NCBI GenBank assembly: GCA_026225095.1
Contig: JAMFSC010000163.1
Location: forward strand, 1-57,238
Direction: 5' to 3'
Length of the DNA: 57,238 nt
From: a bacterium
GTDB taxonomy: Bacteria > Acidobacteriota > Terriglobia > Terriglobales > Acidobacteriaceae
Below the pieces are notes generated by a model that saw only the letters and a program-made list of their open reading frames with translations, had not been told where the DNA came from and ran no database searches. This document shows, one piece after another, positions 1 to 57,238 of this stretch (positions are counted from its first letter, which is position 1; each line of letters begins with the position of its first letter). A program made the position numbers and the translations under genes.

Positions 1-50
1 TGCGCCGAAGGTGGGGCACCCAACTTCACACCTTCAGCGAATCTGCTCTA
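1..50. repeat. Dispersed TAG-ended repeat, copy A (cut by window edge)
   Basis: Partial copy of the dispersed palindromic repeat. It contains the shared block GAAGGTGGGGCACCCAACTT (8-27) and the terminal arm AATCTGCTCTA (40-50). The final CTA (48-50), read on the minus strand, is the TAG stop codon of the ABC permease gene. The rest of the element lies outside the window. Confidence 0.8.
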
Positions 51-863
51 GTCTTCGGTGGTGGTGCGGGCGGACTCGTGCCAGCGATGGAGGAAGAGCC
101 ACTCGAGGAACATGACGGCGAAGAAGAAGCTGAAACCGAGGGCGGTGGCGGCGGCGACGAGGGCGAAGAGGTAGTCGGTCTCCATCTGGGCGTTGGCGTA
201 CTGGATGGCGTATCCGATTCCTCCGACGCCGACGCGGGCGGAACCGGCGAAGAGCTCTCCGGTGATGGCTCCGATGACGGCGATTCCACTGGCGATGCGG
301 ATTCCGGTGAAGAGGGACGGGAGGGCGTGGGGAAGGCGGAGCTTCAGGAGGATCTGGGCCTGGGACGCCTTGTTCATGAGGAAGAGATCGATGAGGTTCT
401 GCTCCACGCTGATGAGGCCCTGAGTGGTGTTGGCGATGATGGGAGCGAGGCAGATGATGAAGGCGACCAACGCCACGGATGCGATTCCGGGGCCTGCCCA
501 CATGAGGATGAGGGGGGCGATGGCGATGATGGGGACGGTCTGGAGGAGGATGGTGTACGGATAGAACATGCGGCGGAGCCAGGTTGACTGGGCAAAGAGG
601 AGCGCGACGAGGAGGCCCACGACGATGCTCGCGAGCAGGCCAAGGGTGGCGGCGGCGGCGGTGATGACGAGCGAGGTGAGGAGCGAGGGCAGGCGCGCCC
701 AGCCCGCGCTGGCGACGCGGATGGGTGTGGGCAGCATGTAGGGCTGGATGGCGAAGAGATGAATGACCGCGGTCCAGAGGAGGAGTAGCGCGGCGAAGAT
801 GCCGATGGCGGTGAGGAGGGTGGTGCCCTGGCGCCTGATGTTCGCGTTCACGGCCGGGTTCAT
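48..863 (-). CDS. ABC transporter permease, SsuC/ThiX/TauC-like
   Basis: Inner-membrane permease of 271 aa from the binding-protein-dependent family that serves nitrate, taurine, sulfonate and hydroxymethylpyrimidine importers. About six hydrophobic segments are visible. The loop GELFAGSARVGVGGIGYAI near residues 200-219 corresponds to the conserved region that contacts the ATPase. It is the last gene of a six-gene minus-strand operon and overlaps the ATPase stop by 4 bp (ATGA). Its stop codon is the terminal TAG of repeat copy A. The matching substrate-binding protein is probably the NMT1-like lipoprotein at 9714-10700, on the other side of the island. The substrate cannot be read from sequence; the neighbours suggest a small nitrogenous heterocycle or amide. 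Confidence 0.9.
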   Translation of the reverse strand: MNPAVNANIRRQGTTLLTAIGIFAALLLLWTAVIHLFAIQPYMLPTPIRVASAGWARLPSLLTSLVITAAAATLGLLASIVVGLLVALLFAQSTWLRRMFYPYTILLQTVPIIAIAPLILMWAGPGIASVALVAFIICLAPIIANTTQGLISVEQNLIDLFLMNKASQAQILLKLRLPHALPSLFTGIRIASGIAVIGAITGELFAGSARVGVGGIGYAIQYANAQMETDYLFALVAAATALGFSFFFAVMFLEWLFLHRWHESARTTTED

Positions 864-1639
864 GGTGTGGGCACCGCGTGGGTCTCGCGCAGGCTTCGGG
901 AGATGTGGGAGACGAGCGTGTCGAAGGCCTCGGAGTTTCGGACCTCGGGAGTGCGGTCTACAGGCAGGTCGATGGGGATGTCGTGTTGCATGCGGCCAGG
1001 ATTAGGCGCAAGGATGAGGACGCGGTTCGAGAGGAAGACGGCCTCGGCGACGGAATGGGTAACGAAGAGGACGGTCCAGGCCTGCTGACGGTGCAGGCGA
1101 AGAAGCTCTTCGTTCATGCGGTCGCGGGTGATCTCGTCGAGGGCGGCGAAGGGCTCGTCGAGTAGCAGGACACGGGGGCTGGCGGCGAGGGCGCGGGCGA
1201 TGGAGACGCGCATCTTCATACCGCCAGAGAGTTGGCGCGGGTAGGCGTCTTTCACGTGCGTCAGGCCGACGAGTTGGAGGAGACCGTCGACGGCGGCGTG
1301 GCGGCTATCGCGGGCTGCGCCTTCAAGTTCGAGGCCGAGCCCGACGTTGGCCTGGACGGTGCGCCAGGGCAGGAGGGTGGGGTCCTGGAAGATGAAGGAG
1401 ACGATCTCGCGGGCATTGATGGGCGTCATGCCGTCGACGAGGATCTGGCCTGAGCTGATCGGGCTGAGGCCGGAGACGAGGCGGAGGAGGGTGGATTTGC
1501 CACAGCCGGAGGGCCCGATGACGCTGACGAACTCGCCCGGAGAGATGGTGGCGGAGATGTTCTCGAGGACGGGCGCGCCCTGGCCGAAGCGCTTGGAGAC
1601 ACGGTCGAGGGCGACTGCCGGCACGCGGGTTGAGCTCAT
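860..1639 (-). CDS. ABC transporter ATP-binding protein, SsuB/ThiZ-like
   Basis: Cytoplasmic ATPase (259 aa) that powers the adjacent permease. Walker [10 protein letters not shown] is at residues 42-50, the Q-loop is in SFIFQDP, the signature LSGGMKMR starts near 137, and Walker B LLLDEP is near 158-163. The switch His is in FVTHS. I placed the start at MSSTRV (1639) because the ATG overlaps the TGA of the upstream CocE gene in an ATGA junction; the longer reading to 1735 runs inside that gene. The 3' end overlaps the permease start in the same way. The family is typical of nitrate/sulfonate/taurine/pyrimidine importers, so the substrate is open. Confidence 0.92.
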   Translation of the reverse strand: MSSTRVPAVALDRVSKRFGQGAPVLENISATISPGEFVSVIGPSGCGKSTLLRLVSGLSPISSGQILVDGMTPINAREIVSFIFQDPTLLPWRTVQANVGLGLELEGAARDSRHAAVDGLLQLVGLTHVKDAYPRQLSGGMKMRVSIARALAASPRVLLLDEPFAALDEITRDRMNEELLRLHRQQAWTVLFVTHSVAEAVFLSNRVLILAPNPGRMQHDIPIDLPVDRTPEVRNSEAFDTLVSHISRSLRETHAVPTP

Positions 1640-3351
1640 CGTGCTGTCGCCCCTTGGGTGATAACCGGCAGGTGGATCGCGGAGGGATGGTGCGGGTCGT
1701 GGAAGATGGTCTGGGTGGATCGGCGCCAGTTCCACGAGTCGGCGTTGCGGGGAGCGACATTGTTGGCGGGGTTGCGGTCGAAGAGAGGGTAGGCGCTGCT
1801 TGCGATCTCGATGCGAAGGCGGTCGCCGGGGGCGAAGACACAGGAGGTTGGTTCAAGCTGGAAGCGCCAGAGCCCTGGGGTATCGGGTACTGGGGGCGAT
1901 GGGAACAGCGTCTGGCTGCGGGCGATGCCGATGGAGACGAACATCGCTTCGCCGGTGGGCTTGACGCAGATGAGCTTGGCGACGAGGTCCGACTGTGGCG
2001 CGGACGTCGCGGCGTAGAGATGGATCTCGGGCGCTCCGAAGACGTGGACGGGATGGGCGAGCGGTGAGGTGGTATAGGCGAGAAGGTTGTTACCGAGTTC
2101 GAGGACGGCCTGGTTCGATGGGCCGCTTGCGTTTGTGAGGCCGCCGGGGGCGGGGACGGGGACCTCGGGATCGTAGACGAAGAGGTCGGGAGCTTCGGCT
2201 TGCGATGGCGGATGTGCGTCGAGGGTGCCGTCGCCCTTGCTGGAGTTGGCTCGGCCGTCGCTATGGAGATAGAGGATGCGGGTGGCGTCGCCGGCCCATG
2301 TGTCGGCGGCGTGCCAGCGGTTCTCGTTGAGCGCGAAGTGGCGGATGCGGGGCTCGTGGTCGAACTCGCCGGAGCCTTTGAGCCAGTGATTGAACCAGCG
2401 GAGGAGGAGGGCGTCGGTGTCGAGGTTGGCGTCGGGGCCGAGGTGGTGGGGGCCGATGCGGTCTCCCCATGGAATGTGGATCCAGGGCCCGGCGACGAGG
2501 TACTGGTCTTCCCTTGAGGAGGCGAGGGAGAGGAATCCGTCGATGCTTCCTCCAAGGTAGGTGTCGTACCAGCCGGAGACGTGGAGGGCGGGGATGTTGA
2601 TCTTTTCGAGTTGCCGGCTGACGTCGAGGGCCGACCAGAACGGGCCGGGGATATCGTGCTCGATCCAGTCGCGGAGGTAGGTGGGGAGGGTGCGGGACTG
2701 GAGGGCGGGATGGGCGGAGTAGGGGGTTTCGAGGAACTGCGCGGGAAGGTTGGCCCAGGCGCGTTCGAGGAGATCGCTCTCATGGCGCAGGTCGAGGCGG
2801 CGGGCGTCTTCCTTGAGCATCTGCAGACCCCAGCCGAGGGTGGAGGCGAGCCGGAGCGCTCCATTCCGATAGAACCATCCGCGATAGAGATCGCAGGCGG
2901 TCATGGCGGGGGCGATGCAGCGGAGGCCCTCGGGCTGGGCGGCCGCGGCGAGAAGCTGGGTCGCGCCCTGGTAGGAGAATCCGTACATGCCGACCATGCC
3001 GCTGGCCTCGGGGCGGGTGCGGATCTGGGCGATGGTCTCGGCTCCGTCGGCCTGCTCTTCGCGGAAGGGATAGAAGGTTCCCTCGGAGTCTCCGCGACCG
3101 CGAACATCCTGGATGACGACGTTGTAGCCGTGGCGGGCGAACCAGGTGGGATGGGCGTAGACGACGGTCGAAGCGATGTCGCGTCCATAGGGCTGGCGCA
3201 TCAGAAGGGTGGGATTGGGACCGGGCCGGGGTGGATAGTAATGATCGGCGTAGAGGGTGACGCCATCACCCATGCGGCATGGGACGCGGCGCTCGAGACG
3301 AACGCCGGCGCCGCAGTCGATGAGGTCGGCAGTGCTGATGGGATTGCTCAT
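1636..3351 (-). CDS. CocE/NonD family hydrolase (X-Pro dipeptidyl-peptidase-like)
   Basis: Serine hydrolase of 571 aa with an alpha/beta-hydrolase N-terminal domain and the C-terminal jelly-roll domain of the S15/CocE family. The nucleophile motif GFSYQG puts Ser at about residue 126. The GPWIHIPWGD segment near residue 290 matches the catalytic-His region of the family. There is no signal peptide, so the enzyme is probably cytoplasmic. It lies between creatininase and ABC genes with ATGA overlaps on both sides, which implies translational coupling and a shared pathway. Known relatives hydrolyse esters, amides or X-Pro peptides; the actual bond is unknown. Confidence 0.88.
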   Translation of the reverse strand: MSNPISTADLIDCGAGVRLERRVPCRMGDGVTLYADHYYPPRPGPNPTLLMRQPYGRDIASTVVYAHPTWFARHGYNVVIQDVRGRGDSEGTFYPFREEQADGAETIAQIRTRPEASGMVGMYGFSYQGATQLLAAAAQPEGLRCIAPAMTACDLYRGWFYRNGALRLASTLGWGLQMLKEDARRLDLRHESDLLERAWANLPAQFLETPYSAHPALQSRTLPTYLRDWIEHDIPGPFWSALDVSRQLEKINIPALHVSGWYDTYLGGSIDGFLSLASSREDQYLVAGPWIHIPWGDRIGPHHLGPDANLDTDALLLRWFNHWLKGSGEFDHEPRIRHFALNENRWHAADTWAGDATRILYLHSDGRANSSKGDGTLDAHPPSQAEAPDLFVYDPEVPVPAPGGLTNASGPSNQAVLELGNNLLAYTTSPLAHPVHVFGAPEIHLYAATSAPQSDLVAKLICVKPTGEAMFVSIGIARSQTLFPSPPVPDTPGLWRFQLEPTSCVFAPGDRLRIEIASSAYPLFDRNPANNVAPRNADSWNWRRSTQTIFHDPHHPSAIHLPVITQGATAR

Positions 3352-4139
3352 GGCTGGAAGTGATTCTGGTAGCGCAGCATGGCTTCAAGGGCTGCCGCGA
3401 TCTTCGTGGACGCCTCCGCAACCCAGCGTTCTCCGCTCTCCGCGGTGGCGGGGCGGGGATCTCCCATGACTCCGCTGGGGGCGATGTCGCGGGTGAGCCA
3501 GGCGAAGGTGGCGGAGGCGTTTTCGGGCTTGAGCAGCTCGGGCGAGGCGATGTCGGCGATGTAGTTGACGGTGTACTCGGAGGTATTGACGAGTTCGGGG
3601 GTCGCGCTCAGGAGGAAGGCCGTTTCGATCTCTCCGGCGTGGAAGCCGTAGGCCTTTTCCTGTGCGCCAAGACCGGTGAAGGCTGCTCCGGCTGAGCCGA
3701 ACAGGCAGAAGACGCGGAGGTTGAACTCGGCGCGGAGGTCGCGTGCCATGACATCGACCAGCGAGCTGTTGCCGCCGTGCGTGTTGTAGAGTACAAGCCT
3801 GCGAAATCCCGCCGAGGCCAGCGACGAGCCGATATCGCGGATGACCGCCATGAAGGTGGTCGCGGAGACAGAAAGTGTTCCGGGGAAGCCAATGTGTTCG
3901 TTACTTTTTCCGTAACAAATAGGCGGCAAAGCATAAATCGGCAATTCGGCGGGGAGCCTGGCGAGTGCTTTCCCAAGCAGCAGGTTGTTGATGAGGGTGT
4001 CGGTGGCGAGCGGAAGGTGCGGGCCGTGCTGCTCGATGGCGGCGGTTGGCAGGATGAGCAGTGCATCCTTGGGGAGAGCCTCGACCTGCTTCCAGGTGAG
4101 ATAGGCGAAGTTGCGCTCGGCTGGAATCCAGGTGTGCAT
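3348..4139 (-). CDS. Creatininase-family amidohydrolase
   Basis: Metal-dependent amidohydrolase of 263 aa, the usual size for the creatininase/ArfB fold. The metal-binding pattern is visible: E36 and H38 in AIEQHGPHLP, D47 in ATDT, H121 in YNTHGGN, and E170 in the FHAGEIET segment. Family members open cyclic amides (creatinine to creatine) or remove formyl groups from aminopyrimidines. In this operon, beside deaminases and an FAD oxidase, a ring-opening or deformylating role on an N-heterocycle is plausible but inferred. The gene overlaps the CocE start by 4 bp and follows the FAD oxidase by only 2 bp. Confidence 0.9.
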   Translation of the reverse strand: MHTWIPAERNFAYLTWKQVEALPKDALLILPTAAIEQHGPHLPLATDTLINNLLLGKALARLPAELPIYALPPICYGKSNEHIGFPGTLSVSATTFMAVIRDIGSSLASAGFRRLVLYNTHGGNSSLVDVMARDLRAEFNLRVFCLFGSAGAAFTGLGAQEKAYGFHAGEIETAFLLSATPELVNTSEYTVNYIADIASPELLKPENASATFAWLTRDIAPSGVMGDPRPATAESGERWVAEASTKIAAALEAMLRYQNHFQP

Positions 4140-4141
4140 GG

Positions 4142-5518
4142 TTATACAACCTCTTGCGGATGCGTCTCATCCTGCGGTTGAAAGGTGATCATCTTGCCGG
4201 GATTGAGGAGGCCGCGCTGGTCGTACTTGTGCTTGGCCATGAGTTGAATGTTGTCCTCGCGATAGCGGCCTCCACCCTCGACGTGATTGCTGTGCGGGTT
4301 GGCGACGCTGACGCCGATGGACCGGCAGAAGTCGATCATCTCATTCAGACGCTCTTCGGTGGTGAAGCGTACGAGCGGGATGGAGCCGGGGATCACGATG
4401 CCCTTGCCAGTCTTCATGAATTCGAGGTGGAAAAGGATCTCCTGGCCGAAGCGCTCGCGAAGCTGCGCGAACTGGCTGCGGGCCTCGGTCGGACTGAAGC
4501 CGCATTGCAGGTAGGTATAGGCGGGGTCCTGCTTGATGGCCCACAGGGTAGTGTGGTTCCAGGTGTAGTCGGAGAGCAGCGGGATGGTTCGGAGTCCGGT
4601 GTAGGGCGCGGCGAGGGTGACCTCTCCGCCGGCGGTGCGGGCGGCATGTTCGAGCGCTTCGAGTTGGGCGGCTGCGATCATGAAGAAGACCAGCGACTTG
4701 CCCTCCCTGGTGATGCGCAGGATGGGGGCGAAGCAGGATGGGATGGGCCACTCGAAGGTGGTGACCAGGCGCTTGGTCCAGGCGGGCTCGGTGGCGATCT
4801 TCTCGCTGAAGGTGAAGGCCTCCTCGAAGGTCGGGAAGGCGATGGCGCACTGGGCCCACTCGACCGCGGGCGTGAGAGCGAGCCACACCCGGGTGATGAT
4901 TCCGTTGGTTCCCCAGGCATGAAGGATCTCGTGGACAGCCTCGCCCTCGTGAAGGATGACGCGGGGCACGGCCTCCATGGTGACGACCTCGATGGCGCGA
5001 ACGGTTCCGAGGTCGCGGAGGCCGCCGTGGGCGACTGAGCCGATGCCTCCGGAACCGCCTCCCAGGAAGCCTCCGATGGACGCCTTGACGATGGTGCTGG
5101 GATAGCAGCGCAGCTCCCACCCGGTGGCGCGGGCTGCGTTCTCGATGACGCCGAGACGCACTCCGGGGCCTGCGATCGCGACACCATCTTCGGTGATGGA
5201 CTCGAGGGTATCCATGCGGGCGAGATCGAGAACTACTCCGCCGTGGAGCGGAATCGCCTGGCCATAGTTTCCTGTACCTGCACCGCGAGCCGTGACGGGA
5301 ATCTCGCGGGCATAGCAGCAGGCGAGCACACGCTGCACCTCATCGACGGAGATGGGTTGGATGACTGCCTCGGCGACCTTATCGTCGAGCAGCTTCTTGA
5401 GGATCGGCGAGTACCAGTAGAAGTCGCGGGAGAGCCGTTCGACGATCTGCGGCGTGGTGATGACGCGGTCGGGGTCTTCGACGCAGAGGGTGATGGCGGC
5501 AAGATCGGATGGAGTCAT
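4142..5518 (-). CDS. FAD-binding oxidoreductase (PCMH/GlcD family)
   Basis: Flavoprotein oxidase or dehydrogenase of 458 aa. The N-terminal FAD (PCMH-type) domain shows PVTARGAGTGNYGQAIP at about residues 74-90 and GGFLGGGSGGIGS near 165. The C-terminal segment HKYDQRGLLNPGKMI is the usual ending of the GlcD/D-lactate dehydrogenase family. I chose the start at 5518 (MTPSDLA); longer readings have non-native low-complexity sequence. It is the second gene of the operon, between deaminase and creatininase. The electron donor is unknown; glycolate, lactate and heterocyclic amines are all known substrates in the superfamily. Confidence 0.87.
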   Translation of the reverse strand: MTPSDLAAITLCVEDPDRVITTPQIVERLSRDFYWYSPILKKLLDDKVAEAVIQPISVDEVQRVLACCYAREIPVTARGAGTGNYGQAIPLHGGVVLDLARMDTLESITEDGVAIAGPGVRLGVIENAARATGWELRCYPSTIVKASIGGFLGGGSGGIGSVAHGGLRDLGTVRAIEVVTMEAVPRVILHEGEAVHEILHAWGTNGIITRVWLALTPAVEWAQCAIAFPTFEEAFTFSEKIATEPAWTKRLVTTFEWPIPSCFAPILRITREGKSLVFFMIAAAQLEALEHAARTAGGEVTLAAPYTGLRTIPLLSDYTWNHTTLWAIKQDPAYTYLQCGFSPTEARSQFAQLRERFGQEILFHLEFMKTGKGIVIPGSIPLVRFTTEERLNEMIDFCRSIGVSVANPHSNHVEGGGRYREDNIQLMAKHKYDQRGLLNPGKMITFQPQDETHPQEVV

Positions 5519-5565
5519 CGGCTCATCTCGTCGTCTTCCTTGTTGCGGTTTCAGGGTCTCTTCAG

Positions 5566-6108
5566 TCAGGGACGGGGATTCCAGGTTGCGAACGTCTTCA
5601 ACATATTCGGGTGGGTAAAAAGAGCATAGCAGGCGTCGCGAAGGATCGGTCCATCGACCACGCAGGTCATGTCGCTGCGCTTGACCAGGGTGCGGGCGGA
5701 GACGTAGATCTGCCGGCAGTGGCGGCTCGCATCTTCGATGGTGGCGCCGTATACGACGCGGTCGATCCCGGCCCAGAGGGCGTTCGCCATGCACATGGGG
5801 CAGGGCTCACAGGTGGTGTACAGGGTGTATCCCTTGAGCGATGGCGTTCCGAGTCTACGTGTGGCCTTGCGCACGGTTCGAAGTTCGGCGTGGGCGCTGG
5901 GATCGTTCTCGCGGCGTACGGCGTTGACGGCGCGCATCAGCCTCTCGCCGGTCGCGGTATGGACGATGAGTGCTCCGAAGGGGACGGGGGACGGGGTGTC
6001 GAGTGTGCGAGCGGTGAAGCGGACAATCTCTGCCATGCACTGTTCGTCCCGGAGCTTCCGGGCGCGCTTTGGGTGGACGAGCGGGGACGATTCCTTTCGG
6101 ACCTGCAT
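5566..6108 (-). CDS. Nucleoside/nucleobase deaminase (CDA-fold, GuaD/TadA-like)
   Basis: Zinc deaminase of 180 aa. H73-A-E75 (SAHAELRT) and the PCPMC motif with Cys103 and Cys106 form the zinc site, and Glu75 is the proton shuttle. The motif set fits the guanine deaminase/TadA branch, but position at the head of a catabolic operon points to a small-molecule base rather than tRNA. It is the first gene of the six-gene minus-strand operon, 47 bp upstream of the FAD oxidase. A different-type deaminase is transcribed divergently from 6170. The substrate is not resolved. Confidence 0.88.
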   Translation of the reverse strand: MQVRKESSPLVHPKRARKLRDEQCMAEIVRFTARTLDTPSPVPFGALIVHTATGERLMRAVNAVRRENDPSAHAELRTVRKATRRLGTPSLKGYTLYTTCEPCPMCMANALWAGIDRVVYGATIEDASRHCRQIYVSARTLVKRSDMTCVVDGPILRDACYALFTHPNMLKTFATWNPRP

Positions 6109-6169
6109 AGCTGCAATCTAACATGGGAGGATGCGTGGGGCGGGGTGCGGACGGGGTATGCTTCCTCTT

Positions 6170-6646
6170 ATGAACAAGGTACTTTCAGTGATCGACTACG
6201 GCTCGATGCTTGCGGTGGCGCTGGGTGAGGCGCGGACCGGGCTGGCGGAGGGCGGTATTCCGATCGGCGCGGCGATCTTCGATAGCGGCGGGCGCCTGAT
6301 CAGTTCAGGACGGAATCGCCGCGTGCAACAGGACGACCCCTCGATTCATGGGGAGACGGACGCCTTTCGCCGGGCGGGACGTCAGCGATCGTATGGCGAT
6401 CTCATCATGGTCACGACGCTTGCGCCGTGCTGGTACTGCAGCGGCCTGGTCCGGCAGTTCGGCTTTCGCACGGTGGTGGTGGGCGAGTCGACCAACTTCG
6501 CAGGCGGCGTGGAGTGGCTGCTGTCGTGCGGGATCGAGGTGATCGATCTTGTTTCGGTAGCCTGTGTCGAGATGCTCGCGGAGTACATCCGGGTGAACCC
6601 CGCGGTGTGGAACGAAGACATCGGGCAGCCGCCGTCCGGAGCTTGA
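6170..6646 (+). CDS. Yeast-type cytosine deaminase homologue
   Basis: A 158-aa CDA-fold deaminase that closely resembles fungal cytosine deaminase (Fcy1) and not bacterial CodA. Zinc ligands are H60 (with E62 in HGE) and C87/C90 in APCWYC. The VVVGESTNF block and the C-terminal VWNEDIGQ match the fungal VVGENVNF and DWFEDIGE segments. The likely reaction is cytosine (or a close analogue) to uracil plus ammonia in the cytoplasm. I chose the ATG at 6170, which gives the fungal length; in-frame starts at 6131 and 6158 are possible because no ideal ribosome site is seen. It diverges from the other deaminase and converges on the APC permease, 4 bp away. Confidence 0.85.
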   Translation: MNKVLSVIDYGSMLAVALGEARTGLAEGGIPIGAAIFDSGGRLISSGRNRRVQQDDPSIHGETDAFRRAGRQRSYGDLIMVTTLAPCWYCSGLVRQFGFRTVVVGESTNFAGGVEWLLSCGIEVIDLVSVACVEMLAEYIRVNPAVWNEDIGQPPSGA

Positions 6647-6650
6647 GGAA

Positions 6651-8054
6651 TCAGACGGGCTCTGGCTTTTGACGAGTCGAGTAGGCATACCAGATCATGC
6701 CGCAGACGATGTAAACCGCATACACGTAGGGAAGGTAGCGATAGGGTGACGGTGGAACGGGAAAGAGCGTTCCCAGCGCAGCGCAGAGGGCCGCGAGCGT
6801 CGCGGCGACTGACAGCAGGACGCCTCCCGCGTCGAGACGACCGACGCGGCGAAGATGGATCGGCAGCGCAACTGCAACCATGCCGTAGACCGTGAGGAAG
6901 CCGAAGACGGCGAGCGATCCCATCCAGCCATAGATGTCTCCACCGCCGGCTCCGCGTGCGGCGAGCACCGCGGCGGGGATGACGGCAAGGCCTCCGGTGA
7001 GAAGGCCGGCCAGGCCTGGTGTGTCGTGTTCGGCGTGGGTCTTGCCGAGGCTCTTGTGGCACAGGCCGTGGTGGGCCATCAGCATCAGTACGCGGGCTCC
7101 GGCGATGACGCAGGCGAGGGTCGCGGCGAACATGCTGACGAGGACGCCGACGTCGATGACGCGGGCGATGAATCCGATATGCGACCCGGCGGCGAGGTAG
7201 CGCATGGGCGCCGGATTGTCCCCAAGCGCGACGGGGGAACCATGGAAGCCCAGCACCTCGCCGTAGGCGCAGACGATGAAGAAGAGACCTGAAAATACGG
7301 CGCTGCGGATGACCGCGCGGGGGATGGTGGTGAGGGGTTCCTGGGCCTCTTCGCCGAGGGTGGTGGCGCTCTCGAAGCCGACGAAGCTGAACACCGCGAG
7401 CATGACTCCAAGGCGCAGGCCGATCGGCGATACGTTCACGAGGTGGAGCTGGCCACGATCGATGTGCAGGCCGTGCCGCCACAGCAGCGGGACTACCACG
7501 ATGGCGATGAGGCAGACGGAGATGCCCTCAATCCATAGCATGAGTTCGGTCGAGATCTTGATGTCGCGGTAGGCGATGCCGATGGCGAGCGCCGCCCCGA
7601 TGAAGGCCACCAGTACCGGTGAGACGTGATGCCCGAATCGGCCGAGCACCACGAAGGAGTAGGCGATGAAGCCACCGATCACCGAGGACGCGGTGGTCAC
7701 ATAGGAGAAGAACAGCGCCCACGCGGCGACCGCGGCACAGGCAGGCGGCAGCGTCATGCGGGTGTACACATAGAGCGAACCGGGCGACGCGGAGTCGCGT
7801 GCAAACGCCGCGATGCAGAGTGCCACCAGGGTGAGCGCGCCGAGGGCCAAGGCATAGGCGAGCCAGGTTCCGTTCCCGGCCAGCACAAAAACCAGCGGGA
7901 TCGTCATGGTAGGGGTGGTGCTTGGGGCGATCGTCGAGACGGACTGGGCGAGCGTCTCGAGCGGCGACAGAATGTGCTGGCGAAGGCGGTAGTCACGGGG
8001 TTCGGGTTCGGGAACCGCCTTGCGGCTCAACTCGATCTCTGCCAGGGAATCCAT
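6651..8054 (-). CDS. APC-superfamily amino acid/amine permease
   Basis: Inner-membrane transporter of 467 aa with about 12 hydrophobic segments. The N-terminal LSPLETLAQSVSTIAPS and the following SPGSLYVYTRMTLPP region are typical of the amino acid-polyamine-organocation superfamily. AGGAGGCGAATG gives a good ribosome site with the ATG at 8054. It is convergent with the cytosine deaminase and divergent from the amidase, with a perfect inverted repeat in between (8165-8185) that may be a shared operator. It probably imports a nitrogenous substrate or exports a product of the island; the specificity is unknown. Confidence 0.87.
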   Translation of the reverse strand: MDSLAEIELSRKAVPEPEPRDYRLRQHILSPLETLAQSVSTIAPSTTPTMTIPLVFVLAGNGTWLAYALALGALTLVALCIAAFARDSASPGSLYVYTRMTLPPACAAVAAWALFFSYVTTASSVIGGFIAYSFVVLGRFGHHVSPVLVAFIGAALAIGIAYRDIKISTELMLWIEGISVCLIAIVVVPLLWRHGLHIDRGQLHLVNVSPIGLRLGVMLAVFSFVGFESATTLGEEAQEPLTTIPRAVIRSAVFSGLFFIVCAYGEVLGFHGSPVALGDNPAPMRYLAAGSHIGFIARVIDVGVLVSMFAATLACVIAGARVLMLMAHHGLCHKSLGKTHAEHDTPGLAGLLTGGLAVIPAAVLAARGAGGGDIYGWMGSLAVFGFLTVYGMVAVALPIHLRRVGRLDAGGVLLSVAATLAALCAALGTLFPVPPSPYRYLPYVYAVYIVCGMIWYAYSTRQKPEPV

Positions 8055-8164
8055 TCGCCTCCTGTAGTTCCCGGCACGACCCCGGCTAACAGCGACAGGG
8101 GGTGCCAGGGTGTGACTTGAATTTTGCCGCCGGAAGCTTGAGTCTGAACGCTCGGGGGCTTTGC

Positions 8165-8185
8165 GTCAACCATTTTCGGGTTGAC
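8165..8185. promoter_or_regulatory. Perfect inverted repeat, candidate operator
   Basis: GTCAACC (8165-8171) and GGTTGAC (8179-8185) form a perfect 7-bp inverted repeat with a 7-bp spacer. It lies in the 163-bp divergent region between the APC permease and the amidase. The symmetry and size suit a dimeric repressor or activator, but no regulator gene is present in the island. Confidence 0.45.
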
Positions 8186-8217
8186 CGCATCGACCTCTCC
8201 AGAACGACAGGACCCGC

Positions 8218-9531
8218 ATGCCCGAACTGGAATCACCGCTGACTCGCCTGCTGAACGCCCTGAACGACGGCTCCACCACCCCCGTTGAGGTGGCGAGGAG
8301 TTGTGCGGCGCATGCCAACCGGAACGCGCTGCACAACACTTATCTGCACTTCGACGCGGGGGATTTGGTGGCGCAGGCAGAGTCGCTTCCGGAGCGCTTC
8401 CCCGCATCGAGGCCACCGCTTTACGGGGTGCCGGTGTCACTGAAGGACTGCTTCGACCTTGCCGGCACGGTAACCACTTGCGGCTCGGGACTTTACGCAA
8501 AGCTTCACCCGCCGGCGAAGGAAGACTCGGCGGTCGCGGCCCGGCTGCGGGAGTCTGGCTGCCTGATCACCGGCAAGACGCACCTCCACCAACTGGCGTA
8601 TGGCATCACCGGGCAGAATCGCGACTTTGGCGACTGCCTTCAGCCGGCGGATGCCTCGCGGCTGACAGGGGGCTCAAGCAGCGGTGGGGCGGCGAGCGCG
8701 CAGGAGGGCTCGGCGCTGGCGGCGATCGGCACGGACACGGGTGGGTCCATTCGCGTTCCCGCGGCACTGTGTGGGCTGGTGGGCTTTCGCTGTTCCCGTA
8801 GTGCTGGGAAGAGCTGGCCTGAGCTGTGGCGAGGGGCCGCGCATCTTGCCCCATCCTTCGATACGATCGGGCTGCTCTTCGCGGACCCACGCGATGCCGC
8901 TCTCCTGGTTGGGACGTTGTTCGGGATTCCGGCGATTCCAGCGGCGAGCCGATACCGCATCGGGTGCGTGCCCGATAGCTTCCTGGATGACTGCGAGCCA
9001 TCTTCGCTGGCAACCTATCGAGCATCGCAGAAGATGCTCGAGCGCGCGGGAGCCGAGTTGGGCGAAGTCGACGTCTCCTACTGGAACGATACGATCGAGA
9101 TCTTCTCTGGAATCCAGGCCCACGAGGCGGCCATTCTGCATCGTGGGCACTTCGAACACTTCGAGCCAGCCATTGCGCAGCGGCTCGCCTGGGGCGCGTC
9201 GCTCTCCGCGGTCGAGGTGGACAGACTGCGCACGCGGCACGAACACTTCAAGGTGCCTATGGCGGAGCTCTTCGAGAGCTTCGATCTTCTGATGCTTCCG
9301 TGCGCACCGGTGGATCGGCTGCTTCCCCATGCAGACCAGAGCACGGTGCGGCAGGCGATCCTGCGCTACACCACGCCGTTCAGCCTGGGCGGGCTGCCAG
9401 CGGTCGCGCTGCCGGGAAGCCTCGTCGGCGAGACCTTTGGCACGGGCGTGCAGATTGCGGCGGCGTCCGGAATGGATGGGGATCTTCTCTCTTTCGTCAC
9501 ATGGCTGAGCCTTGAGTTGGCTGGACCTTAG
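8218..9531 (+). CDS. Amidase (amidase-signature family)
   Basis: Amidase-signature hydrolase of 437 aa with the Ser-cisSer-Lys triad visible: K76 in VSLKDCFD, the GGSSSGG loop at 151-157 and the nucleophile S177 in TDTGGSIRVP. The family includes allophanate hydrolase, GatA and many catabolic amidases. No tRNA-amidotransferase partner genes are present, so a catabolic amidase is favoured. It releases ammonia from an amide, which fits the deaminase and creatininase theme of the island. AGGA lies 6 nt before the start. The gene stops on the TAG that begins repeat copy B. Confidence 0.9.
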   Translation: MPELESPLTRLLNALNDGSTTPVEVARSCAAHANRNALHNTYLHFDAGDLVAQAESLPERFPASRPPLYGVPVSLKDCFDLAGTVTTCGSGLYAKLHPPAKEDSAVAARLRESGCLITGKTHLHQLAYGITGQNRDFGDCLQPADASRLTGGSSSGGAASAQEGSALAAIGTDTGGSIRVPAALCGLVGFRCSRSAGKSWPELWRGAAHLAPSFDTIGLLFADPRDAALLVGTLFGIPAIPAASRYRIGCVPDSFLDDCEPSSLATYRASQKMLERAGAELGEVDVSYWNDTIEIFSGIQAHEAAILHRGHFEHFEPAIAQRLAWGASLSAVEVDRLRTRHEHFKVPMAELFESFDLLMLPCAPVDRLLPHADQSTVRQAILRYTTPFSLGGLPAVALPGSLVGETFGTGVQIAAASGMDGDLLSFVTWLSLELAGP

Positions 9532-9644
9532 AGCAGATTCGCTCAAGGTGTAAGGTGTCGTGGCGCTCCGTCCCACCTTAGCGACGATGAGACGTGTCGC
9601 GAAGGTGGGGCACCCAACTTCACACCATTGGGCAATCTGCTCTA
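9529..9644. repeat. Dispersed TAG-ended repeat, copy B (complete, 116 bp)
   Basis: Complete long-form element bounded by TAGAGCAGATT (9529-9539) and AATCTGCTCTA (9634-9644), which are perfect 11-bp inverted ends. An internal hairpin (9572-9609) has arms CCCACCTT-A-GCGAC and GTCGC-G-AAGGTGGG. The first TAG is the stop codon of the amidase gene. A 44-bp core around the hairpin is identical to copy E, 32 kb away. Confidence 0.9.
9572..9609. terminator. Hairpin in repeat B, possible bidirectional terminator
   Basis: A 13-bp stem with one A/G internal mismatch and a 10-nt loop lies 40 nt after the amidase stop and 104 nt before the next gene. There is no U-run, so intrinsic termination is only a possibility; it may instead be a structural part of the repeat. 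Confidence 0.4.
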
Positions 9645-9713
9645 ACAGCAAGCTGATAGGTTCAGCCAACGCGGATGCTACTCTTTTGCTACCTTCAGCA
9701 ACCGGAGTAACCC

Positions 9714-10700
9714 ATGCTTCTCGGCGCACGACGAATCCCTCTTGCACTCCGGCCTGCCTGCCTGCTCCTCGCCTTGCTGGGTGTGGGGTGCAAGGGGCGG
9801 CACGCCGGGAATGGCCTGATCCCGATCACGCTCCAGGCGGATTGGTACCCGCAGCCCGAGATCGGAGGCTTCTACCAGGCGCAGCTCGAAGGGTTGTACA
9901 AGGCGCAAGGACTCGATGTCACCGTCGCGCCCGGAGGACCGTTCATCGTTGGCCATCAACAGGTGGCAAGTGGCGCGGCGCAGTTCGCGATGGGAACATC
10001 GGACCAGGTGCTGGTCTTCGCCTCGCGTGGCATCCCGCTGGTAGCGGTGGCCGCGACCATGCAGCAGGATCCGCAGGCCATCATGGTTCATGAAGATGCT
10101 CCGGTAAAGACCTTCGCCGATCTGGAGGGACATACCATCGCGGTCAAGCCGGGCTCCATCTGGTTCCAATATCTCCTAAGCCGGTATAGCCTGCACAACA
10201 CCCGTGAGATTCCTGCAACGTACAGTGTCGCGAATTTTCTGTCCGACCCCAACTATATTCAGCAGGCCTTCGTAACCTCCGAGCCCTACTTCGCGGAAAA
10301 GGGCGGCGCCAGAGTTCGTACGCTGCTCGTCAGTTCGACCGGCTATCAGCCCTATCGGGTCTTCTTCACGTCGCGAAGCTTTCTCAACGAACATCCTGAG
10401 ATCGTTCAGAAGTTTGTCGACGCCTCACTCCAGGGCTGGCGCGACTATCTGAAGGATCCGACTCGAACCGACGATGAGATCGCCCGGCTGAATCCCGCGA
10501 TGAGTCCCGAGCAGATGCGATTCAGCGTGGATACCCTGAGGCGCCAACACTTCATCGACGGTCCGGGAACGGTCGATTCGCACCTTGGCCACTTCACGGT
10601 CGAGCGTTGGAGCGCGATGTACAAGCAGTTGGTCGACCTGAAGGTCATCACCCAGCCACTCGACCCAGCCACCACCTACACGACTCGCTTCGCGCCGTAG
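9714..10700 (+). CDS. NMT1/THI5-like ABC substrate-binding lipoprotein
   Basis: Solute-binding protein of 328 aa with a lipoprotein signal: a hydrophobic run ends in LLGVGC with the lipidated Cys at 26. The mature part starts with ITLQADWYPQPEIGGFYQAQ and has the periplasmic-binding-protein type II layout of the NMT1/THI5/SsuA group, whose members bind hydroxymethylpyrimidine, sulfonates, riboflavin and similar compounds. It is probably the receptor for the ATPase/permease pair at 48-1639, which lacks its own binding protein. GGAG sits 6 nt before the ATG. Its TAG stop is the first triplet of repeat copy C, and repeat copy B lies directly upstream. Confidence 0.88.
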   Translation: MLLGARRIPLALRPACLLLALLGVGCKGRHAGNGLIPITLQADWYPQPEIGGFYQAQLEGLYKAQGLDVTVAPGGPFIVGHQQVASGAAQFAMGTSDQVLVFASRGIPLVAVAATMQQDPQAIMVHEDAPVKTFADLEGHTIAVKPGSIWFQYLLSRYSLHNTREIPATYSVANFLSDPNYIQQAFVTSEPYFAEKGGARVRTLLVSSTGYQPYRVFFTSRSFLNEHPEIVQKFVDASLQGWRDYLKDPTRTDDEIARLNPAMSPEQMRFSVDTLRRQHFIDGPGTVDSHLGHFTVERWSAMYKQLVDLKVITQPLDPATTYTTRFAP

Positions 10701-10766
10701 AGCAGATTCGCTCAAGGTGTAGGGTGCAGTGGGCACCCGCTTCATAACTTCGGGCAAGCTGCTCTA
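10698..10766. repeat. Dispersed TAG-ended repeat, copy C (short form, 69 bp)
   Basis: Short element bounded by TAGAGCAGATT (10698-10708) and AAGCTGCTCTA (10756-10766). It lacks the internal CCCACCTT hairpin of copies B and E but keeps an inner GTGGGCACCCGC block. The first TAG is the stop codon of the binding-protein gene. It separates that gene from the convergent coaBC gene. Confidence 0.85.
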
Positions 10767-10784
10767 GAAGTAGAGCGGAGCCGC

Positions 10785-12011
10785 TCAGACCATCTCCACC
10801 AGCCGCATCCTGCCTGCGAGCTTCATCGCTTCGTCCAGGATTCGCCCGGCCAGCACTGCCTTCGTACTCTCTGGCATCTCCACCGTTGTATCCGCGGTCA
10901 GCCACACTGCCGCATTTCGGTCGGAATCGAAGCCCACGCCAGGCCGTGAAACGTCGTTCGCTACCACTGCATCCACGCTCTTACGTAGAAGCTTCGCCCG
11001 ACCGTTTTCGACCGTGTCCTCGGTCTCAGCGGCGAATGCGATTACAACCGTACCATGAACCCGGCGATCTGCGACCTGGTGGACGATATCCCCTGTCGGT
11101 TCGAGCGTCAGTGTCAGCGCCCCGTTGCGCCTGATCTTGCGCTCGGACACATGGCTGGCGCGGAAGTCCGCCACCGCCGCGGCGGCGATCACCATGGTGG
11201 CTCGCGGAAGGTGCTCCATCACTGCCGCCTCCATCTCCTCCGCCGTCGTCACGGCGACAAACTCGCACCCCTGTGGTCGATCGAGCGCCGTCGGAGCACT
11301 CACCAGGATCACCCTCGCACCGCGCCCGGCCGCCGCCTCGGCCAGGGCATAGCCCATCTTTCCGCTAGACCGATTTCCCAGGAAGCGTACCGGATCGATC
11401 GCCTCGCGGGTTCCGCCGGCGGTGATCAGGACCGTCTCCCCCTCCAGCTCCCGTCGCCGCTCCAACCGCGCCACCACCATGTCGGCGATCACGCCAACCT
11501 CCGCCAGCCGCCCGCTCCCAACCATCCCGCAGGCCAGGTATCCGCTCCCGGGTTCGATGATCTCGACTCCATGCTCGCGCAACAACGCCGCATTCGCCCG
11601 CGTCGCCGGATGCCGCCACATATTCACGTTCATTGCCGGAGCCAGGATCACCGGGGCCGTCGTCGCCAGGTAGAGCGTCGAAAGAAAATCATCCGCCAGC
11701 CCATGCGCAAACCGGGCCATCGTCTGGGCCGTCGCGGGAGCCACCACAAGCAGCTTCGTCGACTCCGCCTCGGCAACATGCTCGATCGCCCCCAGAGCCC
11801 CCGCGCCGCCCGTAGCCTCACCCTCCCAGAGCGACGTAATCACCGTGTGCCCCGTCAGCGAGGCAAACGTGAGGGGTCGAATGAACTCCTCCGCCGCCTT
11901 CGTCATCACGACATGCACGTCGAGCCCGCGCTCCTGGAGCGCCCGCGCCAACTCCGCCGCCTTGTAGGCAGCGATCCCGCCACAAACCCCCAGCGTGACC
12001 TTGTCAGCCAT
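10785..12011 (-). CDS. coaBC: Bifunctional phosphopantothenoylcysteine decarboxylase/synthetase
   Basis: Two steps of coenzyme A synthesis in one 408-aa protein. The N-terminal CoaC flavodoxin-like domain starts at GVCGGIAAYKA and carries the PAMNVNMW active-site Asn motif and the SGYLACGMVGSGRL clamp with the catalytic Cys. The C-terminal CoaB domain begins near LITAGGTREAIDPVRFLGN, the CTP/4'-phosphopantothenate site. Length is normal for the fusion. It is monocistronic here, convergent with the binding-protein gene and separated from it by repeat C. Another CoA-pathway gene, coaX, lies at 46076. Confidence 0.96.
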   Translation of the reverse strand: MADKVTLGVCGGIAAYKAAELARALQERGLDVHVVMTKAAEEFIRPLTFASLTGHTVITSLWEGEATGGAGALGAIEHVAEAESTKLLVVAPATAQTMARFAHGLADDFLSTLYLATTAPVILAPAMNVNMWRHPATRANAALLREHGVEIIEPGSGYLACGMVGSGRLAEVGVIADMVVARLERRRELEGETVLITAGGTREAIDPVRFLGNRSSGKMGYALAEAAAGRGARVILVSAPTALDRPQGCEFVAVTTAEEMEAAVMEHLPRATMVIAAAAVADFRASHVSERKIRRNGALTLTLEPTGDIVHQVADRRVHGTVVIAFAAETEDTVENGRAKLLRKSVDAVVANDVSRPGVGFDSDRNAAVWLTADTTVEMPESTKAVLAGRILDEAMKLAGRMRLVEMV

Positions 12012-12145
12012 ACCGCACCGCGCTCTCGGATCCCATCGTTCTCTCCAGTGCCGCTCTCCAGTTAGACAGCGCGGATACGGCCCAAATCAGCGTAAGTATA
12101 CGCGCGGAAGACCATCATCGTCGTCTCTCGCAGTGAGTCAAGCTT

Positions 12146-14092
12146 CTACTTCTTGCGCTCCGCCTCGTACTGTCTCGTCTGCTCTTCTTGTGCAGAGAAC
12201 GCCGGAACTCCGCAAAGAGATCTCCCACCGATCCAGATCGTCTCAGCCGCGCCCCCGTCGTCACACTGCGCCATGATGCTTGTTGCCCGCCGCAGCCCGC
12301 GCACGGAGTTACAGAACAAGATCTCCTCTGCGCTGAGCAAATCACCAAACGTTACGACTCGCTCCGAAACCTTGCACCGCTCCAATAAGTACCTGCGGTA
12401 GATCCCAGGCAGAACGCCACTCGCGAGCGGGGGAGTGATCCACTCGCCTGCGATCAGCACGATCACATTATGGATCGCGCACTCCGTAATCTCATGACGT
12501 GTATTGGAAAACAGGCAATCGGCGAAGCCTCGCGCCTGAGCTTGCCGGAAGGCCGCGTCATACACTGTCCGGTGTGTGGTCTTGTGTCGCAGAAAGCAGT
12601 CGCTGTCCACAGTCCGCTCTTGCCAAAGGAGAAGCGCGCCAGAGCGGCCATCTTCCCTCTTCAGGCTCGTGGTCTCGCATGTCACCATGCCCTGCCGGTC
12701 GAGCAGCAGACGCACACGGGCAACCTCCCCTGTCGTCCAGGATCGCGCAGCATCCTGCAGCGCTGCCCTCACACGCGTGGGATCAAAGAGGAAATCGAAG
12801 TACTCCGCGGTGTGGGCCATACGTTCCAGGTGCTCCTCAAGAAACGTAAACGCGCCCCCTTGCAGCAGTAGCGTCTCAATCAACTGAAACTCAGGCACCG
12901 GCTCACGCGTCAGGAACCGCGTCTTGGTCAGACACTCCTCATATTCCAGCTTGGGTTCGGAATCGAAGGTGATGCCCGATCCCACACCGAGCCTGGCCTT
13001 ACCCTCGCACAACGAAACCGTCCTGATCGCTACGTTAAACTCGGCCTCTCCCCCCGGAGCGATGTAGCCGATCGCCCCAGCGTAGACACCCCTTCGTCTC
13101 TCTTCAAGCGCATGCAACAGGCGCATCGTGTGAATCTTTGGCGCGCCCACGATGGAGCCGGAGGGAAAGAGGGCGGCGAACAGCTCTCGATAGCGAATAT
13201 CCTGCCGCAGCCTGCCCTCGACCGTCGAGGTCATCTGCAGAACTGTCGGATAACTCTCCACGTCGAAGAGCTTCGTAACCTGGACCGAACCCGTCTGACA
13301 GATGCGCCCAAGGTCGCTGCGCATCAGGTCAACGATCATCACATTTTCAGCGCGGTTCTTTTCATCGGCGCGTAACCACGCCATCTGCGCGCTGGTCTCT
13401 GCGGAATCCCTTCCAGGCGCCGCGGTACCCTTCATTGGGCGCGTCACAATGCAATCTCCACTGCGCTCAAAAAACAGTTCCGGTGAGAACGACAGGACGT
13501 GCCAACCCGGTTTCGGATGCAACAGAGCCGCGTAGGGCACTGGCTGGGCACGCAGGAGACGGTCGTACATGGCTGTGGGGGGCTCGGCGGAATCCCACTC
13601 CACGTCCATGGTCAGATTCGCCTGATAGGTCTCGCCCGCGACAATAAGGCCGCGAACGACCTCAACCTTTCGTTCATACTCCTCCTGCTCGAACGAGTAA
13701 CGCAGACTCACTGGAGGTGCGCCGAGCACGGTGGCGTCCGATTGAAAGGATTCTTCACATCGTTCCGGGGGGCCATAACAGCCCAGCCATACGAGCGGCT
13801 CGTCATTTGGCAGCGCGGATGCCAGATCGGCAAGAGCAGGTTCCAAAGCGAGGCCCGCCTCATAGGCGATGTACCCCGCGAGGTAACATCCCTCCGCGAG
13901 CCTCTGCTCGATTGCGGAAAAGGCACTCGGAACATCTGCGACCAGACGCGCCTCAATGATCTGCGTCGGCTTCTGAAACAACATGCTGCGTCCGGGATGG
14001 GCGCGGGACGCAGCACGCTGAAGCAGTACCGAACCCGTCTCAAGCGCCGCGACCGTGCTCCACTGACCCTGCTTGCTGCCATTCCGAAGCAC
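12146..14092 (-). CDS. pabB: Aminodeoxychorismate synthase I / 4-amino-4-deoxychorismate lyase fusion
   Basis: A 648-aa fusion for p-aminobenzoate (folate) synthesis. The N-terminal two-thirds is PabB: RPMKGTAAPG has the Lys typical of PabB (anthranilate synthase has Ala), and ENVMIVDLMRSDLGR and GSIVGAPKIHTM are chorismate-binding motifs. The C-terminal third is the PLP class IV lyase PabC, with the Schiff-base Lys in FLRHKTTHR and the EITECAIHNVIV phosphate-cup region. The amidotransferase PabA is not in the window. Codon usage looks less GC-biased than in the neighbouring nad genes. It diverges from nadABC across about 250 bp. Confidence 0.94.
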   Translation of the reverse strand: MLRNGSKQGQWSTVAALETGSVLLQRAASRAHPGRSMLFQKPTQIIEARLVADVPSAFSAIEQRLAEGCYLAGYIAYEAGLALEPALADLASALPNDEPLVWLGCYGPPERCEESFQSDATVLGAPPVSLRYSFEQEEYERKVEVVRGLIVAGETYQANLTMDVEWDSAEPPTAMYDRLLRAQPVPYAALLHPKPGWHVLSFSPELFFERSGDCIVTRPMKGTAAPGRDSAETSAQMAWLRADEKNRAENVMIVDLMRSDLGRICQTGSVQVTKLFDVESYPTVLQMTSTVEGRLRQDIRYRELFAALFPSGSIVGAPKIHTMRLLHALEERRRGVYAGAIGYIAPGGEAEFNVAIRTVSLCEGKARLGVGSGITFDSEPKLEYEECLTKTRFLTREPVPEFQLIETLLLQGGAFTFLEEHLERMAHTAEYFDFLFDPTRVRAALQDAARSWTTGEVARVRLLLDRQGMVTCETTSLKREDGRSGALLLWQERTVDSDCFLRHKTTHRTVYDAAFRQAQARGFADCLFSNTRHEITECAIHNVIVLIAGEWITPPLASGVLPGIYRRYLLERCKVSERVVTFGDLLSAEEILFCNSVRGLRRATSIMAQCDDGGAAETIWIGGRSLCGVPAFSAQEEQTRQYEAERKK

Positions 14093-14238
14093 ATCAGCAG
14101 TTTACCGTACAGGCCACTGGCCCCACGACCGTCAAGCGGTGTCTCAGAATCCTGGCGATCGCCCTGTCCCCCAAAAAGTAGACGCTATCTCCGAACACGG
14201 CGTCCGCGCAAGCAGCCCACTCTGTCCTCTCCCCAGGC

Positions 14239-14268
14239 TTGGCAATCCCCACCTCAAACGCGGATAAT
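14239..14268 (+). promoter_or_regulatory. Predicted sigma-70 promoter of nadABC
   Basis: TTGGCA (14239-14244, 5/6 to consensus) and GATAAT (14263-14268, 5/6) are separated by 18 bp. The expected start site near 14275 coincides with the beginning of the inverted repeat at 14274-14315. Confidence 0.6.
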
Positions 14269-14273
14269 GGATC

Positions 14274-14315
14274 GGATGACCCTTTTCAGGCATCACAATG
14301 TCGCTGGGGTCATCC
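14274..14315 (+). promoter_or_regulatory. Inverted repeat at the predicted +1 of nadA, operator or leader hairpin
   Basis: GGATGACCC (14274-14282) and GGGTCATCC (14307-14315) are perfect 9-bp arms with a 24-nt spacer. They sit right after the predicted -10 and 34 nt before the nadA start. This could be a repressor operator overlapping the start site or an RNA hairpin in the leader. It does not resemble the NrtR or NiaR sites I know. Confidence 0.45.
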
Positions 14316-14349
14316 TCCCCGGCGCGTTCGCAGCATGGAGGATCGGCCC

Positions 14350-15645
14350 GTGTCATCCGTCGACGTCACCATCCACGAGATTCTAAGCGGCGAGTCCCAC
14401 TCCCCCGCCCGTTCCACCTGTAACTCCCGCCTCGCCGACGCCCCCTGGCTCTTCGACGCGCAGCCCGGCTACGGCCCCGGCTCCTCCGAGCGTGACGTAA
14501 TCCCCGCCATCACCCCCCGCCAGGGCGTCCTCCCCGAGGAGTACCGCACTGCCTCCGCCGCCGAGCTCGATCTCCGCATCCGCGCCGCCAAACACACCCT
14601 CGGCGACCGCGCCGTCGTCCTCGGCCACTTCTACCAGCGCGACGAGGTCATCCAGTACGCAGACTTCGTCGGCGACTCCTTCCAGCTCGCCCAGGCCGCC
14701 CGAACCCGACCCAACGCCGAGGCCCTGATCTTCTGCGGCGTCCACTTCATGGCCGAGACCGCCGACATGCTCTCGCGGCCCGACCAGTCCGTCATCCTCC
14801 CCAACCTCGCCGCCGGGTGCTCCATGGCCGACATGGCCGACCTCGAATCCGTCACCGACTGCTGGGAAGAACTTGAAGAGGTGTTCGGGACCGATCCCAC
14901 CGCAGACGGCCTCCAGCCCGTTATCCCCGTCACCTACATGAACTCCTCCGCCGCCCTCAAGGGCTTCTGCGGCGAGCACGGCGGCGTCGTCTGCACCAGC
15001 TCCAACGCCGCGCAGGTCTTGAAGTGGGCTCTTGAGCGCGGGCAGCGCGTCCTGTTCTTCCCCGACCAGCACCTCGGCCGCAACACCGCGAAAAAGATGG
15101 GCATCCCGCTCGACCAGATGCCAACCTGGAATCCGAACAAGCCCCTCGGCGGCAACACCGAGCAGCAGATCCGCGACGCGAAGGTCCTCCTCTGGCACGG
15201 CTTCTGCTCCGTCCACAAGCGCTTCACCACCGGCCAGATCGCCGCCGCCCGCGCCCAGTATCCCAGCGTCCGCGTCATCGTCCACCCCGAGTGCCCGATG
15301 GACGTCGTCGACGCAGCCGACTCGAGCGGCTCGACCGACTTCATTGTCAAGGCCATCGCCGCCGCCCCCTCCGGCTCCGTCTTCGCCATCGGCACCGAGA
15401 TCAACCTCGTCCAGCGCCTCGCCAACCAGAATCCCCAGCACACCATCTTCTGCCTCGACCCCGTCGTCTGCCCCTGCTCCACCATGTACCGCATCCACCC
15501 GGGCTACCTCGCGTGGGTGCTCGAAGGCTTCGAACGCGGAGAAGTCCTCAACCAGATCCGGGTTCCCGAGTCCGTCGCCGTCCCCGCCCGAGTGGCCCTC
15601 GAACGCATGCTCGCGCTCGCTCCGGCTGCAAGGCCAGCCTTATGA
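14350..15645 (+). CDS. nadA: Quinolinate synthase
   Basis: Condenses iminoaspartate with dihydroxyacetone phosphate to quinolinate, the second step of de novo NAD synthesis. An oxygen-sensitive [4Fe-4S] cluster is expected from Cys in the regions KGFCGEHGGVVCTSSNA and DPVVCPCSTMYR. Substrate motifs LGHFYQRDEV, FCGVHFMAETA and VHPECPMDVVDAAD are present. I chose the GTG at 14350 because GGAGGA (14337-14342) lies 7 nt before it; the ATG at 14335 overlaps that site. The 431-aa product has an N-terminal extension of about 75 aa relative to compact NadA. It overlaps nadB by 4 bp (ATGA). Confidence 0.94.
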   Translation: MSSVDVTIHEILSGESHSPARSTCNSRLADAPWLFDAQPGYGPGSSERDVIPAITPRQGVLPEEYRTASAAELDLRIRAAKHTLGDRAVVLGHFYQRDEVIQYADFVGDSFQLAQAARTRPNAEALIFCGVHFMAETADMLSRPDQSVILPNLAAGCSMADMADLESVTDCWEELEEVFGTDPTADGLQPVIPVTYMNSSAALKGFCGEHGGVVCTSSNAAQVLKWALERGQRVLFFPDQHLGRNTAKKMGIPLDQMPTWNPNKPLGGNTEQQIRDAKVLLWHGFCSVHKRFTTGQIAAARAQYPSVRVIVHPECPMDVVDAADSSGSTDFIVKAIAAAPSGSVFAIGTEINLVQRLANQNPQHTIFCLDPVVCPCSTMYRIHPGYLAWVLEGFERGEVLNQIRVPESVAVPARVALERMLALAPAARPAL

Positions 15646-17216
15646 ACGTTCCCGGACCAGGCAGCCGCATCATCGTCGTAGGCAGCGGGATCGCCGGTCT
15701 CATCGCATCGCTCGAGCTCAGCCGCAAGCACTACGTGACACTCGTCACCAAGTCACGCCTTTCGGAATCGAACACCCGCTACGCCCAGGGCGGAATCGCC
15801 GCGGCCATGTTCCCTGACGACTCCGTCCAGGAGCACGTCGAAGACACCCTCCGCGCCGGCGCCGGCCTCAACTGCCGCGCCACCGTCGAGATCCTCTGCG
15901 CCGAAGGCCCCGCTCGCATCCGCGACCTCATCCGCCTCGGCGTCGGCTTCGACCAGCACAACGGCGAACTCGCCCGCGGCATGGAGGCCGCCCACTCCCA
16001 CGCCCGCGTCCTCCACGCGGGAGGCGACGCCACCGGCTTCGCCATCGAATCCGCCCTCATCCGCGCCGTCCGCCAGGCCAACATCGAAGTCCTCGAACAC
16101 ACCTTCGCCTGCGATCTCATCTTGAATCAAGGCGAAGTGGCCGGCCTCGAAGTCCTCGACGAGCAGAACACCCTCCGCCAGATCCCCGCCGACACCGTCC
16201 TCCTCGCCAGCGGAGGCGCCGGCCAGCTCTTCCTCCACACCACCAACCCCGCCGTCGCCACCGGAGACGGCGTAGCCCTCGCCCTCCGCGCCGGAGCCCA
16301 GGTGGCGGACGTCGAGTTCTACCAGTTCCACCCCACCGCCCTCGCCATCGAGGGCAACTTCCTCATCTCGGAGGCCGTCCGCGGAGACGGAGCCGTCCTC
16401 CGCGACCTAGACGGCCACCGCTTCATGCAGGACGTCCACCCCGGAGCCGAGCTCGCCCCCCGCGACGTCGTCTCCCGAGGCATCGCCGCCCAGATGCTCA
16501 AGCAGCAGGGCAAACCCGTCCTCCTCGACGCCACCGCACTCGGCGAAGACTTCCTCCGAGAACGCTTCCCCACCATCGACGCCGCCTGCCGCGCCCACGG
16601 CCTCAACTGGTCCCGCACCCCCATCCCGGTCACGCCCGCGGCCCACTATTGGATGGGAGGAATTCGCACCGACGCCTTCGGCCGCACCTCCCTGCCCGGC
16701 CTCTACGCTGTCGGCGAGACCGTCTGCACCGGCGTCCACGGAGCCAATCGCCTCGCCTCGAACTCGCTCCTCGAATCCCTCGTCTTCGCCTGGCGATCGG
16801 CCGCCCTGCTCAACGGTGAACCCGCCCCCGCGCCCATCCAACTGGATTCCTGCTGTTTTGACCCACACGTCTCCTCCGAAGAGGCCTTCCCCGCTCCCCT
16901 GGACCTGCAATCCCCCAGCGCCGTCCCATTCGACAGGACCCAGCTCCAAACTCTGATGTGGACCTACGCCGGCATCGTCCGGGACGCCGAGGGCCTGGCC
17001 CAGGCCGCAAACCAGCTCCGCAACTGGCGCGCCGAGGGCACTACCGTTCAGGCTCGGGAAGACGCGAACCTCCTCGCCCTGGCCCGCGTCCTCGTGGCCG
17101 CCGCCACCGCCCGCGAAGAGTCCCGTGGAGCTCACTTCCGCTCCGACTTTCCCCGAACCGAAGCCTCCCTGGCCCACCCTCTGGCGTTCGGCCATCGCGT
17201 CCCGGTTCTATGTTGA
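15642..17216 (+). CDS. nadB: L-aspartate oxidase
   Basis: FAD enzyme of 524 aa that oxidises aspartate to iminoaspartate for NadA. The dinucleotide-binding motif GSGIAGLIASLELS is near residues 13-26. ESNTRYAQGGIAA, GIRTDAFGRTSLPGLYAVGE and HGANRLASNSLLES are family signatures. The C-terminal helical domain is present and ends in HPLAFGHRVPVLC. The start at 15642 overlaps the nadA stop (ATGA); longer upstream readings lie inside nadA. It overlaps nadC by 7 bp. Confidence 0.95.
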   Translation: MNVPGPGSRIIVVGSGIAGLIASLELSRKHYVTLVTKSRLSESNTRYAQGGIAAAMFPDDSVQEHVEDTLRAGAGLNCRATVEILCAEGPARIRDLIRLGVGFDQHNGELARGMEAAHSHARVLHAGGDATGFAIESALIRAVRQANIEVLEHTFACDLILNQGEVAGLEVLDEQNTLRQIPADTVLLASGGAGQLFLHTTNPAVATGDGVALALRAGAQVADVEFYQFHPTALAIEGNFLISEAVRGDGAVLRDLDGHRFMQDVHPGAELAPRDVVSRGIAAQMLKQQGKPVLLDATALGEDFLRERFPTIDAACRAHGLNWSRTPIPVTPAAHYWMGGIRTDAFGRTSLPGLYAVGETVCTGVHGANRLASNSLLESLVFAWRSAALLNGEPAPAPIQLDSCCFDPHVSSEEAFPAPLDLQSPSAVPFDRTQLQTLMWTYAGIVRDAEGLAQAANQLRNWRAEGTTVQAREDANLLALARVLVAAATAREESRGAHFRSDFPRTEASLAHPLAFGHRVPVLC

Positions 17217-18073
17217 CCCCCTTACCCCAATCCACCATCGACCCCATCGTCCGCATGGCCCTCGCCGAGGACGCACCCTGGGGCGACATCACCTCCCAGA
17301 CCCTCGTCCCACCCGACGCCCAGGCCGTTGCTCACCTCGTCCCCCGCGAACCCGGCGTCCTCAGCGGATCCCGGCTCTTCGCCGCCGCCATGACCCTCAC
17401 CGATCCAACCCTGGTCGTGACCCTCCACATCGAGGACGGGACCACCTTCGAGACCGGCGCACTCCTCGCCACCATCCAGGGCTCGGCCCGGTCCATCCTT
17501 CAGGCCGAGCGCGTCGCCCTCAACTTCACGCAGCGCCTCTCCGGAATCGCCACACTCACCGCGCGCTTCGTCGCCCAGACCGCGGGAACCAGGGCCCGCA
17601 TCGTCGACACCCGCAAGACCACCCCCGGACTCCGCGCGCTCGAGCGTTACGCCGTACGCTGCGGCGGAGGCAACAACCACCGCTTCTCGCTCTCGGACGC
17701 GATTCTCGCCAAGGACAACCACCTCGCCGTCCTCGCCCGGCAGGGCCCCGCTGCCCTCACCCAGGCCCTCCTCGACGCCCGCACGCGCATCCCCCACACC
17801 ACTCATATCGAGGTCGAGGTCGACCGGCTCGACCAGATCGATGCATTACTCGCAGCAAAAGTCGACACCATCATGCTCGACAACTTCTCCCTCGAAGACA
17901 TGCGAACCGGCGTAGCCCACATCGCCGGACGAGCCCTCGTCGAGGCCAGCGGCAACGTCACGCTCGAGCGCGTCGCCGCCATCGCGGCCACCGGGGTAGA
18001 CCTCATCAGCTCCGGTGCCCTGACTCACAGCGTCCGCTCGCTCGACCTGGGCCTCGACTTCCAGACCACCTGA
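17210..18073 (+). CDS. nadC: Nicotinate-nucleotide pyrophosphorylase (quinolinate phosphoribosyltransferase)
   Basis: Final enzyme of the nadABC operon (287 aa), making nicotinate mononucleotide from quinolinate and PRPP. Conserved segments are AERVALNFTQRLSGIAT, VDTRKTTPGLRALERYAV, RCGGGNNHRFSLSDAILAKD and the phosphate-binding end SSGALTHSVRSLDLGL. The start is within the last codons of nadB. A second, divergent nadC homologue occurs at 44301-45194 in this window. Confidence 0.95.
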   Translation: MLTPLPQSTIDPIVRMALAEDAPWGDITSQTLVPPDAQAVAHLVPREPGVLSGSRLFAAAMTLTDPTLVVTLHIEDGTTFETGALLATIQGSARSILQAERVALNFTQRLSGIATLTARFVAQTAGTRARIVDTRKTTPGLRALERYAVRCGGGNNHRFSLSDAILAKDNHLAVLARQGPAALTQALLDARTRIPHTTHIEVEVDRLDQIDALLAAKVDTIMLDNFSLEDMRTGVAHIAGRALVEASGNVTLERVAAIAATGVDLISSGALTHSVRSLDLGLDFQTT

Positions 18074-18122
18074 GCCAGACACTCCCCCCGAAGCCTCTCC
18101 GGCGCGTAACCTGAAAGGGACG

Positions 18123-18983
18123 ATGAGCCATCAGAACGATCCCCGGAACGCGTTTTTCCACAAGATTCCTGTGGCCGTGCTCCGCCTGACCATCTTGGCA
18201 GTCGGAGCGCTGACTGGTCAGGCCTGCGCGCAAGATCTCAACCTGAGTGCCACCCGGCCCACCATCGCCAACAGCGCCGCGATCCAGAGCGCCGGTGTCC
18301 TGCAGGTGGAGACGGGCTACGACGCCTACCCGCAGCAGATTCCTGGCGCGCAGCATACGGTCGCGACCTCCTTCTACTACACCCCACTCCCGCGCCTGCG
18401 TCTGGACTTCGCATGGTCGCCCTTCAGCCTGGAGCAGCAGCAGGATCAGACCGCCCGGGGCATCGGAACCATCCAGATCGGGGGGAAGGTCGAGTTCAAG
18501 AAAGAGGACTACCACCGCGCGGCACCCGGCGTCGCCCTGCAGTACGAGGCTGAACTACCCACCGCGTCCGACAGTGGAATCCAGAACTACGGCCAGCAGG
18601 TGATCCTGCTCGTCAATCACCACTACGGCAGGGACGGCATCCTGGATGTCATCGTGAACGGCTCACTCGTCCAGGCAAACTGCCAAAGCGAATCCGGATG
18701 CAGCTACGGCGGTCAGCAGTCGTTTGCCCTCAGCTATCACCTGCAGAAAGAGACGCGCCTTTATGCGGAGGTCTTCGGACAGAACAACTCATCCTCTAAC
18801 ACCCCGCCCGGAACCTACGTCTTCGGGGGGTTCTATCGCCAGTTCAGCGACTCCTTCGGGATCGACGGTGGGCTTCGTTTCGGCGTCAGCGATCACTCGG
18901 CATCGATCGGCACAACCATCGGCGTCGTCTTCGGCAAACGCCTCCGTGGCGGCAGGCAACCGGAGAACCTGCCCCATCCATGA
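18123..18983 (+). CDS. Predicted outer-membrane beta-barrel protein with signal peptide
   Basis: 286 aa. A hydrophobic N-terminal segment (residues 20-35) ends in GQACAQD, a likely signal-peptidase site. The mature part alternates polar and aromatic or hydrophobic residues (SFYYTPLPRLRLDFAW, IGGKVEFKKEDY, TYVFGGFYRQFS), typical of beta-barrels. It resembles the transporter-like family linked to phenol meta-cleavage genes, but identification is loose. It begins 49 bp after nadC on the same strand and could share its transcript. Function unknown. Confidence 0.65.
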   Translation: MSHQNDPRNAFFHKIPVAVLRLTILAVGALTGQACAQDLNLSATRPTIANSAAIQSAGVLQVETGYDAYPQQIPGAQHTVATSFYYTPLPRLRLDFAWSPFSLEQQQDQTARGIGTIQIGGKVEFKKEDYHRAAPGVALQYEAELPTASDSGIQNYGQQVILLVNHHYGRDGILDVIVNGSLVQANCQSESGCSYGGQQSFALSYHLQKETRLYAEVFGQNNSSSNTPPGTYVFGGFYRQFSDSFGIDGGLRFGVSDHSASIGTTIGVVFGKRLRGGRQPENLPHP

Positions 18984-19181
18984 CGCGTCAGCAGCGGTCC
19001 AGGCTCTTGGAAGAGCAGACATGCCGAGGTGTTATAAGGAGATGGGCGCCGATCGCTGATCTCGGCCGATTCCAACGAGAGTTATGAGTCACGTGCAGGC
19101 GATGCGATGACGTTCGCCCCTTGAGATAACGAGCCGGACCACCGGCCCCAGCCCAATCCACTAAAATTGAGGAAAGATTCG
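18984..19181. other. Intergenic region, 198 bp
   Basis: No gene seen. A short GCCGG/CCGGC hairpin (19133-19146) precedes the sugar dehydrogenase. I could not support a specific promoter. Confidence 0.4.
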
Positions 19182-20408
19182 ATGAATCGGTTCGTAATCG
19201 CGGGACTTTGTCTCGCTCTGGCAGCGACCCATGCGCCTGCGCAGATCAACGCAGGCGATCAGAAGCCCGAGGCCACCGTGCCGTTCAACATGGTCCAGGT
19301 AGCGACCCTCAATCTGCCCTGGCGGATCGCCTTCCTGCCCGACGCCCGAATGCTCATCACGGAGAAGGTCGGTGGCATGGTGTTGGTAACGCCGCAGGGC
19401 GCGAAGACTCCGGTCGCAAACGTTCCAGCCTCTTATTACCGGGGCCAGGGCGGCATGCTTGGAGTGTTCCTCTCACCGCACTACGCCAAGGATCACAATG
19501 TTTACCTCACCTACTCGGAGCCGGGTGATGGCGGCTCGAGCCTCGCGCTGGCGCGGGCTCAACTGAAGCTCGGGCCCGATTCCGCGAGCCTCGAAGGACT
19601 CAAGGTGATCTGGCGTGATGGCGAAAGGGGCGACGGCGGACAGTTCGGCGCACAGATCGCCTTCTCCCCGGATGGGCGTTACCTCTATCTGACCGTCGGC
19701 GACCGGCAGCGCATGACGCCGGCACAGGATCCGAACCAGCCGCTCGGTAAGATCCTGCGCCTCACCCTCGATGGTAAGCCTGCCCCAGGCAATCCCATGG
19801 CCGGCAAGACCGGCACCCCCACTGTGCCCGTCATCGACCCACCCGCCAATACCGAAGCCGCGAAGACCGCCCCGGTGCTCAGGACCTACTCCTTCCCCGG
19901 CCCCAACCTGACCCCCGCCGAGACCTGGAGCGTTGGCCACCGCACACCCTACGGACTCGCCTTCGCGCCGGACGGCCGTCTGTGGGAGGTTGAGCACGGT
20001 CCCAGGGGTGGCGATGAGCTGAACCTGATCGAGCCCGGAAAGAACTACGGCTGGCCTCTCGTCTCCTACGCAGTCAACTACGATGGTGTACCGATCCCAA
20101 GCCCCGACACCCGGACGGACCTCGTCAAGCCCGTCATCTACTGGACTCCCATCATCGCGCCAGGCAATCTCATCTTCTACAACGGCACAATGTTCCCCCA
20201 GTGGAAGGGCTCCGCTCTCCTGAGCGGCCTCGCGAGCAAGGCGCTCTTCCGCGTCACCTTCGACGGTCACGGAGGCGCCACGCCTGCCGAACGCTGGGAC
20301 GTAGGTCACCGGATCCGCGACGTGGAGGTCGGCCCCGACGGCGCACTGTGGATGCTCGAGGATTCAAGGACTGGCGGTCTGTTCCGCGTGACGCCGAAGG
20401 AAAAGTAG
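19182..20408 (+). CDS. PQQ-dependent sugar dehydrogenase (Asd/YliI-like)
   Basis: Periplasmic aldose dehydrogenase of 408 aa. A signal peptide (MNRFVIAGLCLALAATHAPAQ) is followed by a six-bladed beta-propeller. Motifs of the glucose/sorbosone dehydrogenase family are visible: LNLPWRIAFLPDARMLITEK, GQGGMLGVFLSPHY, GHRTPYGLAFAPDGRLWEVE and HGPRGGDELNLIEPGKNYGWP. It would oxidise sugars with pyrroloquinoline quinone and pass electrons to the respiratory chain. GAGGAAAG 6-7 nt before the ATG supports the start at 19182. No PQQ biosynthesis genes are in the window. Confidence 0.9.
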   Translation: MNRFVIAGLCLALAATHAPAQINAGDQKPEATVPFNMVQVATLNLPWRIAFLPDARMLITEKVGGMVLVTPQGAKTPVANVPASYYRGQGGMLGVFLSPHYAKDHNVYLTYSEPGDGGSSLALARAQLKLGPDSASLEGLKVIWRDGERGDGGQFGAQIAFSPDGRYLYLTVGDRQRMTPAQDPNQPLGKILRLTLDGKPAPGNPMAGKTGTPTVPVIDPPANTEAAKTAPVLRTYSFPGPNLTPAETWSVGHRTPYGLAFAPDGRLWEVEHGPRGGDELNLIEPGKNYGWPLVSYAVNYDGVPIPSPDTRTDLVKPVIYWTPIIAPGNLIFYNGTMFPQWKGSALLSGLASKALFRVTFDGHGGATPAERWDVGHRIRDVEVGPDGALWMLEDSRTGGLFRVTPKEK

Positions 20409-20489
20409 GCGAAGACCAACCTCTCCCGCTCCTTGGCTTCCTCAACTTCCGATGTGTTTGTCGGTCCGGAGCAGGGGAGCGGGAACCAC

Positions 20490-21323
20490 TCACCCAAAGC
20501 GGCCGGTCAGGTAATCTTCCGTCTGCTTCTTGCCCGGGTTCATGAACATCTTCCGTGCACCCTCGAACTCGATCAGCTTGCCCGACAGGAAGAAGCCAAC
20601 GTAATCCGCAACACGCGCGGCCTGCAGCATATTGTGCGTGACGATCACGATGGTGCATAGACCTTTGAGCTCGAAGACCAGGTCCTCGATCTTCGCCGTA
20701 GCCAGCGGATCGAGCGCCGAACACGGCTCATCGAGTAGCAGAACCTCGGGTTCCACCGCGAGCGAACGCGCGATGCACAGCCTCTGCTGCTGTCCTCCCG
20801 AGAGCGAAAGCGCCGAGACGTGCAGCTTGTCCTTTACTTCCTCCCAAAGGGCTGCGCGGCGCAGGCTCTGCTCCACCCGCTCCTTCATCTGGCTCGCGGG
20901 CAACATGCCATTCACGCGCACACCGTAGGCGACATTATCGAAGATGCTCTTGGGAAATGGGTTTGGCCGCTGGAACACCATCCCCACCCGACGCCGAAGG
21001 ACTGTAGGATGGAACGAGAACAGGTCCTGATCCCCAAGCGACACCTCACCCGTGACGCGTGTGTGGGGCACAGTCTCACTCATCCGATTCAGAATTCGCA
21101 AGAACGTCGACTTCCCGCAACCTGAAGGTCCGATGAGCGCGGTAACCTTTTCGGCTGGGACCTCCAGATCAAGATTGTGAAGCGCCTGGAAATCCCCATA
21201 AAAGAAGTTGAGATCCTTCACCGTGAACTGCGGGAAGGTCGCTGGCTCCTTAGCCCGCTGCTCGTCTCCGAACCGCTCTTCCCGAACCTTGGTGAAATCC
21301 CCTAACTTGAACGCTGTCGACAT
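20490..21323 (-). CDS. pstB: Phosphate ABC transporter ATP-binding protein
   Basis: ATPase of the high-affinity phosphate importer (277 aa). Walker [10 protein letters not shown], the PstB-specific [20 protein letters not shown], signature LSGGQQQR and Walker [13 protein letters not shown] are all present. It is the last gene of pstSCAB, 15 bp after pstA. PhoU, which usually follows and links Pst to PhoR signalling, is absent: the next gene is the convergent sugar dehydrogenase. Confidence 0.96.
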
Positions 21324-21338
21324 AGAACCTCGAACTCT

Positions 21339-22196
21339 CTAGCGTGGAAGACTCGTTCGTCTGGACAGAATCAGTCGAGCCACGATGTTGATGAGCAGAA
21401 CCGCCGTCAGCAGCACGAAGCCTCCGGCCCACGCCTGACGGTGCCAATCCTCATAAGGCGAGATGGCGTAGTTGAAGATCACCACCGGAAGCGACGCGCT
21501 TGGCTGGTCGAAGCCCGGACTCCAATACTGGTTGCTGAACGCCGTGAACAGTAACGGCGCGGTCTCGCCCGCAACGCGCGCCAGGTTCAGCATGATCCCG
21601 GTAATGATCCCAGGAAGCGCTGCCGGGATGATCACAGTCAAGATCGTCTGAGTCTTGCTCGCCCCCAGGCTCATCGCTCCCTCGCGCAGAGCCTGCGGAA
21701 CCCCGCGCAGGAACTCTTCCGTGCTGCGCAGCGCGATCGGGATCATCATGATGCCAAGTGCAATGCCACCCGCGAGCGTCGAGAAATGATGCATCGGAAC
21801 CACCACCAGCGTGTAGACGAAGATGCCCATCACGATCGATGGCACGCCATTGAGGAGGTCAGTCGTATACCGGACGATGGAGGCGAACGCGCTGCCCGAG
21901 AACTCCGCCAGGTGAACTCCGCCAAGAAGTCCCACCGGCACACCGAGCGCGGCAGCGATCAGCAGCATCTTCCCACTGCCGACGATGGCATTCGCCAGTC
22001 CGCCGCCAATCTCTCCAACCGGAGCCGGGAGCTTCGTGAAGAAGGCCCAGTTCAGCGACTTCGCCCCGTTGACCACAAGGTAACCGAGGATGAAGAGCAG
22101 GACAGCAACCACCAGGAAGGCACAGATGCCGGTGATGCTAAGCATCACGGCGTTTGCGATCTTCTTGCTTGTTGGGGGATACGCTGCGGTCGTCAT
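21339..22196 (-). CDS. pstA: Phosphate ABC transporter permease PstA
   Basis: Inner-membrane permease (285 aa, about six membrane segments). The coupling loop reads TEEFLRGVPQALREGAMSLGASKTQTI and the end has IPAALPGIITGIMLNLARVAGETAPLL, both characteristic of PstA. It pairs with PstC to form the channel. Its start overlaps the pstC stop by 4 bp. Confidence 0.95.
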   Translation of the reverse strand: MTTAAYPPTSKKIANAVMLSITGICAFLVVAVLLFILGYLVVNGAKSLNWAFFTKLPAPVGEIGGGLANAIVGSGKMLLIAAALGVPVGLLGGVHLAEFSGSAFASIVRYTTDLLNGVPSIVMGIFVYTLVVVPMHHFSTLAGGIALGIMMIPIALRSTEEFLRGVPQALREGAMSLGASKTQTILTVIIPAALPGIITGIMLNLARVAGETAPLLFTAFSNQYWSPGFDQPSASLPVVIFNYAISPYEDWHRQAWAGGFVLLTAVLLINIVARLILSRRTSLPR

Positions 22197-23179
22197 TCGC
22201 GAATCTCCCGAATTCCGGCGGTCAACATGAGCAGCCGCGCGCTTGCGTTGACGATCATGGTCACCACAAAGAGGACGAGCGCCATCTCAATCAGCGCGTG
22301 GAGGTAGAGATCTTCCGACGCTTCGGCGAACTCGTTGGCGATGACGGCCGCAATGGTGTATCCCGGCGACAGAAGCGAGGCGTGTATCTCCGGCACATTG
22401 CCTATGACCATGGTGACTGCCATCGTCTCACCCAGCGCACGCGCGAGGGCAAGAAAGATGGATCCGATGATTCCACGGCGGGCGTAGGGTACGACGGAGC
22501 GCCAGGTGACATCCCACTTCGTGGCTCCAAGCGCCATCATCGCCTCGCGCTGGGCAGTGGGAACCGCCATCAGAACCTCTCGCGAGATCGACACGATGAA
22601 CGGTACGATCATGATCGAGAGAACAAGCCCGGCAGTCAGATAGCTCACACCAAAGAACGATCCGCCGAAGATCGGCAGGAAGCTGAGGTGTGCGGCAATC
22701 GGCGGGATCACCACGTTCAGCATGGGAACGAGTACGAAGATTCCAATGAGACCGAAGATTACACTTGGCACGGCGGCGAGAAGCTCCACCAGGAACGTCA
22801 ACGCGTTCGAGATACCACGCGGAGCCAACTCCGACAGGAAGATTGCAGCTCCGATTCCGACGGGCACCGCGATAAGCAGGCTGATGAACGAAGTGAGCAG
22901 GGTGCCGTAGACGAAGGGCAGCGCGCCGAAGTTTCCGGATAAGGGATCCCAGGTAGACGAGGTGAGGAAATGGAAGCCAAACTTCTGACGGGCCAATACT
23001 GAATTCGACCAGAGATGCTGCGCAAGAAGTACGGTGATCAGCACGATCGTGAGCGCAGAGATAAGAGTGACGAGGTAGGCTGCCTCATCCCCCTTACGAA
23101 GACGCTCCGCGAAGCTCATGGCAGTATCTGGGCTTCGCGGAGTTTTCTTCGTGGCGGGATTGATTGTCGATGTTCCCAT
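22193..23179 (-). CDS. pstC: Phosphate ABC transporter permease PstC
   Basis: Inner-membrane permease (328 aa). After a polar N-terminus of about 30 aa, six membrane segments follow. The coupling loop SREVLMAVPTAQREAMMALG and the segment ARALGETMAVTMVIGNVP are typical of PstC. It lies 39 bp after pstS and overlaps pstA. Confidence 0.95.
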   Translation of the reverse strand: MGTSTINPATKKTPRSPDTAMSFAERLRKGDEAAYLVTLISALTIVLITVLLAQHLWSNSVLARQKFGFHFLTSSTWDPLSGNFGALPFVYGTLLTSFISLLIAVPVGIGAAIFLSELAPRGISNALTFLVELLAAVPSVIFGLIGIFVLVPMLNVVIPPIAAHLSFLPIFGGSFFGVSYLTAGLVLSIMIVPFIVSISREVLMAVPTAQREAMMALGATKWDVTWRSVVPYARRGIIGSIFLALARALGETMAVTMVIGNVPEIHASLLSPGYTIAAVIANEFAEASEDLYLHALIEMALVLFVVTMIVNASARLLMLTAGIREIRE

Positions 23180-23218
23180 GATTTACAAAATACTCCGAAG
23201 TGCTGGAGGGTTTGATTC

Positions 23219-24247
23219 CTAGTACTGGAGCGTCTTGATGGCTGCTTCTTCTTTGGCAACCACTTCCCGAGGAAGCTTTGCGTAGGTTAGAGGCTCGCAG
23301 TCGTTCTGTCCGGTGGTGATTCCCCACTGGAGGAACTGCTTGAGCACGGCCGCCTTGGTCTTGTCCGGGACACTGCGTGGAACCAGCATCCAGGTAAAGC
23401 TGGCGATCGGGTAGGTCTGCGCGCCGGGGGCATCGGTGATCGAGACCCGGAAGTCGTCAGGCATATTCTTGGCCGCGCCCGCGGCTGCCGCGGAGACGCT
23501 GGAAAGACTTGCCTTGACGAAGTTGCCGGCGGAGTTGCGGACGTTGCCGTAGTTGATGTGATTCTCGACCGCGTAGACGAGTTCGACGTACCCAATCGAG
23601 TTCGCAGTCTGCTTCACAAGACCCGCGACGCCCTCGCTACCCTTGCCGCCGATTCCTACCGGCCAACTGATCGCACTGCCGACGCCGATCTTGCTCTTCC
23701 ACTCCGGGCTGACCTTGGACAGGTAATCGGCCCACATATAAGTGGTTCCGCTACCCTCTGAACGATGAACGACAAGGATGTTGCTGGCCGGAAGTTTGAC
23801 CTTTGGATTCGCGCTCTGAATATACGGATCGTTCCACTTGGTGATCTTGCCGAGGAAGATTCCGGCCAGCGCGTCCTGTGTAAAGTTCAGATCTCCTGAG
23901 ACGCCCGGGATGTTGTAGATCGGAACTGCGGCACCCAGTGCGGTTGGGAAGTGGAGGATATCCGTGTGGAGTTTGCTCTTCGCGTCCGCAAGCTGCGCGT
24001 CATTCATCGGACCGTCGGTCCCACCGAAGTCGACCGTGCCCGTGGAGACCTGGCGGATGCCTCCGCCGGAGCCGATGCCCTGGTAGTTGATCTGGACGTT
24101 GCCGTTGACCTGCTTGAAGTTAGCGGCCCACTTGGAATAGAGCGGGTAGGCGAAGGTGGATCCGGCACCGGTCAGCGTCACCTGCTGGCCTACAGCGACG
24201 AGCGAGACAGCCGAGAATGCGGCCGCGAGCAGAATCTTGCGAATCAT
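23219..24247 (-). CDS. pstS: Phosphate-binding protein PstS
   Basis: Periplasmic phosphate receptor of 342 aa with a signal peptide (MIRKILLAAAFSAVSLVAVGQQ). Phosphate-site segments are visible: LTGAGSTFAYPLYSKW, GIGSGGGIRQ, DFGGTDGPM and HRSEGSGTTY. The start at 24247 is preceded by GGGGA; the longer reading has no signal sequence. It is the first gene of the operon, and candidate Pho-box repeats lie about 80 bp upstream. Confidence 0.96.
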   Translation of the reverse strand: MIRKILLAAAFSAVSLVAVGQQVTLTGAGSTFAYPLYSKWAANFKQVNGNVQINYQGIGSGGGIRQVSTGTVDFGGTDGPMNDAQLADAKSKLHTDILHFPTALGAAVPIYNIPGVSGDLNFTQDALAGIFLGKITKWNDPYIQSANPKVKLPASNILVVHRSEGSGTTYMWADYLSKVSPEWKSKIGVGSAISWPVGIGGKGSEGVAGLVKQTANSIGYVELVYAVENHINYGNVRNSAGNFVKASLSSVSAAAAGAAKNMPDDFRVSITDAPGAQTYPIASFTWMLVPRSVPDKTKAAVLKQFLQWGITTGQNDCEPLTYAKLPREVVAKEEAAIKTLQY

Positions 24248-24327
24248 CGTTTTTTTCCCCGGATAATAGCTTCGCCATCGAGGCGCAAGCTGTTCTTTGT
24301 GATCTGATGCTTTGTCAGGGTAACCGG

Positions 24328-24350
24328 ATGACATGAATGCTGAGTGAATT
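24328..24350 (-). promoter_or_regulatory. Candidate Pho box upstream of pstS
   Basis: On the minus strand two direct repeats start ATTCA (24349-24345 and 24338-24334) with an 11-bp period, the architecture of PhoB/PhoP boxes. An overlapping TGTCA-N11-TGACA inverted repeat (24313-24333) is also present. The sequence is only loosely like the E. coli consensus, and phylum-specific sites are not known to me. Confidence 0.3.
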
Positions 24351-24473
24351 CGCGTCGTGGCTACAAACTGATGCCGCCCCCAGAAACAAGCACACCGGCT
24401 CCAAAGGAATCTGAGCGGGATGCCGGAGGCCGTGAGTGGACGGTTGCGTGGCGGGTTCCTCCATATTTGATTT

Positions 24474-24487
24474 GTCTCAGTTGAGAC
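24474..24487. promoter_or_regulatory. Inverted repeat GTCTCA-N2-TGAGAC in the pstS/porin divergent region
   Basis: Perfect 6-bp arms with a 2-bp spacer lie midway in the 430-bp region between pstS and the porin gene. It may be a regulator site for either gene. No gene is seen in this gap. Confidence 0.3.
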
Positions 24488-24573
24488 TAGGAAGCTAACT
24501 CCACTTGGAATGTCCCAAAAAAGCACGGCTCTACGGATGCTGTTTGCATCCCGTTCACAAAGGGATGTCAATC

Positions 24574-24585
24574 TTATACGTATAA
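24574..24585. promoter_or_regulatory. 12-bp perfect palindrome TTATACGTATAA upstream of the porin
   Basis: A perfect AT-rich palindrome about 93 bp upstream of the porin start, in otherwise GC-rich DNA. It could hold a -10 element on either strand or bind a dimeric regulator. Confidence 0.35.
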
Positions 24586-24677
24586 AGCGTCACATGGTTT
24601 GATCTGGACGACTTCCCGCAAAGCCGGGTTGCGTCTGGTATTCACCTCCAGGCTGGTGGCGACTTACGAGAGGACCT

Positions 24678-26543
24678 ATGACGAGACAGATGATGTTAGC
24701 TCTGGCAGTGTGCGCGGCGATTAATATGAGCCCGCTCTACTCCCAGACAACGGCAGCTCCCAAAACCCACACGGCCCACAAGAAGACCAAGGCGGCCGCG
24801 AAGGAGACTGAGGAGCAGCGGGAGATTAGGGAGATGCGCGAGCAGCTGCAGGCGCAGATCAACGAGCTGAAGCAGCAGCTCGCGGATCGCGATGCCAGGC
24901 TTTCGGGCGCGACCCAGGCGGTCCAGGATTCTCAGACCCAGGCCGCCGCCGCTAACGCCAAGGCAGCTGAGGTCAGCTCCTCGGTAGCACAGGAAGACGA
25001 GCGGGTGAAGGATCTGCAGGGTCAGATCAATACCGCCGTTACGACCGATGCGGCTGCCGTGAAGGTCGTTGCGGACGATCAGAAGAAGCTGGCCGCGGCA
25101 GTCGAGTCTCCGTCGACGCTGCACTACAAGGGCATCACCATCACCCCGGGTGGCTTTGCGGCCGCCGAAAGTGTCTATCGTTCGCGCTCGATCAACTCAG
25201 ATATCAACACACCGTTTGCCTCCACACCGTACATGAATTCGGCGCAGGCGTACACGAGCGAGTTCAATGGCACCGGCCGGCAATCGCGGCTTGCGGTCCT
25301 GGTCAACGCTCCGACGCCGTTCGGGCACATGGGCGGCTACTACGAGATGGACTTCCTCTCGGCTGGAACCACTTCGAACGACAATCAGACCAATAGCTAC
25401 ACCCTACGCCAGCGCGAGGCGTGGGCCCAGATCGCCACCAACAGCGGCTTCACCCTGACGGCCGGCCAGATGTGGTCGCTGGCGACCGAGGTCAAGAAGG
25501 GCATCAACCCGGTCCCGAACGGCGAGAACCTGCCGCAGACGATCGATCCGCAGTACCACGTCGGTTTCACCTTCACCCGGCAGTACGCGGTGCGGTTTGC
25601 ACAGACGCTGGGCAAGAAGGCGAACATCGCCGCCTCGATTGAAGAAGGTCAGACCATTCTGGCGGCCGGGTCGAACCTTCCCACAAACTTCTTCTTTGGC
25701 AGCGCCGGCAACACGGGCGGTCTGTTTAATAGCACCGGGAATGGAAGCACGGCTCAGAATTACACCAATAGCGTGGCTCCGGACGTCATTGTGAAGTACA
25801 CGGCGGATCCGGGATACGGTCACTACGAAGTAGGCGGCATAGCCCGCTTCTTCCGCGACCGCTACTATCCGACGCTGGGCTACACGACGGCGGTGGCCAC
25901 CACAGTCGCGCAGGGCACCGCGGTCAATTCCACGGCGGTGGGCGGCGGCTTCTTCGCCAATGCACGGTTTCCTGTGACTCACTACCTCGACGTTGGCCTC
26001 CATATGATGCAGGGCACCGGCACGGGCCGGTACGGGACAGCCAACCTGGGCGACGTGACGGTCAAGCCGAGCGGCGCACTCGAGCCGCTGCGGAACTCTC
26101 AGGGTCTGCTGTCGCTTGAGACCCACGTGACTCCCAAGCTGGACATCTTCGGCTACGCGGGTGGCGAGTATCTACAGCGGACCGTGTATCACGGGTTCAC
26201 CAACGCGGCTCCGACGGTACCGGTCGAGGTCGGCTATGGGGCGGTGTCGGCGCAGAACGACTCGGCCTGCTACACGGAAATTCCTCCCACGGCAGCCACT
26301 GGCTATGCTCCGGGCTCAAGCACCTGCACGGGCGCGACGCGTGCGGTGATCGAGGGTTCAGCTGGATTTGTCTATCGCATCTACAACTCGCCCACACGCG
26401 GCCGCTTCCAGTTCTCGGCGGTCTACAGCTACCTGACCCGCGAAGGCTGGACGGGACTGGATACGCACAGTGCGACCGGCTTTACGGACCCGAAGGCGAC
26501 CAACAACATGGTCTTCACGGGCTTCCGGTACTACATTCCGTAG
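24678..26543 (+). CDS. Coiled-coil outer-membrane porin (DcaP-like)
   Basis: 621 aa. A signal peptide (residues 1-22) is followed by a Lys-rich linker and a coiled coil of about 40 aa (EEQREIREMREQLQAQINEL and onward), then a beta-barrel of about 480 aa rich in Gly, Asn, Thr and aromatic residues. The order coiled coil plus barrel fits DcaP-type trimeric porins. It is divergent from pstS, so it may supply phosphate or another anion to the Pst system; this is inferred from position only. GAGAGGA precedes the ATG. A strong terminator follows. Confidence 0.8.
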   Translation: MTRQMMLALAVCAAINMSPLYSQTTAAPKTHTAHKKTKAAAKETEEQREIREMREQLQAQINELKQQLADRDARLSGATQAVQDSQTQAAAANAKAAEVSSSVAQEDERVKDLQGQINTAVTTDAAAVKVVADDQKKLAAAVESPSTLHYKGITITPGGFAAAESVYRSRSINSDINTPFASTPYMNSAQAYTSEFNGTGRQSRLAVLVNAPTPFGHMGGYYEMDFLSAGTTSNDNQTNSYTLRQREAWAQIATNSGFTLTAGQMWSLATEVKKGINPVPNGENLPQTIDPQYHVGFTFTRQYAVRFAQTLGKKANIAASIEEGQTILAAGSNLPTNFFFGSAGNTGGLFNSTGNGSTAQNYTNSVAPDVIVKYTADPGYGHYEVGGIARFFRDRYYPTLGYTTAVATTVAQGTAVNSTAVGGGFFANARFPVTHYLDVGLHMMQGTGTGRYGTANLGDVTVKPSGALEPLRNSQGLLSLETHVTPKLDIFGYAGGEYLQRTVYHGFTNAAPTVPVEVGYGAVSAQNDSACYTEIPPTAATGYAPGSSTCTGATRAVIEGSAGFVYRIYNSPTRGRFQFSAVYSYLTREGWTGLDTHSATGFTDPKATNNMVFTGFRYYIP

Positions 26544-26561
26544 AATTTGTTGTAGCTCGAA

Positions 26562-26600
26562 CAGAAGAGGCACCCTTCACGGGTGCCTCTTCTGCGTTTT
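26562..26600 (+). terminator. Rho-independent terminator after the porin gene
   Basis: A perfect 14-bp stem (CAGAAGAGGCACCC 26562-26575 and its complement 26581-26594) with a TTCAC loop, followed by CGTTTT. It lies between convergent genes and can serve both. Confidence 0.9.
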
Positions 26601-26632
26601 CAATCCCCGTTTGCGACGTTTGAGCCGGTGGG

Positions 26633-28291
26633 CTACTGGCCTGCGGCGGGGGTTGGGGTAGGGAGTGGGGTATCGAGGCGGGGAAGCATAGCGGAGCGGG
26701 TGGCCGTGTTGTAGACGAACCAGGCTTCGATTGCGGCGCCCTGCATGACGTCGCCGGGCTGAACGCGGTCGTAGAGATCCATGTTGGAGTGGTGGGTACG
26801 AGTGCCGTACTCGAGGGGATCCTGCATGAAGCCGAAGCCATCAAGGCCGATCCAGGAGAAGGAAGTAGAGTCGGTCCCGCCGGGCTGAAGGGTGGGGGCA
26901 GCGGTGGCTCCGGTGACGGCCTGGAAGTCCAGGTCGCGGATAGGGGCAGCCCACTGTTTAAAAATGGATGCAATCTCGTCGTTGTTATCGGCGGAGATGC
27001 CACGGAAGCGCCCGGAGCCCGAGTCGTCATTATAGTAGGCGTCGAGTTTGCCGTACTCCTTGGTTTGCTTCATCGTGTCGCGCGGGGCGAAGTGCTGCTG
27101 CACGTAGAACTTGGAGCCGAGCAACCCTTCCTCTTCCCCGCCCCAGAGGGCGATGCGGACGGTGCGGGCCATGGGTTTGTGGAGCGAGGTGAGAATCCGG
27201 ACGGCCTCGATGGCCACGGAAGATCCGGTTCCGTTGTCTGTGGCGCCGGTGCCGCCCTGCTAGGAGTCGAGGTGGCCTCCGAGCATGACGACTTCATCTT
27301 TTTTGGTAGTACCAATAATGTCGCCTACTACGTTGAAGCCCATCTGGTCGGTTTTGTAGGTCTCGGCCTGGATGTCGAAGGTCACCTTGGGGGCCATCTT
27401 GTGCTGGATCAGGCGGGCGATCCGGTTGTAGTGTTCGGGGGTGATGGCGACCATGGGAGGAGGGGTGGGGTCGGCGGGGTTCTGGGAGCCGCCGAAGCTG
27501 GCGAAGACCGTTCCTCCATCGCCGTTGGTGCCGTAGTTGACGGCGACGAGGACGCCCTCGTCGGAGAGGAACTTGCTGGTGTCATTGCGGAGCTTGAGGG
27601 CTCCTCCGGGAGGTGGCGGCGGCGGCAGGGCTACGGGAGCGGCGGCTGCACCTCCACGGCGGCTGGGAGCAGCTCCGGGGAATCCCCCAAGGCGGGAGAC
27701 GTCGGAGACGGTGGTGCGGGCCTCGATGTCCTCGTCGGTGAGGCGGCGGGCCTCGGGCTCGGTGTGCATTGAGATGAGCTTGGGGTCGGCGATCAGCACG
27801 ATCTTTCCCTTGAGCTTGCCGTGATACTTCTCAAAGTCGGCCTGAGTATGGATGGGGGCGAGGACGGCCTCGGCGGTGACAGGCCCATCGGTTCCGGGGG
27901 TCCAGGCGAGGGGAAATCCAATGAGTGGGGCGTAGTTGGGTTCGACAAGAGCACCGTAGAACTTCTTGTACTGCCAGCTATTACCGAAGGGCCCCCAGGG
28001 CTCCAGGTGAACGTTCTGGAGGCCGTAGGATTCGAGGCGCTTCACGATCCACTCGGCGGCGGCGCGGTGGTTGGGGGAGCCGCTGACGCGAGGGCCGTAC
28101 ACGTCGGAGATATAGAAGAGGTGTTCCATCACCTGGGAGCGCTGAAAGGCCTCGGCCTTGATCTGGTGGAGGACGGCGAGGTCGATCTTCTCGGGAGCTT
28201 CCTGGGCGGCGAGCGGCATCGCGGGAGCTATGAGAGCGGCAAGGAGGGCCGAAGAGAGGAGCTTTGCGGAACGTGCAGTAACCGGCATCAT
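26633..28291 (-). pseudogene. M28-family metallopeptidase broken by an in-frame amber codon
   Basis: A secreted zinc aminopeptidase-like protein of 552 codons, with signal peptide (ending AMPLAAQE), an inserted PA-like region and an M28 catalytic domain. Codon 344 (27260-27262) is TAG and sits just after the zinc motif GGHLDS, where the family has Trp (HLDSW). A single TGG to TAG change explains it. The same frame continues uninterrupted with QGGTGATDNGTGSS, WGGEEEGLLGS and THHSNMDLYD, so all other zinc and catalytic residues are intact. It could be a recent nonsense mutation, a sequencing error or a suppressed codon. The N-terminal half alone could not be active. Confidence 0.88.
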
Positions 28292-28736
28292 GTGAGCGTT
28301 TCTTCTCCTGAAGTTGGGTGGGTAGGTGCGGACGATGGTCTTTGAAGGACAGGAATGTGCTTTGGTCTAGTTCGTCGACGGGCCGAGAGGTAGGACCACC
28401 TGGTGGAATTCTGCTAATAAAGTGGTCTGTTTTGCATCATTTTGGGTGTGTTGCTGTAATCGTGGTCTTCGAAAGGGGGTTATGGGCGGTGGTCGCTGAA
28501 TTGCCAATGTTTCACCAGAGACTTTTCAATGCGCAGAAGATGGGCCGTTGCATGGAAAAACTGGACAGAAACGTGATTTACGAAAGTGGTATGTTTCGGC
28601 TTCGATTATCGGACGGTCTGGCGACTGCGGGGGTCCTTCACTTCGTTCAGGATGACGACGTAGAACAGACAACGGCGTCGAGCACTCGCCGTCCAGGAGT
28701 CAGCAAGGCCGGCTCGATCAAAGATTCCCTAAAGCG
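28292..28736. other. Intergenic region without a convincing gene
   Basis: About 500 bp separate the M28 gene from the receptor gene. An open plus-strand frame from 28318 has no recognisable protein features. A segment at about 28630-28660 (GTCCTTCACTTCGTTCAGG followed by ATGAC) looks like a REP-type imperfect palindrome. Confidence 0.45.
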
Positions 28737-28774
28737 CATTCAGGAGGCACAGCTTTCGCTGGGCCTCCTGAATG
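28737..28774 (-). terminator. Hairpin terminator after the TonB-dependent receptor
   Basis: A perfect 12-bp stem (CATTCAGGAGGC 28737-28748, complement 28763-28774) with a 14-nt loop lies 22 nt past the receptor stop on the minus strand. The U-tract is weak. Confidence 0.6.
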
Positions 28775-28795
28775 AGTCGGGTTGGTGAAACTGGC

Positions 28796-31700
28796 TTAGA
28801 AGCTGATCTTGCCGGCCAGTTGTACGTTGCGAGGCTCGCCAAAGCCAAGACCTGGTGCGGAGCTTCCGTTCCGGGTCTGGGTCAACTTGCCGAACGTTCC
28901 GCTGCTGATGGTGCCGCTGGGATTGGCGAAGTTGGCTTGGTTGGCGATGTTGTAGATCTCGACACGAAGCTCGGATCCGATGCGCTCAGTGATCTTGGTG
29001 TGCTTGAAGACCGAGAAGTCGACGGACCCGAGACCTGGGCCATAGACATTGTCGCGACGGGTGTTGCCGAAGGTTCCGGCAAGCTGCGCGACGTAGGCGG
29101 GAGCGGCGCTGGGGTTGGCGAGGTACTGGTAGGAGACGGTGGAGCCACTGGTGGTGGCGACGCGCGCGACCCTGGGGTTGACGCCGGTGGAGTTGGGACG
29201 GTCTTTGTTTTCGCCAGCGCCGCTGCGATCGGAGCCGGTGAGAATGTTGATGGGTGAGCCGCCGGAGAAGGTCGAGAGGGCATTGAGTTGCCAGCCAGTG
29301 GTGAGGCGGGGGAAGAAGCGGGCGAGTTGAGGAACATTGTAGCTGACGTAGTCGACGACGGTGTTGCGGACGTCGAAGGTGCTCGGGCCGTAGTCGGCAC
29401 GCAGGTTGTAGCTGTTCATGGGCGTGGTGACGGAGGAGGTGTAGTCCATCGCACGACCCCAGGTGTAGTTCAGGTTGTTGGAGATACCGTGCCAGATGCT
29501 CTGGCGAAGAGTGACCTGAAGGGAGTTGAAGTTGGAGGTTCCGCCGGAGTTGACCTGGTCGATCCCGTTGAGGGTGACACCGTTGGCCTTGGGGAAGGGG
29601 CGAACTCCGTTGACCTTCTGGTTGATGTCATAGACCAGGCCGAGACGACGACCAAGGCTTCCGACGTACGCAACCGTAAGGAGGGTCGACTTCGAGAACA
29701 TCTGCTCGACGTTGACATTGAAGTTCTGTAGATAGGCTGTCTTGAAGTTGCGATTGATGGAGAAGGCTCCCAGGCTGGAGGCTGCAGCGGAACCGAAGAC
29801 GGCAGTGCCCGAAGCAAAGGTGGTCCCTGAGGGCGCATTGACCTGGTAGACCGGAGTCGCGCCGGCGGGGTTTCCATAGATTCCGGGAGACGCGCCGTTG
29901 TTGATGCTGTTGTAGACGAACTGGCCCACGGTGGGCGTGTCGTAATACCAGCCGTATCCTCCGCGGATGACGGTGGAGGCGTTGCTGGTGGGGTTATAGG
30001 AGAAGCCGAAACGGGGCGCGTAGTCGGTCACGTCGCGATTGAAGAGGGGGACGGGAAGGAAGCTGACGGTGGACGGATCGAAGTTATAGAGGGTGTTGTT
30101 CTGATCGCGGACGCGACCGGGGTAGGTGTAACGAACACCCAGGTTTACCGATAGCTTCTGCGTAACCTGGAAGTCGTCGTGCAGCCAGCCGTCGACGGAG
30201 GTGACGAGATAGACCCGCTGGGGGTTGTTGCGCAGGATGACAGCGCCGGCGGAGTTGGTGGGGTCACCGAGGAGGTAGTCCGCGAGGTTGTTAAGCGAAC
30301 CGCAGTTGGTGGTAGCGATTGCGGCAGACGCGCAGTTGGTGGCAGACGCGGCGGCGTATTGGGCAATGACCGCAGCGGAGGATCCAGCCGGGGCATTCCA
30401 GGGTCCACGTGAACCATCGAAGCTGAACTTACCGCGTCCGTTGGTGTAGTAGCCCACGTTGACGTTGGCGTGACGATACTCGCCGCCGATCTTGAGGGCG
30501 TGACGGCCGATCTGCCAGTGAAGGGTGTCGGTGGCGTGGCCGGTGACGTCAGTGCGGCCGAGGGGGGCGGTTGCTCCGGTGTAGTCGAATCCAGTGATGT
30601 TGAGCTGGGTGGCTCCCTGGGCGAGATTGCCGGTGAGGCCAAGGTTCAGGCCAAGGGCCGCGGGATTGTAGCTCTGGTTGGCGTCATTGAACGTCTGCAG
30701 GAAGTAGCCGACGCCGAGGTTGAGCTGGTTGACCAGGTGCGAGGTGAACGTGGAGTTCTGAACCACGGAGAAGTTATGGATGTGCATCGGAGCCTTCTGG
30801 AAGTAGGCGGCGTAATGCGATCCGACGTCTGCCGTCTGGGTTCCGGTGGTCCCGAGGTAGTGGATCGAGATGGTCTCACGGTCCGAGAAGTGGTGGTCGA
30901 GCTTGATGAAGCCGTTGAAGCTGTTGTACGTGTTCTTGCCGTTCGAGAGGTAGTTGTTGGTCGAGGCGGGGCCAGTGCGGCTGTCGGCGGGGAAGAGGCC
31001 GGCGTAGCTTCCGGTTCCCTGGTAGAGGTTGAGTGCTACCTGGTTGGGGCTGAGACCATAGGACTTGAGATAGGCGGTGGCGGCGCTGACCCAGGCGTCG
31101 GAGACGACGGTGTCGGAGACGCTGTTGTTGGCCTGGGCGAGTTGCGCTTCACCGGCGAAGAAGAGGAAGGTATGATCCTTCCAGACCGGGCCGCCGAGGG
31201 AGAAGCCGAACTGGTGGTTGCGGATCTCGGGCTTGCGGGTTCCGGATGCCTGGACGGGCGAGAGGCTGGCGAGGTACTCGTTGCGGTCGAAGTAGAAGAC
31301 GTCTCCGTGGATCTTGTTGGTTCCGCTCTTGAGTACCATGTTGGCGTTGGCACCGCCGTTGCGGCCCATGTCGGCCTCGGCGTTGTTCTGCATTGCGAAC
31401 TGGTCGATGGCTTCGATGGGGACGAGACCGCCAGCGATTCCCGCGACTCCGCCCTGATTGGAAGCAACCGCGTTCGACCAGGGATCGTTGTTATCGGTTC
31501 CGTCGAGCTGATAGTTGATACCGTTGGTGCGGGAGCCGTTGACCGACTTGTTGACATTGACGCCGGGCGACAGCTTGACCATCTGGGTGAAGTCGCGACC
31601 GTTCATCGGAATGTCCTGCACGGTCTTGGTGTCGATCACGGCGACGAGAGCGCTGGAGGTGGTGTCGGTCTGGACGCCGTTGGCCTCAACGTTCACGACG

Positions 31701-32047
31701 GTGTTCTCGGCTCCAACACTGAGCTGGATGCGGAGGGTCTCGACCTTGGAGACGGCGACGTCGATGTTTGCGATCTTATTGGTCTGGAAGCCGGGGGAAG
31801 AGATGGTGAGCTGGTAGATGCCGACCGGAAGCTCGGGGAAAGCGAACTCGCCCGCACCATTGGAGGTGACGGTCTGGACAAGACCGGTAGCAGGATTGAC
31901 CAGTTGAGCGGTCGCATTTGCGATCACGGCACTCTGAGAATCCGTGACCACCCCGGTGAGGGTACCGCGGAAGGTTTGAGCCGTCAGGTTAGCGGTGATG
32001 AAGAGAAGAAAGAAGACGGAGAAGGCCTTCTGGAAGAGACTGCGCAT
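28796..32047 (-). CDS. TonB-dependent receptor, Oar-like, with N-terminal carboxypeptidase regulatory domain
   Basis: Outer-membrane transporter of 1083 aa. The signal peptide (FSVFFLLFITANLTAQ) is followed by a carboxypeptidase-regulatory-like domain (TLTGVVTDSQSAVIANATAQ; residues about 25-110), a plug domain (DIPMNGRDFTQMVKLSPGVN, about 145-260) and a 22-strand-type barrel ending in VQLAGKISF, whose terminal aromatic is the barrel-assembly signal. Acidobacteria carry many such genes, likely for oligosaccharide or peptide uptake. The start at 32047 is supported by AGGAG 7 nt upstream. Repeat D lies upstream, so the promoter is within 32048-32280. No substrate clue is present nearby. Confidence 0.93.
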   Translation of the reverse strand: MRSLFQKAFSVFFLLFITANLTAQTFRGTLTGVVTDSQSAVIANATAQLVNPATGLVQTVTSNGAGEFAFPELPVGIYQLTISSPGFQTNKIANIDVAVSKVETLRIQLSVGAENTVVNVEANGVQTDTTSSALVAVIDTKTVQDIPMNGRDFTQMVKLSPGVNVNKSVNGSRTNGINYQLDGTDNNDPWSNAVASNQGGVAGIAGGLVPIEAIDQFAMQNNAEADMGRNGGANANMVLKSGTNKIHGDVFYFDRNEYLASLSPVQASGTRKPEIRNHQFGFSLGGPVWKDHTFLFFAGEAQLAQANNSVSDTVVSDAWVSAATAYLKSYGLSPNQVALNLYQGTGSYAGLFPADSRTGPASTNNYLSNGKNTYNSFNGFIKLDHHFSDRETISIHYLGTTGTQTADVGSHYAAYFQKAPMHIHNFSVVQNSTFTSHLVNQLNLGVGYFLQTFNDANQSYNPAALGLNLGLTGNLAQGATQLNITGFDYTGATAPLGRTDVTGHATDTLHWQIGRHALKIGGEYRHANVNVGYYTNGRGKFSFDGSRGPWNAPAGSSAAVIAQYAAASATNCASAAIATTNCGSLNNLADYLLGDPTNSAGAVILRNNPQRVYLVTSVDGWLHDDFQVTQKLSVNLGVRYTYPGRVRDQNNTLYNFDPSTVSFLPVPLFNRDVTDYAPRFGFSYNPTSNASTVIRGGYGWYYDTPTVGQFVYNSINNGASPGIYGNPAGATPVYQVNAPSGTTFASGTAVFGSAAASSLGAFSINRNFKTAYLQNFNVNVEQMFSKSTLLTVAYVGSLGRRLGLVYDINQKVNGVRPFPKANGVTLNGIDQVNSGGTSNFNSLQVTLRQSIWHGISNNLNYTWGRAMDYTSSVTTPMNSYNLRADYGPSTFDVRNTVVDYVSYNVPQLARFFPRLTTGWQLNALSTFSGGSPINILTGSDRSGAGENKDRPNSTGVNPRVARVATTSGSTVSYQYLANPSAAPAYVAQLAGTFGNTRRDNVYGPGLGSVDFSVFKHTKITERIGSELRVEIYNIANQANFANPSGTISSGTFGKLTQTRNGSSAPGLGFGEPRNVQLAGKISF

Positions 32048-32280
32048 TCGGAAGCTCCTACAACAAACGAGGTTAGCGTTGAGACGCGACAGGGCCTTCT
32101 CCGTGGGGATGCGCGTAGAGCGCTCACCGGGGCGGAGAATTGTCCGAAAATTGACAGATGGTGTAACCAACACTATTCGTAAATTGTCGGTACGTCAACG
32201 ATTGTTTTGCTGAGCCTGGAACTTTCTTGGCTGAGGTGCCGTATTGGCGCTCCGTCAGGAAGTTCTGGATGGAGATGCTA

Positions 32281-32362
32281 TAGCGGATTCGCTGAAGGTG
32301 TAGGGTTTTGGGTCGGGTACCGTGGGGCACCCAAACTCTATACCAACTTGAAATCCGATCTA
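32281..32362. repeat. Dispersed TAG-ended repeat, copy D (short form, 82 bp)
   Basis: Starts TAGCGGATTCGCTGAAGGTG (32281-32300) and ends AAATCCGATCTA (32351-32362). It holds GGTACCGTGGGGCACCC but not the CCCACCTT hairpin arm. The terminal CTA (32360-32362), read on the minus strand, is the TAG stop of the glycosyltransferase gene. It lies in the 5' region of the receptor gene. Confidence 0.85.
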
Positions 32363-33481
32363 GCGGGCGGGCCGATCGAGGCGACCCCGGCCTGAGCGAT
32401 GGCGGAGGATGGCCTTGATGCCTCGGGTGGCCTTGTTGATGGCTCGATTCATGCGGTGAATGAGGAGAGAGACGCGCATCGGGGGAACCGCGACCAGGTA
32501 GACGAAGAGCCAGAAGCGCCAGTTGCGGCGGAAGATGGGGGTGAGGGTGGCGGCGAAGTCCTCGGAGTGCATGGACTGCTGCTTGCCGCGGCGGCTCTCG
32601 ACGATGACGTCGGGCAGCCAGTAGCGGAGGACGCCGTTCATGAGGCTGGCGTCGAGCGTGGGCTCGGCGGCGAAGTAGCGCTGGGCGATGCGGTGGAGAC
32701 GCAGGCCGAATACCTCCGCGATGCCCCATCCGCCTGAGTTGAAGTGGCGATAGAAGACCAGGCGCTGATGGACATAGAGGATGCGGCAGCGGCGGTGGAT
32801 GACGGGAAAGAGCCAGCCGACCTGAATGAGGTTGGAGTCGGCCAGTTCGGTGATTGGAGGGTGCGGAGTGGCGAGGAGCCGATCCTTGTTGACTATATTG
32901 GCGCTGATGAGGCCGATCAGAGCGTTGACCTTCTCGAGGAAGTATTCGCCGTCGGTGACAAGCTCGGCGAAGCGGCCTAGCCGATCGAAGCCTGGCGCGG
33001 GGCGTTGATCTCCGTAGAAACCGACGGAGGAGAGGTAGACGAGGTCGTAGTCGTCGGAGCGGAGCATGGAGACGAGGTCGACGATGGCAGTGGGGGCGAG
33101 GAGGTCGTCGTCGCCCATGACCCAGACGTACTTTCCCTGGGCGAGGTCGAGGCACTGAAGGAAGTTGGCGTCGGCTCCGATGTTTTCGGGGTTGCGGACG
33201 TAGCGGCAGGGCAGGCCACGGGCGATGAACTGGGCGACGAGCTGCTCGGTATCGTCGGGCGAGGCGTTGTCGGAGACGATGAGCTCGAGGGCGGGCTCGG
33301 CGGAGATCTGAGGCAGGAGGCATTCGAGCAGCTCGGCGAGGTAGCGGCTGCGATTGTAGGTGGGAATGGCGAGCGATAGGACGGGACGGGAGTCAGGGGT
33401 GTTCGGGCTGCGCGATTGAGGCCTGAGAGCGATCGTCTCGGGAGAACGCTCGGGGTGTGGGGGGGGTGGCATGCCGGGCAA
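32360..33481 (-). CDS. Glycosyltransferase family 2
   Basis: GT-A fold transferase of 373 aa. The N-terminal domain starts at VLSLAIPTYNRSRYLAELLE (about residue 34); IVSDNASPDDT and the metal-binding VMGDDDLL (DxD) follow. The second half resembles abequosyltransferase-type enzymes of O-antigen synthesis, with an amphipathic, basic C-terminus. The first 33 residues are Pro-rich and disordered, so a later start (33472 or beyond) is possible. It is not in a visible polysaccharide cluster. Its stop codon belongs to repeat copy D. Confidence 0.85.
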   Translation of the reverse strand: MPGMPPPPHPERSPETIALRPQSRSPNTPDSRPVLSLAIPTYNRSRYLAELLECLLPQISAEPALELIVSDNASPDDTEQLVAQFIARGLPCRYVRNPENIGADANFLQCLDLAQGKYVWVMGDDDLLAPTAIVDLVSMLRSDDYDLVYLSSVGFYGDQRPAPGFDRLGRFAELVTDGEYFLEKVNALIGLISANIVNKDRLLATPHPPITELADSNLIQVGWLFPVIHRRCRILYVHQRLVFYRHFNSGGWGIAEVFGLRLHRIAQRYFAAEPTLDASLMNGVLRYWLPDVIVESRRGKQQSMHSEDFAATLTPIFRRNWRFWLFVYLVAVPPMRVSLLIHRMNRAINKATRGIKAILRHRSGRGRLDRPAR

Positions 33482-33568
33482 GAGCGAATCGGCCGGCGGG
33501 TCTCTGGCGCCGTGCGGATGCTCAGGTCACAGCTTATCAGGGGTGGCGATTGCAATGGATCGGGTTGT

Positions 33569-33602
33569 GGGAAGGATTCAGAAGCGGAACTGAATCCTTC
33601 CC
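33569..33602 (-). terminator. Hairpin terminator after msrA
   Basis: A perfect 13-bp stem GGGAAGGATTCAG (33569-33581) with its complement (33590-33602) and an 8-nt loop begins 18 nt past the msrA stop on the minus strand. The U-run is weak. Confidence 0.65.
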
Positions 33603-33620
33603 TGCTGCGGGGGCTGTGGC

Positions 33621-34097
33621 TCAGATGTGGCAGCTGACCATGCCGCGCTTTTCGAGATACTTCTGGTGGTACTCCTCCGCCTTCCAGAAGGTGGTGGCGG
33701 GGACGACCTGGGTGGCGATGGGCTTGTGGAATGAGCCCGAGACGTTCAGCTCGGCGATCTTGGCGTTGGCCTGGCTGATCTGTTCGGGGGAGTGGGAGAA
33801 GATGACGCTGCGGTATTGGGTTCCCCAGTCGGGACCCTGGCGGTTGAGCTGCGTGGGGTCGTGGAGTGAGAAGAACGCGTCGAGCAGAGCTTCGAACGAG
33901 ATGCGCTCCGGATCGAAGGACAACTCGACCACCTCGGCGTGTCCGGTGCGATCGGTGCAGACTTCCTTGTAGGTGGGGTGGTCGTTCTGGCCGCCTTCAT
34001 AGCCGACAGCGGTCTCGATGACTCCGGGGAGTTCCGCGAAACGGGCTTCGACCCCCCAAAAACAGCCTGCCCCGAATGTTGCTTTTTCAATTGCCAC
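33621..34097 (-). CDS. msrA: Peptide methionine-S-sulfoxide reductase MsrA
   Basis: Repairs oxidised methionine (S-epimer). The 158-aa protein has the catalytic GCFWG motif near residues 10-14, with its catalytic Cys, then GYEGG, and a C-terminal resolving Cys in RGMVSCHI. I chose the GTG start at 34097 because AAGGAG lies 6 nt upstream and the family begins right before GAGCFWG; an ATG at 34154 lacks this support. It is a single gene with its own terminator. Confidence 0.94.
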
Positions 34098-34290
34098 TTG
34101 TTGCTCCTTTGCTTCCCCGAAGCTCTGCGTTTGGCCGGGGACGCTTGCTCTCATTGGATGCGCATGGGACGAAATGTCTTCATGGGCGGATGGAGGGCGT
34201 GAGTATTGTCGGCGCTGGGTGAAAGCGTCGTCAAGGGCCGAATGGGAACGTGTGAACCCGAGGTTTTGGACGGATTCGGAGCGGAAAAGG

Positions 34291-35265
34291 TCAGCTTGCG
34301 CGGCGCGTTGGCTTCGTTTTTGAGGCAAAAGTTCTTCTGCCGGGGCCGGAGGGCTTCTTCTTGACCGGGGCCTTGAGCTGGGCGAACTCGGGCAGGGTCT
34401 TCTTTGGGACCACCTTCTTGCCCTTGCTGGCACGGTCGAGCGCCATGACCTCGCCGAGGGTGAGCTCGCGGAACTCGCCCGGTGGAACATCGAGGCGGAG
34501 GGCTCCGTAGCCGATGCGCCGGATCTTCTCAACGTGGTGGCCGATCTCCTCGAACATCTTTCTTAACTGGCGGTTGCGGCCTTCGGTGAGGGTGAGCTCG
34601 TACCAGGGATTGTCGCCTCCGCGCACCAGTTCAAGCTTGGCGGGGGCGGTGATGATGCGGTCGCGACGGCCGCTGCGGACCTCATCCAGACGGCCGCGAT
34701 CGATCATGATGCCGCGGCGGATCTGGTCGAGACCACTGGGTGCCGGAACTCCGGAGACCTTGACGAGATAGGTCTTTTCGACCCCCGTGGCGGCCTTCGA
34801 GAGGGCGTTGGCGAGGTCTCCGTCATTGGTCATGAGGAGCAGGCCCTCGGAGAGGTAGTCGAGGCGTCCGACGGGGTAGAGGCGGACGTTGTCTCCGTGG
34901 GGGCCGGACTTCTGCTGGATCATGAGTTGCATCACGGTGGGGCGCTTCTGCGGGTCATTGAGCGTCGTCACGTAGCCGCGCGGCTTGTTGAGCATGTAGT
35001 AACGCTGCTGCTCGGGCCCCTTGAGGAGCTTGCCGTCGACGCGGATGTGATCCTTGGTCGCGTCGTGACGGGTTCCGAGGTCGGTGATCGTGGTCCCGTT
35101 GACCTGAACTCGACCTTCGAGGATGATCTCCTCAGCCTTGCGGCGGCTGGCGATTCCGGCAGCCGCGAGAATCTTCTGGAGGCGGTCGCCCTTGGGGGCT
35201 TCGGGGGCGGACTTCGCTGGGGCGGACTTCTTTGCGGTGGCTTTTACTGGCTTTTCGTCTGACAT
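34291..35265 (-). CDS. 23S rRNA pseudouridine synthase, RluB/RsuA family
   Basis: 324 aa. A Lys/Ala-rich lead of about 26 aa is followed by an S4 RNA-binding domain ([20 protein letters not shown], residues 28-75) and the catalytic domain with Asp136 in [12 protein letters not shown]. The basic C-terminal tail ([20 protein letters not shown]) is common in RluB. It converts a uridine to pseudouridine in the large-subunit rRNA; which position is not decided by sequence alone. It follows scpB, a neighbourhood conserved in many bacteria (scpA-scpB-rluB), here with scpA displaced. Confidence 0.92.
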
Positions 35266-35457
35266 GGGTAGGACCTCTGGGTTTGCGGCGCCTCTCGGCG
35301 GCTGTTGCGGGTTGGAGGGGGGTACTCCCTCCCATTGCCCGGGTACAAGTACTTTAGAATCATGAGAATACACTGAAGCTACCGCTACAACTCTTTCACA
35401 ATCAAGGACTTACGCTAAGTTCGGTGGGGTCATGGTGTCCTCTTCCTGATGAGATGG
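35266..35457. other. Intergenic region between scpB and rluB-like gene
   Basis: 192 bp without a gene. A weak hairpin (GGAGGG 35314-35319 with CCCTCC 35327-35332) is the only structure seen. Confidence 0.35.
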
Positions 35458-36717
35458 CTATTTGGGCTGGAGGGTGGGCCTGGAGCCCTGATCCTGGGGG
35501 AACTCTCGCTCGTTCTGATCGCGTTCGATCCCGTGGGCGAGTTCGGCGGATTCGGTCGGATCGTCGTCGGCTCCGGGAACGGTGGATGCGGGAGGAAGGC
35601 CGCTGAGGCGATCCTCGGCGGAGGCGACGGGTGAGCCGTCGGGAGTGGGGCTCAGGCCGGTAGCAGCGGTGAGGGGTGTGGAATCGCCGTCGGACTGGGG
35701 GGCAACGGCTCCTCGGCCCTCTTCGAGCTGCGCGGGAGTTTCGGGAGCGTGGTGGTTCGGCATGGGAATCTCCTCCTGGATGTTCTCGTCGGCGAGCTCG
35801 CCGGCCATCTTCTCAAACTCTTCGATGCTGGGAAGCTCCGAAACGTCTTTGAGGCCGAAGCGCAGGAGGAAGTCGCGGGTGGTCTTGTAGAGGATGGGTC
35901 GGCCGATGACCTGCTTTCGACCGGCGGTCGTGATGAGCTTGCGGGCCATCAGGGAACCGAGCACTCCACCGGAGTCGACTCCGCGGATCTCGGAGATCTC
36001 GGGCGCGGTGACGGGCTGCTTGTAGGCGACGACGGCGAGGGTTTCGAGGGCCTGGAGGGAGAGCTTGAGGGGTGGTTTGAGGCTCTTGACGAAGCCTCGG
36101 ACGGCGTCGTGAAACTCGGGCTTGGTGGCGAGCCGGAAGCCTCCGGCGACCTCGCGGATCTCGAGGCCACGGTTGTTGGAGGGGCGGGCGTAGTCGGCGA
36201 TGAGTTCGTCGAGGATGGAGCGGAAGTACTCGCGGAGGCGGCGGGCGCGCTCTTTTTCTTCGCGGACGAGCTGTTTCTCGTCCTTTTCGGGGACAGGGAC
36301 AATTGGAGCCGGAGTCGCATCGGCTAAGACCTCGGTCGGTGCCACAGGCCGGGCTTGCTGGGAGTCCTGTTCGATTTCTGGCAGGGCGAGGGGTGTCTCA
36401 CTGACGAGCTCGGGGGGACTGGGTGGATCGAAGCCCTGTTCGGTCTCCGCGATCATGGCCTGGACGTCGGCGGCGTCGATGTCGTCGGGATTTGAATCGG
36501 AATCGGGGGCTGAGGACGGAGGGACGACGTGGATGAGCGGGAAGGCCTCGGATTCGGACGCGGTCTCGGCCTGGTCGAGGGCGAGGGTCTGCTGCGCGCT
36601 CTGGAGGCGTTCGAGCTCGGCCTGGGCCTCGTGGCCGAGAAGACCGATGAGCTGGGGGAGCGTGACGGGCTCCTCAGAGGCGTAAATGACGGCTTCGATC
36701 TTTGCTTTGAGGCTCAT
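35458..36717 (-). CDS. scpB: Segregation and condensation protein B with long acidic insertion
   Basis: Kleisin-associated subunit of the SMC-ScpA-ScpB condensin. The 419 aa greatly exceed the usual 180-250. The family start (KIEAVIYASEEPVTLPQLIG) is at residues 4-25. Then about 110 acidic, Pro- and Glu-rich residues intervene before the rest of the first winged helix (LREYFRSILDELIADY; NRGLEIREVAGGFRLATKPE). The second winged helix reads LSLQALETLAVVAYKQPVTA to GRPILYKTTRDFLLRFGLKD. A disordered tail of about 100 aa follows. The core is intact, so function is likely conserved. Confidence 0.92.
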   Translation of the reverse strand: MSLKAKIEAVIYASEEPVTLPQLIGLLGHEAQAELERLQSAQQTLALDQAETASESEAFPLIHVVPPSSAPDSDSNPDDIDAADVQAMIAETEQGFDPPSPPELVSETPLALPEIEQDSQQARPVAPTEVLADATPAPIVPVPEKDEKQLVREEKERARRLREYFRSILDELIADYARPSNNRGLEIREVAGGFRLATKPEFHDAVRGFVKSLKPPLKLSLQALETLAVVAYKQPVTAPEISEIRGVDSGGVLGSLMARKLITTAGRKQVIGRPILYKTTRDFLLRFGLKDVSELPSIEEFEKMAGELADENIQEEIPMPNHHAPETPAQLEEGRGAVAPQSDGDSTPLTAATGLSPTPDGSPVASAEDRLSGLPPASTVPGADDDPTESAELAHGIERDQNEREFPQDQGSRPTLQPK

Positions 36718-36779
36718 GGGCGCATCTTCGAGTGTATAAGATCGCGCCGGATGGGTGTTGCAGGGTCGCCTGCCTGGGG

Positions 36780-39197
36780 TTACTCCTCTCGCAGAAGGAT
36801 GGCGGGGTCGACGCAGACGGCGCGACGGGCGGGGAGGAGGGTCGATGCGACGCCCAGAAGGGCCATCGTGACGACCACAGCGACAAGGACGAGGGGATCG
36901 GAGGCGGAGGCGGAGTAGACGATGCTGGCCAGGAGACGGCTGGCGGCGATGCCCGAGAGGAGACCGATGAGCGATCCGAGGGCGAGGATGGCGGCGGTGC
37001 GTCCGAGGGCGGCGCGGAGGATCTGGGCGGAGCGGGCACCGAGGGCAGAGCGGATACCGAGTTCGTGCATACGGGTGGAGACGTTGTAGCTGGCCATGCC
37101 GAAGACTCCGGTGATGGCGAGCATGATGGCAAGGACGCCGAGGAGGCCAAGGGCGATGGTGGCCGCGCGCGCGGGAAAGATGACGGGGGCGAGGAGTTCG
37201 GACCAGGGCGCGACGGCGAAGACGGGGAGGCTGCTGTCGACGTGGGCGATGGCGGAGCGCAAGGCGGCGGTGGTCTCGGGCGAGGTGGTCTGGGTGCGGA
37301 TGAGGAGGACGATTCCGCCATCAGGACGCTGCTGCATGGGCAAGAAGAGCGCGGGGAGGTGATCTTCGACGAGAGTGGAGTACTTGCCGTCCTCGACGAG
37401 GCCGACGACCTCTACCTCCTTGCCAGGGTCGGTGGGGTAGCGCTTTCCGATCACGTCGAGGGTACTGAAGAACTTCCGGGCAAGGCTCTGGTTGATGATG
37501 ACGACGCGGGGGGATTGGGGGGAGTCGGCGGAGGTGAAGGCGCGACCGGCCAGGAGAGCGGTTCCCGCAGTCGCGAAGTATGTGGGCGAGACCTTGAAGT
37601 AGGCGGCGTTGGCGAGGACGTGCGCGGGGTCGAAGGTGGTGGTCCCGGGTGCGTAGACGTCCATGCTGGAGCCGTTGACGCTGAGGGGCGTGGTGTTGGC
37701 GAGGGCGGCGGAGGTGACGCCAGGGAGGGCGGAGACGGCGGTGAGGAGGCGTTGCTGGATGACAGCCAGCTGGGGGCCGGTGTAGCCGGCGGCGTTGAGG
37801 TCCAGAGTGGCCAGCGTGACGCCCTGGGGCTCGAAGCCGAAGGGCATGTTAAAGGTTCGCTGCATCCCGCGGACAGAAACCAGAGAAGCAGTGATGAGGA
37901 CGCAGCAGAGCGCAATCTGAAGGGTGAGGAGGGTGGAGCGGAAGAGGGAGCGGGGGGAGGCGGAGCTGGATCCGGAGGATTTGAGAGTCTGGTTGGGGTC
38001 GGTGCGCCAGATCTGCCGGGCGGGAAGAAGGCCGAAGAGGAGGCCGGTGGTGAGGGCGAGGAGTGCGGCAAAGAGGAATACAGTGAGATCGGGCTCGACG
38101 AGGAACTGGACGGGGAGCTCGAAGGGCGGGCGCCAGTGGGTGAGGGCGCGGAGGACGGAGAGCGAGAGGGCGGTGGCGATCGCTCCTCCGATCAGGGCGA
38201 TGAGCGTGGATTCGGTGACGAGCTGACGGAGGATCCGGAGGCGGGTGGAGCCGATGGCGAGACGGATGCCGAGCTCGCGGGCGCGGTCGGTCATGCGCGA
38301 GGCGAAGAGCGCGGCGAGGTTGGCGCAGGCGGCGAGCAGGACGAGGAAGGCCATGGCCATGACCGCGCTGAGGAAGGCGCGGACTGGTTTACCGAGGTTG
38401 TCGCCGAGGAAGCCGGGATGGGTGAGACGGAAGGTGATGCCCTTGTCTTCGTTGGGGTACTGGCTGGAGAGCTGCGCGGCGATGCGGGTGAGATCGGCCT
38501 GGGCCTGATTGACGCTGACTCCGGGCAGGAGCCGGCCAACGACGAAGGCGCCTCGATTGTTACGGCTCTCCAGGTTGTTGTAGCCTTCGATCTGCGGGCC
38601 GTTGTGGAACGGAATCCAGATCTCGGGCCAGAAGAAACGTTCGACGCCGATGAAGTTGCGTGGGGCGACGGCGACGACGGTGTAGGGGTGTTTGCTGACC
38701 TGGATGGTGCGGCCGATGATTGCGGGGTCGGCGTGGAAGCGGATCTGCCAGCAGGCGTAGCTGAGTACGGCGACGGGACCTGCGTTGATGGCGACGTCGT
38801 CGTCGGGGCCGAAGAACTGGCCGAGGAGCGGCTGAACTCCAAGGGCGCGGAAGTAGTTTCCACTGGCCTCGTAGCCGAAGACGGGCTGGGCGATTCCGTC
38901 GGCGGCGATGGCGGTGCGCACGATGCGGGAGACGGTGAGGTCGGAGAAGGTGCGATTGCGATCGCGGAGGTCGCGGTAGTCGGGGTAGGAGAGCGTGAGG
39001 CCGTGGCCTTCGACCTGGAAGAGCTGCCTGGGCTGGGGGAAGGGCAACGGATTGAGGACGAGAGCGTTGACGATGCCGAAGACGACGACGTTGGCGGCGA
39101 TCGCCATGGTGAGGGTGAGGATGGTCGTGAGGGCGAAGGTGGGTGAGCGGCGAAGCTGCCGCAGGGTGTAGGTCAGGTCGCTTAGAAGGTCTCGCAT
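36780..39197 (-). CDS. ADOP-type ABC transporter permease (MacB/FtsX-like)
   Basis: Membrane protein of 805 aa built as two FtsX units: an N-terminal segment (LRQLRRSPTFALTTILTLT), a MacB-like periplasmic domain, a first permease block (AFLVLLAACANLAALFASRM), a second periplasmic domain and a final permease block. This duplicated, ATPase-less layout is the acidobacterial duplicated orphan permease type. No ATP-binding partner is adjacent. Function unknown; peptide or lipoprotein export is a guess. There is no local PadR gene, unlike many ADOP loci. Confidence 0.88.
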   Translation of the reverse strand: MRDLLSDLTYTLRQLRRSPTFALTTILTLTMAIAANVVVFGIVNALVLNPLPFPQPRQLFQVEGHGLTLSYPDYRDLRDRNRTFSDLTVSRIVRTAIAADGIAQPVFGYEASGNYFRALGVQPLLGQFFGPDDDVAINAGPVAVLSYACWQIRFHADPAIIGRTIQVSKHPYTVVAVAPRNFIGVERFFWPEIWIPFHNGPQIEGYNNLESRNNRGAFVVGRLLPGVSVNQAQADLTRIAAQLSSQYPNEDKGITFRLTHPGFLGDNLGKPVRAFLSAVMAMAFLVLLAACANLAALFASRMTDRARELGIRLAIGSTRLRILRQLVTESTLIALIGGAIATALSLSVLRALTHWRPPFELPVQFLVEPDLTVFLFAALLALTTGLLFGLLPARQIWRTDPNQTLKSSGSSSASPRSLFRSTLLTLQIALCCVLITASLVSVRGMQRTFNMPFGFEPQGVTLATLDLNAAGYTGPQLAVIQQRLLTAVSALPGVTSAALANTTPLSVNGSSMDVYAPGTTTFDPAHVLANAAYFKVSPTYFATAGTALLAGRAFTSADSPQSPRVVIINQSLARKFFSTLDVIGKRYPTDPGKEVEVVGLVEDGKYSTLVEDHLPALFLPMQQRPDGGIVLLIRTQTTSPETTAALRSAIAHVDSSLPVFAVAPWSELLAPVIFPARAATIALGLLGVLAIMLAITGVFGMASYNVSTRMHELGIRSALGARSAQILRAALGRTAAILALGSLIGLLSGIAASRLLASIVYSASASDPLVLVAVVVTMALLGVASTLLPARRAVCVDPAILLREE

Positions 39198-39342
39198 CGA
39201 TGCCCCCCGTTGTCTTTCGTTTGGGGTGAGGGTTGCATGTTGAGGGCCATCGTGAGGCGTCGTATGTGCTTGATTCGTATTTGGCCACGCGGGAGGGTGT
39301 GGCCGAAATCGGGAGGCGGTGTCCGAGGATGGACGGTGGACG
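39198..39342. other. Intergenic region between PiT and ADOP genes
   Basis: No gene seen; presumably it holds the ADOP promoter. Confidence 0.4.
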
Positions 39343-39395
39343 CGCTAACAAGGGAAGGGGCGAGCTGGTTGGCTCGCCCCCTTCCCGTGTTAGCG
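39343..39395 (-). terminator. Very stable hairpin after the PiT gene
   Basis: A stem of more than 20 bp (CGCTAACA-A-GGGAAGGGGCGAGC and its near-complement) with a TGGTTG loop begins 8 nt past the PiT stop on the minus strand. There is no U-run, so it may also protect the mRNA end. Confidence 0.7.
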
Positions 39396-39403
39396 TGTAA
39401 GAA

Positions 39404-41023
39404 CTATTTTGCCAGGTTGTTGAAGAGCCAGAAGAGGCATCCGGAGAGGGCCGCGGCGGCGGGAAGGGTAAAGACCCACGCCATGGCGATGTCGCGGATG
39501 GTGGACATCTGGAGGCCGCTCTTGTTGGCTGCCATCGTTCCGGCGATGCCTGAAGAGAGGACATGGGTGGTTGAGACGGGCAGGCCGTAGCCGTCGGCGA
39601 GGCCGATGGTGATCATCGCGGTGATCTCGGCGGCGGCGCCCTGGGCGTAGGTGAGGTGGGTCTTGCCGATCTTCTCGCCGACGGTGACGACGATGCGCTT
39701 CCAGCCGACCATGGTTCCAAGGCCGAGAGCGAGGGCTACCGCGACCTTGACCCAGGAGGGGATGAACTTGGTCGACTTATCGAGGAAACCCTTGTAGTTG
39801 GTGATGACCTTGACGTCGGGCGCGGACATCTTCGGGCCGAGTTTGGGGAGAAGGCGCATCGTCTCGCTGGTCAGGTACATCTGGTTGCGGACGTTGGCCT
39901 GCATGTCGGCGGGGACGTTTCCGAGCGAGCCGTAGGAGACGGCTTCGTTGCGGATCTCGATGACCTGCTGCTGGAGGGCGAGCATGACGCCGGGATCGTA
40001 CTTCTTGGTGCTGATGAAGTGCTCGAGCTGGGGGCCGGGATCGGCGACGGTGGCGGAGGGCTCGATGTAGTTGCTGATGGCTCCGGCGACAGCGGTGGAG
40101 ACGGCGGCGAAGGTCTGGACCTGGCCGGTGTCGACGGTGTGGTTGAGGGCGTAGGCGGTGGGAACGGTTCCGACGAGGATGAGCATGATGAGGCCCATGC
40201 CCTTCTGTCCGTCGTTGGATCCGTGGAAGAAGCTGACGCCGCCGCAGGTGCAGACGAGCAGGGCGCGGATGTAGAACGGGGGCGGCGCAGTGCCCTCGGG
40301 GGCCTTGTAGAGGCGGGGGTCGCGGGCGACGAGCTTGAAGAGGAAGAAGATAGCTCCGGCCATGAGGAAGCCGACGACGGGCGAGATGAGCAGCGCCTTG
40401 AAGACCTTGGTGACCTGTTCCCAGTCGACGCCGGAGGTTCCGGAGTTGCCCTGCATGAGCTGGTTGGCGATGCCGACGCCGAGGATGGAACCGATCATCG
40501 TGTGGGAGCTGGAGGCGGGTAGACCGCGCCACCAGGTAGCCAGGTTCCAGAGGATGGCCGCGACCAGGAGGGCGAAGACCATCGAGAAGCCGGAGCCCTT
40601 CGAGACCTTGAGGATGAGCTCGACGGGAAGCAGCGAGATGATGGCGAAGGCGACCGCTCCGGAGCTGGTAAGGACCCCGATGAAATTCATGATGCCGGAG
40701 TAGACGACGGCGATGTGGGGCTCGAGCGAGTGCGTGTAGATGCAGGTGGCGACGGCGTTCGCGGTGTCGTGGAAGCCGTTGACGAACTCGAAGCCGAGGG
40801 CGATCATGAGCGCGAGGCCAAGCAGGATGAAAGGGAATACGGTCGCGCTGTGGACGATCGCGAGATCGTGGGACAGCTTGACGGCAATGTAGCCGAGGCC
40901 ACCGAGCAACATGACGCCAAAGGCGATCGCTCCCCATTTGCCGGGGGAGGATTTGGCGAGCTTCTGGTCGAGGATGGAACCGGTCGTCGGCAGCGCGGCG
41001 GCGGGGCTTGCGGATGTTGACAT
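39404..41023 (-). CDS. Inorganic phosphate transporter, PiT family
   Basis: Low-affinity metal-phosphate/H+ or Na+ symporter of 539 aa. It has two PiT repeats: the first carries FEFVNGFHDTANAVATCIYT, the second FFHGSNDGQKGMGLIMLILV. A cytoplasmic stretch of about 100 aa lies between the helices of the C-terminal half. PiT genes often sit beside a DUF47/PhoU-like gene; none is present here. It is a second phosphate uptake route beside pstSCAB. Repeat E lies in its upstream region. Confidence 0.93.
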   Translation of the reverse strand: MSTSASPAAALPTTGSILDQKLAKSSPGKWGAIAFGVMLLGGLGYIAVKLSHDLAIVHSATVFPFILLGLALMIALGFEFVNGFHDTANAVATCIYTHSLEPHIAVVYSGIMNFIGVLTSSGAVAFAIISLLPVELILKVSKGSGFSMVFALLVAAILWNLATWWRGLPASSSHTMIGSILGVGIANQLMQGNSGTSGVDWEQVTKVFKALLISPVVGFLMAGAIFFLFKLVARDPRLYKAPEGTAPPPFYIRALLVCTCGGVSFFHGSNDGQKGMGLIMLILVGTVPTAYALNHTVDTGQVQTFAAVSTAVAGAISNYIEPSATVADPGPQLEHFISTKKYDPGVMLALQQQVIEIRNEAVSYGSLGNVPADMQANVRNQMYLTSETMRLLPKLGPKMSAPDVKVITNYKGFLDKSTKFIPSWVKVAVALALGLGTMVGWKRIVVTVGEKIGKTHLTYAQGAAAEITAMITIGLADGYGLPVSTTHVLSSGIAGTMAANKSGLQMSTIRDIAMAWVFTLPAAAALSGCLFWLFNNLAK

Positions 41024-41225
41024 GGGGCACCTGGAGGGAAGATTTTGACTGAAGGAGGGCTAAGCGAACGATAGTGACCAAATGCGACGGGAATGTTAAG
41101 AAATGTTGAAACCTGATGCGCGAGTGCCATCCGAGGCTTCGACGCGGACGCGAAGGTCTCGGCGGGCGAAGGATCACCGTCGGCCCAGGATTTGGATTTC
41201 AGGGGGGAGTTCCGTGCGTGGGGAT

Positions 41226-41353
41226 TAGCGCAGATTCGCTGAAGGTGTCGGGTTCTGGGTCGGGTACCGGGGCGCTCCGGCCCACCTTAGCGACGATGAG
41301 ACGTGTCGCGAAGGTGGGGCACCCGACTTTATATCAACAGACAATCCGATCTA
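41226..41353. repeat. Dispersed TAG-ended repeat, copy E (complete, 128 bp)
   Basis: Long-form element bounded by TAGCGCAGATTCGCTGAAGG (41226-41245) and ACAATCCGATCTA (41341-41353). The hairpin core (41281-41318) and flanking GGGCACCC are identical to copy B over about 44 bp. The terminal CTA (41351-41353), on the minus strand, is the TAG stop of scpA. The element lies between scpA and the PiT gene. Confidence 0.9.
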
Positions 41354-42367
41354 ACGCCAGTCGTCGCGCGTGGCGGCCTGATCGGTGACGAACTGGTCGA
41401 AGTTCTCGGTCTTCTTAATAAGGATGTCGCCGAGTTGCACGGGCTGGTGGAGCAGGACGGCCTGCAGGCGCACGAGTTCGAGCATCGCGAGGAACATGCA
41501 GATGAGGGCGCGCTCGGAGTGGGTGTTGTGCAGCAGGCGCCGCAGGGAGATGGGGTGGTCTTCCATGATGAGGCGGCGACGGACGTAGTCGAGCATCTGG
41601 GCGACGGTGACGGACTCCTCGTCGACGTTGAGGACGGGCCGGCTGCGGAGGCGCTCGAGGATGTCCTGGAAGACGCGAACGAGGTCGACGGTGTCGGCGG
41701 CGATCTCCTGCTCGGGGTCGAGGAGACCAGTTTCGCCGGCGGCGGCCTCCTGATCTTTGCGGAAGCCACGCAGGCCGGGATTGGACCAGGTTGCGTCTTC
41801 GATCTGCTGCTTCTGCATCAGCATCTGGGCGGCGGCCTTGAAGCGCTCGTGGTCGAGGAGGCGCTCGACGAGTTCGCGGCGGGGATCTTCAGGATCGGAG
41901 CCGGTGACATCGGATGGATCGCGGGGAAGGAGCGTCTTGCTCTTGATGTGGATCAGGAGCGAGGCCATGTAGATGAAGTCGCCGGCGGTGTCGACGTCGG
42001 TCTGCTTGAGCTGGTGGGTGTAGGCGAGGAACTGGCTCGTGATGCGCGCGATGGGAATGTCGTAGATGTCGATGTTCTGCTTGCGGATGAGGTCGAGCAG
42101 AAGGTCGAGGGGGCCGTCGTAGACCTGGCCGACGGTGACGGAGAAGGGGGATTGCGAGGCCTCTTCGCGTGCGGGGGAGGGGCGTTTGGCTTCCGGGAGT
42201 GGGGGTTGGATGGGGCGGGGTTCGAGGCTGAAGGGGACGGCGTGGGTCTCGGCCTCCGTGGGTTCGGCGGATGGGACGGGGCCAGAGTCGGGGGTTGGCG
42301 ATGCCACTTCCGGAGTATCCACTTCGGGGGCTTCGGCGGTTTCGGGCTGGATCGGTTCGTTGGCCAT
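41351..42367 (-). CDS. scpA: Segregation and condensation protein A
   Basis: Kleisin subunit of the bacterial condensin, 338 aa. About 90 low-complexity acidic residues precede the conserved start VGQVYDGPLDLLLDLIRKQN. Helical motifs IDIYDIPIARITSQFLAY and FIYMASLLIHIKSKTLLPRD follow, with a C-terminal winged helix near residues 270-325. The start at 42367 overlaps the trpS stop by 1 nt (TGATG). Its partner scpB lies 5.6 kb downstream behind the PiT and ADOP genes. The stop codon is the end of repeat E. Confidence 0.92.
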   Translation of the reverse strand: MANEPIQPETAEAPEVDTPEVASPTPDSGPVPSAEPTEAETHAVPFSLEPRPIQPPLPEAKRPSPAREEASQSPFSVTVGQVYDGPLDLLLDLIRKQNIDIYDIPIARITSQFLAYTHQLKQTDVDTAGDFIYMASLLIHIKSKTLLPRDPSDVTGSDPEDPRRELVERLLDHERFKAAAQMLMQKQQIEDATWSNPGLRGFRKDQEAAAGETGLLDPEQEIAADTVDLVRVFQDILERLRSRPVLNVDEESVTVAQMLDYVRRRLIMEDHPISLRRLLHNTHSERALICMFLAMLELVRLQAVLLHQPVQLGDILIKKTENFDQFVTDQAATRDDWR

Positions 42368-43566
42368 CAGACCCTCGGCTGCCCGAGGCCCATGACCTCG
42401 CGGACCTGGTACATGGTTTGGGCGGCGCGGGCGCGGGCACGGATGGCGCCTTCGCGGAGGATCTCTTCGACCTGAGGCCTGTTTTCGGTGAAGTGCTGGT
42501 GGCGTGTCCGGATGGGCGCGAGGATCTGGACGACGTTGTCCGCAAGCCACGATTTGCACTCGATGCACCCGATTCCGGCGGTGCGGCAGCCGAGGGCGGC
42601 GTTCTGCTGCGTCTGTTCGTCCGAGAAGACCTTATGCAGGTCGAAGACGGGGCAGATCTCGGGCTCGCCGGGGTCGGTGATGCGGATGCGGGCGGGATCG
42701 GTGACCATGGTCTTGAGCTTGGCGCGGATGTTGGGCTCGGTCTCCGAGAGCAGGATGGTGTTGTCGTAGCTCTTGGACATCTTGCGGCCGTCGGTGCCGG
42801 GAAGCTTGGGCGAGGGAGTGAGGAGGACCTCGGGGACCGGGAGGATCGTCTCGGTGCCGTACTCGGACTTCAGCTTGGTCTGGGGCGCGGCGGCGATGAG
42901 CTCGTGGGGGCTGAAGTGGGTCTTGTGCGGGTCGTTGGCGAGCTTGCGGGCCTTGGTCTTGACGGCTTCGAGCTCCCAGGGAGCCGCACCCGGGGCCATG
43001 TAAAAGCTGCCGGGATAGAACTGGTTGAAGCGACGTGCGATCTCGCGGGTGATCTCGACGTGGGATTCCTGGTCCTTGCCCACGGGGACGAAGCTGGGCT
43101 GGTAGAGGAGGATGTCGGCGCCCTGCAGCAACGGATAGCCGAGAAAGCCGTAGGTGGCGAGGTCCTTTTCCTTGAGCTGCTCCTGCTGGTCTTTATAGGT
43201 GGGCACGCGCTCGAGCCAGGTGACCGGCGTGATCATGCTGAGGATGGTGTTCAGCTCGGTGTGGGCGGGGACGTCGGATTGGACGAAGAGGGTGCAGAGC
43301 GCGGGATCGAGGCCGGCGGCGAGGAAGTCGATGGCGACGTCGGTGGTGCTGGGCAGGATGCGGCTGGGATCCTGGTACTCGGTGGTGAGAGCGTGACAGT
43401 CCGCGATGAAGAAGAAGCAATCGTACTGGTGCTGGAGCTGGACCCAGTTGTAGAGGGCTCCCATGTAGTTGCCGAGATGGAGGCGTCCGGTGGGACGCAT
43501 GCCGGAGAGAACACGGGCGCGGGAGTCGGGAGGGAGCGGGTTGGGCTGGGTTGTGGGGGCGGTCAT
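42367..43566 (-). CDS. trpS: Tryptophanyl-tRNA synthetase
   Basis: Class I aminoacyl-tRNA synthetase of 399 aa. The HIGH-type motif is HLGN (residues 30-33, GRLHLGNYMG) and the KMSKS loop is in DGRKMSKSYDNT. The region LGYPLLQGADILLY binds tryptophan. It is longer than B. subtilis TrpS (about 330 aa) because of an insertion, TKLKSEYGTETILPVPE, near residue 230. It is the likely first gene of the trpS-scpA transcript. Confidence 0.95.
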   Translation of the reverse strand: MTAPTTQPNPLPPDSRARVLSGMRPTGRLHLGNYMGALYNWVQLQHQYDCFFFIADCHALTTEYQDPSRILPSTTDVAIDFLAAGLDPALCTLFVQSDVPAHTELNTILSMITPVTWLERVPTYKDQQEQLKEKDLATYGFLGYPLLQGADILLYQPSFVPVGKDQESHVEITREIARRFNQFYPGSFYMAPGAAPWELEAVKTKARKLANDPHKTHFSPHELIAAAPQTKLKSEYGTETILPVPEVLLTPSPKLPGTDGRKMSKSYDNTILLSETEPNIRAKLKTMVTDPARIRITDPGEPEICPVFDLHKVFSDEQTQQNAALGCRTAGIGCIECKSWLADNVVQILAPIRTRHQHFTENRPQVEEILREGAIRARARAAQTMYQVREVMGLGQPRV

Positions 43567-43774
43567 GATTGGGCGTCTGACTTTAAGGGTACATGAAACG
43601 GCTCGGCCCCCGGGGATGTGGCCTGAGCGTCGGCTCGCCGACGCTGTCCGCGTGGGACGGGCGCATGTGCGGCAGATGGATGTGGCGACGCGCCAGCGGT
43701 GGAAGGATGGGCTCGAAAAGAACCGGTCGAAGAGCCTGGACGCGCCGAGTTGGCTGGGGAGCAGCGGATTTCTG
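43567..43774. other. Intergenic region, 208 bp
   Basis: Between trpS and the small membrane protein gene. Nothing with firm support is seen. Confidence 0.35.
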
Positions 43775-44200
43775 TTACTTCACCCGTAGAACCTTGGATT
43801 CCGCGGCAGGTTCCTGGGGCTGGACCTTGGTCTGATCCACGGCGATCTCGACGTTTTCGTGCTTGATGTCGAGGCGGAGCCGGTTGAAGAAGCTCATGTA
43901 AACGTTGGCGACCCAGACCAGGGCAAACTCCGCCAGGATGTAGCCGCGCCAGCCTGGGTAGAGGAGCTGGAAGCGGGTCAGGATAAGGAAGAAGGCCGTG
44001 ACGTAGTGCGAGAAGCAGTACTCGCAGGTGAAGAGATAGAAGAACTTGCGGCCAATGAGGGGCTTGCAGTCCTGGCTCTTGCGCTTGCAGAACTCGCGCG
44101 GCTCGCGGAAGACCTCTTCGTGGGTGACGGTCCAGGCCGCGCAGGCGATGGGCAGCGCGATGAGGAAGAGATGGGCGATCTGGTGGGAGAGAGTCAACAT
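43775..44200 (-). CDS. Small membrane protein with CEYC motif, unknown function
   Basis: 141 aa with about three membrane segments (LFLIALPIACAAWTV; VTAFFLILTRFQLLY; LAEFALVWVANVYMSFF). Cys residues occur in EFCKRKSQDC and LFTCEYCFSHY, a CxxC pair at a membrane edge that resembles DUF1360-type proteins; this is a weak similarity by eye. The start is placed at MLTLSHQ (44200); a longer form to 44248 is possible. It diverges from the second nadC. Function unknown. Confidence 0.7.
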   Translation of the reverse strand: MLTLSHQIAHLFLIALPIACAAWTVTHEEVFREPREFCKRKSQDCKPLIGRKFFYLFTCEYCFSHYVTAFFLILTRFQLLYPGWRGYILAEFALVWVANVYMSFFNRLRLDIKHENVEIAVDQTKVQPQEPAAESKVLRVK

Positions 44201-44300
44201 GGGATTGATGGTGGGCCATCCAGGCGGGCAGCGGCGTACGTAACCCATAGGATGCAGTCTGCGGGTTTAGGATTAAGGCGGACGGTGAAGGGCTGGCGGA

Positions 44301-45194
44301 ATGGATTGGAAGGGCAGACGGGTTCGGACGATACTCGAGGCGGCGCTGGCGGAAGACAAGGCCGCGCATGACATTACCACCCTGCTGACGATCAAGCCGG
44401 GCCTGCGGGCGACCGGGGCGATCGTGGCCAGGCAACCGTGCGTCGTCGCCGGGTTGGGGGCGATTCCCATCTTTTTCGATCTCTTCGACAAGCTCGGAGG
44501 CGACCAGGCGGCAGGATCGCGGCGTTTCGAGGTGGTGAGCCATCCGGAGATCTTCGACGGCGTGCGGGTGAAGAAGGGGCAGACGCTGGCGGTGGTGAGG
44601 CATCATGCCGCGGCGATTCTCTCGTGCGAGCGGGTGATCCTGAACCTGATGCAGCGGATGTGCGGCATCGCGACCGTGACCCATGACTACGTGAAAGCGC
44701 TGGCAGGGACCGGGGCGAAGGTCGTCGATACCCGGAAGACGATTCCGGGACTGCGGGCGCTCGATAAATACGCGGTCTGCTGCGGTGGGGGGGTGAACCA
44801 CCGGCTCGACCTGCAGGACGGTATCTTCATCAAGGCAAACCACATCGCGCTGGGTGGAGGACTGCCCAAAGCCCTGGAGCATGCGCTTGCGGGCAGGAAG
44901 CCGGGGCAACGCGTCGAGGTGGAGGTGCGGAGCCAGGTGGAGCTCGAGCAGGCGTTGGAGGGCGGCGCGGAGGCGATCCTGCTCGAAGATATGACTCCCG
45001 CGATGGTGAAGAAGGCTGTGAAGCAGATTCGGGTGCAGCGTCCGGGCGTGACGATTGAAGCGGCTGGAGGCATCAACCTGGCGACGGTGAAGAGCTATGC
45101 GGAGACGGGCGTGGACTTTGTCTCGGTGGGCGCGCTGACGCATTCGGCGGCGGCGGTCGACCTGGGCATGCGAGTGACAGCGAATGTCTTCTGA
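44301..45194 (+). CDS. nadC: Second nicotinate-nucleotide pyrophosphorylase (NadC paralogue)
   Basis: 297 aa with the full QPRTase signature: CERVILNLMQRMCGIAT, VDTRKTIPGLRALDKYAV, CCGGGVNHRLDLQDGIFIK and SVGALTHSAAAVDLGM. It differs from the operon copy at 17210 by having LLEDMT for LDNFS and GGINL for GNVTL. The reaction should be quinolinate plus PRPP to nicotinate mononucleotide. It is followed by birA (11-bp overlap) and coaX, a cofactor cluster common in many bacteria, so this may be the ancestral copy. Confidence 0.92.
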   Translation: MDWKGRRVRTILEAALAEDKAAHDITTLLTIKPGLRATGAIVARQPCVVAGLGAIPIFFDLFDKLGGDQAAGSRRFEVVSHPEIFDGVRVKKGQTLAVVRHHAAAILSCERVILNLMQRMCGIATVTHDYVKALAGTGAKVVDTRKTIPGLRALDKYAVCCGGGVNHRLDLQDGIFIKANHIALGGGLPKALEHALAGRKPGQRVEVEVRSQVELEQALEGGAEAILLEDMTPAMVKKAVKQIRVQRPGVTIEAAGGINLATVKSYAETGVDFVSVGALTHSAAAVDLGMRVTANVF

Positions 45195-46041
45195 GGTTTG
45201 GGACGCGGAGGCGGTCTCCCTGGGGCTTCGGGGGACCCGGTTCGAGGGGAGGGTCCAGCATCTGGTCTCGGCGGGTTCGACCAATACGCTGGCTATCGAA
45301 GCGGCGCAGGCGGGAGAGCCCGAAGGACGCGTCTGGGTTGCGGATGAGCAGACGGCGGGGCGTGGGCGGGGTGGGCACGCGTGGCACTCGGCGGCGGGAG
45401 ATGGGCTGTATCTGAGTGCGCTGACGCGTCCTCGGCTTGGTCCGGTGGAGGCGATGTGGATCTCGCTGGCTACCGGGCTCGCGGTGCAGACGGCGGTCTA
45501 CCAGGTGACGGGAGCGCGGCCGGATATTCGCTGGCCCAACGACCTGCTGATCGAGGGGAAGAAGTTTGGCGGGATCCTGGTCGAGACCTCCTCCAGTCCA
45601 GCCGGAACGGGCGGGACCGTGGAGATGCTGCGGTACGCCATCATCGGGGTTGGATTGAACGTCGGTCATGCGGAGTTTCCCGAGGATTTGCGCGAAACGG
45701 CGACCTCGCTGCGGCTGGCTACGGGAACGGTCTGGCCGCGGGAGAGTCTGCTGGTGGCGCTGCTGGCTGCGCTCGACGTCGAGCTGGACCGGCTGGAGGC
45801 GGAGCTGATTCCCGGCTCGCCGAGCTTTGGGGACCATACGGACCACACCGGCGAGGGAGCGGGGCTGCTCGAGCGGTTCGCGGCAGCTTCGAGCTGGGTG
45901 CGGGGCAAGTCGGTGAGGGTGGGTGGGGGCGACGGCTATACTGGCGTGACGGCAGGACTCGACCAGCGCGGCTTCCTGCGCGTGCTGGACGACGACGGGA
46001 AGACGCACACGGTCCTTTCGGGCGGAGTGCGGCCACGCTAG
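45184..46041 (+). CDS. birA: Biotin-[acetyl-CoA-carboxylase] ligase
   Basis: Joins biotin to the carboxyl carrier protein via biotinyl-AMP. The 285-aa protein has the ligase core with the GRGRGGHAW nucleotide loop, DIRWPNDLLIEGKKFGGILVE with the biotin-contact Lys, and a C-terminal SH3-like domain. There is no N-terminal helix-turn-helix, so it is a monofunctional ligase without repressor activity. It overlaps nadC by 11 bp. Confidence 0.94.
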   Translation: MSSEVWDAEAVSLGLRGTRFEGRVQHLVSAGSTNTLAIEAAQAGEPEGRVWVADEQTAGRGRGGHAWHSAAGDGLYLSALTRPRLGPVEAMWISLATGLAVQTAVYQVTGARPDIRWPNDLLIEGKKFGGILVETSSSPAGTGGTVEMLRYAIIGVGLNVGHAEFPEDLRETATSLRLATGTVWPRESLLVALLAALDVELDRLEAELIPGSPSFGDHTDHTGEGAGLLERFAAASSWVRGKSVRVGGGDGYTGVTAGLDQRGFLRVLDDDGKTHTVLSGGVRPR

Positions 46042-46075
46042 GCGGAAGCTCCCGTCGTTGGGGAAGGATATCTTG

Positions 46076-46915
46076 ATGCTGCTTGCAGTCGATGTGGGAA
46101 ACACCAACATGGTGATGGGGCTCTACCGGATGACGACGCCTGAGCAACCGGCGGAGCTGCTTTCGCACTGGCGGGTGACGACGCCATTGGAGCAGACCTC
46201 GGACGAGATCGGGGTCACGCTGCGGAGCCTGTTTCATGCGAGCGGCCACGACCTGGGAGACGTCAACGGCATTGCCGTCTCATCGGTGGTTCCGCCGCTC
46301 GATTCCATGCTGCGCAATGCGTTTGAGACCTTCTTTCATGTGAAGCCGCTGTTCATCGAACCGGGCGTGAAGACCGGGCTTCCGGTGCTGACCGACAATC
46401 CCTCGGAGGTTGGGGCGGACCGGATCGTGAACTGCGTGGCGGCGTTCGAGCGGTTCGGTGGACCGACGATCGTGGTGGACATGGGGACGGCGACGACCTT
46501 CGACGTGATCTCGAAGAAGGGCGAGTTTCTGGGCGGGGCGATCGCTCCGGGGCTTGGGATTGCTGCCGATGCCCTGTTTTCGCGGGCGGCGCGGCTGCCG
46601 CGAATCGACATCCGAAGGCCGGCCAAGGTGATCGGGACGAGTACCGTCGACAATATTCAGATCGGGCTCTACTACGGATACATCGGGCTGGTGGACGGGA
46701 TCCTGAAGCGGATGATCGCGGAGCTCGGGCCGGAGACGAAGACGGTGGCGACGGGCGGGCTGGCGAAGCTGATCTCGCCCGGCTCGGAGTGCATCGGGGA
46801 GGTTGACGAGATGCTGACGCTGAACGGGCTGCGGCTAGTCTACGAGAAGAACATGGATCGGCATCGCGACCGGAATCACCGGGACCGCACGCCGATGCGA
46901 CGAGTGGGAGTCTGA
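46076..46915 (+). CDS. coaX: Type III pantothenate kinase
   Basis: First step of CoA synthesis, 279 aa, acetate-kinase fold. LLAVDVGNTNMVMGLY binds phosphate, VGADRIVNC contacts pantothenate and VVDMGTATTFDVI holds the catalytic Asp region. AAGGA 8 nt upstream supports the ATG at 46076 over a TTG at 46058. It lies 34 bp after birA, the common birA-coaX pairing. Confidence 0.95.
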   Translation: MLLAVDVGNTNMVMGLYRMTTPEQPAELLSHWRVTTPLEQTSDEIGVTLRSLFHASGHDLGDVNGIAVSSVVPPLDSMLRNAFETFFHVKPLFIEPGVKTGLPVLTDNPSEVGADRIVNCVAAFERFGGPTIVVDMGTATTFDVISKKGEFLGGAIAPGLGIAADALFSRAARLPRIDIRRPAKVIGTSTVDNIQIGLYYGYIGLVDGILKRMIAELGPETKTVATGGLAKLISPGSECIGEVDEMLTLNGLRLVYEKNMDRHRDRNHRDRTPMRRVGV

Positions 46916-46921
46916 TGCGGC

Positions 46922-47635
46922 GTGTTGAACTACTTCAACTACTTCACGGAGATTGAACAGCGCTTTCAGCAACGGAGGGGGTCGCTGCTGATGCTGTCGA
47001 CGCTGGATTGGGCGCTGATCGAGACCTGGCGGGAGGGCGGGCTACCGCTTGAGGCGGTGCTGCGCGGGATCGATGATGCGTTCGACCGGCATGATGCGAA
47101 GAAGTTACGGGCGGGAGGCCGGGCTCGCAAGGTGAACGGGCTGGCGTGGTGCTCGCAGGCGGTGATGGAGGCGGTCGAGAAGAGCCAGGAGGCGGCGATT
47201 GGATCGCTTGCTCCGGGAGCCGTCGAGGCGGCGGAGAGCGGCTTCGAGGTGCCGCGGGTGCAGAGACATCTTGAGGCCGTGGCAGCTCAGATCGAAGGCG
47301 CGAAGCTGCCGGGAATCGCGGCGGAGGTGGGGGTGGAGTGCGCGGGGCGTCTACGCGATCTGGCGGCTGGGCTGGAGGCTTCGGCGGGGTCGCTTGAAGA
47401 GCTGGATCGGACGTTGACGGTGCTTGAAGAGAAGATCTTCGGGGCGCTGCAGATGGGGGCTCCGGAGGACGAGTTGGTGCGCCTGCGGGAACAGGCTGCG
47501 CGTGAGCTCGCGCCCTATCGGGGCAAGATGCAGGCAGTCCAGATCAAGCAGGTGCAGCAGCAGTTTCTGCAGAAGCGTCTGTTCGAAAGCTATGGGCTGC
47601 CGCGCCTCAGCCTGTTCTACATGAGCCACGTATGA
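46922..47635 (+). CDS. Conserved hypothetical protein, helical
   Basis: 237 aa, almost all predicted helix, with no signal or membrane segment. The N-terminus LNYFNYFTEIEQRFQQRRGS is distinctive; the middle part is a coiled-coil-like stretch (EELDRTLTVLEEKIFGALQM). The start is GTG at 46922, 6 bp after coaX; TTG at 46925 is an alternative. It overlaps the methyltransferase gene by 4 bp (ATGA), so it is co-translated with it. I do not recognise a characterised family. The position suggests a role tied to RNA or translation, but this is only context. Confidence 0.75.
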   Translation: MLNYFNYFTEIEQRFQQRRGSLLMLSTLDWALIETWREGGLPLEAVLRGIDDAFDRHDAKKLRAGGRARKVNGLAWCSQAVMEAVEKSQEAAIGSLAPGAVEAAESGFEVPRVQRHLEAVAAQIEGAKLPGIAAEVGVECAGRLRDLAAGLEASAGSLEELDRTLTVLEEKIFGALQMGAPEDELVRLREQAARELAPYRGKMQAVQIKQVQQQFLQKRLFESYGLPRLSLFYMSHV

Positions 47636-48894
47636 GGCTGCGGATCGAGAGACCAGAGTACGGGGGAGCCTTCGCGGCGCGGGTCGCGGACGGGATGGCG
47701 GTGACGCAGCCGGTGCGTCTTGTGCTTCCGGGCGAGCTGGTGAACGCGACGACGGACGGGCTGGTCGAGGTGCTGGAGGCTTCGGCGGCTCGCGTTCAAG
47801 CTCGCTGCCGTCACTTTGGAGTCTGCGGGGGTTGCGACTATCAGCACGCTGCGTATGCTGCGCAGTTGGAGATCAAGCGGGAGATCCTGGTTGGGCTGCT
47901 GGAGGCGGCGGGGTTGGCCGGAGTTCCAGCCGTCGAGCAGCACGCGAGCGCCCCCTGGGAGTATCGCAATCGCATCCGGCTGCGGGTGGAGGCGGTCGAC
48001 GGGGAGCTTCGCTTTGGCTACAACCGGCGGGGCAGTCGGGATTTTCTGCCGATTGTCGAGTGCCCGATCTCGGCTCCGCTTCTGCTGCGGACGGCGGCAG
48101 CGCTCACCACGTCTGGAACGGCTGCGATGAAACGCTGGTTGCCCTCGATCGCGGAGATTGAGCTTCATGCCTCCGGCGACGAACGCGCCCTGCAGATGAC
48201 CGTCTTCACGCGGGACCGACGAATCGAAGGCTTTGCTGAGTTTTGCGAGGCGCTCGCCGTGCTGGTGCCGGAGCTTTCAGGAGCGGGCGTGCTTGCAGTG
48301 ACAGCCGGGTTTGGCGCGAAGGAGCGGGCTGCGTGGGGTACGGGCGGACTGGTCTATCCGGTGGTGGGACGGAGCTTCTGGGTCTCGCGAGGCGGCTTCT
48401 TCCAGGTCAACCGGTCGATGATCGCCGAGCTGGTTGGGCTGGTGACGGCGGGTCGTCGCAGCGGGCTGGCGTGGGATCTCTATGCCGGGGTCGGGCTCTT
48501 CTCGAGGGTGCTGACGGAGAGCTTCGAGCGGGTGGTCGCGGTCGAATCCGGCTCGCCCGCGGCTGAGGATCTGGCGCAGACCGCGCGAAAGCATCCCAGC
48601 CTCCATGCGGTGAAGGCGGAGACCGTGGGCTTTCTGCGTCGGGAGATTTTGCAGCGGGAGCGGCCGGAGCTCATCGTGATGGACCCGCCCCGTGCCGGTC
48701 TTGGGCAGGACGTCTGCGAGCTGCTGGCGCGCCTGGCGGTGCCGGAGATGGTCTATGTCTCCTGCGATCCCGTCACCTTGGCGCGCGATCTGAAGATGCT
48801 GGTAGACTCCGGCTACCGGCTCGCCGAGTTGCGTCTGCTGGACATGTTTCCCCAGACGTTCCATCTCGAGACCGTAGTCGTGCTGCGCTGCTAG
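47632..48894 (+). CDS. RNA m5U methyltransferase, RlmD/RumA family
   Basis: SAM-dependent methyltransferase of 420 aa. The [4Fe-4S] site CRHFGVCGGCDYQH is near residues 62-75. The methyltransferase domain has GFFQVNRSM, WDLYAGVGLFS (SAM), VMDPPRAGLG (DPPR) and VYVSCDPVTLARD with the catalytic Cys. The N-terminal TRAM-like region is short. It methylates a uridine in 23S rRNA or tRNA; the site is not resolved. Confidence 0.92.
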   Translation: MRLRIERPEYGGAFAARVADGMAVTQPVRLVLPGELVNATTDGLVEVLEASAARVQARCRHFGVCGGCDYQHAAYAAQLEIKREILVGLLEAAGLAGVPAVEQHASAPWEYRNRIRLRVEAVDGELRFGYNRRGSRDFLPIVECPISAPLLLRTAAALTTSGTAAMKRWLPSIAEIELHASGDERALQMTVFTRDRRIEGFAEFCEALAVLVPELSGAGVLAVTAGFGAKERAAWGTGGLVYPVVGRSFWVSRGGFFQVNRSMIAELVGLVTAGRRSGLAWDLYAGVGLFSRVLTESFERVVAVESGSPAAEDLAQTARKHPSLHAVKAETVGFLRREILQRERPELIVMDPPRAGLGQDVCELLARLAVPEMVYVSCDPVTLARDLKMLVDSGYRLAELRLLDMFPQTFHLETVVVLRC

Positions 48895-48908
48895 AGGCCG
48901 GTCGGCGG

Positions 48909-51803
48909 ATGGATGCACCGATGCGGCGTCTGCTTCAGGCCTTTGGAATCTTCGCTCAACGCAGGCCTGTGCCTGTTCCCGACCCTCTGCTGTGGAGGCG
49001 GCCAGGGACGGCGGACGTGTCCGATTCGTTGAACTTTCGGCGGGCTCCGATGCTTTGGGCAGCCCTGTGGTTTGCGCTTGGGATCTTCGCCTCATCGCAA
49101 CTCGGCTGGCGGCCTGCTGTGCTCTGGCTTCCGGGGGTCCTGATGCTGGTGGCTGGGGCGGTGTTTGCGCTCAGGGCTCCGACGCCGTGGGTCCGGCTGG
49201 TTCCGCTGGCTGGTCTGTGGTTGGCGATCGGAGTTGTCTGCGCCGAGATTCAACCATCCACCCCACCTCAAACCGAACTACGTGGATTTGCCGATGGTCT
49301 GAGCCGGACGGTTCGCGGGCGCGTGGTGCGGGTCAGGGTCCTTGCACCCGAACCAGGTGGTTCGGGGCTGGAACCGGATGTTGAGCGTGGAGAATCCGCA
49401 GACGCGGAACGGCCATCGCCCGTCTCGTTCGACCTTGCGCTCGATGCCATTGAAGAAGTGACACCAGACGTCAGCCGGATGGTTCCGGTATCGGGCGGCG
49501 TTCGCGCAACGCTGCTCGCCGACCCCGCGACGACCGCGCCCACCCTGCGATGCGGCGACATCATCGAGGTGCCGATGCGCCTGAAGGTTCCGGACCGATT
49601 CCGCGATCCGGGCGCATGGCAGTACGCGGACTACCTGCTGGACCAGGGGATCGGCGTTCGCGCCACGGCACAGCCAAAGCGTCTGCCCATCCTCACGAAG
49701 CAAGCCTCACGGCGGGTTCTGCCCTCGCGCGAAGGTCTTCGGTGCACCCTGTACGCCGCGCAGTCGTGGGCGGCAGGACGCATGTCTGCCCACACACGGG
49801 CGCCCATCAACCGACGCCTGCCCCCGCTGCTGCGGCTCACGGCGGGCGATGCCGGGATGATCAATGCGATGCTCTTCGGCGACCGTGCCGGGCTGAGCCA
49901 TGCGCTGCGCCTGGGTTTTGAGCGCACAGGCTCCTTCCACCTGTTCGTCGTCTCGGGAATGCACATCGGGCTGATCGCGCTGGGCCTGTTCGGAGCGGCC
50001 CGGCTCCTGCGCCTGCCGCCATGGGCCGCGACGTTCACGACCATTGCGATCACCACGGCCTACGCGGCGCTGACCGGCTTCGGGATTCCGGTCCAGCGAG
50101 CCCTCTGGATGACCTCGATCTTCCTGGTGGCGCGTCTGCTCGATCGGCATCGCAACACGCTGAACGCGCTTGGTGTGGCCGTCTTTGCGGTGCTGGCCTG
50201 GTCGCCGTCGAGCCTCTTCGAGGCAGGCTTTCAGATGACGTTCCTCGCCATCGTCTCCATCGCCGGCATTGCGATGCCTCTGGGCGAGAGGAGCTTCCTG
50301 CGTTATGCGCGTGCCACGCACGGGATCGACGACCTCTGGAAGGATGTCTCGCTGGAACCACGGTTCGCACAGTTCCGCGTCATGCTGCGGATGCTCGATG
50401 AGGCGATCGGGCTGCTCTTCGCGGTGCGGATCGGCGGTCGGCTGGGAGCCTGGCTTACGCGGGCGATCCATCAGGCGACAGCGAATCTGGCCTCGACCGT
50501 CGTCCGCTGGAGCTTCTGGGCGCTCGAGCTTTGCCTCATCGGCGTGGTCACCGAGATGGTGATGGCCCTGCCGATGAGCGTCTACTTCCATCGCGCTGTC
50601 CTGCTCGCGCTGCCGGCGAACCTGTTGACGATCCCGGTGATCGTCGTGCTGGTTCCGCTCGCGATCGCAACCTTCGTCGCCTCGCTCGTGAGCGCATGGG
50701 CAGCGGCTCTGCCGGGAGCCGTCACCGCCTTGCTGCTGCATACGCTGACGCGCGCGATCGGCCATCTGTCACGCCTGCGTCTGGCCGATCTCCGCGTCCC
50801 CGCGCCCGCCGGATGGGTTTGCCTGATCGCGATTGCGGCGCTCGGCTTCTGCTGCTGGGCGGCACGGCGCAGGGGTGGGATGTGGGGCTGGGCGGTAGTT
50901 GCAATGCTCCCGCTGACGGCGGCGATGATCCTGTGGCCGGAGCCGCCGTTGACCACGACGGGTTCGCTGGAGGTAACCGCCATCGACGTAGGCCAGGGCG
51001 ATTCGCTCCTGGTCGTCTCACCGACCGGCGCGGCGATGCTGGTCGACGCGGGTGGGCCAACCGGAGGCCCCGGACAGCCCAACGGCCTGGGCTCAGGCTC
51101 AGGAGGGTTCGACATCGGCGAGGTGGTCGTCTCGCCCTACCTGTGGTCGCGTCGCTTTCGCCGGCTCGATGTCGTCGCGCTGACGCATGAACACAGCGAC
51201 CACATGGGCGGAATGCCGGCGATCCTCGAGGCATTTCGCCCCCGGGAGTTGTGGGTTGGGATCGACGTTGATTCGAAGCCCTATGCCGCCATGCTGCAAC
51301 AGGCCGCCCGGCTCGGCATCCACGTGCGCCACCTGCATGCGGGCGATGCGGTGGCGTGGAACGGGGTCGACGTCCTTACACTCGCACCGGAGATAGGCTA
51401 CGCGAACCCAGGAGCGCCGGGAAACGACGACTCCCTCGTGCTGCATCTCCAGTTCGGCCGCGCCTCCGTTTTGCTGGAGGGCGATGCCGAGGCGCACGTC
51501 GAGGAAGCGATGCTGCGACGGCAGCGCATCCGACCCGTCACCCTGCTGAAGGTGGGCCACCACGGCAGCGCCACCAGCTCCGGAGAGCAGTTCCTCGCCG
51601 CCTTCGCGCCGCGCGAGGCCGTCATCTCGGTCGGCCGGGGGAATACCTTCGGGCACCCCCGCGGCGAGGTCATCGAGCGCATGACGAAACTAGGGGTTAA
51701 ACTCTACCGAACGGATATGTTCGGGCTGACGAGCTTCCTGCTGGGCCGCGACGGTTCCATCCGCGGCGGTCTTCTCCCGCCGGCAACAGATTTGCAGCCA
51801 TAA
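48909..51803 (+). CDS. comEC: DNA internalisation protein ComEC/Rec2
   Basis: Inner-membrane channel for single-stranded DNA in natural transformation, 964 aa. In order: N-terminal membrane helices and an OB-like periplasmic domain (about 30-300), the competence channel region (FVVSGMHIGLIALGLFGAAR; about 320-640) and a C-terminal metallo-beta-lactamase domain with VIDVGQGDSLLV-type entry, LTHEHSDHMGG (metal site) and KVGHHGSATSSG. All three parts are intact. No other competence gene lies nearby. Confidence 0.95.
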   Translation: MDAPMRRLLQAFGIFAQRRPVPVPDPLLWRRPGTADVSDSLNFRRAPMLWAALWFALGIFASSQLGWRPAVLWLPGVLMLVAGAVFALRAPTPWVRLVPLAGLWLAIGVVCAEIQPSTPPQTELRGFADGLSRTVRGRVVRVRVLAPEPGGSGLEPDVERGESADAERPSPVSFDLALDAIEEVTPDVSRMVPVSGGVRATLLADPATTAPTLRCGDIIEVPMRLKVPDRFRDPGAWQYADYLLDQGIGVRATAQPKRLPILTKQASRRVLPSREGLRCTLYAAQSWAAGRMSAHTRAPINRRLPPLLRLTAGDAGMINAMLFGDRAGLSHALRLGFERTGSFHLFVVSGMHIGLIALGLFGAARLLRLPPWAATFTTIAITTAYAALTGFGIPVQRALWMTSIFLVARLLDRHRNTLNALGVAVFAVLAWSPSSLFEAGFQMTFLAIVSIAGIAMPLGERSFLRYARATHGIDDLWKDVSLEPRFAQFRVMLRMLDEAIGLLFAVRIGGRLGAWLTRAIHQATANLASTVVRWSFWALELCLIGVVTEMVMALPMSVYFHRAVLLALPANLLTIPVIVVLVPLAIATFVASLVSAWAAALPGAVTALLLHTLTRAIGHLSRLRLADLRVPAPAGWVCLIAIAALGFCCWAARRRGGMWGWAVVAMLPLTAAMILWPEPPLTTTGSLEVTAIDVGQGDSLLVVSPTGAAMLVDAGGPTGGPGQPNGLGSGSGGFDIGEVVVSPYLWSRRFRRLDVVALTHEHSDHMGGMPAILEAFRPRELWVGIDVDSKPYAAMLQQAARLGIHVRHLHAGDAVAWNGVDVLTLAPEIGYANPGAPGNDDSLVLHLQFGRASVLLEGDAEAHVEEAMLRRQRIRPVTLLKVGHHGSATSSGEQFLAAFAPREAVISVGRGNTFGHPRGEVIERMTKLGVKLYRTDMFGLTSFLLGRDGSIRGGLLPPATDLQP

Positions 51804-51852
51804 CCCCTGTTTTTCGGTAGATCGTCTCTCAAATCAGACGTGGGAGTGTGCG

Positions 51853-52164
51853 ATGAACGTGGACGAGACCCAGCAGCATCCGGAACCACCTCCGGAAAAT
51901 CAGAGCTCCGACGCCAGCAAGACCCCCAGCGTCGAAGAGCGCGAGCAGGAGGCCAGGCTTCTGCGCCGGATGCAGATGATGATGAGCATGGTCATGCAGA
52001 CCATCGCGCAGGATGGCTCGCTGACGGTGGACGAGGCCTCGCAGATGGTCGCCGATGCCAAGACCGCAGCGCTCGCCATGTTTCCCGGCAAGGACCTGGC
52101 CTATGAATTGATCTGGCGGCCGCGATTTCAGCGTCTCATGCGCGAGCGCTTTCGAATGATGTAA
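51853..52164 (+). CDS. Small hypothetical protein, Met-rich helix
   Basis: 103 aa. A disordered acidic, Pro-rich N-terminus (about 30 aa) is followed by a helix rich in Met (LRRMQMMMSMVMQTIAQDG) and an end with basic and aromatic residues. No signal peptide. It sits between comEC and tRNA-Ser. Real coding is supported by a clean start with the codon bias of its neighbours; function unknown. Confidence 0.65.
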   Translation: MNVDETQQHPEPPPENQSSDASKTPSVEEREQEARLLRRMQMMMSMVMQTIAQDGSLTVDEASQMVADAKTAALAMFPGKDLAYELIWRPRFQRLMRERFRMM

Positions 52165-52177
52165 AAGGAAATCCATG

Positions 52178-52267
52178 TGGCGGAAGAGGAGGGATTCGAA
52201 CCCCCGATACCCTTCCGGGTACGCCAGTTTTCAAGACTGGAGCCATCAACCACTCGGCCACTCTTCC
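52178..52267 (-). tRNA. tRNA-Ser (anticodon UGA)
   Basis: Type II tRNA of 90 nt including an encoded CCA. Acceptor GGAAGAG pairs with CTCTTCC (52182-52188). The D arm begins GCCGAGTGG. The anticodon stem CCAGT...ACTGG encloses CTTGAAA (anticodon TGA). A long variable arm and the TTCGAAT T-loop fit serine. Confidence 0.97.
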
Positions 52268-52300
52268 GCTCGCGGGCACGATCTGACGCCTGCTCCTAAA

Positions 52301-52306
52301 ATTGTA
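52301..52306 (-). promoter_or_regulatory. Likely -10 element of tRNA-Ser
   Basis: On the minus strand TACAAT (52306-52301, 5/6 to consensus) lies 34 bp upstream of the tRNA 5' end. The -35 is weak (TTCGAA at 18 bp spacing). Confidence 0.5.
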
Positions 52307-52483
52307 CGACGTACCCGGTAGAAGTTCGAAGCCGAATTAAGCCTGCGGGATGGGGACACGAGGCCGAATTCCGAAGCCAGAATCCCAATCCTGAACCTCC
52401 GGCGAGACAATTCGCGCATCGCCGCCGTGCACAACAGCGTCTAAACGGGTGTAATACGGTGTAAGCGTCCCGCTCCGGAGATC

Positions 52484-53830
52484 ATGGCGACCACGATTCC
52501 AGCAAAACCCGCCCCCATTTCAGCTCCCTCTACGGTCTCTGCGCAGGAGCGGGCCGAAGTGATCGCGGAGTCGCGCCGCATCACCAGCTTTGACCGCACC
52601 CTGGCCAGCGCCCGCACCACCATGGATTTTTCCGAGGTCTTCCGCCTCGCCGTGGATAGCTTCCGCGCCAGCAAGGTGCGTTTCCTGCTGACCATGCTGG
52701 GCATGATCATCGGGTCGGCCTCCATCATCCTTGTGGCGACCCTTGGCCTGACAGGGAAGCAATACGCAATGGACCAGCTGACCAGCATGGGTCCAAACAA
52801 GGTTGAACTCCAATATGGGGGCGGGGTAACGGTAGGCCCGGACAACACATCCACCCCGGACTTCATGACCCACGACGATCTGGACGCCGTGGTGGAGCAG
52901 GTTCCTGGAGTCATCGCCTCCTCCCCCATGCTTGAATTTCACGAGAACATCAGCATCGGCGGTGGGCTCACCAAGGAGACGATGCTGCTCGGCGTTTCGC
53001 CCCAGTACCGCGTGGTCCGCAATCTCCGGGTACTCGCCGGACGCTTCTTCGACGACGAAGATACGCTGGGGCACCAGAAGGTGGCTGTGATGGTCAAGCC
53101 GCTCGCCGTCACGCTGTACGGGGGTTCCAGTGCGGCAGTGGGTCAAACAATCAGCGTAAAAGGTATTCCGTTCACCATCATTGGGGTCTTCGAAGAGAGC
53201 TTCAACACCTATGGGATCTCCGAGATCAGCGAGCAGACCCTTCTGGTTCCTTATCCCGTCGCTCGCTACTTCACCGGCACGAATACGGTAAAAGAGATCT
53301 TCTTCACAATGAGCGATGCAGCGATGGTGCCCTCCGCAGCGCGCCGGATCCTTGAGATCATCCGATCCCGCCATCGCGCAAGTTCCGTTTACAATGCCGT
53401 CACACTCACTGAGCTACTGGTCAGTATGGCAAAGATCGCCGATATGCTGACCATCGTCCTTACGCTGGCCGCGGCCATCACCCTGATCGTTTCGGGGGTA
53501 GGCATCATGAACTCCATGCTCGCCAATATTCAGGCGCGCATCCGAGAGATCGGTATCCGCAAGGCACTGGGCGCGACGCGGCGCGAGATCCGCCTCCAGT
53601 TCCTCACCGAGGCAGTCTTCTTGTCGCTTTCGGGAGGGGTGATCGGCACCGTGATCGGGTTGGCCATTCCGATCACCGCCGCCTACCTGACTCCGGTTAA
53701 GATTCCAGTGAACTACTGGGCCGCCGTCATCGCCTTGGTGACCTCCGTGCTGGTCGGCATCATCTTCGGGACGATTCCAGCCAATCGCGCCGCACGGCTC
53801 GATCCGGTCGAAACGCTGAAGTACGAATAA
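52484..53830 (+). CDS. MacB-like ABC transporter permease, FtsX domain
   Basis: Inner-membrane permease of 448 aa. The first 50 residues are polar and unlike MacB. Then come SFRASKVRFLLTMLGMIIGS (TM1), a MacB periplasmic domain (about 110-290) and the FtsX block with GVGIMNSMLANIQARIREIG and RKALGATRREIRLQFLTEAV, ending in AARLDPVETLKYE. The partner ATPase is not adjacent. It probably belongs to a tripartite efflux or lipoprotein-export system whose ATPase is elsewhere. Confidence 0.9.
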   Translation: MATTIPAKPAPISAPSTVSAQERAEVIAESRRITSFDRTLASARTTMDFSEVFRLAVDSFRASKVRFLLTMLGMIIGSASIILVATLGLTGKQYAMDQLTSMGPNKVELQYGGGVTVGPDNTSTPDFMTHDDLDAVVEQVPGVIASSPMLEFHENISIGGGLTKETMLLGVSPQYRVVRNLRVLAGRFFDDEDTLGHQKVAVMVKPLAVTLYGGSSAAVGQTISVKGIPFTIIGVFEESFNTYGISEISEQTLLVPYPVARYFTGTNTVKEIFFTMSDAAMVPSAARRILEIIRSRHRASSVYNAVTLTELLVSMAKIADMLTIVLTLAAAITLIVSGVGIMNSMLANIQARIREIGIRKALGATRREIRLQFLTEAVFLSLSGGVIGTVIGLAIPITAAYLTPVKIPVNYWAAVIALVTSVLVGIIFGTIPANRAARLDPVETLKYE

Positions 53831-53848
53831 AGCTTGTCCTGCCGGACG

Positions 53849-53881
53849 GGCCCACTCCGCGTGGGGCGGTCACTTCGTGAC
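53849..53881 (+). terminator. Weak tandem hairpins after the MacB-like gene
   Basis: CCCAC/GTGGG (53851-53865) and GTCAC/GTGAC (53869-53881) are short stems 20-50 nt past the stop. There is no U-run; the call is tentative. Confidence 0.3.
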
Positions 53882-53971
53882 GCGTGGAAGCTTCGCGTGG
53901 TCCTCCCGTTGGTCTGTATGAATCCTCTTGGCGACCCTGGGAGGACACAGGGAAGTTCAATGGAAGCCGCA

Positions 53972-55519
53972 CTATCCAGCCGAAACCAGCTCCTCTTCCA
54001 GAAACAGCACCTCCCACGACGGGTCGAGGTAGAGCCAGCGCTGCGTACTGAACCAGCTCGTCGGCATCTCCGGGATATGCAGAAGCCCGTGGCCTCCAAC
54101 GCAGATCAGCTCCGTCCCATTCCAGTCGAGGAAGGTGCGAGAGGTCTGGCCGACACGCGCCGGATGCGTCAGCTTTCCCAGGCATACCGGGCACCGCTGC
54201 CTCTGGTCGCGGAGCACCCAGCGCAGACCAAACAGGCAGAGCGCGAACGACGCCGCAAGCTGGATCGTCTGCGCGGAGAGCGCGTCACGCCTTCCAACCC
54301 CTTCCAGATAGGCCAGATCGATCGAGACAAAGTAGACGATCGGCAGCAGGAGTACGAGCTTGCTGGCAAGGAAGCTCCAGCGCCTCAGCCGCGTCGACCA
54401 GGAGAGCCGGTTCGAGGCCTGTGGGTACTCGCCCAGCGGCAGCGAGGTCGTCGCCGGCAGTGCCAGGCAGGCCATCAGCACGGAGAAGAGAAAGAGGCTC
54501 CACGGCGTGCGCGCCCGTTCGGCGAGTGAGATGCACAGCAGATCGGCATCGGTACCATCCGCCTTGCGCGCCGAAAGCCGCCAGCGCTCACCCCAGCCGG
54601 CCACATCCCCGAGATGCTTCACCCGTCCCACCAGGAAGCCCTCCCCTGCGGTCCGAAGCTCACCCTCCGGCAGCAAGAGCCACGCATCCACCGCCCCCGG
54701 AAGCCGCCACGACTCCGGCGGCAGCACCCCCGCCACCACCGCCTGCCGCTGCCCCGCCCAAACCACGCTGCCGAGCAGATGCGCGTCGCTCCCAAACTTT
54801 CGTCGCCATGCGTCGTCGCTGAGGATGACCTGCGGAAGACCGGCGATGGCGCCGTTGGCCCGCGGGGAAAACCGTACCGGAATGCCAAGGAGTTCCAGAA
54901 GATTGGCGCTCGCATGAGCGACGGCGAGAGGCGGGCGCCGGCTCGCGAGCGTCTCCCCGGCTTCGCGCACCGTTTCATGCCGCATCTGGTAGAAGGCGAA
55001 CTCCTCGAAGACGTCCTGCCGCCGCCTGGACCACGCGACGAACTGTTCCCCGGCGATCGTGGCCTGCGAGTCGCCCGCGTACTGCGCGTCTTGAATCATG
55101 ACCAGACGGTTCGCCTGCCGGTAGTGAATGCGGAACATCTGAGCCCGCACCCCCGGCAGAAGGAGGGCGAGCGATCCGCTAAGCACAAGAACTCCACTCA
55201 GGAAAAGGACGCACTGCGAAGCCGAGCCCATCGTCGTGGCCAGCGGGATCCGCCGGATCGTCCGGAACGAACGTGTCTGGCGCAGAAAACGCGCATCCTG
55301 AATCGACCCCAGGCTGAATGCCGCGACCTCCCACTCCACTCGCCAGCGGGCACGACCGCTCTGGATACACTTTTGGGCACACTCCCGTCGGACATGCCAC
55401 AACTCGGCCCGCCACTCCCGCAGCCAGTCCGTCCGCCGCCACGCCGGAACCAGTAGCGCGACCGCCCGCAGCAGGCCCAACCACAGGCCGTGCATCAGGG
55501 CCGACGGCAGCCCCATCAT
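53972..55519 (-). CDS. ADOP-related membrane protein with Cys-containing C-terminal domain
   Basis: 515 aa. The N-terminus (TDWLREWRAELWHVRRE) matches the juxtamembrane segment of ADOP permeases linked to PadR. One membrane helix is followed by a MacB-like periplasmic domain (ILSDDAWRRKFGSD; VVAGVLPPESW). The usual FtsX helices are replaced by a few helices and a cytoplasmic tail with CPVCLGKL and HGLLHIPEMPTSWFSTQRW. It therefore looks like an ADOP derivative that lost transport function. It is coupled to PadR by a 4-bp overlap. Function unknown. Confidence 0.78.
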   Translation of the reverse strand: MMGLPSALMHGLWLGLLRAVALLVPAWRRTDWLREWRAELWHVRRECAQKCIQSGRARWRVEWEVAAFSLGSIQDARFLRQTRSFRTIRRIPLATTMGSASQCVLFLSGVLVLSGSLALLLPGVRAQMFRIHYRQANRLVMIQDAQYAGDSQATIAGEQFVAWSRRRQDVFEEFAFYQMRHETVREAGETLASRRPPLAVAHASANLLELLGIPVRFSPRANGAIAGLPQVILSDDAWRRKFGSDAHLLGSVVWAGQRQAVVAGVLPPESWRLPGAVDAWLLLPEGELRTAGEGFLVGRVKHLGDVAGWGERWRLSARKADGTDADLLCISLAERARTPWSLFLFSVLMACLALPATTSLPLGEYPQASNRLSWSTRLRRWSFLASKLVLLLPIVYFVSIDLAYLEGVGRRDALSAQTIQLAASFALCLFGLRWVLRDQRQRCPVCLGKLTHPARVGQTSRTFLDWNGTELICVGGHGLLHIPEMPTSWFSTQRWLYLDPSWEVLFLEEELVSAG

Positions 55520-55845
55520 ACCCGCTCCTTCTCATGCATCGGCTCTTCGATCGGAATCAGCTTGACCAGCAGCGGATAGCGCTTGTGCGAGGCCTCAAGC
55601 GTCGTCTTTCCCGCCCGCGTCAGCTTGTAGTACTTGCGGGGAGGCCTCTGTTCGGCGTCCGCGATCTTCTGATCCTCCCAGTGCGAGAGGATCAGCTCAT
55701 CCCGCTCCAGCCGCCGCATCGCCGGATAAACCGTCCCACTGGGCAGCCCCGTCATCTCCATCACGCTGAAACCATAGACGTACCCTGCGTTGACCGCCTG
55801 CAGGATCATCGCCGCCGTGTGCGAGAGTTTTACTCCCTCTGCCAT
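55516..55845 (-). CDS. PadR-family transcriptional regulator
   Basis: 109 aa with the PadR winged helix: AAMILQAVNAGYVYGFSVMEMTG, then GTVYPAMRRLERDELI (recognition region) and RKYYKLTRAGKTTLE (wing). The short form lacks a long effector-binding C-terminus. It is the first gene with the ADOP-related gene downstream and overlaps it (ATGA). It probably represses its own operon and perhaps the divergent ABC exporter through the inverted repeats at 55859-55907. Confidence 0.92.
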   Translation of the reverse strand: MAEGVKLSHTAAMILQAVNAGYVYGFSVMEMTGLPSGTVYPAMRRLERDELILSHWEDQKIADAEQRPPRKYYKLTRAGKTTLEASHKRYPLLVKLIPIEEPMHEKERV

Positions 55846-55858
55846 GGCCGCGAGTATA

Positions 55859-55907
55859 CCTATGTAGCAGGCTACTTGACTAGCCTCTATCCTGAATGCT
55901 ACATAGG
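55859..55907. promoter_or_regulatory. Double inverted repeat, likely PadR operator with promoter
   Basis: Outer arms CCTATGTAGCA (55859-55869) and TGCTACATAGG (55897-55907) are perfect 11-bp repeats. They contain ATGT/ACAT, the core of known PadR sites. Inner arms GGCTA (55870-55874) and TAGCC (55881-55885) are nested. TTGACT (55877-55882) with TACATA (55900-55905), 17-bp spacing, is a plausible promoter for the ABC gene, so binding would block it. Confidence 0.7.
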
Positions 55908-55925
55908 GTGCAGCGAGGTTTCCCT

Positions 55926-56699
55926 ATGCTTGAAGTCCAATCCCTCACCAAGACCTACCGCGGCATCCCTGCTATCGACCACGTCAGCTTCCGCGTCGGA
56001 GCCGGCGAGATCGTTGGCTACGTCGGACCCAACGGCTCCGGCAAGTCCACCACCGTCAAGATCGTCACCGGCCTGCTCGAGCCCGGCGAAGGACGGGTAC
56101 TCTTCGAGGGCCACAGCATCCGCGACAACCTCACCGCCTACCGCGCCGCCTTCGGATATGTCCCCGAAGAGGCCCACGTCTACACCCACCTCTCGGGGCT
56201 CGAGTACCTCCAACTCGTCGGCCGCCTCCGCAACCTCCCAGAGCCCCTGATCGACCTAAAGGCCAACCGACTGCTGGCCCTGCTCGGCCTCGAATCCTGG
56301 CGGCACTCGCCCATCACGCTTTATTCCAAGGGGATGAAGCAACGCGTCCTGATCGCCGCAGCGCTCATCCACGATCCCCGGCTCCTGGTCTTCGACGAGC
56401 CCCTCTCCGGCCTTGACGTCGTCTCCGCCCGCCTCTTCAAAGACCTCATCCAGCAGCTCGCCGCCGAGGGCAAGGCCATCCTCTACATCTCGCATGTGCT
56501 GGAGGTGGTCGAGGTCGTCTGTCACCGCGTTATCGTCATCGCCAAGGGTAAAATCCTCGCCGACGCCCCACCCGCAGAGCTCAAGACCACGCTCCAGCTT
56601 GCCAACCTCGAGAGCGTCTTCGCCCAGCTTGTCCAGCAGCAGGATACGCAGGCCGTCGCCCGCGACCTGGTTCGCACCATGGCGGTGACCCATGGCTGA
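55926..56699 (+). CDS. ABC-2-type transporter ATP-binding protein
   Basis: 257 aa. Walker A is GPNGSGKST (34-42), the signature reads YSKGMKQR, and Walker B is LLVFDEPLSGLD. The switch is in YISHVLEVVE. The YSKGMKQR variant is typical of exporters of the CcmA/NatA type. The start at 55926 gives MLEVQSLTKTY. It overlaps the permease gene by 8 bp. Likely exports a drug, lipid or peptide. Confidence 0.93.
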   Translation: MLEVQSLTKTYRGIPAIDHVSFRVGAGEIVGYVGPNGSGKSTTVKIVTGLLEPGEGRVLFEGHSIRDNLTAYRAAFGYVPEEAHVYTHLSGLEYLQLVGRLRNLPEPLIDLKANRLLALLGLESWRHSPITLYSKGMKQRVLIAAALIHDPRLLVFDEPLSGLDVVSARLFKDLIQQLAAEGKAILYISHVLEVVEVVCHRVIVIAKGKILADAPPAELKTTLQLANLESVFAQLVQQQDTQAVARDLVRTMAVTHG

Positions 56700-57238
56700 C
56701 CGCCCCGGAGTCTTCGCCTCGCCCAAACACCACGTCCACTCCCTCTGGGTCCAGGCCGAGACCTATCGGAAGCCGCGCCTGCAGGGCCAGATGGAGATCC
56801 TCATCCGCCACCTGCTCTACCGCTTCGTCCACCACGAACTGCTCAGCTCCGACGACGAGACCAAGCGCGTCATGCAGATCAGCTACGCCGCCGCCCTTCC
56901 CGGCCTCATGGTCGCGCTCTTTCTCATCCCCGCGTACCATGCCTTCCCGCCCAACCCGCACCCCCGCCCGTTCTGGCCGCAGGTCGCCGACCACTACTTC
57001 TACGTCGCCTACTCCTTCGTGCTCATGGGAGCAGCGACGGTCTACCAGTGGGACCTGCTCTTTCCCGATCTCCTCGACGTCTTCGTCCTCTCCGTCCTCC
57101 CCATCGAGAGTCGCCGCCTCTTCTTCGCGCGCGTCGTCGCCGTCGCCATCTTCCTGGCCCTCGTCCTGGCCGGAACCAGCGGCCTCGGAATCCTCTTCTT
57201 CCCCGTCCTGGCGGATCAGCCCAACCTCCTCCGCCACA
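56692..57238 (+). CDS. ABC-2-type transporter membrane protein, truncated by window end
   Basis: The first 182 codons are present, with no stop before the window ends. It begins MADRPGVFASPKHHVHSLWV. A polar stretch of about 60 aa (with a short hydrophobic patch at LIRHLLYRFVHH) precedes the first membrane segment (YAAALPGLMVALFLIPAYHA). Two further hydrophobic stretches are visible (HYFYVAYSFVLMGAATVYQW; VVAVAIFLALVLAGTSGLGI). The ATG overlaps the ATPase stop region by 8 bp, so it is the permease partner of that ATPase. Confidence 0.8.
   Translation, partial: MADRPGVFASPKHHVHSLWVQAETYRKPRLQGQMEILIRHLLYRFVHHELLSSDDETKRVMQISYAAALPGLMVALFLIPAYHAFPPNPHPRPFWPQVADHYFYVAYSFVLMGAATVYQWDLLFPDLLDVFVLSVLPIESRRLFFARVVAVAIFLALVLAGTSGLGILFFPVLADQPNLLRH

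Follow-up and report, generated by a model that had tools for sequence, protein, structure and literature searches.

Repeat ends at stop codons in an acidobacterial genome: a probable IS630-type MITE with a YTAR target site

Five copies of a palindromic repeat at gene ends

The window analyzed here, a stretch of 57,238 nucleotides from a bacterium of the Acidobacteriaceae, is a whole contig (C264) and holds five copies of a dispersed repeat, here called A to E, which occupy the following positions together with the genes that they adjoin:

1..50 (−): right part of copy A; the gene at 48-863 (−) has its stop codon, CTA, at 48-50
9529..9644 (+): copy B, a MITE of 116 bp; TAG at 9529-9531 is the stop codon of the gene at 8218-9531 (+)
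9572..9615 (+): hairpin inside copy B; it also occurs by itself in relatives within the genus
10698..10766 (+): copy C, a short form of 69 bp; TAG at 10698-10700 is the stop codon of the gene at 9714-10700 (+)
32279..32362 (+): copy D, a short form of 84 bp; CTA at 32360-32362 is the stop codon of the gene at 32360-33481 (−)
41226..41353 (+): copy E, the full form of 128 bp; CTA at 41351-41353 is the stop codon of scpA (−)

The central claim of the original prediction, that an end triplet of the repeat is the stop codon of the neighboring gene in all five copies, was confirmed. The copies in the window are imperfect palindromes of 69-128 bp that are non-coding and carry no transposase gene, and a length of 128 bp recurs in 25 of the 33 copies with paired ends. 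The inner hairpin is present in copies B and E and absent from the short forms C and D. The further claim that every copy runs from TAG to CTA had to be narrowed. Copy A shows only its right end because the contig start cuts it, and copy D begins at 32279 rather than at 32281, with a left end TATAGC (aligned as TATAGCGGATT) whose homologous triplet is TAT, not TAG. Judged from the sequence, the empty sites of copies B, D, and E would read CCT TAA, CGC TAG, and CGT TAA, respectively. Copy C, flanked by GTAG, has a G before the TA and is an exception to the YTAR consensus established below. A search of the window against Rfam at gathering score returned only a tRNA, the repeat matching no known RNA family.

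It had also been claimed that five of five copies at stop codons is not expected by chance, and the site counts bear this out: 5 of the 11 stop-codon sites in the window are occupied versus none of the 23 intergenic YTAR sites (Fisher p = 0.0017), the numerator taking in copy C, with its GTAG flanks, and copy A, for which one flank is missing. With copies B, D, and E alone, the comparison is 3/9 versus 0/23 (p about 0.017).

Ends shared with an IS630-family element and the target site

Another contig of the same genome carries an IS630-family element of 1031 bp (G000:C8:4163-5193) with the terminal inverted repeat TAGAGCGGATTAGCCG. The two ends of this element and nine MITE ends from the window form a gap-free alignment of 41 columns, 10 of which are invariant, and because the ends align in this way, the repeat is best read as a MITE of the 1031-bp element. 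The transposase (L079:1163-2142) is split into two frames whose overlap contains seven consecutive T (A on the coding strand), a feature that suggests programmed frameshifting. The larger piece matches the NCBIfam model NF033545 (transpos_IS630) with 138.9 bits (cut-off 100) and also Pfam DDE_3; against the same NCBIfam model, the smaller piece scores 33.7 bits, below the cut-off. The transposase's stop codon, TAA, is created at the junction with the target, as it is in the related element L245, and L127 shows the same arrangement. When checked for docking, the 1031-bp copy itself proved to be intergenic and not on a called stop codon. The remark that no transposase is nearby holds for DDE_3, the one family searched, since none of its six genome matches falls within the window. 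Further transposase pieces of the IS630 type occur in the same genome at G000:C126:16386-16991 and G000:C260:7436-7927 (64% and 66% identical), and a pattern search for the MITE-type end at these two loci found none.

The ends recur beyond this genome in IS630 relatives from acidobacterial and proteobacterial records. Out of 80 fetched loci, 64 were given and 26 yielded a terminal inverted repeat; 22 of these were kept, including three from one MAG (L274, L289, and L305), and L233, L242, L246, and L266 were set aside as their supposed ends start unlike the others. The 22 elements have TAGAGC-type ends, with an outer base of C or T at 43 of 44 ends; retaining all 26 loci gives C/T at the left base of 22 and A/G at the right base of 23. 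In seven genus genomes with related transposases, the end pattern gave 0-6 matches per strand (control, 0-4), revealing no large family there. The pattern exceeded its control in two relatives, G007 (6 versus 0) and G063 (9 versus 2, two of the nine being its IS ends).

The flanks of the repeat point to a short target. Both ends could be located in 85 copies; 80 of these have C or T immediately 5′ of the left TA, 80 have A or G immediately 3′ of the right TA, and a flank profile over 12 bases on each side of these copies revealed no clear preference beyond YTAR. With the right ends of copies C and D added (n = 87), the pyrimidine and the purine are both present in 76, and TA is kept at both ends in 55. 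At stop-codon ends, the reconstructable empty sites read TAA or TAG in 40 of 44 cases and TAC or TAT in four. Judging by the flanks, the kept TAs, and the protein ends of orthologues, the target is probably YTAR, with duplication of the TA.

A near-identical strain was not found, and orthologues of the adjoining genes served as empty sites, by which we mean orthologous gene ends and not identical flanks; these were clean for two of the five window copies, C and E. Searching 60 genus genomes for scpA gave a match in 57, including its own, leaving 56 others. In all 19 relatives read among these 56, the protein ends at the same last residue, with TAG in 13 and TAA in six, and none of the 19 runs on into the element within the 40 bases inspected. 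Orthologues of the binding protein beside copy C end in TAG in five of five cases; in one the last residue is the same, and in the other four the stop lies one residue later. Unrelated 3′ ends at empty sites, named at the outset as evidence against the idea, were found neither at E nor at C, and these orthologue stops indicate that at both loci the stop codon predates the element. The amidase beside copy B has orthologues with variable ends, and those of the glycosyltransferase beside copy D are highly divergent, without a clean empty site.

The inner hairpin has a wider distribution than the element around it. When 60 genus genomes were searched with copy E, with at most 14 candidates scored per genome, at least 39 of them, including its own, gave matches; among the matches listed, all those outside its own genome fall in element positions 43-108, the hairpin region, and none in the other 59 genomes is full length. 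Of 29 hairpin loci fetched from relatives (L169-L197), 27 were long enough to be inspected for an element-type end within 100 bp, and none has one. As the hairpin stands alone in relatives, the MITE seems to carry an older hairpin repeat enclosed by IS630-type ends. This repeat measures approximately 45-50 bp (9572-9615 and 41280-41330 in the window). The hairpin folds are stronger than those of shuffled sequences (z −2.8 to −7.9 in six folds). With matches to its region in many genus genomes, the inner hairpin might be a REP element (GTAG/CGTC type). By eye, many of the relatives' hairpin loci adjoin a second small palindrome.

Stop-codon occupancy across the genome sample and its explanation

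We then asked how the repeat is distributed over the rest of the genome. A search with copy B gave at least 45 matches (40 of 269 candidates scored), and a strict end pattern gave 184 matches versus 14 for a control pattern. The sample consists of 82 stretches (500,534 bases of the 5.1-Mb draft) around the first 100 pattern ends and the matches of the copy B search, the other 84 pattern matches being sampled only where that search reached them. A profile search of these stretches found 116 non-overlapping matches, or 115 once the two halves of copy D were merged, and dropping three with poor ends left 112 located copies. Genes were taken from a rough custom caller, which after retraining called 79% of the sequence as coding; an earlier version had left 27% uncalled.

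Among the located copies, 48 coincide exactly with a called stop codon and 43 are intergenic; the remaining 21, at stretch edges, are unclassifiable. A majority of copies away from stop codons had been named as refuting the original prediction, and in the raw count there is a narrow one (64/112 off called stops), whereas a stop codon is the site of 48 of the 91 copies that have a called gene on each side. Measured against available YTAR sites, occupancy is 48/140 at stop codons, 20/93 in convergent, 17/210 in co-directional, and 6/113 in divergent intergenic regions, the numerators being all located copies, including a few without YTAR flanks, and the 48/140 excluding five empty stop sites that overlap another gene. 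Across the sampled stretches, copies thus occupy roughly one-third of the YTAR stop codons versus one-tenth of intergenic YTAR sites; these absolute shares are inflated because the stretches were chosen around copies, and the comparison between classes is the fairer one. The enrichment of stop over intergenic sites has an odds ratio of 4.3-5.2 (p 2e-9 to 1e-10) over five gene-calling settings, here with the five overlapping stop sites included. As a check on bias, the copies found by the whole-element search have 18/43 on stops (odds ratio 4.1, p = 2e-4), and those with both ends and YTAR flanks have 35/76 (odds ratio 4.5, p = 6e-8); the 26 copies in which neither side has the strict end pattern are less often on stops, dividing into 6 at stops, 14 intergenic, 3 at edges, and 3 with poor ends. 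Three of the 48 stop-codon copies end two convergent genes each, giving 51 gene ends, and the element end that faces the gene shows no significant bias over these (30 versus 21, p = 0.26). At G000:C235:687-814, a single element gives stop codons to both convergent genes.

The repeat has the ends of an IS630 element and YTAR flanks, is enriched at stop codons, and at two loci lies beside genes whose orthologues, lacking it, have an unchanged protein end. It is therefore very probably an IS630-type MITE that would be mobilized in trans and insert at YTAR, its position at stop codons following from the site and from tolerance at gene ends. A transposase of the IS630/Tc1-mariner type is predicted to act in trans on ends starting with GAGCRGATT and would insert them into YTAR sites at the TA, which would be duplicated. 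If this TA belongs to a TAA or TAG stop codon, it would form TAG with the element's terminal G, so that translation would end at the same residue and the protein would be unchanged. Such insertions would be harmless and persist, and those in genes or 5′ regions would mostly be lost. Many copies would lie exactly in stop codons because stops often contain YTAR and the element's first letter rebuilds TAG. Of the two readings offered by the original prediction, the first, that the element inserts into stop codons or beside the ends of genes, is upheld in substance, except that the preference appears to be for YTAR, of which stop codons are a common, harmless instance.

Alternatively, the transposase might actively target gene 3′ ends, preferring terminators, stop codons, or transcript-end structures beyond YTAR. 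Occupancy does fall with distance downstream of the stop, from 48/135 at the stop itself to 10/38 at 1-30 nt, 16/78 at 31-100 nt, and 15/291 beyond 100 nt (2/9 for sites without such a gene end). However, the same gradient is expected from the loss of promoter and gene insertions, the 12-base flank profile holds no clear signal beyond YTAR, and the stop itself shows a modest excess (odds ratio 1.9, p = 0.026, versus 1-100 nt downstream), so we regard active targeting as unlikely. Because the fall is gradual, the stop codon is better seen as the high point of a gradient than as a separate class. A related reading, in which stop codons are a safe harbor where YTAR and the terminal G are self-sealing on either strand and a real preference for gene 3′ ends is added, strikes us as similarly doubtful. 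Although the enrichment at gene ends may reflect selection, targeting, or both, we infer that selection lies behind most of it, and the occupancy gradient and the low divergent share would fit selection, as the available parts of PMC3049150 argue for pneumococcal repeats.

The second reading of the original prediction, in which the repeat would bring along its own stop codon and be selected at gene 3′ ends as a terminator or mRNA-end unit, is not supported and is in our view improbable. The strong folds of the hairpin and the enrichment of copies at gene ends would suit such a unit, but a simple pattern scan for a GC-rich stem with a U-run found none inside B, C, or E, its single match (41395-41411) falling outside copy E and within scpA. 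Moreover, the TA appears to belong to the target, the stop codon is older than the element at C and E, 23 of the 91 classified copies lie in co-directional or divergent intergenic regions, and the matches listed from the other 59 genus genomes, with their limit of 14 scored candidates each, hold no full-length element. Gene truncation, in which an upstream insertion brought a new in-frame TAG, would account for a stop at the element end in all five window cases, but it is highly improbable given the full, conserved C-termini of scpA and the binding protein and given that an in-frame YTAR within a gene would already be a stop.

Known systems and implications

Among the known elements with which an IS630-type MITE at YTAR sites can be compared are IS711, of the IS5 family, and the enterobacterial RU-1 repeats, which are ERIC elements. 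The comparison with pneumococcal repeats is drawn from their published descriptions. RUP of Streptococcus pneumoniae is a 107-bp repeat whose terminal inverted repeats resemble those of an IS630-family element (IS630-Spn1); it has TA targets and a proposed mobilization in trans (PMC2229807) and is over-represented between convergent genes (PMC3049150). It differs from the repeat described here in its host and in that the available parts of both sources describe no docking at stop codons. Repeat-encoded stop codons are already known from BOX, also of S. pneumoniae, where 36 CDSs have a BOX-encoded stop without strong evidence of truncation (PMC3049150); the mover proposed for BOX is, however, ISSpn2, and those parts of the source give no explanation by target site. 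In Brucella, IS711 duplicates TA at the consensus YTAR and has two overlapping reading frames (PMC2266754, PMC3163539), but it is an IS of 842 bp and not a MITE, and the term "stop codon" is absent from the main text of both papers. RU-1 repeats are short palindromes that have TA at their ends and duplicate TA, and in one case the normal stop codon was apparently removed and the protein lengthened, the opposite of the outcome here (PMC2759123). ISY100, of the Tc1/mariner family, inserts almost exclusively at TA, which is duplicated, and a title cited in the same source reports a CTAG preference of an IS630-associated transposon (PMC2170065); IS630 and ISY100 are autonomous IS, whereas the repeat here is a MITE. 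Other accounts describe a gene lengthened at its 3′ end by a MITE (PMC5896051) and note that many IStrons begin with a stop triplet (PMC4227781). In the literature searched, from which subscription papers were mostly absent, we found no account of YTAR targeting as the reason for repeat-encoded stop codons.

Taken together, the combination of a YTAR target with a terminal G offers a simple, testable reason for stop codons that are supplied by small bacterial repeats, and the same logic may extend to other YTAR-type elements, such as IS711. For annotators, it means that stop codons supplied by repeats can be original ones and not truncations.
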